Source: Pocillopora verrucosa
Taxonomy: Eukaryota > Cnidaria > Anthozoa > Scleractinia > Pocilloporidae
Assembly (NCBI RefSeq): GCF_036669915.1
Contig: NC_089325.1
Span: 4,224,683-4,288,682, forward strand
Direction of reading: 5' to 3'
Length of the DNA stretch: 64,000 nt
Positions 1-64,000 of this stretch are shown here, piece by piece (position 1 is the stretch's first letter; every line of letters begins with the position of its first letter). A program made the translations under genes and the position numbers. The notes under the pieces were generated by a model. The model did no database searches and had not been told where the DNA came from. It was given only the letters and a program-made list of their open reading frames with translations.

Positions 1-1449
1 CAATCACCCAAAGATCAAATCCAGAGCCATCTGCGCGTCATTCCAGCGCACCAATCATTAAGTCTCCGCTATATTCGAATCCCCAGTTAACAATATTGAT
101 AAATATTACCTTGACCGCAAGTGTAGTAGAACACAATGTCTAAACCGCTGGTGTCTGATCGTGTCCAGTGGAATTGTTTGCTTGGAGGACATCGAATTGA
201 TGTAGAGAATGGCTCAACTGTTCCAGAAATCAAAGAATAGGGGATGGATTTTAACCAAAACACCTTTACACTGTTGTTATTGGTTGAACAACCTCTAACA
301 AATCCTTCGTTAATTACAGTATAGACGAAGATTCAGTACCTACAAAGACCTACACGAAACCTTTTGTCTAAGTTGCTCTACAGGAAGAATTGCAGTATGG
401 TAGTGGGTTTCTATGCCTATAAATAAATCCTAAGAAAGCCTTAACGGACTACTCCCGCTGAATTTAAGTTTCGAGAAATTATCTCTTGCTTTGCTCTGGA
501 TATCGCTTTTATTTATTTCATAGGAAGAAAATTATTGCGAAACCCAAATACGAGAAAAAGCTGCGTTTGTATGTGCCTGGGTCCATTAATGAAGGAGATT
601 ATGCGCAATTAGGATACTCATTAGAACCTTAAAGAACTTTAAAAGCTACTTTCGACGATCTATATTTTGGGTACTGTAAAACCAAAACCAAAGAATTTCG
701 AACAACCAATGTAAGCACAGGAGATTTATATAAAAAGCCAACGCGGACGCAAAGAAAAAAACAAACAAACTGTTCAATGCGCGGGAAACGTGGGTGACCA
801 AGTCGCGATTGGTTTTAGTTTTGAATCTGATTGGTTGAAAGGATGACGTGAGTTTCAAGATCCAATCACATGGCGAAGTGAAGCAGAACCGAAGCAGTCC
901 GAAAGTAAATTGGAAACTACTCTCACGAGTCCTACACTCCCCTTCAGCTGGTAATTATGACACACTTTCCCCCTCCCCTCACCCCTCCCCCATTCCCCTC
1001 ACCCCTCCCTCATTCCTCTCATAGCAAATAATTTAAGGCAACAGAAACTCAATCGGAAGTTTATCACTTACTTAAAGCTGACGGAAGAGGATCAGATAAG
1101 GCTGAGGCCTGTGTCAAGAACACTCCAAACACAGCGAGGAACAGAACCCACATGACTGAAAAGCAAATGGTGTCGTTGTACTTAAAGAAGACCTGTCAAA
1201 CAAACTCCTCATTTTCACTTACTGAATCTAAGTACGTTTGCGATTAATTATCATATAAAGTACCGTTCACGTCGTTGTTAATGAAGCGCTGTTCTAGGGC
1301 ACTAGTGCCATCATTTTTGTGCCACCACGACGCACTTCAAACGGAACGTTTTTGGAGCAAGCCACAGTCAATTGCAAAATCGACCCCATATCTCTTGGTT
1401 TCTCACCGTTTTTTCTGCTAGACCACATTAAGCATACATAGTTTGGTTT
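1..1449. other. intergenic, nothing recognised
   Basis: AT-rich sequence with only short open frames. I see no splice-bounded coding block, RNA gene or repeat that I can name. A CT/CCCC-rich patch lies near 966-1020. Confidence 0.5.
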
Positions 1450-1680
1450 CATCAACTGACTGAGATGTTATTGTAAATTGGCCACTGTAGAGAGCGTCTA
1501 AACCTGACTTTTCGAGGGTTAGCTCTTCGTCTTTCGCTCAGACGAAGGACTACTGCTAAAAACATCGGCTTCAGACACTCTTTACGGTGGCCAGTTTACG
1601 CTATCAACGCAGATGATAAATTCAATTATCTTGTAATACCACCCAACGACGCAGCACCGCATTTTCCTTAGAATCTTATC
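1450..1680. mobile_element. Penelope-type end fragment, inverted pair
   Basis: Two imperfect copies of one end sequence face each other. The left arm at 1473-1531 starts GTAAATTGGCCAC and runs into TTCGAGGGTTAGC. The right arm at 1540-1599 is its reverse complement, ending GGCCAGTTTAC. Immediately after, at 1634-1675, is a block like the ACGCAGCACC...TTAGAA edge also seen at 23575 and 63360. At 63 kb the same sequence sits next to a Penelope-like protein tail, which is why I assign the family. No coding sequence is left here. Confidence 0.55.
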
Positions 1681-4600
1681 CGCCCTCCTCCCCTCTCCCA
1701 AAAGGTATTTTGTCAGGTTTCCCTGCGAGTAATAAAACTGTGTTACTGAAAAAAGACAATACAATGGATTTGAATGCGGTCAGCGGTTATCGTAAGGTCC
1801 CTTCATAACATACATCTTCCACTAAGAATTTTTTCAGTGGTCTTTTTGCCCTGATCTCTTGAACAAGGTTCAGAGAGGAGCCTTTGATTTTAAAAAAAAA
1901 AATTTCATTTCTATTCTATTATGGCGTTGACTAATAGAATAGAAATCTGCTCTTTGTCACTCCTGGTTTTTCTAGTCGTGGTACCTGCAAACCCAAACAC
2001 TTGGTACCTGCTCTTTACACAATGGAGATCGTTTGAATAAAGATACTAGTAGTATATGTTAGAAAACACGTCTCAGTTTGTATTGCACAAAGCCCGCGGG
2101 TCCCAAAATACATCGTGCATTTAGCCGTGTCGATCTAAACAAATCCTTATGCCAAAGTTGCAAGAAACTCCGTGACTTCTGCATTTACAGACTCATCAAA
2201 TTTTTGTTTGAAGATGAAACTAATTGATCCTCGAGTACTTTCAGAAGACATACATGGATTCGAAATTTGTGAAATAAAAGATCTTCTATTACTCCTTTAA
2301 ATTCATATGCGAATGTTGCATTTGACGAACCTAAGAGATTTTAATCGAAACCTTTCTCCTGTGTCAAGAGGACAGCGACGTTTGTCACAGATACAACCCC
2401 ACAGTAGGAGGGGTTGTTTGAAAGCGTTACATAAGCGAAGAGGAAACCATTGTTGGACCTCTAGAAACGAACAGTACATGGCTCGATAAATTTTAACCAA
2501 GATCCTCTAGGCTTACATGTAATATGAAATAATTTGGAGTTCACTCACCTTTAGAAAATATAGCTAAAGATCCAACAGATTATCAAAACACACTGAAGAC
2601 GAATATTTAATGAAGAGTTCCCCGAAACCTGATCACAACAGGTAGTTATCATGTCTTTTATTAAGACGCATGCTCGCATGCGCAGTTTAGAAGGACTTCT
2701 AATCTTGCCTAACTTTGAAAATGAACCTAAACTCAGGGAGAAATCTTCAGTAAAATTTCTCCACCACTTTTAATTTGGAAGTTCTCTTGTCGATGGCAGC
2801 TAGTAATGATTATGATTAAGCTATGATGGCTTCGCTAAGAAAAATTTAAACTGAAAATAAAAGCAAAAAATGAAATCAACTGCAACGTGAAATTCTGCGC
2901 ATCAACTGCCTTCCACTTACACTGGTAGGAACTTTTATGTTTTTCTTCGATTAGATTGGATTCTCATTTCATTTTTTACGTTTTTGATTGAATTTATCAT
3001 AGTCTGTTAAAGCGCTAACAATATTTAAACATCTCAATGACGGTTCATTTCTCAAAGTCGCGCCGCGCTAGGCGGGAGCGCGTGCGAGCGTGGATTCCAT
3101 CCTTGTTCTGAGTTTTGTGCATGCGCATTCATAGCCTAACAGCGAGAAAATATAAAAGACTAATTTTCAAAAAGTCATCTCTATTTTGTCTAATATAAAC
3201 AGAATTAGCTTTGCTGCACAAACCTCGAACCGGCAGAATTCAGATGTACCGACTTTGAATAATAAAACATGCGACTGAAAGAACATGTTCGCGCACAAGT
3301 AAAGTGAGGAACTCATTATGATAATATGATATATTCACGTAGTTGTCCAGTAAAAACAAATCATAGTCTTCCTTTCAGATCTCAACTCTAAACAAGGGTA
3401 GACATAACACAGTCGTGCACGTACGCGGTTCTGTATCATTGCAAATGTTTGGAAGACAAAAGCTTATATGCATGTTGCCGGTTGAACAATGAAATGGAAC
3501 AATCGGTCATAATATCAAAAAGATACTGAAATCAATAGTTTCTTTTAAAGGAAAATGATGTGTTGGGGTCTGTGCGATGTACACGTCAGCATTGAACGAA
3601 ATCTCTGGACTTCCCGTTCAACTGAACCCGTCAACAGGCAAGTTTTAGACGTCAAGATCCAAGTCGTAGCCAAGTGGTAACAGAGACTGTGAAGGTGTAA
3701 TGGTACACTTGTTTTGTTTTGTTTTTTTTCTAAAGGTTTCTGTTTGTTTGAAATAAAAATGTTGAAGACGCCGGATTCACTTTCCGCTGAAATGACGTCT
3801 TATCGGTGTAACCACAGTTATCAGGTCTTTTTCGGTATTAATGAATCTTCAGGTAATTATTCATTCAGAATGTGCTTTCAAATTTATTTTTCCAATTGAT
3901 CTTTTTCTATATATGAAAACATGATATAAGACAAATATTGCAGTGAACTGATATTCCCTAACTTTACTCCGTTTTTAAGTAGCGACTTCATTTGTTCTCC
4001 GAACAATAAAGCGAATCAGCGACTTCCGCTAAATGACGCAAAACGAGTAGCCATGGTTACTTGGATACAATCAACGTGATGGAATATTCCAGAAACACGG
4101 AGACAAATTCTATAGTTACATATTGACCTTTAATCCCCTACAAAATGTTATTTATGTTTTATACAGGACATACAGCGGAAAAGGAAGAATCAGTGAAAAT
4201 TCTATGCTGAGAAGGTACATCTACAGTATTCTACAGATCCGCTGATGGGCTTAACAGGCAGGCATCAAATGAACTTGACAGGTTCACCGATACTTAAGGT
4301 TAAAATGCACGGCATATGTTTGATGAACACTTTATGTCATCCATTATTTTCTTTTGATTCTTCGTTTATCCCCTCGCTTGTTCTTGGGATCCGAAAATGA
4401 TAATAAAAAACAGATCAAACAAAACAAAAAAAAAGTACAGGAAAAAGAATGAGAGCAGGGCGCGAAGCAGCGGTGTTCCGCGAAGATTATTTTGTAGATA
4501 ACGACGGGAAGGAAAACATTAATAGGTTTTTGGGAGTGTACTTATTCAAAAACAGGAAAAAGCAAAGGTTTTCTGTCTCTTCTCTCCTTCTCCCCATTCA

Positions 4601-5912
4601 TTATTCCTAAGAAGGCTTAGGGCGTTCTCTGCCAGCGGTTTCTTTGGCACTTAAATAACGGCAGCGGAGCCGCGTAAACGAGCGAACACAGTTGGCTTCA
4701 CGGCTCATTTTCGCGCCCCTGCCACTCAATACGCACATCTACGCAGGTATCAAAATAAATGCTGAGCTGTCAATCATTGCAAAGTGGATCGAACACGTCT
4801 ATTATGAACTTCTTTTTTACCTGTACTTCTGAGACCGAGACATACGTTTTAGGTGAAAAATCGAGGAAGTTGCCGCCGGAGTTATTTTGGATATATCAGA
4901 GGAGGCCGGACATGGCGGGGCAAAATCACACGTTCCATATCAAAAAGTGATTTCCTGCTTTCATACAAAAGTTGCGCCAAATAAAAAATGATTTATAATT
5001 TTCTGCCGATCGCATGGTGTACAATGAGCTTCTGCTAGCCGTACAGCTTATTGGGGGGTGCCAGATCCCAAGTCAAAGCGATTAACATTTTTCGTTGCTG
5101 AATAAACACCGGTGGAATGGTGCAACTTGAGGCGTGATCGTTTTCAAACGGCAAAAACAAATAAAGGGAAGTCCTCAAATAATATCCGGTGCTTAAAAAT
5201 AATCTGGCTTATTTGCGATACGTGTTCTCAACTGGGTGCCGACAGCCGTCCTGCTGTTGCATCATTTCATTAAGGCTCTCGCAAATGTCGCTATTTCCCT
5301 TAAACTGAAACAAAATTTCCTTTTAATGTAAGTTAGGCAATCCTGTGACTAGAGAAACGCTAACATTCTGGGCGGAAAGGATAGAAGAGGACAGCTCGGC
5401 AGAAGTCCAAAGAAAGTGTTACGTACAAAGGTTTTATTGGCTGACATAAATCACGAAAAGTAGGTGTTAAATATCCGTCATTTGACATTTAATTATGAGC
5501 GCTAGGGCCAATCGAGAAACTAATCAGCTCTCACGCTTAAACCGTTGACAATGGTTTCACGGTCTGTTTCTCGGGCCTAAACCTTTCACAAATTTGTCCA
5601 ACAAAGTTCAGCATTTGATGGAACTTAAGGCCTTGAGATCCTGACGATCGACAGTTGATTGCTCAGCCACACGAACAATTATAAATCATCGGTTGACATT
5701 TCGCACAATCCACGTAAGGTATTTTTGTAAAGGTGTTGAGAGAGAGGCACCGTTGAGAGACTGCGGTCTTTGTGCCACTGAAAGCGAACTAAAAAACCCA
5801 CCACTCCTGACGCACCGCTAAAATACTTTAAGATATTTGGGATTATTTGCCTCTTGGCTTAGTTTGTTTTGGTTCAAGCGTTAGACGAACCGACGGTTGA
5901 CCAAACACAACG
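1681..5912. other. intergenic and 5' flank of the tolloid-like gene
   Basis: No gene recognised. Contains a perfect 15-bp inverted repeat at 1907-1921/1932-1946 and GC-richer patches near 3060-3100 and 4620-4740 of unknown origin. The region just upstream of 5913 should hold the promoter and 5' UTR of the protease gene; no clear TATA box or upstream exon could be assigned. Confidence 0.4.
1907..1946. repeat. perfect 15-bp inverted repeat
   Basis: ATTTCTATTCTATTA at 1907-1921 is followed after a 10-nt loop by its exact reverse complement at 1932-1946. It can form a cruciform or hairpin. No flanking duplication was seen. Confidence 0.7.
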
Positions 5913-8900
5913 ATGCTGTCCGTTGGTTTGCTTTTTCTGATGTTTTTCCTGGCCTTTGAGGGCGCCGTAGTTCAAGCTGATGACGAGGATTACGACCCTT
6001 GCAAGGCTGGTAAGATTTTTTATCTACGTTTCGTCGTCAATTCCCTTTTCTTGCGTTTCTTTTCTTTGTCAAACGAGCCATCTTTCCTCGTGTGAGAAAC
6101 ACGAGTATCAGCGTGCGCTCTTGATCGCTCCTATCAGTTCAGTTGTCAGATTAATAGTCGTAACTAAACAAAGCCATTCCCGCAATTTTTCGGATTAAAC
6201 CGGCTGCTGTTTTCAACCCGTTTCTTTCACGGTCTCCTGAACAATGACGAGATTTTTTAATTCTTTCCCTCATTGGGAAAACTACTTGAACGAAGTCCTG
6301 ATGCGTACTGTACTTCAGCCCTCTCTGGTTCCCTTTGTCTAAATGCATCAATCATTTGCATCAGATTTTATCGCTTCAGTTAACACAAGCCTTAATACCT
6401 AATTTGATGCCTGCAGATGGTATCGTACAGGGTGATATTGCAGTTTCTAAGGCGGACTTGCGTCAAAGCAGAAGGAAAAGGGCTGCGACTGCATTCAACA
6501 AGAGGCTTTGGCGAGAAGGTGTAATTCCTTTTGAGATAGCAGACGGTGTTTACACAGGTAAGAAAATCGGATCGAATCTGCGTCATACTTCGTTCGATCC
6601 CCTAAATGTGGGGCACCAGTTCAAGTTCAAATTCATTGTTTCACTTTTGTGTTGCACATTGAGTGACCTTATGCATGAAAATAGACCTTCTGTTATCGGA
6701 AAATAATCCTTCACCAACAGGGTGTATTTTCACTTAACTTCAAGGGAGTCTTGGGCAAAAAAATGCGCTCTCTTGGAGGATTCACTAAAAAGCAAATATC
6801 GTTTAGGTATTGCCTTTTTACCGATGACTCTGGCCTTAAGAAGTTTATTTGTAATTACTGTAAAAACCTTTTGTTTAACTTATTTTGCGGATGCCTATCG
6901 TTAAGCTTTCCTCACTCATGAATGATGTCATTAGGATCATTCTCGAAAGCGTTTTGCGCGGATCGTCTTTCAGTGCTTAAGGCATTAGAAGAAAGAGTAT
7001 TCAGTTAAAATTCTTTATCGTAATCCATCAATTTGTCACTTTTTATCATTTGTAAACATAAACATTTAATTTCCTATCAGTTAGTTTAACACAACTATTG
7101 CATAATTATTTTTATAAATTACGACAAACCAATGAAACAATCGTTTATTGACAATTTTCCTTGTTGCAAAGTTAAAACTGGGTCTCTGATATTGATTTGG
7201 AGTCCTATACCTTCAGTGTATTGGGTTCACTAACCAAAGGATCATGGATGTCTTTCTAAGTGGGCCAGTCATAAAAATCTTCGTGTAAAAAAGGGAACAA
7301 CGACCCAATGAAAACTGTTAATGCCGAATACCCCAAAGTGGCCTTTTCCCATTGATTGTATTGAATACCCAAGGCGTAGGTTACTTATGTCACTGACGTT
7401 TCAGCGACGCTAGTAAGATTATCACAGTAGGAATTGAGCCACGCTACCCCCACTACACCACGTTTTGCCGACAATGGAACTAAAGTACTTTAATGAAAAT
7501 GAAAAGTTAATCCCCTCATTTGTATAATTTAGTCGCCTTCATGAGCCATTTAGAGCGTCTTCAAACGGTCTATGAAGGCGGAAAAATACTACGAATGAGT
7601 CCATTAACATTTTATGTAACTTTATTGGCATATTCAGCCCAAGATGTAATTTAGATATGCAATTTGTTTTAAGGCTTTATTCATAACTCTCTTGGATTTT
7701 GTTCGTCTCATGTCAACAATTATTCACTACGAAAACATAGTGTGGTGTGCTTGTGACTTCTGATAGTATTCCCCGTAAACCTATCCGCTTTTCTACTGGA
7801 TGGAACAGCGGTCTTCCTTTCGTTCTTTTTATCAAAGGTTCCATTTTGTAGCTTTCACATCTATTTCCTAGCGCTGCGCGGGACCTAATTCTGATTTGCC
7901 TTCGTCAATTCTATAATGTGAAGGAGACGTCGGAAGGGGAGTTCCTCACGAGCCATGGTGAAACACACTCTCGTCAGATTCGCTTTGAGCTTTACGGTTG
8001 ATCGGCGATTTTATGAGCATAAGCTCCTACAAAATATGTGAGCTTAAGTTTTAAAAACATAATTCATAGGGAAACATTCATTATCGTGTCACGAAATGAA
8101 ATCGATCCTAGAATAATTTACAAGGTCCTATTTTAGGAATTCGTATGCGCAAACCCAAAACAATCTTGTGACAGTCTAACCGGCAACATTGTGATCTGAT
8201 TATCTGTGAGGCGGCGCTAATTTTTTTATCCGTTTAAAATGTAAGCGAGTGGTTCATTATCGGCTTAGGAAGTAATTACGGGAATAAGGTTTGTCTTGGA
8301 CGTTTTCGAGGGTGGAACGTTACTCCTACTGCTGCAATTGCAGCATTTCAGCTGGGCCCGAGGATCCATTCCTTGGAAAGGGCTGTCTTAACCCTTAGAC
8401 TCCCAAGATCTCATTAGTGATTCTCCTTACTGTCTGCTATACAGTTCTTCTGATGAAGCTTTTGAGAATTTGGTATTGGATCTACTAATAATCCCCTGAT
8501 TGATACTTTTCTTGGTTCTCATCTAGTCTTATTGATTTTGTATTGATATTGTGAGGAGAAATTCTGTTTTTGTCACTCATGGGAGTTAAAGGGTTAAAGA
8601 ATTTCTTCAGCTCTCTTTAATTAATATCAAATCCCTTTGCTTCATATTCAATGAATATTTTCATTTGCGATAATCGAGGAATTGTTCCTCCGAGAGGAAT
8701 TCGTAGCCGTTGTAAGATCTCTCCTTTTGTTTTTCGGAAATATCAAAAGGTCAGGTCAACAGAATGTAACTTAACGCTGACAGCAATTTCCTGGCGGCAG
8801 ATTGGCAGTTTGGTGGCAGCATTTATTGAAACGACGCAAACAATTACTTTATAAAGATTCTTTTCGCAGAAACTTATTCTTGGCCAGGAATTAAACAATA

Positions 8901-11900
8901 AAACTCACAAAATTATGCAGAAGAATGATAATGCATACATGGGAAGGGGTGAACGAGGAGAAAGAAGGATACAGACTTCGCAATGAGGCAAAGATTTTGC
9001 AAATTGTTTTGGGGATGATAAGTGCATAGGCTAGCTTATATTACATCTGACATCAAAATAGTGTCCACTGGCCACTCGCGTAGAGGAGTAAAATTCGATG
9101 GGAAAGGATACACCAGGGTACAAAAGGATATAAACAATTTCTTTGAAGCATAGTTTTTAGCAAATTGTTTTGGCGATGAAAGCTTCATAGGCCTACCAGA
9201 ATGACATCTGACATCAAAATAATGTTCATTAGAGACTCCTGAAAAGAAGTAGCAGTCCATGGAATGAGTAGCCGAGGGAAAAGATGGATATGGATCATAT
9301 CGCTTTCAGTGAAACCCAGATTTTGCAAATTGGTTCGGTTATGATAAGTGCACAGGCCAATTTGTATGACATCTGACATCAAAATGATGTCTATTGGCAA
9401 TTTTAAGGGTGTCGAATGGACTTGTCTGTACTTTAGAGCCCGACAAAATCATTACGGATTACGAATCGGACTCTTCCATCCTTGTGTCTTTAAATGTTGG
9501 CGATTGGAGGTAATTCTAGCACACTCGAAAATTGCAGTTACGTTTGAATTTAAGGTAAATAAAAGTCGGTCTCCATAGGCAGTTACTTCAGTATAGGTGG
9601 AAATCTTGGTCATTCTTCTCGTTTGGGAGTGAGTTAAACAACTGGTTTAATCGGATTAGTTCATAATCTTCTAAACAATTAATTTGTAATATCTTAAACA
9701 CGGGCTTCCAAGTAATCCAGTGATCTTGCAATCATCGCACACTTTAGATCCACAGTTTTCAAATTCCGTACTCGTTCCACATCATACTTAAAAAGCGGAG
9801 CTAAGCTTTTAATAATCGTTAACCAGCTTTTCGCCCTCTCAAAATTCAAAAATTATATTCTCAAGTTATGTTCAAAAAACTTTTAAAAATGACACTGGAC
9901 ATTGAACTACACAAGAAATGATTTGAAAAATCAAAAATTTTAGATGATTTTTTCGCTGTTGATGCAAGTTGTAGCTTGTGTAAAAGTCTTTCCGTTCCCA
10001 AGAGATTATCCAAGAGGGCATAGGGATTACTGTGCGGGAGTCGCGCGCAGGAAAGAAACGAAAGGGAATAATTGCATTGACAGCAGAAGATTTTTCTCCC
10101 TAATTCCTGGCCCCTTCCACCGCACTTAATTTTTAGCTTACTTTCGCTCCATGCCTCTGCGTGACTTTCGCATAGTTCATGCTTTCTCGCTTGGATAAAA
10201 GGAAACGGAAAAGAGTGTTTCACAAGCTACATGGGTTGCACCGACTTGGGTACTTCTCAGTACAGGCTCATATGGCCGAGTTCTTATGTTCTTTTGAAGC
10301 GAATAAGAAAAACTAATTCGTTGCGCCAAGGTTTACATTTATGTAGCCATTTCCGATTTGAAACTGTTAATGCTCTGATGATATCTGACCGAGCGTGTAT
10401 GGCTTTCTGAGCTAAATTGATCTCAAAAGGATTAGCTTTATCGTTCTAGAAGATTCATTTGTGTCGGAAATTCTTCTAAAGTTTATTTATAAAATTTATC
10501 TTGAAATCAAAATGAAGTTGAAATTTGAAAGACAGGTTCTTTGATGGAGTGCTCGTTGTGTTACCAAGCTGTAGGTTCTTTCCAAGGTCTTTAAATGCGT
10601 ATTTCACGCATATACTGCGTGGTAGATGCGAGACGGGCAGATATTTCATCTTGGTGTTGAAATTTGCAACAACAAAAAAGGATACTTGTTTTTGCCTTTT
10701 TCATATAGTAAGTAGATTAGCACGTCGTATCTCGGAGAGGCCACCTCTCAGGCACGATAATACTGATCCGATAATTTATTATTAAAAAACCAGGGACGTT
10801 ATCTTTAAATAGCTATGCGAAGTATTTCCTACAATTAAATTAGTGATATTAAGTTAATGATCATTTGTCATCGATTGACAGGGAGTGAAACAAATACGGA
10901 GCTTTTATAGACAAAATTGTAAGACAAAATTGTAAGACAAAATATTTGCGGTAAAAAAGCTGGTGTCCAAATTCCGTCAACATAAGTGTAACGAATGAAT
11001 GGATACATTAAGATTTAAACTAAGCCTTTAATAATAAGTCTCAAACTCTAAGTACAAGGTCTCAAGTTCAAGGTCTTTGCATCATGATTTGCTAAATAAT
11101 CCGATCACGTGCGTTGTGCCTAAAAACAAACAAACATACATAAACAAAGCTTTCCAAGGAGGGAGTGAAAATAAAAAATTGTAGCTCGGAATGCTTCACG
11201 AAAACTTAGGAATTTTTCAATAGGAACATTTGTGGCTGTCAAGGAAAAGTAAAGGAAAAGTGAAGGAAAAGCTTTCAATCACTATTGCACAATGCAGTAG
11301 TCAACTTAGTACGTCATCGTGACATTTTTCTGGAAATTCTTGACGTAATTTGGGTAGTTGAAACACCATGTGGTATATTGAATATCGCTATAAGTCCGCC
11401 AGTTTTCTGATACTTCTGTAATTAAACCGGATAAAAGCTTGATTGATGTCTAGACATAAATTGAAACGTACTTTTTCTTGACTAGTGTATATTGCAGGCA
11501 GCTGAATCCCGCCGGGTGATCGCAAAGTAAACTGTTTTCATCATTCCAGATTTTTCCGACATAATACCCGATCGTCTCTGTTGTTCGGGTAAGAACGAGG
11601 AGGCACGTTTTAGTTCCTTATATGCCTAGATTTCTGCAGTTTTCCAGCATCTTCCCTGGAAAACTCTTGTTTTGGCATAGGTAAAGTCTGAGTGAGATTC
11701 CTCACCTTCTGCCCTTCGAGAAATATTACAACCCACCTCCCAAAATGGCCACCTCCCTACTGCGGTTCTCTGCGTACTCTGCCCTTTCCCAAAGGTGACC
11801 TTTTTTGGTTGTGGAAAGGTTCGACTACATACCTCAATTTAACCCTTTAACTCCCAAGATTTGATTGTCAATTCCTCCCTCTAGATGCTACACATTTTCT

Positions 11901-14900
11901 TGTTAATCAGTTATGAGAATTTAGTGTTAGATCAAGATAACAATTTCTACGTGATAAGTTGGAGTTTTCTCAATACCTGTTTGCTGGATAATTTTTGGAT
12001 ATTATAGGGAGAAATTACATGCCAAACACTTGTGGGAGTTACAGGGTTAAGAGGCTGTACTGTTTAGAACCATATCTCTAATTTGATCATGCGATCTACT
12101 GTCTTATCAACAAAATCACGAAAGTCCATGTATTTCCCTTCCCACAGGAGATCAGAGAGCGGTTATCTTACAAGCCATGCGTCATTGGGAAAACACTACT
12201 TGCTTAACATTCATTGAGCGAACGACAGAGAAAGACTATATTTACTTCCATAAAGGACGCTGTGGGTTAGTATTTGGTATTTGCTTTCTGCGATCGTGTT
12301 TTGTAAATTACTCAGTCAACAGTCACGCAAGGGACGAGGAATCAAAACTAAGTGTTCACCTCATCGATATGGGTAAAAATTGTTGAAACGGGCAAATTTT
12401 TCCCTCGCCACTCGTAGCCTTTTATTGTCATAAGCTTATTAGACAAGTTGACAAGATCTGCGTCAGGAGAATCTCTGACGTTGCTTAGCAATAGCTACGC
12501 GAAACACTTACCTTAAAGGAAGTGCGTTCAATTGGTACCATAAATGAAGGAGCGTTGAAAATTATAAAAAGAGGAGAGAACAACCAAATTGGAGAGTCGA
12601 AACTTCAACATATATTTATTTTACAATATATGTTATAGATGCCAAAATAATTTGGATCTTCTACCTTTTATGTTCCTTCTAATAACATTCTTTTTTCTCA
12701 GCTGCTGCTCGTATGTTGGACGCAAGGGGAATGGGCGCCAAGGGATTTCTATTGGCAAGAATTGCGACAAGTTTGGCATAGTGGTGCACGAGATTGGACA
12801 CACAGTGGGGTTCTGGCACGAGCATACGCGGCCTGATCGGGCTGACTTTGTTAACATTTTCAGGGAGAATATAAAGAAAGGTTAGTAGTACATTGAAATC
12901 CATAGACGTGTTTACCCATTGGGTTGCGAAGATTTGTACACATTAAGAAGGGTCTCAGTGGGTTTAACCGATAGCCGTAAACCGCCAAAAAATTCAACCG
13001 TTAGTCGTAAAAAAGAGGTAACAAAACAGTAACAAAATTTCTGGTGACTACTATGGAAAGATACTAACCGTTAGCCGTAAATTGGCCATAGTTTTAACCG
13101 TCAGCCGTAAAAGCCATCCCCCCATTAAGACTCTCATTAAGAGGCGCGGGTACGTAATGGCATCGGAGCAATTATTGAGCCTCAAACTCTGTTAGTTCAA
13201 AGTGTGGATAACGCTATCCACTCCATAAATTTCTATTCAGGAGATAGCACAGTAAGTTTTATTAACAATTATCCACTGGATAGCGATTTACCCATTGAAT
13301 AGCGTTATCCGCCCCTTGGACAGCTTCCGATCTCTTCACTATTCACATGCAAACTGACACCAATCGCGACTTTATCACTCGCCTTTTCCGCCTTTTTACT
13401 AGGGCTTTTTATATGCGTGTCATCATTGCTTTCTTTCCTTGCAAATTTTTATAAGATTTGATCGATCGTTGTCATGGCTTTAATTATTTTGGTTTTGATT
13501 TTACAACTACGAATTTCCAAAAATAGACCTATTAATAATAGCAGTTGAGTTTTTCGTGATGGTTTTTGTTACATTGCGTTCTCTTACTTACAATTCTTAA
13601 TTTCTTTGTTTGCCTTTCTTCCTTTTACCGATTTTTGTTGTTGTTGTTTTTTGTTTTTAGGTGAAGAACATAACTTTCTAAAACTCAGTTCCGCAGAAAT
13701 AAATTCTTTGAACGAGCCTTATGATTATGCATCCATCATGCACTACGGGAAATACACGTTTGCGAGGGAAGGCCATCAAGTAACGATTTTGCCCAAAAAG
13801 AATTCACAAACGGATCTTACCCCTGAAATTGGACAAAGGGAAAAGCTCAGTATTGGAGATATCAGACAAACTAAAAAAATGTACCGCTGTCCAGGTTGGT
13901 AGATTACATGAACGTGTATCACAAGCTTCTCATTAATCTCAATCAGCGTAGTCCTGCTGGAATATGACGTCCATTTTTAGACAGTCGTTGCATGAAGTTG
14001 ACAGAAATATATTTCCAATGTAAGATCTGACACCCGCTGGAAATAGACGGAAACTCGATTTTCCTTCGCAGTGCGCATTCTAGGTCGCTCGTTATTACTT
14101 TAAGTTCTAATTGGATTTTACTACTATGTTTCCGCTCTTATCGGCTCTTTCCTTCGCAGTAGGCACTCTTGGTGGCTCGTAATTACTCTAAGTTCTCGTT
14201 GGCCTCTTGTGATATGTTTTCGCTCTGACTGGGTTTTGTGATTGCTTTAGTTTTGATTTTACGACACTCAACCTTAGTGCGCTCTATGTCAGAAGTGGCT
14301 CCCTGAGGTCGTTATACCAAAATAAACACAGTTTTTACCAGGAGAGCGAAAGGAAGGTATTTTCTTAAACAAGTTTAAGATCATGACGGCACGCCTTCTT
14401 CCTTCTTTTGGGGCTTACCGTTCTAAGGTAACGCCGCGAGACCTGCGACAAGTTGTTTTTGAGCATAAAGTAATTCAATTTGACTATTGAGAAACTTCTT
14501 ACACGGTAATATGGATTTGTCTTTAAAATGTACATTGCTATTATTCAATTAGAATGTGGAAGAGCACTACATGAGCGCGCTGATACGTTTTCGTCTCCTG
14601 GATTCCCCAAGAGTCAGAAGTACAAGTTATGTGTGTGGCGCATTGCTGTGACGCCGGGGGAGCGAGTCTCTCTTAATTTTACCGTCTTTAGTCTCAGAAG
14701 AAGCTCAGGAAAATGCAGGGACGAGTACGTGGAGGTTCGGGACGGTCATTCCAAGTCTTCGCCTGTGATTGGTCGATATTGTGGGAAGAGAGTGCCACCT
14801 TTAATATGGTCTACAGGGAATAGATTGTGGATAAAGTATCAGTCGTCTGAAGTTGTAGGAAAGCAAGGATTCAAGGCAAGTTACAAAGGTAAGAAAAAAT

Positions 14901-17900
14901 TCGTGTGGTAATTGAAGAAACCTGAAGAAACCAGTCGCCACTTAGCGCCCGCGTGTAAAAGTAATTACGGATCCTGTGTTACTGAGTATACCTTACGGTA
15001 GCAAGAGCACCGCTGTGAGAGTAAGGGCGCAATCAGACTGGAGAAAAAGGAATGACTTACGATAGGAATGACTTAAAGATAGGAATGACTTACGAAAGGG
15101 AATAAAAAAGAAAAAGAAGAGAATAAGGGAAGAAATTTTGTATTTGCGGTAAGATGGAGGAAAAGGACTCGATAAGACAAAGACCTGTTTTTTGTAGGAT
15201 TTATTATTTTAAGGCATGATTTGCATCGTTATTTGCAGCGGTATGTGGTGGTGACATAACTTCTCTTCAAGGAACCATTCAGTCACCGAAGTATCCGCAG
15301 TGGTATCCATACAACAAGAAGTGTACTTGGAAAATTACTTTGCCAGCGGTTCGTAACACGTTCAGATACCATGATTATAAATGTTTACCATTATTGCAGG
15401 GGTGTCTGTGTTTTGTAAGTTTGTGATGATTTACCTGCGTTTGAATAACAAGGAATGACGAGCGGTATGATCGCTGCGGGTCAATGTTAGTATCTGAACA
15501 ACTGCACGCCTACCCCTCCCCTACCTTGTTATCTGTTGACTGTTACTGGGTTAGGGGAGGGGTACACAATGTAAGTGCACAGATGCTCAGATACTGACAG
15601 TCATCCATTATTTCTGCCGAACGGAAAAACTGTCCATTTTTATACCCTACAGCTGTTTAAAACATGCCTTAACAACTTAATGTCTTCAAATTAGCTTCTT
15701 GGGGGAAGTGAGCTACAACGTAGCTTGCGAAACGGGTGTCATTTTTTTTACGCTTTTTGGGGGAGCGGAGGAAAAAGCGAGCGCGAGGAGAGCGCGAAAG
15801 GCGCATCACGGGTAAAAATTTGTTTTTTCTTCTTGTCTAGAGAGGGGTTCAGATAAAAAATTCTGATCTTCCATGTGGAATTGAACCTGAAACCTTCGGA
15901 TTCCTCTCCCTATCGCTCTACCACTGCGCCACAGGGACTCCATATGGAGAGCTCAGTCGTTACCAGGGTCATATGAGACACGTATCCCACATACTGTTGG
16001 GATCAGCTATGCATATATGCTTTTACGAACTCCTCCATTGTTTCACATGCAAGTTTATGGGCCTGATTCGTGATCATATAACTTAACAAGAGCTTTTGTG
16101 AATAATTATTTCTCAGCATTTTAGAGTTGGAATTCGCTTTATTGCTTTCGATATCGAGAGCCATAGCGAGTGTCTGTATGATTATCTTCAAATAAAAGAC
16201 GGACCTGAGGACTCCTCGTCCTTACTAGGACGATACTGTGGGAAAAAAATTCCTCAGGAGCTGAGGAGCAATTCCAGTCAGGTGACAATTCAGTTCTCTT
16301 CAGATGGAACCGTAAATAAACCTGGCTTCTACTTGAACTTTTTCTCAGGTAAGCTATTGTTTGTTTTTTGATGTGGTTGCCATAAGAGCGCGATCTGGAA
16401 CGTTTTTGATCGGTTATGCCGAATGATACCGGAGGCTGCGACTACTTTAGATACAGGAGTATCTGACAATCTGTTTAAGTTTTAGTTATGGGAGCTGAAT
16501 GGAAACTGGTTGTTACAGTTATTAGACATTGTGGGAAGGAAGGGGTTTTTTAAGATGCGCTTTTTGAAAATTCTGAGAGTAGAAAATGGCTTAATAGTTA
16601 TGTCGGCCGAAAGATTACTCTAAGAGAACACAGAGAGAAAGAACGAAAAAAAAAGCATTAAACTTAACCCTCATATGAGGCTAGGTACGGAAATTTAACT
16701 CTGCACTCTAATGAGTCGTGATATAATTCGTCACCATTCCATTAAAGATTGGTTCATCTTGCCCGCTGGAGCTGAACAAGGAATGTGAGTTATACTGGAG
16801 GATCTTAGAGCCAGTATTACGATGATTAAGATGTAATATGTTATTTTTCAGAGACGAACGAGTGTAAAACCAACAATGGCGGATGCCAACAAATCTGTGT
16901 GGATACCATTGGTGGCCACCGTTGTTCATGTGACCCTGGTTACGAGCTGAGGTCGAATAACAAAGATTGCGAAGGTAGGGGGAGCAAACAATATTGCAAG
17001 GAGCAGGGAATAGAAAAGAACGCTGTTGGTATCACAATTTTTGTTAGAAACGCCCATACGTTAATTTGGCTCAAGCATTCATATGGTCTTGAAGATTTGA
17101 ATTCAAAATTAATGCTTGCATTCTTTTACCGGGGCACGAATGACTCTTTTGCTGCTGCATATGTCTCTGAATATTCCAAGGTTATAACTACCTAACGACG
17201 ACTCTTGACCAATGTCCAGTCCCGTGCGACGATAGAATGGGATTTTTCGAGAGGGATGTGAGCTGGAGTAAGATCTGTTGCCATTTTACTGGCATAGCGA
17301 ATAACGAGTCCGGGTAAATTTCAGTAGAAGGGCTAAGTAATTCTTCTTCAATTCATCACACTCACAAACACTGCGTGTGTTTTTGAGTGCGTTAACGTCT
17401 CTAATTCTAAATGACGATTTACACAGGTGCCTGTGGAGGAACACTAAGGGCTCCTAACGGAAACATAACGTCACCAAGCTACCCCGGTAACTATCCCAAG
17501 AATAAACGCTGCCTTTGGAAAATCATGGGACCCGAAGGACAAAAGATATCACTGAAGTTTGACAAGTTTCAATTGGAGGGAACTGGAAATGGAGTAAGTT
17601 TGTATAGTTTTTCAGAAAAAAATTTTAAATTTCGTCTGGAATCAACAACCGAGAAACGTATGATGCTTATTAACGGTATAGGAATACCCCAGGATATTTG
17701 TATTTTCTAAATAGTGTGATAAAATTAACTTTGAATTCAAATTGCACTCTCCAGCGTGGTCAAAGTGGTTCTAGAATCTTATATGTTTTAGTTCTTGTCA
17801 TCTACGACAATCCTACCCTGAATATTTGATTATACTTTGCTTCTGAGCTTGAACCATGACCTGTACAAAAGATATACACAGTCCAATAAACTTCGTTATA

Positions 17901-20900
17901 GGAAATTCAAAGGTGAATGTATCGTAAGACTCTGTAAGTGTTTCCATCACACCGAAATTTGTAGAACACTATCGGAATAAGAGGCGAGTGTTTTTCCTCC
18001 TCTTATTGCCATGTTTTAACTTTTCGATTTTTGCCATATAGCAAAGCTTTATGCCTCACTGCTTAATTATTCAGGTTTGCCAGTACGATTACGTCAAAGT
18101 AAAAGATAAGAACGATCAGGTTCTTGGAACGTTTTGTGGTGGAAAGATTCCTCAAACAGTGACCAGCTCTTCAAACCTCATGTGGGTGGAGTTCGAGTCA
18201 GATCACTCTCAATCTCGGGCTGGATTCTCTGCTGTGTATTATGCAGGTAACTGAGGCAGAATGAAGATCAGTATAAGGACCTCATACGCTCTTGAACAAT
18301 CGAGAGGTAGTTGTTCCAATTTACTTGGAGGCTTTATATGGGGACGAAGTGAATCACTCATTTTTCACTCAGCTCGGAAGATTGCCTTAAAATTCGTGTT
18401 ACTCTATGTTCTTCAGTTGTTTTTGTTCGTCATGGACACTCGGCGAATCTGAAGTACATTACTCGATCCAGCATAGCCTATTGCAGTCCCCTCTGCTGAA
18501 TCCCATGTGAATCCTTAAGATTAATACTTTTTTTTCAAAAAGAAGTATCAGAGTTTTCCTTTTTTCCCTTTAAGATAAAGACGAATGTCAAAATAACAAC
18601 GGTGGATGCCAGGATAAATGTATGAACACAGCTGGCAGTTACATCTGTTCCTGCAGAGAAGGGTTTGTTCTTCAGAAGGACAAGCATAGCTGTAAAGAAG
18701 GTGATAACTGTTTGAGACCTGTCCCTGACTTTTCCATTCCTATTGGTAAAGTGGGAATCATTTAGGCCGGGTGGCTTGTCGGAACTCAAGCGTCTTTTAC
18801 AACTAAATAAAACGAGGTTTTTTTAGAAATATCATTTCATCTATATCGCTAAATTGAAAGTTACAAATATTGTTTTCAACATATGAATCTAGTATGTAAC
18901 CTATAATGCTATTGGGCTCCCCTTGCCGCAGCTCAGTAGAAAAGCATCGGACCGCACATCCCGAAGGCCTGTGGTCAGAGCGCTAATGGAAAACTCAGCT
19001 TTTCATCTTCGTCCCTTACTGGAGGCTAAACGAAACAAACTTCTGTTTTTTTTTCTACAATCACAATTACCTATCTTTTTATTCTTCTTACTTTATGATA
19101 TCTCTACATCGCTGATCCTCACACACTTGTCACAAATGAACCTACTCCACCTCTGAGTTCTTTGAAGGTCATCATTAGGGGAGCAGCGGAGAGCGAAATT
19201 TTAGTTTCAAGGTTTCAATCTGAAGATTGGTATGTTCGATTTTCTCTCCGGGACCAAAATTTGTGTTCAAATGCCTAAACGCTTCCATATTGAAATATAT
19301 AACACTTGTATTCCGTTGGAAAGACTTGACATTTCCGGTTCAGATTTCCCACTCCAGCCAGGTCAGGTTCAAATCCCACCCCCCCCCCTCCCCCGGGTAC
19401 GCACGACGGTCAAAGAGGGGGGGGAGGGGAGAAGTTGAGACTTGATCTTGATTTTGAACTGATTGGCGCATAAATGGCCATAACTCACGTTTTTCTTTGT
19501 CCGATGCTTGTAACGAAAGGAGTAACACATTTCTTGAAAATTTTTCTTTACTTAATAAATTGATTTGCTTTTTTTAAAGTAAATGGCTGTGGTGGTGCTC
19601 TGACAGCCTTATCTGGTGAAATAACATCTCCGAATTACCCAGGATCTTACCAATCAAACAGAGATTGTACGTGGAAAATTGTTGTCCCACCAGGAAGTCA
19701 CATACAGCTTACCTTCAACGTATAGTATATTTATTGTTTAAGAGTGAATGCTAAAATGCATATGGCTTTGGATTCTACCGCAAAATAAATGTTTACGGTA
19801 GAACCAATTACTTACTTTTCTTGTTGTTTACAGAAACCGCCTCGTAAACAATCTTGCATTTCAGTAATCGTTTAAATCAAGCATATTTTTGTTCCTGTCG
19901 AGGTTTTTATGTGTTCGCTTATATTTTGCTATTTGAGAGTGCCTTTGTAGTAATTATTCTTTTATTGATTTTTTTATTGTTGAGAGGACTTACAGCTTGC
20001 ACTGGAAAGATATTTTTTACTTCACTTAAACAACCAGCCCATAAAGAAATATCGAATTCAGTTGATGGTCTAATATCCGCGCCAAAGTTTGACTTCAATC
20101 GAATAGCCAGCCCTTAGCGTTTTTAAGACTGAAGTTTTTTTCACTTTGCTGTTGCCTGTTTCCTTGATGAAGTAATTAATTTATCCTTTGATAACATAAA
20201 TTCACTCAATCACCATATGACGAAAAAAAAAAAAAAGTAAGACGCAACCGAACTAAACCGCCGCACCGTAGTTTAAGCCTTTCATTACCAGTCTCCTCTA
20301 AACCGTATGATTTACCTAATAAAAGCATCTTCGACTTACTTTACTAGGAAATCGACATTGAATATCATGAGAACTGCTCTCTTGACTACGTAGAAGTGTT
20401 CTCGGGTACTGGCCAACAAGCCGTGAGCCTGGGCCGATATTGCGGAAGGAGAATTTCTGCAGATATTCATTTTTCCAGAGCTCATAAAATGTTGGTGAAA
20501 TTTCACTCGGATAAATTGATCAGCCACACAGGGTTCAGAGCACAGTATACTGCAGGTCAGTCGTTGTATTTAAATTCTTCGGCAGAAATTCTTTCGTGGG
20601 GCCTGGGTTTTATTTCCTATAACCTGAATTTATATACGTGGGTTAAGTTCGCTGTTTCGTCTCATCCTTTCTCTTAGGGCTCTCTTACCGAGTTCTTCGT
20701 TTTCCCCTTCAAGTAGTCCAAGTTCGCACAGTGAGCCTTCTTAAAATATTTCGAAATATCTCTGTTCCCCGAAAGGGGAAACATTAAGATTTGAAACAGA
20801 TGAACGGTCACTTTCTTGACCCGAAAATCTGAACTAGCTTTGAATAGAAACAAATTTATTTTGCTTCATCGTTTTTTCATTTTCACCTTGTCAGTTTTCA

Positions 20901-21553
20901 AGGCTGATCTACGGCCGTTTAGCTCGCTTTTAGTTCCCCGGCCCTACTTTGCCATCTTTATACATTTTCTCCTTAACATATTACAGCCTTACGGAACATT
21001 CAACCAATATATCCAAGTTCATAGAGCGATTTAGGTATCTACAAAAATGCTTTGCTTTCTTTTCATTTCCATAATTAGGAGGATAATCTCATCAATTTTA
21101 GAAAACTCGTTCTACTTCTTATTTCTTTTCTTTTGTTTTCATATTGTTCTTTTTTTCTTTGTAGTGTGCAGTGCAAATCTTCACGTATCAAATAACAAAC
21201 GTCAGTTCTTCTCTCATCCAAGTTATGGCAGCGACAATTACAAATCAAACCTCCGGTGTTCATGGCGGCTGACTACTCGGCCTGGATATATTATTCGTTT
21301 GCGATTCAAGCAGTTTGACGTTGAAAACGAGAAGCTCTGTGGATACGATTACGTCATCATCCGCGACGGAACTAACAACACCGCGCCACTACTGGGACGA
21401 GCTTGCGGTCAGACGTCGACTCAATCTTCGCACGAGTTCGTATCAACCGGAAATCGAATGTGGATAAAATTTGAAACGGACTTGACAAACAACAGGAAAG
21501 GTTTCATTGCAGAGTATTTTAGATCACGCAAAAATGAAAAACGATCGTTATAG
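5913..21553 (+). CDS. BMP1/tolloid-like: tolloid/BMP1-like secreted metalloprotease, 15 exons
   Basis: Zinc endopeptidase of the astacin family. Relatives cleave procollagens and BMP antagonists outside the cell. Exons: 5913-6009, 6417-6557, 12148-12265, 12702-12880, 13661-13894, 14553-14888, 15239-15348, 16117-16348, 16852-16974, 17427-17593, 18075-18246, 18575-18700, 19580-19719, 20348-20555, 21165-21553. All junctions are GT/AG and keep frame, giving 923 residues (human BMP1 is about 986). Order: signal peptide 1-22; short propeptide with GDI switch Asp39 and furin site RRKR 51-54; astacin 55-256; CUB1 257-368; CUB2 to 482; EGF1 to 523; CUB3 to 636; EGF2 to 678; CUB4 to 794; CUB5 to the basic C-terminus. 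Active site [13 protein letters not shown] has zinc ligands His148, 152, 158 and catalytic Glu149; the Met-turn is SIMHY 203-207; the CGCCSY cysteine-rich loop typical of BMP1/tolloid is present. The start is the only ATG giving a signal peptide. No breaks seen. Ortholog group is secure; the exact paralogue is not. Confidence 0.93.
8388..8597. mobile_element. MITE-like element with TTAACCCTT...AAGGGTTAA ends, copy 1
   Basis: About 210 bp. The left end has TTAACCCTTAGACTCCCA and the right end TGGGAGTTAAAGGGTTAA, forming inverted termini. It is non-coding. A related copy with the same ends lies 3.4 kb downstream in the same intron. I recall this type of repeat as common in anthozoan genomes; no database was checked. 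Confidence 0.7.
8945..9410. repeat. three diverged tandem copies, about 160 bp each
   Basis: The core ACATCTGACATCAAAAT recurs at about 9045, 9203 and 9369. Each is preceded by TTTGCAAATTG/TAGCAAATTG, a GATGA block and an AGGC block, so whole units of about 156-166 bp are repeated, with clear divergence. Not coding. Confidence 0.7.
11839..12050. mobile_element. MITE-like element, copy 2
   Basis: Starts TTAACCCTTTAACTCCCA and ends GGGAGTTACAGGGTTAA, matching the element at 8388-8597 in ends, length and internal AGAATTTAG/GGAGAAATT words, but clearly diverged. It sits about 100 bp upstream of the third tolloid exon. Confidence 0.7.
12966..13111 (+). repeat. four copies of a 16-bp AACCG..CGTAAA motif
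   Basis: AACCGATAGCCGTAAA at 12966, AACCGTTAGTCGTAAA at 12996, AACCGTTAGCCGTAAA at 13066 and AACCGTCAGCCGTAAA at 13096. Spacing is 30, 70 and 30 bp, all on the same strand, inside intron 4 of the tolloid-like gene. Confidence 0.75.
13201..13322. repeat. foldback repeat built on the GGATAGCG/CGCTATCC word
   Basis: GGATAACGCTATCCACT at the left, ATCCACTGGATAGCG in the middle and GAATAGCGTTATCC at the right form nested inverted repeats. This looks like a small non-coding foldback element in intron 4. Confidence 0.55.
14050..14262 (+). repeat. tandem duplication, about 105 bp x2, intron 5
   Basis: Two successive blocks begin TTCCTTCGCAGT (about 14060 and 14152) and continue with matching CTCGT.ATTACT.TAAGTTCT words. 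They diverge by many substitutions. Non-coding. Confidence 0.6.
15485..15598. mobile_element. palindromic foldback element, intron 7
   Basis: The left end GTTAGTATCTGAACA is mirrored by TGCTCAGATACTGAC at the right, and the inner CCCCTCCCCTA is mirrored by TAGGGGAGGGG. The element is therefore an almost complete imperfect palindrome of about 115 bp with no coding capacity. Confidence 0.65.
15862..15940 (-). mobile_element. degenerate tRNA-derived SINE head
   Basis: Read on the minus strand, GTCCCTGTGGCGCAGTGG (A-box-like) is followed about 30 nt later by GGTTCAATTCC (B-box-like), the internal Pol III promoter layout of a tRNA. The acceptor stem no longer pairs properly (GTCCCTG against CATGGAA), so it is not a working tRNA gene. 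It lies 180 bp upstream of tolloid exon 8. Confidence 0.6.
18917..18990 (+). mobile_element. possible degenerate tRNA-like SINE piece
   Basis: CCGCAGCTCAGTAGAAAAGC resembles a worn A-box region, and CATCGGACCGCACATCCCG resembles a tRNA anticodon arm. No good B box follows. Low-confidence call in intron 12. Confidence 0.3.
19376..19432. repeat. poly-C/poly-G inverted repeat
   Basis: A C-run broken by one T (about 19378-19394) faces a G-run broken by one A (about 19417-19430) across a 22-nt spacer, in intron 12. It can form a hairpin, and the strands could also form G-quadruplex or i-motif structures. Confidence 0.65.
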
Positions 21554-23410
21554 GAAAAGACAGTAGCAGTCGCTTTATGTATGTGGAAAAATTTTCTTAG
21601 CGCTAAAGCAGAAATGTTAAGACAGCCTTAAAAAAATCCCTGTTACGCTATTAAGTCATAACCGGCTAATTAAATAAGGTAAACGTAAAAAAATATTTTT
21701 AATTAAAGCAAGAGTTATTTTTATTTATTACTCTTAGTACGTTTCAACCTGCTACACTTTTTAGGGATTTGCAAATAACCTGTGATTTGTACTTTCCCGG
21801 ACTGTTTTGTTCAAATTTCTTCTTAATGTGATATTGTGTAGTTTTTTTTTAATTTATTCTATGCCGCTGAAAAAAAGAATAAAATACAAAATATATATAT
21901 ATAAAAGATTCCAGAGTTTCTATGGTCGTCAAATAGAAGATTTGCGTTATCAACGTTAACAACAGTTTTCTTAAAATAGTACATTTTCATGCGATTTTTA
22001 ATGAAGCATTTCTCAGGAATGCAAGCTTTGTCTTCTTTGTTCTCGTTTGTCTTTATGGTGGCACCTTTTCGAGAGAAGGAATTACGCATTCAGCTCCTAA
22101 CTTAGCCTATGCGTCTTGACCAGACTGTAAAGCTGATTTGCTGGAGACCGTGTTCCGTATTAATGGACACTTATTTTATGATGCCGTAACAGAATATCGC
22201 GTTGATACATGTTAAGGACACATGGACCCTGTGGAAACATCAACTGAGCTTGCACCTTTCCTGCACTCAAACTGCCTCACAAGGCATCAATCAACAAAAG
22301 TGTACCAAGTTTTTTTGATATTCTGATTGGTTTTCTAGATATCGGCATCTATAGTTGGAGTAGCTAAAATATGCGAGGCTCATTGCGTAAATGGACATCA
22401 CGGGACAAATATTTCAAATATCAAAATTTACCGACACACTTTTGTTTGTCATTATTTCTGAAATGTTGTGGCGAAATTTGACGAAAATCGGTCAAATCGA
22501 TATACCCTATAAATTCGCTCAAAGTGGTTGTATTCCTCTTAAAATCAAATGCGAGATTTTAGCTCATAAAGGTTTGCAAACAACTCGCGCCACGCCAGGA
22601 GATTATCGCACCTCCTGAAACCGCAAACCAATAGGACAACGGGACCTCCTGGCAACAATGACGATGGATCAAGATTTCCCGGGAAAAGAAACCCGTTGCA
22701 GAAACGTTTTTTTATCTCGATTGCTCATAGGAACGTTATGGAGGCCGACACAATAATGAGCAAAGTTGCCAAAGGCAAAGGCAAAACCCGCGGAAAAAAT
22801 GGAAAAACCGCAAAATGTGTTGAGGAGCAAGACAACAAATAGACAGACATCTTTCAAAATTACCATTCGAGGCGATCGGTAATGTTTTTTGTATTAAGGC
22901 TGGTACTTATATAAAGAAAAGGAAACCTCGTTTTTATCATATGTATGGCAAATTTTGGTTGATGGTGACTTCTTTGTTCGAAATCTGGACGCCAGCATGA
23001 GGCTCCGCCAGTACTAGTAGCTTTCACAAAGGACTTTTTTTTCTTTTCTTGACAAAATGGTACTCTTTCTTTCTTTTATGGGCCTGTTTTTGTTTGTTTT
23101 TTTTTTACAGAGGACTTTCTTCCACTTTTGATTTTTCTATGAGCAATAATCTTTCCTTAAGCAAAGAGCTTCCACCTGTGAATTTTGTAAAGTGCGCGAT
23201 GTAAACAAAATATGGAAATAACATGAAAAACGAGCCCCAAAATGAGCTGTTGCCGCGAAAATTTCCCCAGGGGATTCGCCCAGGTCCGAGATTATGACAC
23301 CTTCCTGATTTATTACTGCGAATATCGCTTTCATATCTTTTTTGATGTCTTATCTGCAACGATGCAAATGTGGTGTGCAGTGGTCGTAAAAGAAGGATTC
23401 TTGATATTAG
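21554..23410. other. 3' flank of the tolloid-like gene, intergenic
   Basis: AT-rich 3' UTR/flank. A candidate poly(A) signal AATAAA lies at 21878. No gene recognised; the short open frames show no splice-linked family resemblance. Confidence 0.45.
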
Positions 23411-23558
23411 CATGAAATTTAGTGTTAACAACTGAGTTGAAAACGTAAATTGGCCATCTTAACGAGTTAAAAGGCTGACGTTTTGAGCGTTAGCCCCTCG
23501 TCCAGCGCTCTGACGGTTTCAACTCAGTTGTTAACACTAAATTACCTGCTATAATATA

Positions 23559-23597
<39 letters not shown>

Positions 23598-23605
23598 TTC
23601 CTTCT
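23411..23605. mobile_element. Penelope-type end fragment with 27-bp inverted repeat
   Basis: AATTTAGTGTTAACAACTGA at 23416 begins a 27-nt arm whose exact reverse complement is at 23517-23543. Between them lie GTAAATTGGCC and a GACG...GAGCGTTAGCCC...CGTC block shared with the copies at 1.5, 26.2 and 63.1 kb. To the right is the ACGCAGCACCACAGTTTCTT edge, identical to that at 63365. Non-coding remnant. Confidence 0.65.
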
Positions 23606-23982
23606 TGACATTGATTCGTTTCAAAATGGCTGGCATGGGCCAGCGTGAACATGATCAGTTTTTTCTTACTGATTGTAGAGTCTCTTACTCGTGGAGCATG
23701 AGAATTGTTACTCCGTGAAATCTATGGACTTGCTTTCATAATAGCTACTGCAATAATCAGTAGAGCATATCGACACCATTGCGGACAAGGAAAATAAGAA
23801 CTCATCCGTTAGGTCAGGCTTCTCGAATTGTTATGCAATAAGCGCCGTTGTGAGACAAATTTTGCAAGCCACAAGAAAAAATGAACTGAAGAAATATAAC
23901 GTTCTTTCTAAGAGGAAAACCAAACAGACCTTCCGCTACAATTAACAGCTGATGATATAAATACTGACCACACAGAAAGAAC

Positions 23983-24020
23983 AGCTGTCTAGGCAAAATG
24001 CAAATTTTGCCTAGACAGCT
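23983..24020. repeat. perfect 16-bp inverted repeat
   Basis: AGCTGTCTAGGCAAAA at 23983-23998 is followed after a 6-nt loop by its exact reverse complement at 24005-24020. It would form a very stable hairpin. No T-run or gene flanks it. Confidence 0.85.
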
Positions 24021-25135
24021 AAAGTTGAAAGAAGGTGTTCAGGTCGTTTTTTCAATAGCAACACTTATGTGCAATTTTTAACTCATTTAAACATCACAAC
24101 AAGTTTTATGGAACATAGTTCAAATTACCCTTCAACATAATAATGTGACCGTTCTGAAGGAGAAGATTTCCAAATCGGCATCGATCCGGCTGATTACCGC
24201 AAATTAAAAAACAAACCAGTTTGATAGTAATTTTTAAGCACCTGGCACGCTACTTTTGTTATCTATTAAAAAATTTATTCAGTGGTTCAAGTACCGTGAA
24301 ATGAGGCAAGGGAAAACAGCATCTTTGAGACCGAGTTGAATTCACTGAGGCTCCTTTCATGTAAGTTCATTTCTTAAACATAAGTCGGCAGAATGTCAAG
24401 CAAAGGTTGCCAATTTTGACACGGAAAAGTGTTGACTCGAAACCAGTAAACCTTATTGTTCTTCCTTATCATCGTACTCTACAGACTCAAAAGTATCGAA
24501 AACATGCCGGTAGTTTACGACAAAATCCATTTGCCCAGTTAGCTTTCAGTTTCTGAATTATGAGATTTTTTTAAGCCATTGTACACTGCCAACTGTGAAG
24601 GAACTAGAGCACGTGACATGTACTGTAGGACCCCGCGAACTCGATCTCTCGAGGGAAACGAAAAATATTTCGAGTTATCTGGTCAAGTAATAGTCTGTTT
24701 GAGAAAAATCTTAAGGTTTTTTAGATGCCACTTGTCTCCTCGAACTCCTTGGAGGAGAAAAGCAAGATCATGGAAAGTCCGGCAGAAGCTAAGGACATAT
24801 ATTTAGTTTTGCATCCGTTCATTAAGCAACTCATTTGTACCTACTCTGTCGCATTAGAATGGATTCAGTTTTGAGCCGACTGTCAACGCTGGTTCGTTCC
24901 CCTTGACCACAAACTGTCCCATGTTAGCTATAGTAAAGACTCGTACTTCGTAGAGGGGAAATAGAGCAAGACAAAGCTGCATGTAGGTGGAACAGCAATA
25001 GTCCCGACTAAGTACATGTTTTACAAACACGCAGCAGATAGAATAACATTGATTGATTCTCACTCATGATCTATTGGAGGAGAGACGCATAGACTGACAA
25101 TTTTTTCTTTATTTATTCTGATGTAAAACAAATAG

Positions 25136-25332
25136 ATTCCATGTTGGCGTGGGTCTGTTCAGTAATAGATCTCAGACTGAAAAGACCCGCACCAACATGG
25201 AATATTGTAAGATTACCAATGAAACATGCACTTAGCTGCGCCTCATGTGCCACTGACGTTTTGGTCCTTACCACATTTTTACTTCATCTCTGATGTATTA
25301 CTGAACAGAAGCACGCGTACGGTAACATGGAA
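25136..25332. mobile_element. foldback/MITE-like element
   Basis: The ATTCCATGTTGGCGTGGGTC left end is mirrored at the far right by GTAACATGGAAT and again internally by AGACCCGCACCAACATGGAA. GTTCAGTAATAGATC is mirrored by GATGTATTACTGAAC. The middle, GCTGCGCCTCATGTGCCAC, is a partial palindrome. No coding capacity. I recall similar elements in coral genomes, from memory only. Confidence 0.65.
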
Positions 25333-25637
25333 TCTACTCGTTATAGGGATGAAAACTTAACGGAAATAAGACTGATTAACACACTGCATTTAATCAGAAT
25401 AGCAAGAAAAGGTAGACAGAAAAACAGATAAAGTAGCAGAAGGAAGCCCCACCATCCACTGGATTTACCAGGAGATAAAAAATTTACGTGGTGGCTTACT
25501 TGGTTGTTTTTGTGGTATGCCTTACCCAAAAATACAAATCGTGAATGGAAACGGGTAACAATTTGATTACTTTTTAAAGCATTTCCCCGTCTAACTTCGC
25601 TTGCTTACGTTGTGCTTGCAACGTTGTAATTACGCTT

Positions 25638-25988
25638 TCTTGCCCATGTTGTAGCTATAGAGCGCCGGCTGCCGTGCGGGAAGTCGAGGGTTCAAGCCTC
25701 CAGACCGAACTAACGCTCGGGGTCTTAATATAACTGAGGAGAATGTGCCAGTACCTTTGTTATGACATCCGCAAACTGGTTAGACCTTCTAGTTTTCTCG
25801 GATAAGGACGATGAGCCGTAGGCGCCGTCTCCTGTCTCTTCTCTGTACTAGTTGGCAGTGGAAGTTAAAAAACCCATACACCTCGATCGAGAAGGGAACG
25901 TAGTTCCCAGCTTTAAAGCGCTTGCTGACCTGAGACGACCTGTCAAGATGTCGCAAATAAATAAATAAATAAATAAATACATAAATTC
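25638..25988 (+). mobile_element. tRNA-derived SINE with (AAAT)n tail
   Basis: The head has TAGAGCGCCGGCTGCCGTG and the B-box-like GGGTTCAAGCCTC. The body contains GGATAAGGACGATGAGCCGT and GGCGCCGTCTC, and the 3' end is a run of AAAT repeats at about 25955-25985. This is the standard head-body-simple-tail layout of a SINE. Its tail ends about 20 bp upstream of a transporter exon remnant. Confidence 0.75.
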
Positions 25989-26005
25989 ATGTTATTGTTC
26001 TTCAG

Positions 26006-26135
26006 GCAAAACACTGTTTACAAGAACTTCAAATATCCGAAAAACAGGTTTCCACGTTATACACATATATGGCCGTAGGAGCTTTCGTCGGTCGTCATCT
26101 TTTCCACATTCTAGGCCGGGGGGACTCTCCACAGA
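26006..26135 (+). pseudogene. truncated exon 3 of a sixth SLC16-like transporter
   Basis: TTCTTCAG at 25998-26005 is a 3' splice site followed in frame by AKHCLQELQISEKQVS and then a TYMAVGAFVGRHLF stretch. This matches exon 3 of the intact genes, for example the AKH...EELHMSEK...YTYMAVASFISRHLF region of gene A. Similarity fades after about 26135, where a Penelope-type fragment begins. No exons 1, 2 or 4 were found nearby, so I read it as a dead fragment, left by duplication and then interrupted. Confidence 0.8.
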
Positions 26136-26140
26136 TACAA

Positions 26141-26256
26141 AACGAATTCGTTCTGACGAAGGACTAACGCTCGAAATATCAGCTTTGAAACTCTCAATGG
26201 TGGCCAATTTACGTTATCAATTCAGTTGATAATACCAAATTACCTTATTTTGTCAC
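26141..26256. mobile_element. Penelope-type end fragment
   Basis: TCTGACGAAGGACTAACGCT followed by CGAAAT.TCAGC, then TGGTGGCCAATTTACG and CCAAATTACC, in the opposite orientation to the copy at 63.1 kb. It abuts the point where transporter exon 3 homology stops. Confidence 0.65.
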
Positions 26257-27094
26257 AGGTTTGGAGGCCAATACCGTATCCCATAATTCACTGCGGCTGG
26301 GGTGCAAATAACAGGTGCTTCGATTACGTAGGTAACGGACGTGGGTAAAAAGCAACGACCCAAAGAAACTGATCGTGTTCTAATCCGAAGTCAAAGAACT
26401 TTCGGTCGAACAAAAAGTTACTGTGCTGTAGAAACAATGAACGTGTTTAACAGCACAGGTACTGAGGAAGATTACCTGTTTATAGATGTATCTACAAATT
26501 GCTTTGTTTTTGATCTGGTTTATTTCCGAGCGCGATATCGGAAATGTTTTCTCTCAAGATACGTAAAAACAGTCGTTGGTGGCTTTCTTGATTTTTGGTT
26601 TCCTTTTCTTTGCCCTCTTTGATGTTAAACATGTGGACATACTCTTTCCTTGTCGGGAAAATACATATGAAAAATATTTTTAAAAAAAACCTTTAAATTT
26701 TAGGTGATCAGGTGTTTTAAACAATCCCATTGCGTGTTAACTAATTGGATGACGTATTGACAGATGTCGCCACCTAAGGACTCCAACGCAAACAAAGTGA
26801 CCTTTGAATGGAAAATCAAAAAACCTCTAGTAATCGTGCTAAATTTCGATGAGTATTCTCCATAAAAATGAAAATAAAGGAAATCGTATTTGGAACTTTT
26901 GTTGTCGTTACTGTTGCTGACACGGCGAATTTGCGATTTGAAGTTTTTTTTCTTTGTTTCGAATGACTTTTATTGTTCCTGTATTACACGTGCACCGGAA
27001 ATTCACCGCCTGGCATTCAATCAACATTTTTTACGGTTCATCCATTTTATCCATTTAATACATTTTAGGCTCTTATAACTTAAGTTGTAATCGT

Positions 27095-27785
27095 TTAGGT
27101 AAGTAACAATCCCTTAAAAGTTTTGCACGGTGTTCTGAATCTTTTAAAAAAAGCATAAACAGCATATAAAAGACGAAAACGTCGCACATCAGTTGGTCAC
27201 ACCTTTCAATAGCAGTTTCTCAGTAACAGGTTTGGCCAAGAAAACGATGCGGCTTTGTTATTGTTGCGTTACACGCGCTGAAAATATCGGTATCGATTCG
27301 CTCGCAGTCAAGAATATATCTTTACGTTTCCTTCCATTTCTATTTAATTTAGCCAAGTATATGTATACAGGAAAAGTTTAGGTAGGTAACAATCCATTAT
27401 TCTCTTCATTTCATGGGTTTATTTAATTCATAAAGCGGACGAAAATCTTTCTGAGGTTTTATTTTCGTGCCTCAGTGGCAACTAGTTAAATTTTTCGGTT
27501 TCTACAGGTTTGACCAGAAATCGATGCGGCTATGTTATTGTTGCGTTACACGCGCTGAAAATATCGATATCGATTCGCTCGCAGTCAAGAGTGTATCGTT
27601 ACGTTTGATCCACTCCTATTTAATTTAACCACGTATATGTAGACAAGAAAAGTTTAGGTAAGTAATAATCCATTATTCTCTCCATTTTACGGGTGTAAAT
27701 AATTCATAAAGCGGACGAAAATCTTTTTGAGGTTGTATTTTCGTGCCTCAGTAGTTACCGGTCAATTTTCAATTGATCAAATTAC
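27095..27785 (+). repeat. 278-bp tandem duplication upstream of gene A
   Basis: Two copies start at about 27229 and 27507 and share TTGTTGCGTTACACGCGCTG, ATTCGCTCGCAGTCAAGA and TAAAGCGGACGAAAATCTTT. A partial earlier copy is visible from 27095 (TAGGTAAGTAACAATCC). A diverged copy of the 3' part recurs at about 32430-32575, upstream of gene B. Function unknown; no coding. Confidence 0.75.
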
Positions 27786-29157
27786 CAGCAGTGCGATTGT
27801 TTTTTTTTTTTTACTTTTTTGATTTAGTCATTACACAGAGCGCGCTCAATTCAAACTATCAGAAGTTAGTATAAATATGTCCATTCGAACTACAGTAAGA
27901 TTTCTTATATGGACGTTCTTGGTCTCGTAAGCTAGGTGTGTGGCGTTTCTCTGGAGTCATACGACTTGCTATATTAAATAACAACAATTAATGTGAATTA
28001 TTTTAAGGCTTTCGCGTGGATCTTGAGGGGACTACTTCGCGAGACGCTGCGGGTCCTTAACTTACATTTGAATTCACTCAGTTTTTGGTTTTGTTTGTTT
28101 GAACTGTCAATACTCTTTATGGCGCTTGAGCGCTGTACTCACCAACATTTACCTTTCTTATAAAATGATAATTTAAGCAATTCTCCCAATTTCGATCGGA
28201 AGGCAGGTATATACTTCTGTTAGTAATTTAGGTATAATATTATAAGCCGGCAATAACACTCCACAGGATATCAATATACCGACAACACTTTTGCGAAGAT
28301 GTCATACTTCTTTAAACTTATTTTACTTTGAACACGATGGCCAGTGTGATGATAGGCCTTTGATCCGCGCTTTTCGGTTAATTTCCAACCCGTTTGGGCG
28401 ACTGACTATGAACTGCTTGACAGAGCGAACAATGAAGCGAAACTAAACTGCCATCGATCGCTCGACTTTCGAGAGAGCAGATATTCATCGCAATTTCCAT
28501 TCACAACCGAGAGATTTGAGGTGACTAGACTTCGGACCAATCAAGAAACACTGATTCCTCAGGACTTGTCTTCACTCTTCTGTACTAATTTTCAACACTG
28601 TCGAATGTAAGTCAACATAGAATCCATTTTGTAAATTTCCATTACAATTCGTAAATGTTGAATCGTGGCTGTGAATCTAGAATGTTAATAGAACTTACGT
28701 CTTCTATTGTTATACTAATGTTAAACGAACAATAGAGCAAAATTTAGTTCACGAGACAGCATTCAATTTAAGATAGAGAATGTTCATGCGCTCCTTTACA
28801 AACAGAAATACACCTTCTTCAATGGTTTAACGTATCTTGCGGGCGGAAATGTTGTATTTTTCCATAGCCACGCAAGGGCGAGGAAAATGCGAGTGTCCGC
28901 TCATATCATATATTAAACCAACGATTAAGAGATTTATTACCCCAAAATTACTTCTCTTTCAAGTATTTTAGCCTACGACTTCATCTGAGCATAGGACAAG
29001 CGCGGAAGACGAAGACAACACAAGCAAAACTATTTGTAATTGTTTTTTATTGCTAAAAGATCTGAAGCGCTTGAGGGTTTGTTGTTTTAGAAGGTAAACT
29101 AAAAAAATCCGATTACCATACCATACCCTGATGAAATTTTGATAAGATGGCGCACTA
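27786..29157. other. distal 5' flank of gene A
   Basis: No gene seen. A block around 28070-28165 (GGCGCTTGAGCGCTGTACTC and neighbours) is repeated at 32825-32915 upstream of gene B, showing that the flanking region was part of the duplicated segment. Confidence 0.6.
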
Positions 29158-29377
29158 GAAAATATCAGGTGTTTCGAAGACTAGACTTAAGACCGAAGAC
29201 CTCGAGAATTAAGACCTTGAAAACGGTACCTGGCGCATTGATAAACTAGAAGATACCTGAGGTCGTTTCTCTTTGTCGGGATTAGATTTAAGACGAAAGG
29301 TGTAATGTTTTCGATGTCATTCCTTACTGAATTACACTTGATGGTGTTTTAGAGCTATCACTGTGCACTATGCAAAG
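29158..29377 (+). promoter_or_regulatory. conserved 5' flank of gene A
   Basis: About 220 bp upstream of the ATG align well with 34871-35082 before gene B (shared AAAATATC.GGTGT, AAGACCTTGA, TGGCGCATTGA, GAGACGAAA-type words). Genes A, B and C each have an AG just before CTA.. and ..AAAG-ATG, so part of this may be a 5' UTR intron ending at 29352. This is the best candidate for the promoter/5' UTR; no TATA element was identified. Confidence 0.4.
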
Positions 29378-31603
29378 ATGTCTAAGGGTATGACAAGACA
29401 CAGTCAACAGATCCGCATAGACGTATGGAAAGCGCTGGAAAACAAACCAAGATGGCATCCGGATAGCTGTCGATCGTGGCTTGTTTGTGCGGCGTCTTTG
29501 TTATCTGTTGTCGTTGTCGCGGGGATTGCATTCAGTTATGGTTTACTCCTGCCGTCCTTGATGTTTGCCTTTGAAGCTACTCGACAACAAACAGGTAAGT
29601 AACAATGAATTAAAACAACGATTTCGCGTCTAGAAAAAAGGGATGTGCTGGGCATTTACAATCAAGATCCATCTGCGCACAGACGATCAACTCATTCTCC
29701 GTCGCCCAGTGCCCCATGTACCTACAACACTTTTTAATGTTTGGCGTCTCCTTTTATTTGCTCTCCTATAAACTAACTTACGTCACTTTACGTTGCAGCA
29801 TGGATTGGTACATTGTACGTGGGATTCTCTTTTCTCGTTGCTCCTCTGTCTTCTTACATTAACGATCGTTTTAGCTACAGGCTTGCTGCCATTCTGGGAT
29901 CCCTCTTAGGAATTATTGGTTTCATCTTTGCTTCATGGAGTTCCGATCTGTGGATGATGTATTTAACATTTGGTTTAATGTCTGGTATTGGGCATGGATT
30001 GATTTTCAATAGTTCTGTTTTGGTGATCCTGCAGCATTTCGTGAAATGGCGTTCAGTAGCTGTCGGTATTGTGGCTTCAGGGCCAGCTATTGGCATGTTT
30101 GTCTTCTCCCAAATCACTCGACTGTTATTAAGCACGTTTGGATGGCCGGGGGCAATGATAGGTTACGCCATCTTGTTCTTTATGTGCGGATTGTGTGCTA
30201 CTGTGTTCGTGACACTTAAGACATTTAAGGAGGACAACAGTGACATCAATTCTCATGGAATAAAACGTGAAGAACCAAAAACATCATCTCTGCTCAGAAA
30301 TCGTCATTTTCTGATTATTTTTTCTTCATTTGTTATCATTCACTTTAGTTATTTTGTTCCCACTATACACATAGTAAGTATATATCAATCTTATTTTTTT
30401 GTTTGGTAAACAGAGAACTATACTTCTAATTGCCACTTTATCGCATAATTATAATCCAAGGTAACCAAGAGACGTCGTCTCGCAATGGTAGACAGAGAAT
30501 TGAGAAAGTTGTAGAGATGTGGAAGTTTGTGAAGTCAGAAAAGCTTGTCGCATAAACAGAACATAAACAAAGAGAAGACAGAGAGATAGACATGCAGAAG
30601 AGTAACCCCGTGGAAAGAGAGATTTAGTGGTAGAACGAACGAGAAAGAGAAGGCCGGAGAAGATTTGCTTCCGAGTTTCTAGAGGTTTTGTAAGACAAGG
30701 AAAAAGGCAGATGGACAGAAAGACGGACAGACGGTCAGACGGTCAGACGGTCAGACAGACGGACAGACGAACAAACGACTCTTATAAAGAGAGAAAGGCG
30801 GGGTAGGTAAGCAGCGAGATAGGGGAACTGACGTGCAGATTGGCAAGCTGGTGGGCGGTAAGCAAATCATAAACCGCGACAGTTAATTTTGATGAGACCT
30901 TTACATCTTATATTTCCAGGCAAAACACAGCGTAGAAGAACTCCATATGTCCGAAAAAGATGTCTCCTTATTATACACTTACATGGCTGTAGCTTCCTTT
31001 ATCAGTCGCCATCTTTTCTGCAAATTAGGAGACTTGCCATACTTCAATAGATTCTATCTTTATCAGGGGGGCATGACCATCAGTGGATTATGTGTCCTTT
31101 GCATTCCTGCAGCAAGGTCATTTATTTCTATACTCATACCATTAATGGGATTTGCACTCATGGATGGAGCGATGTCGGGGCAACAGTCTCTGCTTGTATT
31201 GGAATGTGTGGGACATCACAATGTGAACCGTGCGTGGGGTTGTATAATGCTTTTTGTAGGGATTAGCGCTAGTGTTGGACCTCCTTTAGTCGGTAAGTTG
31301 AATTTAATGTTGCAATTACAGGTCATGGATTGGAGATTGTCTCTATTTAACTCCCACCACAAACAATCCCCTCATTTTTATCTAGTGCACTTATGGAATG
31401 ACGTTTTTCTGATAGGTCTTATGGCTGACATGCTTGGCTCTTACACTATCCCATTTTATACTACGGGCGTGGTGCTGATAGTAGGGGCCTCCATCACATC
31501 ACTTATGGCTTGTGTAAATCAACAATCCGAAGAAATTGACACCTGCATCGTTCCATCAGAAGTGGAAGAACTTACGGTCGCTGAAAAAATAACTGTATTG
31601 TAG
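29378..31603 (+). CDS. SLC16/MCT-like MFS transporter, gene A
   Basis: Predicted 12-helix carrier of the monocarboxylate transporter family, 450 residues, exons 29378-29594, 29799-30373, 30920-31292, 31416-31603. All introns are GT/AG with phases 1, 0, 1. Exon 1 holds the N-terminus and TM1 after PDSCRSWLVCAAS, the slot of the family PDGGWGWVV signature. Exon 2 holds TM2-TM7 with QHFVKWRSVAVGI, matching family motif YFxKRRxLAxGxA, and a hydrophilic TM6-7 loop. Exon 3 holds TM8-TM11 with SFISRHLFCKLGD; exon 4 holds TM12 and a short tail ending in ITVL. ATG 29378 is chosen because genes B and C start at the same MSK/MSN position. The last intron is 123 nt with no stop, so its retention would add 41 residues between TM11 and TM12. 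Substrate unknown. Nearly identical to gene B. Confidence 0.9.
30700..30780 (+). repeat. GACA/GACG-type simple repeat in gene A intron 2
   Basis: A run of ACGGTCAGACGGTCAGACG-like units. The matching intron of gene B carries a much longer CAGG/CAGA minisatellite (37500-37920), so the simple repeat predates the duplication and has changed length since. Confidence 0.7.
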
Positions 31604-31654
31604 AAATGCTATTTTTTTGTCTTTAGTTTTCCTACGTTTTGATCGGTTGCTTTA

Positions 31655-31660
31655 AATAAA
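31655..31660 (+). other. poly(A) signal of gene A
   Basis: AATAAA 52 nt after the stop codon. The matching place in gene B has lost it (AATTAAG). Confidence 0.5.
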
Positions 31661-32259
31661 TAAGCTTTGAAATAATATCAGTTGCTTCCGTCCTCATTGT
31701 CTTCTAAAAATAAGATTCATTGGGTAAAATGTAGTGGAAATCGTGAATAGAACGTAGAGCTGAGGGTGAGTAAGTTTATCTATAACACAGGATCTCTTGT
31801 CCAGTCTTCCATGATGTAAACGGCAAATTGTTTTGTATCCTTGTGAATCACAAAGAATTGCGGGCGTGCAGCGTTTTTCAATCCTTGCGCATCCTTTAAA
31901 GACTTGAGCGTATGTTGTTGCTTTCTTGCATTATACTGATTCGTCATTTTATCGCTTTATACTGGCCATTGAGACAGATTTTCGTTATCAGCCATCAGTA
32001 AAAAACAGGGGAGCGTAGATGATAAAGTTTATTTTATTCTTCGTTGGTTTTGTGCAACTTCAACTTAGTTGAGAACGCTCGTTACTCGAAACTTTTATAT
32101 TGAGTAAACTGCTACTCAGTTTTTTAAATGTTTTTCGGTCAATACATATATTCAGCATATTAGAAATTATTAATAATGACCCTTAACGAAGTCCACTTGG
32201 GCTGCCTGTGGTCGTAAAAAGTGTAGTAACTACCTTACTGAAGTGTAATCCAAGGGCGG

Positions 32260-32370
32260 GGTGCAAGTGCACCCGTTGCTATATGGTTTTACAAAACAGA
32301 ATGCACGTGTGGAGTGCACGTGTGCCTATGGCTACATGATTTTATCGTGCGGAATGAACGTGCAGGGATT
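32260..32370 (+). repeat. CACGTG repeat, copy 1
   Basis: Two CACGTG palindromes in ATGCACGTG.GGAGTGCACG (from 32301), followed by GTGCCTATGGCTACATGATT and a third, decayed GAACGTGCAGGG. Same family as 33281, 35391, 39479 and 39981. Confidence 0.7.
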
Positions 32371-33280
32371 TGCTCACAGTCAATTGGGTATCGTTGCGTT
32401 CCTTCCGTTTCTACTAGTGTCTCTATAACAGAAACGTTTAGATGTGTAACAACCCATTAATTTTATTATGTCATGGGAAATTTTAACGAGAAAATATTTA
32501 GCTCATAAAGCGGTCGAAAATCTCTTTGAGGTTGTCTTTTTGAGTCTCAGTAGCAGCCGGTCAATTTTTTTTCAATTGGCTAAATTACCAGTAGTGCGAT
32601 GGATTTCTTTCTTTTTTTATTCAAAGAGCACACGGAACGTTCCCAATCAAACTATCGTAAATATATCTATAAGCATATAACTGACGTGACATCTTGGTCT
32701 CGCAAGGTAGGTGTATTTCCCTTGGAAAATACGATTCGCTATATTACGTAACAACAATGACTGTGAATTATAAGGCTTTCGTGACTTCTTCGCGAGACGC
32801 TTCAGATCTTTATCTTACATGTAAATTCAATCAGTTTTTGGTTTTGTTTGTTTGAACTCTCAATACTCTTTATGGCGCTTGAGCGTTGTACTCACCAACA
32901 TTTACCTCTCTTAGAAAACTATAATCTATTAGATTCGGAAGGTTGGTAGATACCTATCAGGAATTTTAATACGTAATATCAATAACATAGGTCAGCCAAA
33001 GTACATCAAAACATTAACATTTCTTTCGTGATGTGGAGATGTTATGGCTTCGTAACGGGAAATCAAAATTTACATTTTTTCCTCAAACACGATGTTCAGT
33101 GTTATGATAGTTTTCTGCTCCTAATTTGCGCTTTTACGGCTGGAATGGTTATTTTCCAACCCGTTGGGCGATTAATTGTGAACTGCTTGACAGAAGAGTA
33201 AACAATGCGGCGAAACCGGAGAAACTGTCATCAATCGCGCGATTTCCGGGAGAGTAGAATTTCAGGAAGGTGATATGTTC

Positions 33281-33350
33281 GGAGTGCGCATGCACCCATT
33301 TCAACTAGATGATTCATGATGAATGCACGTGCGGAGTGCACGTGTGCCCA
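33281..33350 (+). repeat. CACGTG repeat, copy 2
   Basis: GGAGTGCGCATGCACCCAT, then GAATGCACGTGCGGAGTGCA continuing CGTGTGCCCA. Same repeat family. Confidence 0.7.
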
Positions 33351-33814
33351 GTAAGTAAACCGGAAATATCACTGCTTCCTGAGAATCATACAAACCGCTA
33401 TTTTACGTAACGACAATGAATGTGGATCATACGGGCTTCGTAAGGATCTTGAGGAGACTTCTTCGCGAGACGCTGCGAATCAAGAATTATTTCCTGGGAT
33501 TCGTCTTTACTCTTGACAATTGATTTTCAGCACTTTCGAATGTAAGTCATCATACAATCCATTTTGTGCCTCGCGAATATTGAATCGTCGCTATGAATTT
33601 CGAACGAAAATATAAATTACGGTTCAAAGCTGCAATAACTATTGTACAGTTATATTAATGTTGGGCGAACAACGCTCGAGTGTGGCGCTCACGCAAGGCG
33701 TTTGTTGTGACGTCCGTTTACAGCATGTTTCAGTTAATGTTCACTTCCGTAGCAAGTTAAACCTTGGCACATAAATGCGTATGTATGCTTTTCAATATTA
33801 GCTGTCATCATTCC

Positions 33815-33849
33815 CAGAAGAAGTCTCAGCTAGAGACGAAACGCGTCGG
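33815..33849 (+). other. hammerhead-core-like hairpin
   Basis: CAGAAGAA, a perfect 5-bp stem GTCTC/GAGAC with loop AGCTA, then GAAACGCGTC. This has the order of a hammerhead ribozyme core (CUGANGA, stem II, GAAA) but with A for U at the second core base and one extra A before the stem. Activity unlikely as it stands; probably a mobile-element end. Confidence 0.35.
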
Positions 33850-35082
33850 AAAAGTTACAACAACGAGAAATCTGCCTTTGTACTTCTCACTAGCCTCCGT
33901 TAGAAAAAAAAAACATTAAAAAAGATAAATCTTATAAATTGCCACAATCTGGAGGAAGAGTTTCGTTCAAGAAATCAGATGAAGACTTCAAAAAAAACGC
34001 GACAACGCTTTGCACCTAAGTCACGCTCACTCCGGAATCGATGGGCCTGAGATCAAAGTGATATACACCGTATAAAATCTTTCGTTAAATCCTTTTCGGC
34101 TTGAACTAAAAAATACTTCTTTAAATATTGGGTTCGATATTGGCTGAGAGGAAAAATTTTTTTATTAGCTGTTCTGCATGGCGTGTAGTTTACCCGTAGC
34201 TCTGACAATCTGTCGATCTGTCGCGTTTCGATTATTTCACCTTTTGGGAGAAATTATATCCCATTTCGAATTTCATATTCTCTTAATGTGGGCTGATAAC
34301 AGAACGGAACAAATCCTTTTTTCCGCTCGTAAATTGCGGAAGCAGCTGGAAAGCGAGGGCGATGTTGTTTCAGGTATTATCGTGACCCTTTCACTATACA
34401 CACGTATGACTTATCACATCACGTGTCCTGGATTGGAACATTTTCAAAATGGCCGTCAAATAATCATCAGAAAAAATAATATATTGATTCTGCGCAAAAT
34501 ATCGTTTATTTGCTCATTTAGGATTCTTCAACCCAAGATGAATGTATTTAATTTTCTAGTGTTTTTAGTTTTCTTTTTTATTTATTGATTTTTTTGGTTA
34601 AAAGTAATTCTTTTTTAGCGTATCGAGCGGTATGTTACTCGTACCAATCAGATCGCAGCATATAAGGGTATCTCGCACCTGTCAGATCACAGCATTAGGT
34701 ATGCTTGCACCAATTAGAGTATTGTCATGTATGCCAATCATGTTTAGCCTAAGTTTCTAAAAATTGGACCGTGACGACATGTTTCACGACGTCTGATTTT
34801 TGCCTTGTTTTACAACATGGCACAGTTTTTGCGTTCCATTATCCTAATATGGTAAAATGGTTTAATAATGGAAAATATCGGGTGTCTCGAAAACCTATGG
34901 ACCTATGACCTTGATAACTAAGACCTTGACACCTTGGCGCATTGAGGAACTGAAAAGTACACGAGGTCAGCTCTCCCTGTTGGGATTAGTTGGTTTTGAG
35001 ACGAAAAGTGTAATAAGTATGGCATTATTGTTTACATTGATTTAATTGGTGTTCTATAGCTACCGCTGTAAACTATACAAAG

Positions 35083-35616
35083 ATGTCGAATTGTAAAACA
35101 AGACATAATTCACAGATCCATATGGGCCCATGGAAAACGCTGGAGAACAATTCCGGATGGCATCCAGATAGCTATCGATCGTGGCTTGTTTGTGCGGCAT
35201 CTCTGTTATCCGTTGTTGTGGTTTCGGGGATTGCTTTCAGTTATGGTTTACTCCTGCCATCCTTGATGGATGCTTTTGAAGGTACTCGACAAGAAACAGG
35301 TAAGTTACAAGATTAACATCAATTTCGCGTTTAAAATAATAACGAAAAAGGAACAAATATGTACACGGCACTAACATTCATCAAGATGATGCGGTAGAAT
35401 GCACATGTACCCATAGCCACGTGGTTTTATTTTTCAACAAGATGATGCGTGCGGAATGCACGTGCAGAGAAATTCGAAGCTTTGCTCTCCTCTCGTTTTG
35501 GGGCTTGCATTCAGTTATGGTTTACGCCTAGCGTCCATAAGTGTGCTTTTGACTCGAGAAGAAACAGGTACTTAGCAAGAACACAAAATATCGATTTCGC
35601 GTCTGAAATAATGATG

Positions 35617-35663
<47 letters not shown>

Positions 35664-38600
35664 TAAGTGAGGGGCACTTACATTCAAGATCCATCAGTCA
35701 ACACTGAACCAGTGCCAAGAGACCATTTACCCATCCTCTCTCGCCCAGGGTCGTTTTAAAGGGCGAACCGACGAGGCATGCAAGGTATGCTAGCCATGCG
35801 AGCCATCGCAAAATGTATTTTATGAAAACCTTTTTCCTCGTGGAAATATATGAAAAATGTTATATTTCGTTATTGTTCCGCAGCAAGAAAATGCATACAG
35901 AGTAACAGTCGTCATGCGACGTTGTATCACGGTCGCTGATATTTATTGGAAGAGCCTGGGTCAAACGAATTACTCTCCCCTTCTTGGATGGATTTTTCTC
36001 TCCTTAGCTGTGTTCTTACCTGGTGTTTTTTTTTTTTTTTTTTTTTGCAGAATCAAGCCTTTTATTCTTTTTCGATCTTTGTTGTGGGAATCGAGCATCC
36101 TTGTCGCTTGTTCCTCTTAAGGCTTTTTCCGCTGTCGACTTTGGAGCATTTTGCAGCATTGATGATGCATATACGATCATGTATAATTAAAACCTCTTTT
36201 GATAATTAAGTTCATTGCCAGCTATTATTATATTGACATTAAGAGAAATTTGTAGAACATGACAGGAATTGCTGTAATTCACCATGAGTACGTAAAATAC
36301 GATAAAATACAGTTTATATTATGTTGAAAAAATAGCAATGGTCTTTTAGTTACCTAGAAATCCTTAGGTTTTTTATGGTAACATAAAAAGCATAAGGACT
36401 ATTGTTGCATTGTCGTACGTTCATTACAGTTGGTTTTTCAGTGAATTTAGTTGTTTCTATAATTTGACTTCACACCTTGCACCATGTCTTGCATGCCTCG
36501 TACGCCTCGCCGCCTCGCGTATTGGTGAGGGTAACACTATTGCCGACAATAATTCTTAATGTTTAGCGTTTCTTTCCATTTACTCTACTATAAACTGATG
36601 TTCGTCCTTTTCGTTGCGTTGCAGCATGGATTGGCACATTGTACGTGGGGCTCTCTTATCTCGTAGCTCCATTATCTGCTCACATCAATGATCGTTATAG
36701 CTACAGGTTTGCCGCTATTCTGGGATCCCTCTTAGGAATTATTGGTTTTATCTTTGCTTCATGGAGTTCCGATCTGTGGATGATGTTTTTAACATTTGGC
36801 TTAATGTCTGGTATTGGGCATGGATTGATTTTCAATACTTCCGTTTTGGTGATCCTGCAGCATTTCGTGAAATGGCGTTCAGTAGCTGTCGGTATTGTGG
36901 CTTCAGGGCCAGCTATTGGCATGTTTGTCTTCTCCCAAATCAGTCGATTGTTATTAAACACGTTTGGATGGCCGGGGGCAATGATAGGATACGCCATCTT
37001 GTACTTTGTATGCGGATTGTGTGCCACTATGTTCGTGACACTAAAGACATTTAAGGAAGACAACAGCGACATCAATTCTCATGGAATAAAACGTGAAGAG
37101 TCAAAAACATCATCTCCCCTCAGAAATCGTCATTTTCTGATTATGTTTTCTTCATTTGTTATCATTCACTTTAGTTATTATGTTCCCACTATACACATAG
37201 TAAGTATCAATTTGATGTTTTGGTTGATAAACAGACTGGCTATACTGAATTGCAATCTTATCACGTTATGATACTTCGTCCTAGCCGAGACAGTCGCCTT
37301 GCGTAGAGTGAGAACTAAAGAAACTTATGGAGATGTGGAAGTTTGTGTAGTCAGAAATGTTTGTCGGATAAACTTAAACGAAATAGACAGTAAGACTGTG
37401 AAGGGACGACAGACAGCTAAACAAGAAGGGTGATCCGTTGCGCAGATAAACGTCGTGGTAAAAAGACAAGAGGAGGGCAAAGAAACTTGTTGTTGTCAAG
37501 TTACTCTCTACTGCGAAATTTAAACCAGACAGGCAGATAGACAGAGTGACAAACGGTTATTTGGACATTCTGCCTGAAGGAAAGACAACGGGTCATGCAG
37601 ACGGTATGACGGGTAGGGAGGCAAGAGGTACTAAGGTAATCACGTTTGCTGGAAGACAGTAAGACAGACAGACGAACACACTTGCAGAGAGACAGACAGT
37701 TGGAAAACACGTAGGTAGGCATGTTGACAGGTAGTTGGGCGGTAGGCAGGCAGACAGGCAGGAAGAAAGGTAAATAGACAGGCAGGAAGACAGAGACAGT
37801 GGGACATGTAGGCAGACAGTCGGGTGTGTGGGCTGACAGAGACAGTCAGGCAGGCAGGCAAGCAGACAGAGACAGTCCGGCAGGCAGGCAGACAGAGAAA
37901 GTCAGCAAATAAGTAAGTAAACCGGTGGGCGGTTAGGCATAGACACGTAGATTAAAAAATCATTTGGGATGACAGACTGATCGAAATACAAACTTTCAGG
38001 AATATACGGGGATGTTTCGCAGATGAACTGATTTATCATGAAATTAGCGCCATGCCAGTTTCATGATGCTCCGATCCGATCCAAAATATGAAACATGAAT
38101 AAAGACTGAAGTAACTTTTGATGGGCCCTTTATTTTTTTCGTTCTCCAGGCAAAATACTGCGTAGAAGAACTCGCGATGTCCGGAGAAAGTGTTTCCTTG
38201 TTATACACTTACATGGCCGTAGCTTCCTTTATCAGTCGCCATCTTTTCTGCAAATTGGGAGACTTTCCATACTTCAATAGATTCTATCTTTATCAGGGGG
38301 GCATGACCATCAGTGGGCTATGTATCATAAGTATTCCTGTAGCAAGGTCGTTTGTGACCATACTGATACCATTAATGGGATTTGCTCTCATGGATGGATC
38401 ACTGGCGGGGCAACAGTCTCTACTTGTATTGGAATGTGTGGGACATCACAATGTGAACCATGCGTGGGGTTATATAATGCTTTTTGCAGGAATTAGCGCT
38501 AGTGTTGGACCTCCTTCGGTCGGTAAGTTGAATTTAATGTTGCAGTTACAGGCCATGGATTGGAAATTGTCTCTATTTAACTCCCACCACAAACAATCCA

Positions 38601-38833
38601 CTCATTTTTATCTAGTGCACTTATGGAATGACGTTTTTCTGATAGGTCTTATGGCTGACATGCTTGGCTCTTACACTATCCCATTTTATACTGCGGGCGT
38701 GGTGCTGATAGTAGGGGCCTCCATCACATCACTGATGACTTGTGTAAATCAACAATCCGAAGAAATTGACGCCCACATCGTTCAGTCAGAAGTGGAAGAA
38801 CTTTCGGTTGCAGAAAAAATAACTGTATTGTAG
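35083..38833 (+). CDS. SLC16/MCT-like MFS transporter, gene B
   Basis: Same four-exon structure and length (450 residues) as gene A: 35083-35299, 36625-37199, 38150-38522, 38646-38833, phases 1, 0, 1. Exon lengths are identical to gene A (217, 575, 373, 188). PDSYRSWLVCAAS occupies the TM1 signature, QHFVKWRSVAVGI the TM4-5 motif and SFISRHLFCKLGD TM8; it ends in ITVL. Exon 2 differs from gene A by only a few residues, implying recent duplication or gene conversion. The 123-nt last intron is also stop-free. Intron 1 is longer than in A and carries a decayed extra copy of the end of exon 1 and a CACGTG repeat. Substrate unknown. Confidence 0.9.
35391..35470 (+). repeat. CACGTG repeat, copy 3, inside gene B intron 1
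   Basis: GAATGCACATGTACCCATAG, CCACGTGGTTTTAT, GATGATGCGTGCGGAATGCA, then CGTGCAGAG. Same family as the other clusters. Confidence 0.65.
35490..35565 (+). pseudogene. decayed duplicate of the end of exon 1 in gene B intron 1
   Basis: GGGGCTTGCATTCAGTTATG then GTTTACGCCTAGCGTCCATA and CGAGAAGAAACAGGTAC parallel the end of exon 1 (GCTTTCAGTTATGGTTTACT ... CGACAAGAAACAGGTAA) with small deletions. The following ATCGATTTCGCGTCTGAAAT also matches the sequence after exon 1. A partial tandem duplication has left a non-functional exon copy. Confidence 0.75.
35606..35660 (+). repeat. (AAT)n microsatellite
   Basis: About 17 uninterrupted AAT/ATA units followed by an A-run, in gene B intron 1. Confidence 0.95.
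37500..37920 (+). repeat. CAGG/CAGA minisatellite in gene B intron 2
   Basis: Long imperfect run of GGCAGGCAGACAG-like units with interruptions. Open frames across it on the minus strand are artefacts of the repeat. A shorter related run lies in the same intron of gene A. Confidence 0.8.
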
Positions 38834-39478
38834 AAATGACATTTTTTTTTGTCTTTAGTTTTCCTACGTTTTGATCGGTTGCTTTAATTAAGCCTTGAAA
38901 TGATACTAGTTGCTTTGTTTAACTGTTCTGTCCTCGTTGTCTCCTAAAAATGCAATTTATGGCAATTTATATCCTGAGAATGAAAGATAATGGATATCGT
39001 AGAAAAAAGGTTAGAGCTGATGGTGAATCAGGTCATTTAGAACACACGACTGTTGTTCAGTCGTTCATGATATCAACAGCGAATTGCTCTGTATTCTAGT
39101 CAATCTCAATAAATTGTGGGTATGTAGCCTTCCTTTGTCCTCACGATCTAAAAGCATTTATCACGGAGGCGTGGATCAATGCAGGAATATTTGGAAGCTT
39201 CCATCCGAAGCGATAACATTCAGCTTTAACAGAAGCGGTTACATGGCGGTCACTAAGCTCGTTTTATTCTACATCGGCTTGGAGCAACTTCACTTTTGTT
39301 TAGAACACCTTGTACTTGAATTTTTCATACCGAACTGTCACTTCAGTTTTTGAGAGTTCTTCCGGCAATACATATATGCAGCATATCAGAAATTACTAGT
39401 AATGACCCTTCATATAGTCAGCTTGGGCTTCCTGTGATCGTTAAAATGGTGTGACTACAGTAGCAAAATATACGAAAA

Positions 39479-39600
39479 TGAATGGAATGCACGTGCTGAG
39501 TGCACGTGGATTCATACCAAAAATAGTTTGTTTCAAGAAGATGATGCGTGCGGGATGCACGTGAGAAGTGCACGTGCGCCCATAGCTACATGATTTTACC
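39479..39600 (+). repeat. CACGTG repeat, copy 4
   Basis: Four CACGTG sites: GAATGCACGTGCTGAGTGCA then CGTGG, and GGATGCACGTGAGAAGTGCA then CGTGCGCC, followed by CATAGCTACATGATTTTACC as at 32325. Confidence 0.75.
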
Positions 39601-39980
39601 ACAGTCGAACATGTATCAAGCGGTACCGTATTTAGCGGGCACCGTGTATTATGCGGTCGGTTGTCGAAGATCCGAATTTATTCCCTTTATTTTTAGTTAC
39701 TGCATTTTTCACCTCTGGTAAGCGGTCGTGGTCCCAATGGTCTCTTTCTGTTTATCCCTGTATTAAACAGTCACTTCGAGTAAAACCACTCAAGTTCACC
39801 TAAGAACAACCTTTCAAGTAAAATTAGATTCATTTTTATCTCCCGAAATTTATACTTGCAAACATTTTTAGTGAATTTTGCACGCCAAGAGGTCAATTAA
39901 GGAATGAAATGGCATTTTTCATAACGATCCTATTCTGTAGAGCCCGCAGTGATTCCCTGGGTGACCGCTCAGCTGTATTA

Positions 39981-40050
39981 CAAGATGGTCCGTGCAGAAT
40001 GCACGTGTGGGGTTCACGTGCGCCCCTAGCTGGGGAATGCACGTGCAGAG
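39981..40050 (+). repeat. CACGTG repeat, copy 5
   Basis: GAATGCACGTGTGGGGTTCA then CGTGCGCCCCTAGC and GGAATGCACGTGCAGAG. Same family. Confidence 0.7.
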
Positions 40051-41450
40051 AAAGTCGTAACTTGTTCCGGCGTTTGTTGTGATTCCATCGTGTTCTAGGA
40101 GGTTAATTGACGCCATGACAAATACCAATACACAGGGACCCACACGAACAATGTGACCGTTTGTGTATTTTGAAAGGGAGTCTTAAAAGGTTGTCATCAT
40201 TGTATTAAATCATGACGAGGAATCTCCATTTTCATCCAGATAAGCGCAATGTTACATGAATTGTGTATTGACTTTGCTGTAGCTGAAGACCGCGAATTTG
40301 GAGATTCTACGGATTTTTTGTTTGCGGTTGCGTTTAAAGGGTACTAGAAATATCACCGGTTCACACTCAGTCGTCGATGAGGAAAACGCTATCCTGATAA
40401 ACGTTTAGGCGAGTAACAATCTGCTTAACTCTGATTTATTGAAAAAAGGTTTTAAACAGCACAATAACGAGAAAAACACTTTAATTAGGCTGTTATGTAA
40501 CCCATTGACCTCTAAGAGTGACAAGCATCGAAAGTAATCTCTAATTCACGTGTCAAAGTCAGGAAAATAAAAAATTATCACCTATCATAGAAGCTCATGA
40601 TTGCTATACACATTCTCCTTGTCATCACCTTAGGAAATATATAGAGAACAGTATAGAGAATATGCCTACTGATGTTAGGGTGTCAGTTAAAAAGTTATTG
40701 AGGGACCGTTGATTTGATCCATTCTAAAATTCTCCGCCCCCTCGCTCGCCAGGGGATGAATAACGATTGGTCCCTAACCGTGGTTTGACCACTTTGCCTT
40801 TATAGCCATTCTCCTTTTGGTTTTTGTTGCGTCACTTTGAAACCGAAAATATCACCGTTCCTCATCAGGCCTGTTTCTCATTAAGTCGGTGCGGGTATTT
40901 ATAACACGCTGTCCAATTCTATCTGGATTCAACTTGGTTACTCAACTTATGTCAAGTAAGTGACGATATAACATTTTCACTCCAAGGAAAATTTCAATCG
41001 GGGAATAATTTAAATATAAACTGGACTAAAAACATTTTTTTTTTAAGATCGTGTTTTTGTGACAAGCTGCCGGTCAGAATTTCCACAAGAGCAAAATACC
41101 GGCAGAGTGATTTCGATCTTATTCTACTTTTTTTTTTGGTTGTTTTTTTTTTTTGACGAATGCAAGGAATGAATCCCCAAACTATTGTACATCTATTAAG
41201 AAGTACTATAAGATCGTAAATAGCCTCGAAATTCTCGACTATTGCTTAGTGAGGCTCGCTTGTTGTGTGACAGTTCCACGATTATATATTCTGGGTCGAC
41301 TTCCGGTTACTCGTGGCTTGCAGTATTTTACCCAAATGGCAATATATGCGAAACAGGGTTGTCGCATCCGTCTTGAGGGGAATTGAAGAAAAAAGGCAAC
41401 AGATCGTCAATGGACTTTTTTTTTTTTAATTCTTTCGGCTATAGCTTTGT

Positions 41451-41559
41451 TTATATATATATATATATGTAAATATAGAATCCCCTGATGAGAGAGTAAT
41501 CACGAAACAGGCTTGTAAGAACGAAAGCATATTCTCTTTGTTTTTTTCCTATCTCAAAA

Positions 41560-41600
<41 letters not shown>
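41451..41600. repeat. two AT microsatellites flanking a hairpin
   Basis: TA runs at 41451-41468 and 41561-41600 bracket about 90 bp of unique sequence that contains a hammerhead-core-like motif. The symmetrical layout suggests one small mobile or satellite-like unit. Confidence 0.65.
41483..41511 (+). other. hammerhead-core-like motif
   Basis: CTGATGAG at 41485-41492 and CGAAAC at 41503-41508 are exact matches to the two conserved core boxes of hammerhead ribozymes (CUGANGA and GAAA). They are separated by an 11-nt stretch that can form only a weak stem II. CCTG/CAGG at the outside also pair, giving a competing simple hairpin. Stem III and a cleavage site are not evident, so this may be a relic. 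Confidence 0.4.
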
Positions 41601-41603
<3 letters not shown>

Positions 41604-42919
41604 TTAAAGACACCGTCAATTGTACAGTCAGCGATCTCGTTCCAAAAGATATCGATATCTCTTTTAAGCCATAGTTATATAACTAGAAATTGATAACTTA
41701 AACTCGATGATATAACATATCATTCGCGTGGATATTTTGCTAGTTACGTAATATTTATCGATCTTCGTAGGGGGGCGAGGTAAATAACGATTAATAAGCA
41801 AAACTTCCGCTCGTAATATATGGAAACCATCAGTAAAGTTTTTATTTCTAGTGTTTATTTTGGCTTCTAGCCTTCGAAATACTTTTCAATTCTGAGCATC
41901 GTATCGATGGCGTAAGGCTGTGAAAACAGGTTTTTTGCCCTTGCAAATAACAGGATGGACGTGGAAAACTCAAATAAACTCTTACTGAAAGGGCTCTTCC
42001 TGGGGAATACTCGCAGGCAGCGCGAAGGTTGGAATCTGTTGCGGCTGTTGACTACCCTTAAGACAAAATAGTCTCGCAGTAAACTTCGCTTCAATCACGT
42101 TTTAATCCTCGGTCTTGGTATGTCCAGATACACCAAAGTACTTACCCAAGATACTTTACAACGCAGTTCTATTTAAGCCTAAATTACAACGGATTAGGTA
42201 ATGGTATTAATTATCTCAGTAAAGGAATACAAGGTTAAGCTTGAATTATCTGAGACATTTTTATAGCTACAATTGGCTAGAAAGGAATTTCGCCTCTTAC
42301 AAGATTTATCACTTTCAAAACAGCACAGGTAGATAACAACTAAAGAAAAGTCTAGGACAGGTAACGGTTAAAGTTTAACTATAATTACAGATATAGCAAC
42401 AACAACAGGTAGTATTTACGCTTTGCTGAGCTTAGCAAAAGTTCCATGTTGAATTTATGTTTTTCAATAGCGTAAGTCCAGTAAAATTAACAAGTGAAAC
42501 TCCTCTTGTTACAAAGTGTGTGCAAAAGAACAGAACAGCAAAAATTAAACAAATTAAACGTTCTTCAAAACGAACAAAAAGATCCGATGCTCTTAATGCT
42601 CGTTGCTAAAATTCATTCTCAAAGAAAGAAGAAAATCAGAGTTTGGGTCTTTCATAGCAACCATTTCCTTGCTCTGCTCTCCGTCCGTATTTTTACCGTC
42701 TATTATTTAAGCAAGAGACCACTCTCACTATGGGTTTACCGGCGTAATAACCCACGTGGGAAGTTGGTTGAACAAACTTATCGGCCTCGTGATGATTCGA
42801 CGGTGTTCATTGATTACTGATTTTGGTTAAACAATACGATAAGTGTAAAGCTTGCGACATGATTCTTTCCTGAATTTCATTTAATAGTCTCCTAGAGCTA
42901 CTACATACACTTTACAAAG

Positions 42920-45898
42920 ATGTCGAAATGCTTAACAAGACAAAGTGTAGTCCGATCGGACGTAGGGGAAGCATTGGAAAACAATTCAAGATGGTACCAG
43001 GACTGCTGTCGATCGTGGTTTGTTTGTGCAGCATCACTGATGTCAGTTATTGTCGTTTCCGGGATTGCATTTAGTTATGGTTTACTGTTACCGTCTTTGA
43101 TGGATGCGTTTGAGGCTTCCCGACAAGAAACAGGTAAGTGGCAAAGGTATAAAACATCAGCTTTATCCGTCTTGAATAGAACATGTGTCCAGCACCCATC
43201 ACCCAACACTGACCAAATAACAACAACGACAACATTGACCGACCGATCATACTTTTTAATCTTCTATACTGTTAAACGACAAAATCAAAACAGATCTTAC
43301 CTTAAAGCATTGTAAGAGCTTCATTACCACGGTGTTGGAAATATGAATGGAAATAACATATTAGCATAAGCCATTCAGTTAAAAAAAAATATTGTAAGAA
43401 GTTGATGATTTCCTATTTAGATGGCGGTCTTACTTTGTAAGTAGAGTGATTGTTATATTTTTTTTTCTGGGAGAAAATGGTCCATTTAACTCCACAAAAG
43501 TTTGTTAGTGCTTATGGCATATTATCCCATCGCGAGTTTGACATCAGTTTCTACCATGATTAAAACTTGCCGTGAAGCATTTCAATTATCTTGCGGTAAG
43601 ATATATTTCAATCGGCGCTTGATGAGTAGGAGAGTCGTTTGATCTGCTAAAAAAATTAATCTCGCGCATGAATTCCTGGAAATTCTTACTTCTTATACTT
43701 TCGATTCTTTACAGGTTTGTTTTTATGTTAATTTCATATCGAACTCTCGATCAAGAAAGTAATTCTTAATTTTTTTAATTTAGCACGTTCAACACCTCTT
43801 TCTGTAAGGCGATTTAAGGTGTAAATTTTTCATTCCGCACTGAATTTATAATCAGTTGACTTATATGAACGGCTCGAATAATTCTCTGTTTATTTTGTTG
43901 TTATGTAACAGACTTCAAGGGCTACTTTCTATTTAGTTATCTTTTAAGTGTAATTCTAATCTAAGCAACGGTTTCTTTATAATTTCTACATTACCAATCT
44001 TGTTTTTGTTTTGGCTGATCTTACCGCAAAAGTATGAAATTTTAGGTGGAAATTTGTTTTCGAATGAGTCAACAAACCGATGGTGCATTACTTAGTATGC
44101 GGGAACTGTTTCACGTAATTCAATGTGACTCACTGGTGAAGTAAGACGTTCGTCAAATATTAACAGCTTGCCAATTGTCGCCTTTATGAGCTGAAAACCG
44201 ACATGTTCCTGTAGTTGTTGCGTTATACCCCGAGCTAGCAAGTTGTTTTGAGTTTTTAAGAAAAGAAATAAAGAAAGTATGAACTGTGCAAGGAGTGTTA
44301 GAAATTTTTCCAACAATACACTAACTTTCAGCCTTTTGCATTGCAGCGTGGATTGGTACATTGTATGTAGGATTCGCCTTTCTTGTTGCTCCGTTGTCTT
44401 CTTACATCAATGATCGTTTCAGCTACAGGTTTACCGCCATTCTGGGATCCCTCTCAGGAATTATTGGTTTCATCTTTGCTTCATGGAGTTCCCATCTGTG
44501 GATGATGTATCTAACATTTGGTTTAATGTCTGGGATTGGGCATGGGTTGATTTTCAGTACTTGTAATTTGGTGATTCTGCAGCACTTCGTAAAATGGCGG
44601 TCAGTAGTTGTTGGTATTGTTGCTTCCGGGCCAGCCATTGGCATGTTTGTCGTTTCCCAAATCACTGACGTGTTCCTTAGTACGTTTGGATGGCCGGGGA
44701 CAATGAGGGGATACGCCATCTTGTTTTTTTTTTGCGGATTGTGTGCAACTGTGTTCATACCTCGGGAACAGTTTGAAGAAGACAACAGCGAATTTAAGTC
44801 TCAGAAACTCGGAATCGAACACGAAGAATCAGCCACTTCATCTCTATTCAGAAACAGCAATTTTCTGATTTTGCTTACTTCTTTCGCTGTTGTTAACATG
44901 AGTTTTTTTGTTCCCTCTATACACATAGTAAGTATCAGTTTGATATTTTTGTTTAGTTGACTTGCACTTCATGATAACCTGATAGCGGGCAGGTAGGTGC
45001 ACAGACGTGCAAACAAAAAATCATTCAGGGACACAGACCGAAATGTAAGCTTTGATTCATCTCGAAACAGGCAACACTTCTTTTGTGCTTTTCCGATCCC
45101 TACTCATGAGCCGTTAATGGAGAAGACGTAGTTTCCACTTCTGACCAGCCTTTTTATCATTTTAATTATTCTTCAGGCAAAATACTGTGTGCAGGAACTC
45201 CATATGTCCGAAAAGCATGTTTCCATGTTATATACATATATGGCTGTGGCATCCTTTATCAGTCGACATATTTTCTGCAAATTGGGAGACTTTCCGTACG
45301 TTAATAGATTCTATCTTTATCAAGTTGGAATGACTATCAGTGGACTATGTATCTTATGCATTCCAGTAGCAAGGTCGTTTGTTTCCATACTGATGCCATT
45401 AATTGGGTTTAGACTCATGGATGGAGCAATGGCGGGGCAACAGTCTCTGCTTGTGTTGGAATGCGTGGGACATCAAAAAGTAAACCGCGCGTGGGGTTAT
45501 ATTATGCTTTTTGCAGGGATCAGCGCCACTATTGGACCTCCGTTAATCGGTAAGTTCGAGCCAAAGGTTGCAATCAGTTTTCACGGATACGAGATTGTTT
45601 CAATGAAACCTGTATCATTGACCACCCACCCACTCGTACATGCTTATGTAATAACTTTTTTATTATTTTTGATATGTAATAACTTTTTGATATTTTCCAA
45701 TTTGTGATAGGTCTCATGGCTGACGAGCTTGGCTCGTACACTATCCCATTTTTCACTGCGGGTGCGGTGCTGATAGCAGGGGCCTCAATCACTCAGCTGA
45801 TGACCTGTGTAAAACAAAAATCAGGAGAAAGTGACGGTCGCATTGTTAAGTCAGCCGTTGAAGAGCTTTTAATCATGGAAAAAGTTACTGTATTGTAA
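42920..45898 (+). CDS. SLC16/MCT-like MFS transporter, gene C
   Basis: Four exons: 42920-43133, 44347-44927, 45177-45549, 45711-45898; phases 1, 0, 1; 451 residues. N-terminus MSKCLTRQ, TM1 signature slot YQDCCRSWFVCAAS, TM4-5 motif QHFVKWRSVVVGI, TM8 SFISRHIFCKLGD, C-terminus KVTVL. It is more diverged from A and B than they are from each other. Here the last intron is 161 nt and contains an in-frame stop, so the stop-free intron seen in A and B is not general. The TM6-7 loop is slightly longer and acidic. Last of the three plus-strand copies; faces genes D and E. Substrate unknown. Confidence 0.9.
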
Positions 45899-47484
45899 GA
45901 ACTGATGAACACTTCTGAAGCAACAGTGACCACGAAAATATCTGATTTCACTTATGAGTTATTCAGTCAGGTCGTTTAGCGAAAGTGACTTTTTTTTCTT
46001 AAAATTAAATTAGATCGGCTACTTTTTATGTGCCCTAAAATAATACTGGTTACTTTGTATCAGGGACCAGCCATTTTTTATCGTTAGGAGGTAAATCTTA
46101 TAAATTATCGCGTAAAATAAATTACCTTGAAAAAATATTTTCGTGAAAACCATCAACTCTTATCAACGAAATCACCATCAAAGACAAGTAGATGCTCATT
46201 TGCTTGTGCCCAGGCGCTAGTAATGATTTAGGGACCACTAATAAAAATTTCTGTCAAACCAACATGTACCCGGTATACTTTTCATGACTTCATCGAATCA
46301 TATCTCAAGGACCACGAGAACTGGGGTCGCTGCAGCTCCCGTCTTGATTCTTGAAACGCCTAAGAAATGGTGCCCCTTGTTTTTCTCTCCTCTCCCCATC
46401 AATTCGTTCTGCTTTGATCCATCGAAATGCCCATCAGAGAAGATCATCCAGAACACGGGATCCCTTGGACAGTCATTCATGTTATCACCGGCATATTTTT
46501 CTGTATCCATGTCAACCTCGATGAATTGCGCGTAAGTAACCTTGATTCAGCCATTTTTCTTGGCATCATTCTCGGAGTTTTTGGATTTGCCGTTCTCATT
46601 TTCCTCAACCCCCTTTCATGACTTGAGTAGTCGCATTGCTTCCGGGCGTTATTTTGATTCACCATCAGTTTACCGATTTGTGTTGAACCTAACAATAAAC
46701 TTTTAAATGATCCAGCGTTTGTAAACAAAATAGCGTTGAGGGGGGAGGGGATAGATAATTGAGCTCATTTTACTTTAAGATATGCGAAGCGTAAGAAGGA
46801 GTAATGAGAGGGGTTCAATATGTGTTCAAATTTCGTGACGTTGGCAGGGCTTTAGGAGTTTGAGGAGCATGCATCTTATCAAAAATGACGGGCCGATTGC
46901 CAATATGGCAAGTCAATTGGGAAGACTTTTAATTTATGGAGATTACGGCTTATTTTTGCTCTGGACGTGTTCCGTGGTATAACCCAGTGATCAAAACTTA
47001 ACCCATCTACGATTCCCTCTAAATATCCTCTTCAATCTTAAGGTGGGAACGAATTTAATATCAAGTTTACTTTGCAACCCGATGCCTGCTCCAGCGAAAT
47101 GAACAATAATGTTCTACAATCTGCATCTAATGAAGCGAATTAAAGCTGTTAAATACAAATCCATGAAAACAGCGTGAACACTTGAATACATGTGGTTTGC
47201 ATATTTTTTACACATGCGTCGTCGTGGATTATGACCCGTCGTTTAAAAGTTAACCCTAAAACGAAAAGTTTCTATTCTTTTTCTTAAAATGATAAGAAAT
47301 TACGGCAATTTTTTTTTTACTTTTACCATTATTTCAGGTACATTCTCTCTATTGTTTGTCTTTGCCAACAAAGGGTGGCAATGTAATCATGTTTCACAAG
47401 AAAAAGTTTCTTTCAATACCGTCATCATCATAATCCTCATCAAAGGTTTATTCTTTCCTTTGCCTGTTTTCTCCGCCATTTAAC
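45899..47484. other. intergenic between converging genes C and D
   Basis: No assigned gene. An open minus-strand frame at about 46298-46530 and a plus frame at 46427-46621 with hydrophobic stretches overlap each other; neither has recognisable family features. Confidence 0.45.
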
Positions 47485-50446
47485 CTAAAGTGTGGTTATT
47501 CTTTCAGTTACTAAAAGTTCTTCCTTGTAAAATTGCACCTCTTTTTCTTCTTCAAAGTCAGCATGTTGCTTTACAAACGGCATCAGTGAGATGATTGACG
47601 CGCCTGTTATCAGCACCACACCCGAAGTGTAAAATGGGATAGTGTAGGAGCCAAGCTTGTCTGCCATTAGACCTAAACACAAAAAGTAATGCAAAATTAA
47701 GCCTTGTGCTCCCGATATTTTGGCAGTTTACAAACGATAGAGCACATTCTACTGAATGAATGTGAATTTAGAAACGATATTCGCAGTAATGAACACTTCT
47801 TATGTAGTAGTGAAAATAAATAATTTTAAGGCATTTATTCATCAATTCACGGGTTTATTACGAACTAACGTAATGACCAGCTCCCAGTTGGCTTGTTAGC
47901 TCAGTTAATAGGGCACTGCACCGATATCGCAAAGGTCATGGGTTCAAATCCTCTACAGCCCTAGATTTTTTTAGGCCTCATTTTCAGTACTGCTTAAGTA
48001 GTGTTCATTACTGGGAAGATCGCTTCCAAATTCATTTCTTAAACCGCATTCACATATATGATTTTCAGATATTTACCGCCGTGTAAAAGAAAAATTGAAC
48101 TATATGAAACAGGTAATTAGAGGGGAAAAACTGTCAGAAAGAGTCTATTAGAACGCAAAGTGAAAACAATAATCCACTTAAAGGAAAAGAGAGGAAAAGA
48201 AAAATTATACATCAACCAATCAACGTTTAAACATTAATTCACTTGTGATTTATCGTCATACCCACGATAAGCAAAACAAATTTCTTAGAATCAGAGAAGC
48301 TCACCAGCCAATGGTGGTCCAATGGATATAGTAATGCCCATGAAGAAGTTCAAGTAGCCCCAAGCTTGATTGAATTGGCGTTGTTTGACGCATTTTAAAA
48401 GTAAGAGAGAGAATTGACCCATTGAAGATCCTTCCATGAGGCCGAGGACTGTAAAAATCGCTACCAAAGATCCATATGACGTTGCTAATGGAAGACATAT
48501 GACACACAATCCGCTGATTGTCATACCTCCCTGGTACATATGGAACCTGTTGAAGTGACGAAACTCTCCAAGTTTGCAAAATAAATGACGACTGAAGAAG
48601 GACGTTGTCGCCAAATATATGAATAACATAGAAGCTCTGTCTCCAGAAATGTTCAGTTCTTGTTCGCAGTGCTTAATCTACGGAGAAATATGCAGTGGTT
48701 CACTCATTCCAAGTCCGATGGGTCGGTTTTAGTTTAAACGCAATAAGTGTTTAGCAGCAGGAGAGTTACAGCCACACAATAAATCGGGCGCGTCGCTTTC
48801 CCACTTTTCCAACGTGCACTTTTTGGTGGCTTGCGTTTCATGAAAATTTTATATTGATATTTGTGCAATAGAAATTTAATTTAATTAAATAATTGTCATT
48901 AACTTTTCAACGCATTTTCGACTTTATTTGCGCAACTACCTACGACAAGGTAATGATATGATGGCACGACTTGGATTGCGCATGGGACTACTAGTAAACA
49001 GCTCCACGCTTAACTTTGATAGGACTTCACTTGTACACACCCGAACTTCAACCTCTTTAATTGAAACTGGTTCTTTTAAAGATTTTTTTCACTCAGATGA
49101 TTACACAATCACCAGTCTGGTGACCAACTGATATTTCTTTCTCTTTTTCTCTTATTCCTAGAAATTGTCATGTCCACTAGCTTTGAGAATCAACGGTAGT
49201 TTCATCAAAAAGGCTGTTGTTTTGATGATGAACGGCCAAATTTCAAGGACTGGCTAGAAACGCAATAAGTGTTTGGCAGCAGGAGAGTTAAAACCATTGA
49301 ATAAGTTGGGCGCGTCGCTTTTCCACTTTTAAAAGTGGGAATGGTTGAAAAGTGGCCAAAATTTTCTTCTGTCCATTCATTACAGCTCGAGTATTAAAAA
49401 CAATTAGTGGTGTATAATAATACTTACGATGTGTACGGCTGGAACAAAGAAGCTTATATTAACAACCATGAATGAAGACAACAGGACGAGAAAAGGACGA
49501 TTTCCAAAGAGAGATGAATTTTCTTTCTCCTCTGCTTTTTCATCCGCAGCCATGCCACCCTTGTTATTCTCTGAGCGGTCCACTGGTACAAAAACAAGCG
49601 AACACAAACCGCATAGCAAATAGAAACCTGCAAACCCTTGTAGCGTGCCTTGCCATCCAATTGTATCCAGCAAGCCTTGGGTGACTTGAGTCATAACAAG
49701 CATGCCTATGGCTGTCGCGGACGTCATTATACCAACGGCCAAAGAGAGCCGTCTAACGAAGTAGTCCACGATGGCTACCATACAAGAGTTGTAAATCATC
49801 CTATGGCCAAAGCCTGACATGAGTCCATACGTCGGGTACATCATCCACAGTTTAGGAGACAAAGACGCCAGAGAAAATCCAATGACCCCTGTGAGGGCTC
49901 CCACCATGGCAGTGACCCTGTGGCTAAAGCGATCGCTGATCAGAGAACCCAGAGGACTTAAGACATAACCAAAAGCGAGGTTTAACGATCCAATCCAGGC
50001 TGAAAATGAATTTTATGTAGGTGCTTTTATGATCACATTGTGACTTTGAAATATGTAAAACTGCCGCAGAGGTAGGGTTCATGAATATATATATTCACCC
50101 CTTATATGCATTTCTAGGGGTCATGCATCTTCGGTTATCAGCTCATATGCCGAGTCACCTAATATTGAAATTAAAATTGTTGAATATTTTTTATGTTTCC
50201 ATTACCTGTAGATTGCCTGGATGCTCCAAAGCTTTCCATCAGAGGAGGAAGGAGCAAGCCAAAGCTATAGCCGATCCCCGATACAATTATGACTAAAATG
50301 ACTGAGGCCACGCACACTACCCACGACCAACAACTGTCCGGACGGCATGTAGGTTTTTTTTCTACTACCATCTGACTTTCTTGGCTGGAATCTTGAGCAG
50401 GTGAGTTCACCATGATTGTGTTTTCAATGTGCTTCAAAGAAATCAT
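47485..50446 (-). CDS. SLC16/MCT-like MFS transporter, gene D
   Basis: Minus strand, four exons in transcript order: 50446-50206, 49999-49428, 48677-48305, 47672-47485; phases 1, 0, 1; 457 residues from the first in-frame ATG at 50446 (a second ATG lies 11 codons on). TM1 slot CRPDSCWSWVVCVAS keeps the WSWVV of the family signature better than genes A-C. TM4-5 has DYFVRRLSLAVGI, close to the family YFxKRRxLAxG. TM8 has SFFSRHLFCKLGE. C-terminus RITTL. Exons 3 and 4 have exactly the lengths of gene A (373, 188), confirming common descent. A single tRNA-like SINE lies in the last intron. Substrate unknown. Confidence 0.9.
47881..48075 (+). mobile_element. diverged single copy of the 245-bp tRNA-like unit
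   Basis: Lies in the last intron of gene D, on the opposite strand to it. CTCCCAGTTGGCTTGTTAGC then a tRNA-like head, a T7 run and CAGTACTGCTTAAGTAGTG, followed by body words (GGGAAGATCGCTTCCAAATT, CCGCATTCACATATATGA) that align along the unit tandemly repeated at 60.3-63.1 kb. The head has several changes (GTTAATAGGGC, CCTCTACAGCCC), so it is probably not a working tRNA. It shows that the unit also occurs as a dispersed SINE-like element. Confidence 0.75.
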
Positions 50447-51783
50447 TCGTTTAGTTGATATATTTGATATAAACACAGAAACATTCTCGTTCACTGGTAA
50501 GAAGAAAGAGCTTAACTTGTCTAGGCAATTAAGCTTATTTTGGTGATTTCAGCTGAAGATTTTCTTCTCTGGTATTCTAGGTCGTTTTACCACTTGTCGA
50601 GTCAAGACGAGAAAATTTTCGGTAAAAAACAATTTTTGTCCAGGCCTATATCTTTAGGCTTCTCGGTAATCTAAGAAATCTGAAAATTTAAAGTTGCTTT
50701 CAGCTATTTGTTGGTCTTCGATCGATTCAATCTCACTGCTTAAAGTAAATCGAAAAAAACATCTCATTGCATGAAAGGAAAACTTCAATTAAAGTCTTTA
50801 GACAGGAATCGGGGTGTCTTGTTGTTGTAATTACTTAATTTCACTCAAAGAACTATTTAAGCTGTCGCACATGCATGTACATTGAATAAGGAGTAACTTT
50901 TTCCAGTGAATGCCACTGAATTTGGCACTTGCAAGTTACATGCGCTCAGCCTGGAGATGTTCTTATAGCCCCTTGAGTTCGTTTTTGCCACATAGGTTCA
51001 TCCAACTATAGTCAAACCTGCATTTAGCGGTCGTGGTCACCTTTGACTAAGTCCCAACTACCGACAGCAACTCTAGCTTCTTGTGTGCTTTCCAAACCTC
51101 CTAAGTGCATCTAAAACTCGATAAACGTAGACTACGAGCAGTCCCTTCTTTTCGGCGAAGTCCATTGCGCGAGTTCGAAAAAAGCAAAAGCGGCTCAAGC
51201 TCCCTTCTCGAGAAAAAGCAAACGATTAACTCATGAAAGCGTCTCGAAGTCTTACAACAGGAGTAACAGTGATGGCAAAACAAGCTTAAAACGGCAGAAA
51301 TTGCCAGATACCACGGCGGACACATAGGATGTGAGTAAGTTTATTTTTATTACGAATTATTTATAGTTGTAAATCGACCGTATTTCGCCCCCAATACTAT
51401 TCCTTATAACGTTTTCAAATTAACACTGAGTCACACAACGCGTGACGCTTTCATGAATTAATTTCTCGAGAAGTGAGCTTGGGCTGCCTGTGAAAAAGGC
51501 AGCGAAAAAATTTTTGTACGTGCGCCGCGAGAGCTTTAAGAAACAAAGAGCTTTGATTGCGGTTGTGCTATCGCGTGCTGGTCACGCGCCTGTGTGGAAA
51601 GAGGTTGCGTCTGCCAATATTTGCCAAACATAGCTCCACGTATCAAAAATAAAATTTAAAAAAAACTGCAACAACCAAACAAACAACAACGAAAAAAAAA
51701 GGAATGGTGAGCACATTAGAGTTGTTCCTCAAAATTCTCCTCCCAATAGTGTTCGTCAGATTGTCCCTTATCACAGAGTATCC

Positions 51784-51807
51784 ATGCACGTGTCACAGCA
51801 CGTGCAT
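51784..51807. repeat. perfect CACGTG palindrome pair
   Basis: ATGCACGTG and CACGTGCAT separated by 6 nt, so each half holds an E-box-type CACGTG and the whole is an inverted repeat. It resembles the CACGTG clusters between genes A and C. Confidence 0.75.
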
Positions 51808-52195
51808 GAAGTTTCTACATCGCAATAGGCCATTTCGGAATTCCAATATTAGTACTTTTCTTTCTGAATGAAACCAGGAGTTGAATATTTCTTGTGAGTT
51901 AAGTACTACGATCAGAACTCCCTTGAAAGGAAACTATGTCATTCGAACATTATCGCTACAAAAGGAGAAATTGAAATGTTGTTTCCTAAGGTCATCGACA
52001 AGGAGAGGAAAATTCAAAGGTCTTGATGATCGCTTACGTAATACGAATCTCTGGTGTAACAAACAAGTTATATGACATACCTCAGTTTCTATCGCTTTCC
52101 ACCCTCAGAATGAACTATTAATAATTTACATCGACTCGGAAATGAAAATTAATCTCGCTGCAGAGATTGATGATCGTTGAAGTTCACAGGATGAT

Positions 52196-52389
52196 CTAGC
52201 CTTTGAAGCGAACAACAACACTGTCATCAATGTGTTTTCCAGACGCTTCTTCAGTGTCCTGGGTCTGGTTATATCTTCCGTTCGAGTTCATATTGCAAAG
52301 TAGAGACAACTCTCCTTGACAACCTACAATGTCAACACAGGCAGAAATCGCATTGGTGACGCACGGAATTGTAAACTGATAGACTGAAA
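52196..52389 (-). CDS. possible terminal exon, unidentified protein
   Basis: On the minus strand a pyrimidine-poor but acceptable acceptor (GTTGGTTTCAG, ending at 52390) is followed by about 63 in-frame codons, beginning VYQFTIPCVTNAISACVD and ending VVVRFKG before a stop. Four cysteines lie in the first half, and the second half is hydrophilic. I recognise no family and found no linked upstream exon. May be spurious. Confidence 0.2.
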
Positions 52390-53394
52390 CCAACAGAAAT
52401 TAAAACGAGAAAAAGAAAATGAAGTTCTCAGCAAACAGTGGATTTTCGTAGCTAGCATTTAATAATTTGCTTTTTTCCTTGCCTATTTGCCTATTGTTTT
52501 GGTGTTGGCTTTCGTTTTTGTCACAGTCCAAGGTCAGATGCTGGTCGGAAGTACTTTAGGCCATCTGCAGCGATAGTCGTTTTCAATACAATGTAGCGAA
52601 GAAAAGCCATAATTTAAAATGCAAATCCGTGAAAAAACAAAGAAAAAAGTAAGAAGCGCAATGCGTTACGAGACGACACACTTTTTGGTGGAACATGTCC
52701 ACAACCATAGCGTGTCTATGAATTAATCCTTTCCTATCAGAGCAAATTTCTTTTGAATTGTGTTTTGTCATAGGTAAGACAAAATACAAAATATAAAATT
52801 TGTCAAGTGGCCCCCATCAGCGAAATCTGTCCCAATTTTTAAGCTTTGTTAAGGGCTTCGTTTTATTGTTAGATTTTGACTAGTTTCCATTTACAGAATT
52901 TATTTCTAAGATTGTGTCAGTATTTATTGTGTGATTGTCTTATCTTTTATCTGCTTGTTCTTTTTTACGTTTATTTATGGCATGTTTTCAGGGAAAATGC
53001 ATTAACTTCGCTAATGGATTTCCGTTTGTAAATGGCTCCTCTAGAAAAGTCGATGGATCATCATATTTCAGCCACGTTGCTGTATTTTTTGGTTGAGCTA
53101 ATTCAAAAATGAAAGCAAAGATTTTGTTTAACAAATAGCGAAGCCTTGAATATGCTCTAAGCACGCAAGAAGAAGCTAGAGCACGAAAGAAGTGTAGGAA
53201 GAAACATGAGACGTATCGAGTACTTCTCCCCACTTCTTGAATTGTGGTAACAAAACACGCATTTTTTTTTAACATGGCAATCGGAAATCAAACTACTCAA
53301 GGTGTATGAAAAAGTCGGACATGATACAATTTGGCAGATGGCGTGACAGCTTTAGCTCAGCTCTAAGCTTTGTACTCTCTTTAAGCTAAGCTTT

Positions 53395-53682
53395 ACGGGC
53401 CCGTTAAGTAACCGGGACTTTCGAGAAACGGGCCCCCACCAGTGGGCCCCGTTTCTCGAAAGTTCCGTTAACTTATCGGTCGGGCCCAAAGCTACATTTT
53501 AAAATCAAAATTCAAAAATAGAAAGGCATATGGTTATGGCACCCTAACCAGTCCATTTTGTTTGTTCAGCTGATAGTTTTATTGCATAATTTTCAAAACA
53601 TTCTAAACCCCATCTTGAATGAAAACAGAACAGTTTTGCGGGCCCGTTAAGTTACCAGGTCCTTTGAGAAACGGGCCCCCAA
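53395..53682. mobile_element. GGGCCCGTT foldback elements
   Basis: ACGGGCCCGTTAAGTAACCG with TTTCGAGAAACGGGCCCCCA at 53395-53437 faces its near-perfect reverse complement at 53443-53487. A third related arm lies at 53638-53681 (GGGCCCGTTAAGTTACCAGG). Short foldback repeat without coding, 240 bp downstream of the stop of gene E. Confidence 0.7.
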
Positions 53683-53923
53683 TGGGTCGATCGACGCGCC
53701 TGACTGAACGCCTGGAACAGGCTGGCATTTACTTTCTTTTTGTTTCACTTGCAGTTACTATCAGTTGATTTCTAATAGTATATTTCGTCGAGAAATTAGC
53801 GCAATCTTCAAACGCATGTTCTAAGTTTGCTCTTGGCAACAAAAATGATTTGAAAAAGTTCTAGGTTGTTCTTTCCATGGTCTCACGATGGATTCATTGC
53901 TCGAACCTATACCTAGACCATTT

Positions 53924-56900
53924 CTAAACGACTGTAAGCTTTTCTGTAACCAAAAGTTCTTCGTCAATGGATGCTTGTGTTTCGGCCTCTTCTGGTAATC
54001 CTCTTTTAACGCAAGTCATCAATGAAGTGACCGACGCCCCTGCGATTTGTATTGCTCCTGCCGTGTAAAATGGGGTGATGTACGAGCCGAGCTCGTCTGC
54101 CATCAGACCTGTTAGAAATGAGCAGATACATTGAGATAAAACAAATTTAAAAGTTCTGAGAATGCAGTTCATGCGCAAGCTTGGTTTATGCATGCATGAT
54201 CTTGTTCTCAACCGTGATGAAATTAAAAAACATTGCAGCAATAATCATTGTCAAATTCTTGCGAAAAAATTTTCATGGCTGTTCTGACGTGGTGTTTCAT
54301 CTTGGTCAAAAGACTTATCAGATTCATTTCGGAATTTTCAGTTCGGAATGCCCCTATCTCGAAGGTAAAACAAGCTAGGACTCCTGAAGTAAGTTTGACT
54401 TTCTATCAGTCAGGCAAACAAATATTAAAGCCAGAACAATGGAGCTCACCAGCTAAGGGAGAACCGAGGCCAACGCTTAAACCGGAAAAGAGCATCATAT
54501 ATCCCCAAGCTCGGTTGACTTGGCGTCGTCCTGTGCATTCCAAAAGCAGCAAGGCATATTGGCCATTCATTGCTCCATCCATCAGTCCAAAAACTGTAAA
54601 TATCGCTGCAATCGATCCAAACGATCTTGCCAATGGTAAGCAAAGTACACACAGCCCACTTATAGTCATACCCCCTTGATACAGATGGAATCTGTTCAGA
54701 TACTTTAAGTCTCCCAACTTGCAAAATAGATGGCGGCTTATGAAGGACGTTATTCCCATGTAGGTATACAGCATGGAGGCTTTGTTTCCAGGTATACGAA
54801 GCTCTTGTTTGCAATGCTTTACCTGAAGTCATAACAAAGGAGAAGGAAAAGATGCAAAAGACGTTGGGAACACAGATTCACGAGATATTCACCAGTCGCA
54901 TTATCGGGATCGCGCTTCGTGCGGGAATAATGAGTTGGACTGAAGACTTTTTTTTAAAAAAAATCGATTACGGACTTAAAAAATTGCAAAGGAAACTACA
55001 ATGAGCTCGAGTACTCAGTTCAAGTTTCAGGTTGCGCCGCCCCGTGGGTTAAAAACTGACCATTTGATCTCTAGACATTTGGTTTTTAACGAACGAATAT
55101 TCCCATATTTGACTGCCTTAATTTATTTCCTCTTTCCTCTCTTTACCTTTTTGCTTTAAGATGTCGAGATGTTGCAAGTAGAATAACCTTCTCGGTCTCT
55201 CATACGAGCGAAAGGACCAATGTGACAAGCTTTCAATTCATGATTTTTCGACTACTATAGCAATTTTCAACTGATATTTGATAATAAGCACATTGTTTAT
55301 GCTATGCTACAATATATTGTTGGTTCAGTAAACTCCCGCCAACCTCTCAACCAATCAGATGCAAAACTCGTAGCAGTCGGTCACTTGTCACCTTGCCTGC
55401 GTTTTCCCGCGCTCAGGTAATTTCCTTTCTGTTACCTCGTACTGAGTATTAATTTGTAACTGGGATTAGTTTGGTTTAGGTTTTTAACAACGGTCAGCCG
55501 AAGAGTGACATAAAAAATTTTTTCAACTTAAAAAGGAGACGCGTACTTACTATGTGCATGATTGGTACGAAATAGCTGAAATGAACCACAGATAGTGACG
55601 TTGATATGATTACAAATGGATAGTTCTCGAGAAGCGAGCTTCGTTGACTTGCTGCTTCTTTCTTCCTCGACTTGCGAGTCGTAAATTCGCTGTCAGAGAT
55701 TTCGTCGAGGCCATTATCGAGGGGTGCAAAGACAGTTGCACACAAGCCACAAATCAAATTTAGCAAACCGAACACTTTTATTGTCCATTGCCATCCCCAC
55801 TTGTCTAATACAAACTGCGTGACCAGGGTGGTCACGAACATTCCAATGGCCGGTGCCGACGAAACAATACCGACAGCCACCGAGCGCCATTTGACAAAAT
55901 GGAGAAGAACCATCAAGTAACAGGAGTTGTAAACCATCACATGCCCAATGCCTGATAAAACACCAAACGTTAGGTACATCATCCAAAGTTTTGAGGAAAA
56001 CGAGGCAAGAAAGAACCCGACTACCCCGAGAAACGAACCCATGACGGCGGTGAACCTGTGACCAAAACGATCGCTGATGAAGCAACCTGCGGGGCTGAAG
56101 ATGCAACCGCTCGCCATGTACAAAGAACCGATCCAAGCTGGAGAGAAAATTAAATTGTGGATAGCATTCTAAAACTTCGAATTAAAAATTTGCCAACTCG
56201 CCATATAGTGCTTTTAATACATTTTAAGAGTTATTATCAAGTATCTTTTGGAATGTGTTTCATTTTTTAATTGTCTTTGGCGTTGAAGGTGATTCACATA
56301 TACTATGACTAGACTATACGATCCAATAGGGAGATGTTTCGGCGAGGTGACTCGCTCATAAACCAAATTATTATTGTTCTTGGGGACTAAATAAAGACAA
56401 AGACCACCAGAGTAACGAAAATGAAACAAATAAACAAATAATGAAATAAAGAAGCCAGCATAGCCATGAGAGTGAACCTTAAGTTCAATTTTAAGAAATC
56501 CGTTCGCAAGGAATTTGACGCTTGTTTCGGCGATAATGTCGAAAGGCAGACATGCCAGCATGGGGGCAAATTTTATTAGAGGGCTACGGAGCACAGGCTT
56601 GTATATATATAGAGGTGAGACAAATACTTCGATAGGGTAAGTTTTTTCTTCTTCCCAAACCGAAATAATTTTCGACTCCGAATATTATAGTTCTAGTTTT
56701 CTGATTGGTTCACTCGATTCTAGTTATCAGCTCATATTCCAAGTCACCCTCTATGGAAATGCACTACGCCAACTGTTGCGATGCTGAAAAAGAGCCCCAA
56801 ATATCCAAGCGTTCAGGATTTAATAAAAATTTGATAATAAAACAATCATTCCATTCGCGCTTGTTGATACGAGATTAGTTGTACTCAGTTCGGCGCTACG

Positions 56901-57404
56901 CACCTCGTTGGCCATTTACCATCTCATATCCAACGCCTACTAATGGAATACTGATGAATTACGCCAAATCACCCTCACGGTTTATGGTGAGACGGTGTGA
57001 AACTCGGAATGTAAATTACTCGGTACGTACTGAATAGAACACACCAGATCTAAGAAAATAACAATGCTCCTTAGATAGAAAGAAAACTTCGTCCAGAACT
57101 GCTCTCAGGGCTGCAAGGAAGACGAGCTTTAATTCAACAACGAATTCTACGTCTTTGAATAAAAAAAGAGCGAGGTTTTGTAAGTCATTTTACCTATGGC
57201 TTGTCGCGTTTCCTCAAAGCTCTCCGTCAAAGGGGGGAGCAATAACCCAAAGCTGTACGATATAGCAGCAGTGATGGCTATCGACATCGTTGATGCAGCA
57301 CACACCACCCAAGACAAGCAGCTGTCCGGCTGACATTTGGATTCGCATCCTTTGAAGGTTCCCGCAGCCTGATCGTTTGAATCTTCGGTGAATATTTTGC
57401 TCAT
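53924..57404 (-). CDS. SLC16/MCT-like MFS transporter, gene E
   Basis: Minus strand, exons in transcript order: 57404-57194, 56137-55551, 54822-54450, 54108-53924; phases 1, 0, 1; 451 residues. MSKIFTED start, TM1 slot CQPDSCLSWVVCAAS, TM4-5 motif LHFVKWRSVAVGI, TM8 SFISRHLFCKLGD, C-terminus KLTVV. The TM6-7 loop is rich in charged residues (DEISDSEF, RKSRKKE). Exon 3 is again exactly 373 nt. The gene pairs with D as a second minus-strand copy; the two are closer to each other in KHC.QEL and VTE features than to A-C, suggesting a separate older branch. Substrate unknown. Confidence 0.9.
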
Positions 57405-59066
57405 CGTCCTAGAGATAACTCAAACCTCAATGTGTTGAATATAGAGTGGTATTCATTTGAGCAGCTAGAGTAATCTGCGTTATTTTCATAATTGCCCGCC
57501 ACCACGTGCGTTATCTCTACAATCTGCGTTAGTGTTGCCTCACTTCACTATGTGATTGGTCCATAAACTTCGCACCATTCCCCCAGCCATTCAGATACAA
57601 AGCAATAAAGCTAACTGCAACCTGTTTTCACCCTCAAGTGAGTATAAGATCGCTAAAACATATATTTACTTTGAGATCTCATGGGCTCCTTGTGGTTACT
57701 TTGTTTTATTTATAACAGTCAATCACAAAATGCCCCTGCTGTTAGCTAACTTTCACTCGATTTTCCAAGTGATCTCCATCTCAGTGCGTCAAGTGTGTTT
57801 GGACTAGATGAAGATTTAGCTTCCACACCAAAACAATAGCGCGTGGTGGCGAACAATTATAAAGATAACAAAACTTGAGCAACATCTGAGTAGAAATGAG
57901 GGATCCACATTATTTTAAGTGCAGTTAGCAGATGTCTATAGCTCCAGAACTGAGAGGAGGGTCAATCCCTACAAATACGTCCTAAGTGCATCTCATGGGC
58001 CATGATATAGTAAGTACTATAGACAAGAGTGAGAGAGGATCAGTTTAATACAATGTTATCATCGACTACAATTCAAGGCCAAGGACTTGAGACGTGTTTT
58101 GATTTTAGCAACCTAATAAAAAGATGTTTAGACGCAAAAGATAGACTTCGACCCGAAGCCATGTTATGAACTACCTTACTTCGTGAGTTTTAAACGCTTT
58201 AGATCTTAGACTTTTTAAAGCTGTTCATTTTTCTTTTAGTTTCCCAAAACAATACTTATCACCGTATTATTGCAATTTCATATCTTCCTGTATTTATCTC
58301 GTATCCTCAGAAACTAGTTTGTTTTTCGAGTGTGAAAGAAAATGGCTTTTAATATATGTCGGTTTAAATGGTGGCCCACAGTACAAGGAGGAGTTTGAAT
58401 TCTGAGGCAAATCAATCACCAGAAGGATATGGTTATTACTACGTTGTCAGGCAGAACAGTGTAAAAGAAGCAAAACAACAACAACGACAAAAAAAGTTTT
58501 GTCACTACGTGTATGAGTTTAAGACAATTTATTTGCAATTGGTTAACAAGAAAAGAAGCGTTCAAATGTATCTCTGTGATTGTTAAAACGCACAACTCTG
58601 CAGATCCTTTGTAGAAGTCAGTGATTTCGTTCATCTTCAGACATTAACTAGAGATACTTATCGACCGGTAATTATTTCCGCCTGAGGATAACGGAGGATT
58701 TGGATTGTGTCGCGATAACATTAATCTAGCCCACCCCTCCCCCCTCATTGGCAATTAATTTACTGGCGATTCCCTATAGTCCCCTCTTCAAACTCTGCTG
58801 GCGAAGACTTATCCCTCCTCCGTTCCCAGTGTAAAACATGTGATCCCCCCCCCCCCCAAGTTATCCACTTCTCAGCAGATTAATAAACAATAACTAGTAC
58901 CTTGAGCAAGGAAGCCAGCGCCATTGAAATATTTCTGTGGGTAGTCTCCGGAACGGACCGGACCAGACCGGTTTGAAATTCTCGTAACTTGAGACTCGCG
59001 ACGATACATGTTTATCACGAATCTTACCTCACCCTTTCCACCATCATGTCATTTATTTTTACCTCT
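57405..59066. other. 5' flank of gene E, intergenic
   Basis: No gene recognised. A pure C-run of about 12 lies near 58846-58857. Confidence 0.45.
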
Positions 59067-59174
59067 CAGATCAAAATTTGCCAGCAACGGCACTGCTGGA
59101 TTGAAGTCATTCAAAAGGAAATTATCCCTCAAGAATTTGGACTTTCAGTTGTGGAGAAAGTCTCTGTTCTTTAA
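59067..59174 (+). pseudogene. possible C-terminal exon remnant of another SLC16-like copy
   Basis: After an acceptor-like TTACCTCTCAG, an open frame ends in GLSVVEKVSVL and a stop, close to the ELSVAEKITVL end of gene B. The upstream part (IKICQQRHCWIEVIQ) does not resemble TM12 of the intact genes. Similarity is limited to about 11 residues, so this may be chance. Confidence 0.3.
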
Positions 59175-59484
59175 CTCGTTAGCAGAAGTAAAGTATTCCA
59201 AGTCAGTGCATGCAAAAATTTACTACTAATGAGAGGGAGCATTATGATACAACATAGTCCAAGAGGGGGATCAGCTAAATTTTGTTGTGATACAAACAAA
59301 ATCTTCCGCACAAAACAAATAAGACGTAAACAAGCGAAAATAAAAATAATTAAAAACAGCAATTTAAAAAGTCATTATGAATTACAGTTCAAGATTTCAG
59401 GTAAGACGGAATACGTACATAACTGTTTCTTTGGCTTATTAACCTGCCGCTGCTTGAGTAATGAGTTTAACACAGCATGAAATC

Positions 59485-59960
59485 GCAAATTTACGCATCT
59501 TTAACTCTTGCGTAAAGAAACGTAAATATAAAGCCTCTTCTTTAGGGACAAGTTCCACGTTCCCTAAAGATGCGTAATTGCAGAGAAAGCGTAAAGACTG
59601 CGTAGAGGATATTAATTGTTCATAAAGGATAAGGATCAAGATGGATATAATTAACCAATTTATATTTGGAGAAATACTCAAAGAAGTGAAATAATTATGG
59701 CTCATACATCTTCAGTAGAATTATCAAGGTATTTTGACCAGTTTCGCTTTTGACACTTTACGCGTCTTTAATATTCTTTACGCATCTTTACTCACTGTTC
59801 TTTACGAAACTTTAAGATTCTTTAACATTCTTTACGCAAAATCAATCTTTACGCGCCGTTAATTCTCTTTACGAATCTTTAGTGTTCCTCAACGACCTTT
59901 AACGTTTTCTTTACACAACCAGTCTTAACGTGCTTTTAATTCTCTTTCCGCATCTGTATT
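59485..59960. repeat. degenerate repeat of TTTACGC/TCTTTA words
   Basis: Many irregularly spaced copies of CTTTACGCATCTTTA-like words from 59755 to 59915. Their reverse complements (CGTAAAGAAACGTAAA, AGATGCGTAATTG) lie at 59505-59600. No fixed period. Origin unknown. Confidence 0.55.
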
Positions 59961-60252
59961 CTGTCTTTTACAACGGTTCTAAACTTTCTGTTCGCATGAA
60001 TATGTTTAAACTACCTTTTTTTTAACGCGCTTTGAAACTCATGATCAGGGAGTTGTCGTGATGAGACAATCATGTTTTTTTCCATATAATGGACCCTGCA
60101 ATGACGTGTGGAAGCGTGATGCTCTAGCGTTTGTAATAGTAAGCTTGTCGAACTTTAAGATCCGACTGTCGACGTTCTAGCATTGTTTTAGTCCTCGGGA
60201 CGTTTGATGAAGAGTCCCTGGGGACGAAAATACATAGAAACGAGGCTGCCGC

Positions 60253-60286
60253 AGATCGGAGGGAGAGTATAACAGGTAATTTAGTG
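60253..60286. mobile_element. Penelope-type edge at left of array
   Basis: GGAGGGAGAGTATAACAGGT followed by AATTTAGTG matches, read on this strand, the reverse complement of the edge at 63346-63362 and the start of the end repeat at 63061. Its last 14 bases, CAGGTAATTTAGTG (60273-60286), are repeated at the other side of the array. Confidence 0.6.
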
Positions 60287-60408
60287 AAGATTTAGATATA
60301 TGAAAATTCACATATTTGCACTGCGGTGGAAAGATGAAATTAGAAGATCCTCGCAGCAAAGAACACTACTGAAACTAGTAGTTGTAAGTAGGACCTGAAA
60401 AAAATTTC

Positions 60409-60481
60409 AGGCCCGTACGGGATTTGAACCCATGACCTCTGCGATACCGGTGCAGCGCTCTACCAATTGAGCTAACAAGCC
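60409..60481 (-). tRNA. tRNA-like gene 1 (apparent anticodon GGT)
   Basis: 73-nt cloverleaf: acceptor GGCTTGT/ACGGGCC (with G.T pairs), D arm GCTC/GAGC, anticodon arm CTGCA/CGCAG with loop CCGGTAT, T arm ATGGG/CCCGT with loop TTCAAAT. Apparent anticodon GGT (Thr). Base 33 is C instead of the nearly universal T, and the loop-closing pair is A.C. The acceptor and D arm resemble metazoan tRNA-Ile. Sound internal promoter and T-run terminator; decoding function doubtful. Confidence 0.5.
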
Positions 60482-60653
60482 AACTGGGAGCTGGTCAATG
60501 AATTGGGTACAAATAAACATCCGAGTGAATGAAGATTTAGATATATGAAAATTCACATATTTGCACTGCGGTGGAAAGATGAAATTAGAAGATCCTCGCA
60601 GCAAAGAACACTACTGAAACTAGTAGTTGTAAGTAGGACCTGAAAAAAATTTC

Positions 60654-60726
60654 AGGCCCGTACGGGATTTGAACCCATGACCTCTGCGATACCGGTGCAG
60701 CGCTCTACCAATTGAGCTAACAAGCC
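60654..60726 (-). tRNA. tRNA-like gene 2
   Basis: Same 73-nt sequence as copy 1, minus strand, 245 bp further on. Its 5' end faces the inversion point. Confidence 0.5.
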
Positions 60727-60730
60727 AACT

Positions 60731-60780
60731 GCGCTGCACCGGTATCGCAGAGGTCATGGGTTCAAATCCCGTACGGGCCT
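60731..60780 (+). pseudogene. 5'-truncated tRNA-like copy at the inversion point
   Basis: Only bases 24-73 remain, starting GCGCTGCACCGG. Acceptor 5' strand and D arm are missing, so the A box is lost. It marks the breakpoint where orientation changes. Confidence 0.8.
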
Positions 60781-60953
60781 GAAATTTTTTTTCAGGTCCT
60801 ACTTACAACTACTAGTTTCAGTAGTGTTCTTTGCTGCGAGGATCTTCTAATTTCATCTTTCCACCGCAGTGCAAATATGTGAATTTTCATATATCTAAAT
60901 CTTCATTCACTCGGATGTTTATTTGTACCCAATTCATTGACCAGCTCCCAGTT

Positions 60954-61026
60954 GGCTTGTTAGCTCAATTGGTAGAGCGCTGCACCGGTATCGCAGAGGT
61001 CATGGGTTCAAATCCCGTACGGGCCT
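60954..61026 (+). tRNA. tRNA-like gene 3
   Basis: Complete plus-strand copy, identical to copy 1 in the 73-nt head, with a T8 run following. Confidence 0.5.
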
Positions 61027-61199
61027 GAAATTTTTTTTCAGGTCCTACTTACAACTACTAGTTTCAGTAGTGTTCTTTGCTGCGAGGATCTTCTAATTTC
61101 ATCTTTCCACCGCAGTGCAAATATGTGAATTTTCATATATCTAAATCTTCATTCACTCGGATGTTTATTTGTACCCAATTCATTGACCAGCTCCCAGTT

Positions 61200-61272
61200 G
61201 GCTTGTTAGCTCAATTGGTAGAGCGCTGCACCGGTATCGCAGAGGTCATGGGTTCAAATCCCGTACGGGCCT
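61200..61272 (+). tRNA. tRNA-like gene 4
   Basis: Complete plus copy, 246 bp after the previous one. Confidence 0.5.
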
Positions 61273-61444
61273 GAAATTTTTTTCAGGTCCTACTTACAAC
61301 TACTAGTTTCAGTAGTGTTCTTTGCTGCGAGGATCTTCTAATTTCATCTTTCCACCGCAGTGCAAATATGTGAATTTTCATATATCTAAATCTTCATTCA
61401 CTCGGATGTTTATTTGTACCCAATTCATTGACCAGCTCCCAGTT

Positions 61445-61517
61445 GGCTTGTTAGCTCAATTGGTAGAGCGCTGCACCGGTATCGCAGAGGTCATGGGTTC
61501 AAATCCCGTACGGGCCT
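61445..61517 (+). tRNA. tRNA-like gene 5
   Basis: Complete plus copy, 245 bp after the previous one. Confidence 0.5.
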
Positions 61518-61689
61518 GAAATTTTTTTCAGGTCCTACTTACAACTACTAGTTTCAGTAGTGTTCTTTGCTGCGAGGATCTTCTAATTTCATCTTTCCAC
61601 CGCAGTGCAAATATGTGAATTTTCATATATCTAAATCTTCATTCACTCGGATGTTTATTTGTACCCAATTCATTTACCAGCTCCCAGTT

Positions 61690-61762
61690 GGCTTGTTAGC
61701 TCAATTGGTAGAGCGCTGCACCGGTATCGCAGAGGTCATGGGTTCAAATCCCGTACGGGCCT
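61690..61762 (+). tRNA. tRNA-like gene 6
   Basis: Complete plus copy. The leader carries the CATTTACC variant. Confidence 0.5.
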
Positions 61763-61934
61763 GAAATTTTTTTCAGGTCCTACTTACAACTACTAGTTTC
61801 AGTAGTGTTCTTTGCTGCGAGGATCTTCTAATTTCATCTTTCCACCGCAGTGCAAATATGTGAATTTTCATATATCTAAATCTTCATTCACTCGGATGTT
61901 TATTTGTACCCAATTCATTTACCAGCTCCCAGTT

Positions 61935-62007
61935 GGCTTGTTAGCTCAATTGGTAGAGCGCTGCACCGGTATCGCAGAGGTCATGGGTTCAAATCCCGTA
62001 CGGGCCT
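61935..62007 (+). tRNA. tRNA-like gene 7
   Basis: Complete plus copy, also with the CATTTACC leader variant, so copies 6 and 7 share a recent ancestor. Confidence 0.5.
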
Positions 62008-62180
62008 GAAAATTTTTTTCAGGTCCTACTTACAACTACTAGTTTCAGTAGTGTTCTTTGCTGCGAGGATCTTCTAATTTCATCTTTCCACCGCAGTGCA
62101 AATATGTGAATTTTCATATATCTAAATCTTCATTCACTCGGATGTTTATTTGTACCCAATTCATTGACCAGCTCCCAGTT

Positions 62181-62253
62181 GGCTTGTTAGCTCAATTGGT
62201 AGAGCGCTGCACCGGTATCGCAGAGGTCATGGGTTCAAATCCCGTACGGGCCT
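62181..62253 (+). tRNA. tRNA-like gene 8
   Basis: Complete plus copy, 246 bp after the previous one. Confidence 0.5.
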
Positions 62254-62425
62254 GAAATTTTTTTCAGGTCCTACTTACAACTACTAGTTTCAGTAGTGTT
62301 CTTTGCTGCGAGGATCTTCTAATTTCATCTTTCCACCGCAGTGCAAATATGTGAATTTTCATATATCTAAATCTTCATTCACTCGGATGTTTATTTGTAC
62401 CCAATTCATTGACCAGCTCCCAGTT

Positions 62426-62498
62426 GGCTTGTTAGCTCAATTGGTAGAGCGCTGCACCGGTATCGCAGAGGTCATGGGTTCAAATCCCGTACGGGCCT
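62426..62498 (+). tRNA. tRNA-like gene 9
   Basis: Complete plus copy. Confidence 0.5.
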
Positions 62499-62670
62499 GA
62501 AATTTTTTTCAGGTCCTACTTACAACTACTAGTTTCAGTAGTGTTCTTTGCTGCGAGGATCTTCTAATTTCATCTTTCCACCGCAGTGCAAATATGTGAA
62601 TTTTCATATATCTAAATCTTCATTCACTCGGATGTTTATTTGTACCCAATTCATTGACCAGCTCCCAGTT

Positions 62671-62743
62671 GGCTTGTTAGCTCAATTGGTAGAGCGCTGC
62701 ACCGGTATCGCAGAGGTCATGGGTTCAAATCCCGTACGGGCCT
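62671..62743 (+). tRNA. tRNA-like gene 10
   Basis: Complete plus copy. Confidence 0.5.
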
Positions 62744-62915
62744 GAAATTTTTTTCAGGTCCTACTTACAACTACTAGTTTCAGTAGTGTTCTTTGCTGCG
62801 AGGATCTTCTAATTTCATCTTTCCACCGCAGTGCAAATATGTGAATTTTCATATATCTAAATCTTCATTCACTCGGATGTTTATTTGTACCCAATTCATT
62901 GACCAGCTCCCAGTT

Positions 62916-62988
62916 GGCTTGTTAGCTCAATTGGTAGAGCGCTGCACCGGTATCGCAGAGGTCATGGGTTCAAATCCCGTACGGGCCT
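62916..62988 (+). tRNA. tRNA-like gene 11
   Basis: Complete plus copy and the last of the array. Its unit breaks off at 63064 and passes into Penelope-type sequence. Confidence 0.5.
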
Positions 62989-63060
62989 GAAATTTTTTTC
63001 AGGTCCTACTTACAACTACTAGTTTCAGTAGTGTTCTTTGCTGCGAGGATCTTCTAATTT

Positions 63061-63350
63061 CAGGTAATTTAGTGTTAACAAATGAGTTTAAAACGTAAAT
63101 TGGCTACCGTAAAGAGTTAAAAAGCTGACGTTTCGAGCGTTAGCCCTTCGTCAGAGCGATTGGAGGAATTGTGGGTTGTGTGTGGGTTTATATGCAGAAA
63201 GTGGAGCTACGCAATTGGTGGGAATATGGTGACGAGAAAACAGGAATAAATTAGTTGAATGAAAAGCGCTCGTTGATTCCGTGGGAATTAAGGGTGCCGA
63301 TTTGGAAGATAAATTTTTGTTCTAGTGTTTTAGAAAAATTACCTGCTATA

Positions 63351-63395
<45 letters not shown>

Positions 63396-63410
63396 TTTAT
63401 TGTTTGATAA
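63061..63410 (-). mobile_element. Penelope-like retroelement 3' end
   Basis: On the minus strand, about 63340 down to 63260, an open frame reads KTLEQKFIFQIGTLN then SHGINERFSFN and a stop. I recognise this as the C-terminal tail of Penelope-like element proteins (reverse transcriptase plus GIY-YIG endonuclease). After it comes an untranslated stretch, then the end repeat with CTGACGAAGGGCTAACGCTC followed by GAAACGTCAG, GCCAATTTACG and TTAACACTAAATTACCTG. The other side has the ACGCAGCACCACAGTTTCTT edge. All upstream coding is gone, so the element is heavily 5'-truncated. Confidence 0.75.
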
Positions 63411-63570
63411 AGGGTCGTGTTCACGAGACTGCAATGAGCCTATCAGGAGGTAAGACATCATATATTTGTATTCATGGCGCGAATATTAGCGTCCTTTTGG
63501 CGTCATTTGCGATTACTCCTGGCTTTACTTTTAGCGTGTGAAGTGATCAGTGGACTCTTTTTCTTCCAAA

Positions 63571-63939
63571 ATGTCAAGAATTTCCGACCACATCAGCGTG
63601 AGCGACAGTTTCACTGTGCTACTGGACGATTCTTTGAAAGAAAACCAATCATTAAGAGAGCAAATGAGGCAGCGCGATGAACAAAATGCCTTAAAGTTCG
63701 AAGAGCTTTCAAACAAAGTGGACTCTTCTAGTAAACTTGTCGCCGAGAACAACTCGGGCAGCAAGGAAACGAAATCAAAGAAAGGTAACTCAAGGGTCCA
63801 TGTGCCTACAAGCTGTGCGAAACCAATGAGACATTTTGTATACCTATGTAAAAATATTTATATTTATGATATTTGTATTTTTCCGTTCTTTCCCGTGTAT
63901 TTTGAATCTTTCCCGAAACCTCTGGCTACGTTACTGTGA
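63571..63939 (+). CDS. start of an unidentified coiled-coil protein
   Basis: The first ATG at 63571 opens MSRISDHISVSDSFTVLLDD followed by a heptad-like, Glu/Gln/Lys-rich segment (SLKENQSLREQMRQRDEQ) and a Lys/Ser-rich stretch ending KETKSKKG. A GGTAAC at 63784 could be a splice donor; otherwise the frame runs to the stop at 63939 through a lower-quality, hydrophobic tail. I recall similar short coiled-coil openings in repeated, transposon-associated coral genes but cannot name a family. Placement beside a Penelope fragment fits a mobile or repeated gene. Confidence 0.4.
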   Translation: MSRISDHISVSDSFTVLLDDSLKENQSLREQMRQRDEQNALKFEELSNKVDSSSKLVAENNSGSKETKSKKGNSRVHVPTSCAKPMRHFVYLCKNIYIYDICIFPFFPVYFESFPKPLATLL

Positions 63940-64000
63940 AAATTACAAAATCAAGTTAAAGAGTTATGACAGTAAAATAAATTTCAATATATAAAACACG

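What the first reader, a model, noticed from the sequence alone, without database searches (positions are those of the whole stretch)
60285..63064. tRNA-like genes amplified as a 245-bp tandem satellite with an inversion
Eleven full heads and one truncated head, at a near-constant 245-246 bp, two facing left and nine and a half facing right. The head is unchanged in every complete copy, whereas T-run length and a leader base vary. This is either very recent amplification, homogenisation, or selection on the RNA. Each unit carries its own internal Pol III promoter and T-run, so the array could be transcribed unit by unit.
Basis: partly seen in the sequence, partly recalled or inferred. Interest (0 to 1): 0.75.

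Follow-up and report, generated by a model that had tools for sequence, protein, structure and literature searches.

The report
tRNA-headed Penelope-type retroelement inserted as array
The repeat is not a local tRNA satellite but a single insertion of a mobile RNA element, apparently copied many times round a small looped RNA and pasted in from both ends of a DNA break, which would make an unsolved step in how Penelope-type elements move directly testable.

Summary
In detail: 11 identical tRNA-like heads plus one truncated head, 245-246 bp units, 2 facing left and 9.5 right. The 'satellite' reading is not. The array (60287-63060) is one insertion flanked by a perfect 14-bp target duplication, inside an older repeat with a hammerhead-like core and Penelope-like architecture. 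A leader pattern has 432 exact hits in the genome. Of 60 loci read, 39 are two-armed, all head-to-head, and outer ends cluster at two unit positions 50 nt apart (S=145, L=195); where both ends could be classed, 27 of 28 have one S and one L arm. This matches Penelope-like elements (PLEs), one of which extends both target strands in vitro from two internal RNA sites 30-40 nt apart (the 'tail'), and matches three insertions read in this genome. Units within an insertion share private SNPs across both arms, while T-run length varies unit by unit: one monomer-length RNA was apparently read round and round. I propose a tRNA-headed non-autonomous element mobilised by a PLE, with a circular or end-joined monomer RNA as template. 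No ribozyme was found in the unit; the closing step, RNA expression and the partner PLE are not shown. New variant of a known kind.

The parts
60273..60286 (.). left copy of the 14-bp target-site duplication CAGGTAATTTAGTG
   Evidence: identical to 63061-63074
63061..63074 (.). right copy of the target-site duplication
   Evidence: the CA and TG at its edges are shared with the unit and so ambiguous
60287..60730 (-). left arm, about 1.8 units, outer end = L site (unit position 195, or 197 with the shared CA)
60731..63060 (+). right arm, 9.5 units, outer end = S site (unit position 145, or 147 with the shared CA); inner end lies inside a head
60409..60481 (-). tRNA-like head 1 of 11
60654..60726 (-). 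tRNA-like head 2 of 11
60731..60780 (+). truncated head at the inner junction (head positions 24-73)
60954..61026 (+). tRNA-like head, first of nine on this strand (others start at 61200, 61445, 61690, 61935, 62181, 62426, 62671, 62916)
61690..61934 (+). reference 245-bp unit: head 1-73, T-run 78-84 inside hairpin 68-91, hairpin 100-117, stem 125-162 with the S site (145) in its loop, AT hairpin 167-186, L site 195, variable base 231, leader 232-245
   Evidence: predicted fold of the majority unit as a circle; the cloverleaf is not formed in that fold
63130..63154 (-). hammerhead-like core of the repeat that was hit by the insertion
   Evidence: core-motif search only; Rfam did not score it
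63061..63400 (-). target repeat with Penelope-like end architecture; same family as L098 and L099 (no RT gene seen in these pieces)
47717..48087 (.). old, decayed head-to-head copy of the same superfamily (tRNA-like head 47890-47962)

Best explanation
A non-autonomous retroelement with a tRNA-like head, mobilised by a Penelope-like (GIY-YIG) enzyme. The enzyme makes a staggered cut of about 12-15 bp; both 3' ends then prime reverse transcription on one monomer-length RNA at two internal sites, S (145) and L (195). Because the RNA is circular (or is read end-to-start as if it were), each cDNA runs round it until it drops off at random; the two cDNAs join head-to-head. That gives tandem units, an inversion and a target duplication in one event. 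Shown: insertion structure, preferred ends, one S plus one L in nearly all classed loci, clonal units. Inferred: PLE enzyme, circular template. Unknown: how the RNA is cut and closed without a known ribozyme, and what the tRNA-like head does.
For: Target duplications: 29 of 40 loci share 10 or more exact bases at true boundaries versus 4 of 1,560 mismatched pairs. Preferred ends and one S/one L: 27 of 28 versus 13.9 expected, P 9e-8 under independence; 24 of 25 by a second classing. All 39 two-armed loci are head-to-head. Clonality: of 52 array-by-site substitutions in arrays with 3 or more covering units, 10 are in every unit (5 of these spanning both arms, e.g. T124 in 12 of 12 window units), 34 in one unit, 8 intermediate (5 of them at position 231, 2 at CpG); T-run length varies in 23 of 34 such arrays. 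Arm lengths fit an exponential (97 arms of 59 loci, mean 586 bp, KS p 0.26 with fitted mean), and 72 of 97 exceed one unit. Same signature in this genome in a PLE (L090: RVT_1 and GIY-YIG, head-to-head, one arm 33 nt longer, 12-bp duplication) and in two ends of the hammerhead-core repeat (L098, L099; duplications 16 and 14 bp). In vitro, an Anolis PLE cuts and extends both strands and starts at two internal sites (PMC11167929, parts 1-2 of 4 read). The window and L044 insertions lie at the same bases of that repeat, over its own S site.
Against: Of 39 two-armed loci, 11 have an unclassed end and 1 is S/S; L088 may be L/L-like by phase. 21 of 60 loci have one arm only. Seven of the first 40 loci show no shared stretch of 8 or more at the scored boundaries, though a wider look offers longer or imperfect ones for some; the other 20 loci were not tested for duplications. 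No ribozyme in the unit, so nothing is known to make the circle; but Rfam also failed to score the hammerhead cores of the PLE-type repeats and its genome search rang nowhere, controls included, so it is a weak test. The unit has no blast similarity to L090 beyond chance-length matches, and no partner PLE was identified. Circularity rests on clonality, not on RNA. Base 231 varies within arrays, which a plain circle does not predict. L046 shows a period-3 pattern, so some later duplication may occur.
Confidence: 0.75

Rival explanations
1. Linear multimer template: a long transcript of an existing array is reverse transcribed from both target ends, so tandem units are inherited and no circle is needed.
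For: PMC11167929 proposes multi-copy PLE transcripts as template. Source arrays are themselves uniform, so uniformity alone does not exclude it.
Against: Unless the two priming events differ in their site preference, it predicts L/L and S/S loci as well, since a multimer offers many S and L sites; 27 of 28 are L/S. Each array-private SNP present in every unit needs a monomer stage at some point.
Confidence: 0.2
2. Linear monomer RNA with end-to-end template jumping: the enzyme reaches the 5' end near position 232 and jumps to the 3' end of the same RNA.
For: Outside the A/T run, position 231 is the site that most often varies within arrays (6 of 43; G, T or gap), as expected of an RNA end; it lies 15 nt before the head, at a plausible Pol III start (recalled).
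Against: Little length variation at the joint (one gap, one insertion); inner ends are not strongly enriched there (16 of 97 in 225-245 or 1-5, 10.3 expected).
Confidence: 0.25
3. Local satellite: a tRNA-derived unit amplified in place by unequal exchange, with a chance inversion.
For: Near-identical units; the L046 period-3 pattern suggests some exchange.
Against: Target duplication, an unbroken copy of the target repeat in L067, 59 other loci with preferred ends, few intermediate-frequency SNPs.
Confidence: 0.03
4. LINE-mobilised Pol III SINE with ordinary twin priming, later expanded.
For: tRNA-like head; duplications of about 12-16 bp; twin priming makes inversions (recalled).
Against: The T-run at 78-84 should end Pol III transcripts before the body (recalled rule); no A-tail at the outer ends; both ends preferred and 50 nt apart, like the PLE 'tail' signature.
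Confidence: 0.1

Closest known systems
Penelope-like elements (Penelope/Poseidon; bdelloid Pen; Anolis PAc)
   Same: Head-to-head inverted ends, optional tail on one arm only, short target duplications, partial tandems (PMC3846280, passages and discussion); two internal start sites (PMC11167929, parts 1-2 of 4).
   Different: No RT or endonuclease gene, no hammerhead core found; tRNA-like head; multi-lap arrays, up to 16.7 units in the loci read.
Animal (non-LTR) retrozymes, including the 220-245 bp repeats of the coral Acropora millepora
   Same: Unit size, tandem copies, larger target duplications, proposed circRNA template and suspected PLE helper (PMC7229834 sections 13 and 17).
   Different: No hammerhead core found; tRNA-like head instead; the insertion anatomy (S/L, head-to-head, clonal units) is not described in the two sections read.
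tRNA-derived SINEs (features recalled)
   Same: tRNA-like head with Pol III boxes, dispersed, target duplications.
   Different: T-run inside the unit after the head, no A-tail, tandem and two-armed.
SINE-derived or tRNA satellites (features recalled)
   Same: Tandem tRNA-bearing units.
   Different: Each array read is a discrete insertion, not a long local field.

Membership tests
Penelope-like elements | ORF with RT and GIY-YIG endonuclease | tested here: not met
   the 245-bp unit is too short to encode them; a PLE with both domains exists elsewhere in the genome (L090), so at most a non-autonomous passenger
Penelope-like elements | two alternative outer ends (tail) on head-to-head arms | tested here: met
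   27 of 28 classed two-armed loci are L/S; L090, L098 and L099 alike
Penelope-like elements | hammerhead motif in the pLTR | tested here: not met
   no CTGANGA core on either strand of the unit; Rfam none to E 5, but Rfam missed the PLE-type cores too
Penelope-like elements | short target duplications | tested here: met
   29 of 40 loci; window
Retrozymes | self-cleaving hammerhead in each unit | tested here: not met
   with the same caveat about Rfam
Retrozymes | abundant circular RNA of unit length | not testable with these tools
   no RNA data; only indirect clonality
[quoted passage not shown]
tRNA-derived SINE | full-length Pol III transcript ending at the 3' tail | tested here: inconclusive
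   the T-run at 78-84 argues against; no RNA data
functional tRNA gene | canonical anticodon loop and stem | tested here: inconclusive
   cloverleaf scored by Rfam, but C33 and a non-standard anticodon-stem pair (alignment)

The most novel reading that the evidence does not exclude
A class of animal mobile RNAs that replicate as monomeric circles without a known ribozyme, with a tRNA-like head where Penelope elements and retrozymes carry a hammerhead, and that are inserted by a Penelope enzyme using two start sites on the same circle, one for each side of the break. The genome record then fixes a missing step of Penelope transposition: one RNA molecule, two primers, rolling copying.
Probability: 0.45. 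Interest if true: 0.87.

Novelty: new variant of a known kind. Interest (0 to 1): 0.74.

Why it matters
Relatively little is known about how Penelope-like elements complete an insertion (PMC11167929 abstract), and the idea that small circular RNAs are reverse transcribed into tandem copies, perhaps by a PLE, is a proposal (PMC7229834 discussion). These arrays carry an internal record of the process: which RNA, which start sites, how many laps, where copying stopped. They give testable numbers (one S and one L; exponential arms; slippage per lap) and hint at a way to close RNA circles that does not use a hammerhead. They also suggest that some 'tRNA genes' counted in such genomes are copies of a mobile element.

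Tried and rejected
Local satellite, assembly error and ordinary SINE readings were considered and set aside (see rivals). Hammerhead in the unit: none by core motif or by Rfam, but Rfam also missed the hammerhead-like cores beside the array and in L090, and its search of the whole genome rang nowhere, controls included, so Rfam is uninformative here. Exact head pattern in viral contigs and in bacterial/archaeal genomes: 0 hits each. PLE partner: GIY-YIG gave 16 places; two were read (L090, L091) and neither matches the unit beyond chance-length stretches. RNAalifold on ten diverged bodies gave 11 pairs, 2 with double changes, and a covariation term of +1.2, i.e. no support; the variable hairpin is misaligned there, and a hand count gives 4 of 7 pairs with double changes in five families (chosen by eye). 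Folded alone, that hairpin is no better than shuffles in the window's own unit (z -0.96, 31 of 200 shuffles as good) and is absent in L097; it is better in the other four. Rfam MIR8562 matched L095 at 75 bits (gathering 211), but a narrower scan did not repeat it. A check that T124 is private to the window genome-wide did not complete; it is private among the 40 arrays. Target duplications were scored on the first 40 loci only. The best circular fold does not contain the cloverleaf.

Full report
What is there. The window holds 11 letter-identical 73-base tRNA-like heads and one truncated head, in 245-246 bp units, two heads on the minus strand and nine and a half on the plus strand. The block is 60287-63060 and is bounded by two identical copies of CAGGTAATTTAGTG. 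Joining the flanks gives a sequence that aligns, with scattered differences and one gap, to an unbroken copy of a dispersed repeat in another locus (L067), so this is an insertion into that repeat. The repeat carries a hammerhead-like core (63130-63154, minus strand; motif search; not scored by Rfam), has relatives elsewhere in the window and 48 matches from the 40 scored of 1,362 candidates in the genome.

The genome. The window lies in a 353.4-Mb assembly of 52 contigs. From size and G+C I suspect a Pocillopora-like stony coral; that is recall, not a test. The unit gave 238 matches from the 40 scored of 1,198 candidates. A 28-base leader-head pattern has 432 exact hits, reversed control 0, of which the first places are listed. 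An older subfamily, whose L055 copy matches the unit at 85% over 136 positions, gave 132 matches from the 40 scored of 2,153 candidates, several of them head-to-head.

Anatomy of sister insertions. I read 60 loci: the window, 39 other arrays that make up, with it, the 40 scored, and 20 of the 21 further C1 places listed. Of 60, 39 are two-armed and all of these are head-to-head; 21 are one-armed (L071 and L072 look like copies of one insertion). Outer ends cluster at two unit positions, S (..CTTCTAATTT, 145) and L (..TAAATCTT, 195), often followed by a CA shared with the target. Of 28 two-armed loci with both ends classed, 27 are L/S, one S/S, none L/L; 11 have an unclassed end. A phase-based classing gave 24 L/S, 1 S/S and 14 with another end. 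L lies on the left in some and on the right in others. One-armed loci end in L (12), S (5) or neither (4).

Target duplications. At the scored boundaries 29 of the first 40 loci share 10 or more exact bases, against 4 of 1,560 mismatched pairs; 7 of 40 share fewer than 8. Typical length is 12-15. Many read CA...TG with TT beyond, as if both strands were nicked after TG (by eye, not scored).

Clonality. In 40 arrays (230 unit pieces) I compared substitutions outside positions 74-85, for arrays with three or more covering units: 10 are present in every unit, 34 in one, 8 in between; of the 8, five are at position 231, two at CpG sites, one (L046, position 148) neither. The window's T124 is in 12 of 12 units and not in the units of the other 39 arrays. 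Five of the ten span both arms; the other five were covered on one arm only. T-run length varies among units in 23 of 34 arrays. So each array seems to descend from one monomer, copied many times at once with slippage on some passes. In-place growth by unequal exchange should leave more intermediate SNPs; L046, with its period-3 pattern, looks so.

Copying stops at random. The 97 arms of 59 loci (L072 dropped) have mean length 586 bp and fit an exponential (KS p 0.26, mean fitted from the same data); 72 exceed one unit. Inner ends show no single direction (Rayleigh p 0.69) but are not even by a ten-bin test (p 0.003), with 34 of 97 in the two bins 50-99, where the head's 3' half and the T-run hairpin lie; I read this as pausing.

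Same signature in Penelope-like elements here. L090 has RVT_1 and GIY-YIG domains in separate frames, a hammerhead-like core in each arm (Rfam did not score it), head-to-head arms, a 12-bp duplication, and one arm 33 nt longer. L098 and L099 are ends of the hammerhead-core repeat alone: head-to-head, duplications of 16 and 14 bp, one arm longer by about 55-58 nt (my reading of its output). The window array and L044 sit at the same bases of this repeat, over its own S site; L067 is in the same repeat elsewhere. That hints at self-targeting, but I did not test it against a genome background.

Literature. In bdelloid Penelope elements head-to-head inverted ends are the most frequent arrangement; the passages seen give duplications of 8-10 bp (some copies have none) and a 31-bp tail that is optional on one arm (PMC3846280; passages and discussion). 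The Anolis enzyme cuts and extends both strands and starts at two internal sites that define the tail; the authors propose a multi-copy transcript, and the hammerhead was not needed in vitro (PMC11167929, parts 1-2 of 4). Coral retrozymes of 220-245 bp make circular RNAs and a PLE helper is suspected (PMC7229834 sections 13, 17). I saw only passages of PMC7761336 and PMC8490949. Ten searches listed no paper that I recognise by title or start of abstract as describing a tRNA-headed element of this sort; Repbase was not available, and the library holds open-licence papers only.

Conserved RNA. The majority unit folds as a circle at -72.8 kcal/mol, z -6.3, with S in the loop of stem 125-162 and L beyond an AT hairpin at 167-186; the cloverleaf is not part of that fold. 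The motif CTGCGANGATCN{8,30}CCGCAG has 1,399 hits, reversed control 0, with varied loops among those listed. Of six further families read, L092 and L094 carry tRNA-Thr(GGT) heads; L093, L095, L096 and L097 got no ARAGORN call, though Rfam scores a head in L096. A hairpin between keeps pairing through double changes at 4 of 7 pairs in five families chosen by eye; L097 does not fold there and the window's unit folds no better than shuffles. RNAalifold gave no covariation support.

Mechanism. A staggered cut yields two 3' ends; each primes on the same RNA, one at S, one at L. A single monomer offers one of each, which explains L/S; a multimer would allow L/L and S/S unless the two priming events differ in preference. 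An endless template explains many laps, clonality and random ends. The circle may be real or functional (end-to-start jumping). Position 231 varies within 6 of 43 arrays and may be the joint. How the RNA is cut is open: no ribozyme found. The tRNA-like head may be a processing signal or a promoter; Pol III alone would be expected to stop at the T-run.

Verdict. Observation confirmed; satellite reading replaced by a PLE-type insertion of a tRNA-headed element; confidence 0.75 overall, about 0.85 for the PLE-type two-site insertion and about 0.7 for a monomeric template read without end (circle or jumping taken together).

Noticed in passing
window 47717-48087: Old, decayed head-to-head copy of the same superfamily, with a 33.8-bit tRNA-like head.
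   Followed up: partly
window 23308-23391: Fragment resembling the body of the unit without a head, next to a palindromic Penelope-like end at 23416-23601.
   Followed up: no
window 1473-1681, 23416-23601, 26148-26245: Further remnants of the hammerhead-core repeat that the array hit.
   Followed up: partly
L046 2353-5071: Units repeat roughly with period 3 (T-run length and base 231), as if a trimer had been duplicated later or copied as such.
   Followed up: no
L047 953-2406: A-run before the T-run is 5-16 in the six units scored, against 3 in most arrays.
   Followed up: no
G000:C1:12027210-12140142: Nine copies of one stem-loop variant (eight identical, one with a single change), spaced roughly 9-24 kb apart on both strands, perhaps part of a larger repeated block.
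   Followed up: no
L095 479-771: Rfam MIR8562 match at 75 bits (below gathering 211) on a head-to-head copy; not repeated in a narrower scan. A palindromic insertion could be mistaken for a microRNA precursor.
   Followed up: partly
window 29813-56123: Several ORFs alike in sequence; two of three tested match the Major Facilitator Superfamily.
   Followed up: partly
window 21047-21550: CUB-domain ORF.
   Followed up: no
window about 59500-59950: Many degenerate copies of a CTTTACG-type word upstream of the array (by eye).
   Followed up: no
window 27226-27752: 276-bp unit repeated 1.9 times at 89%.
   Followed up: no
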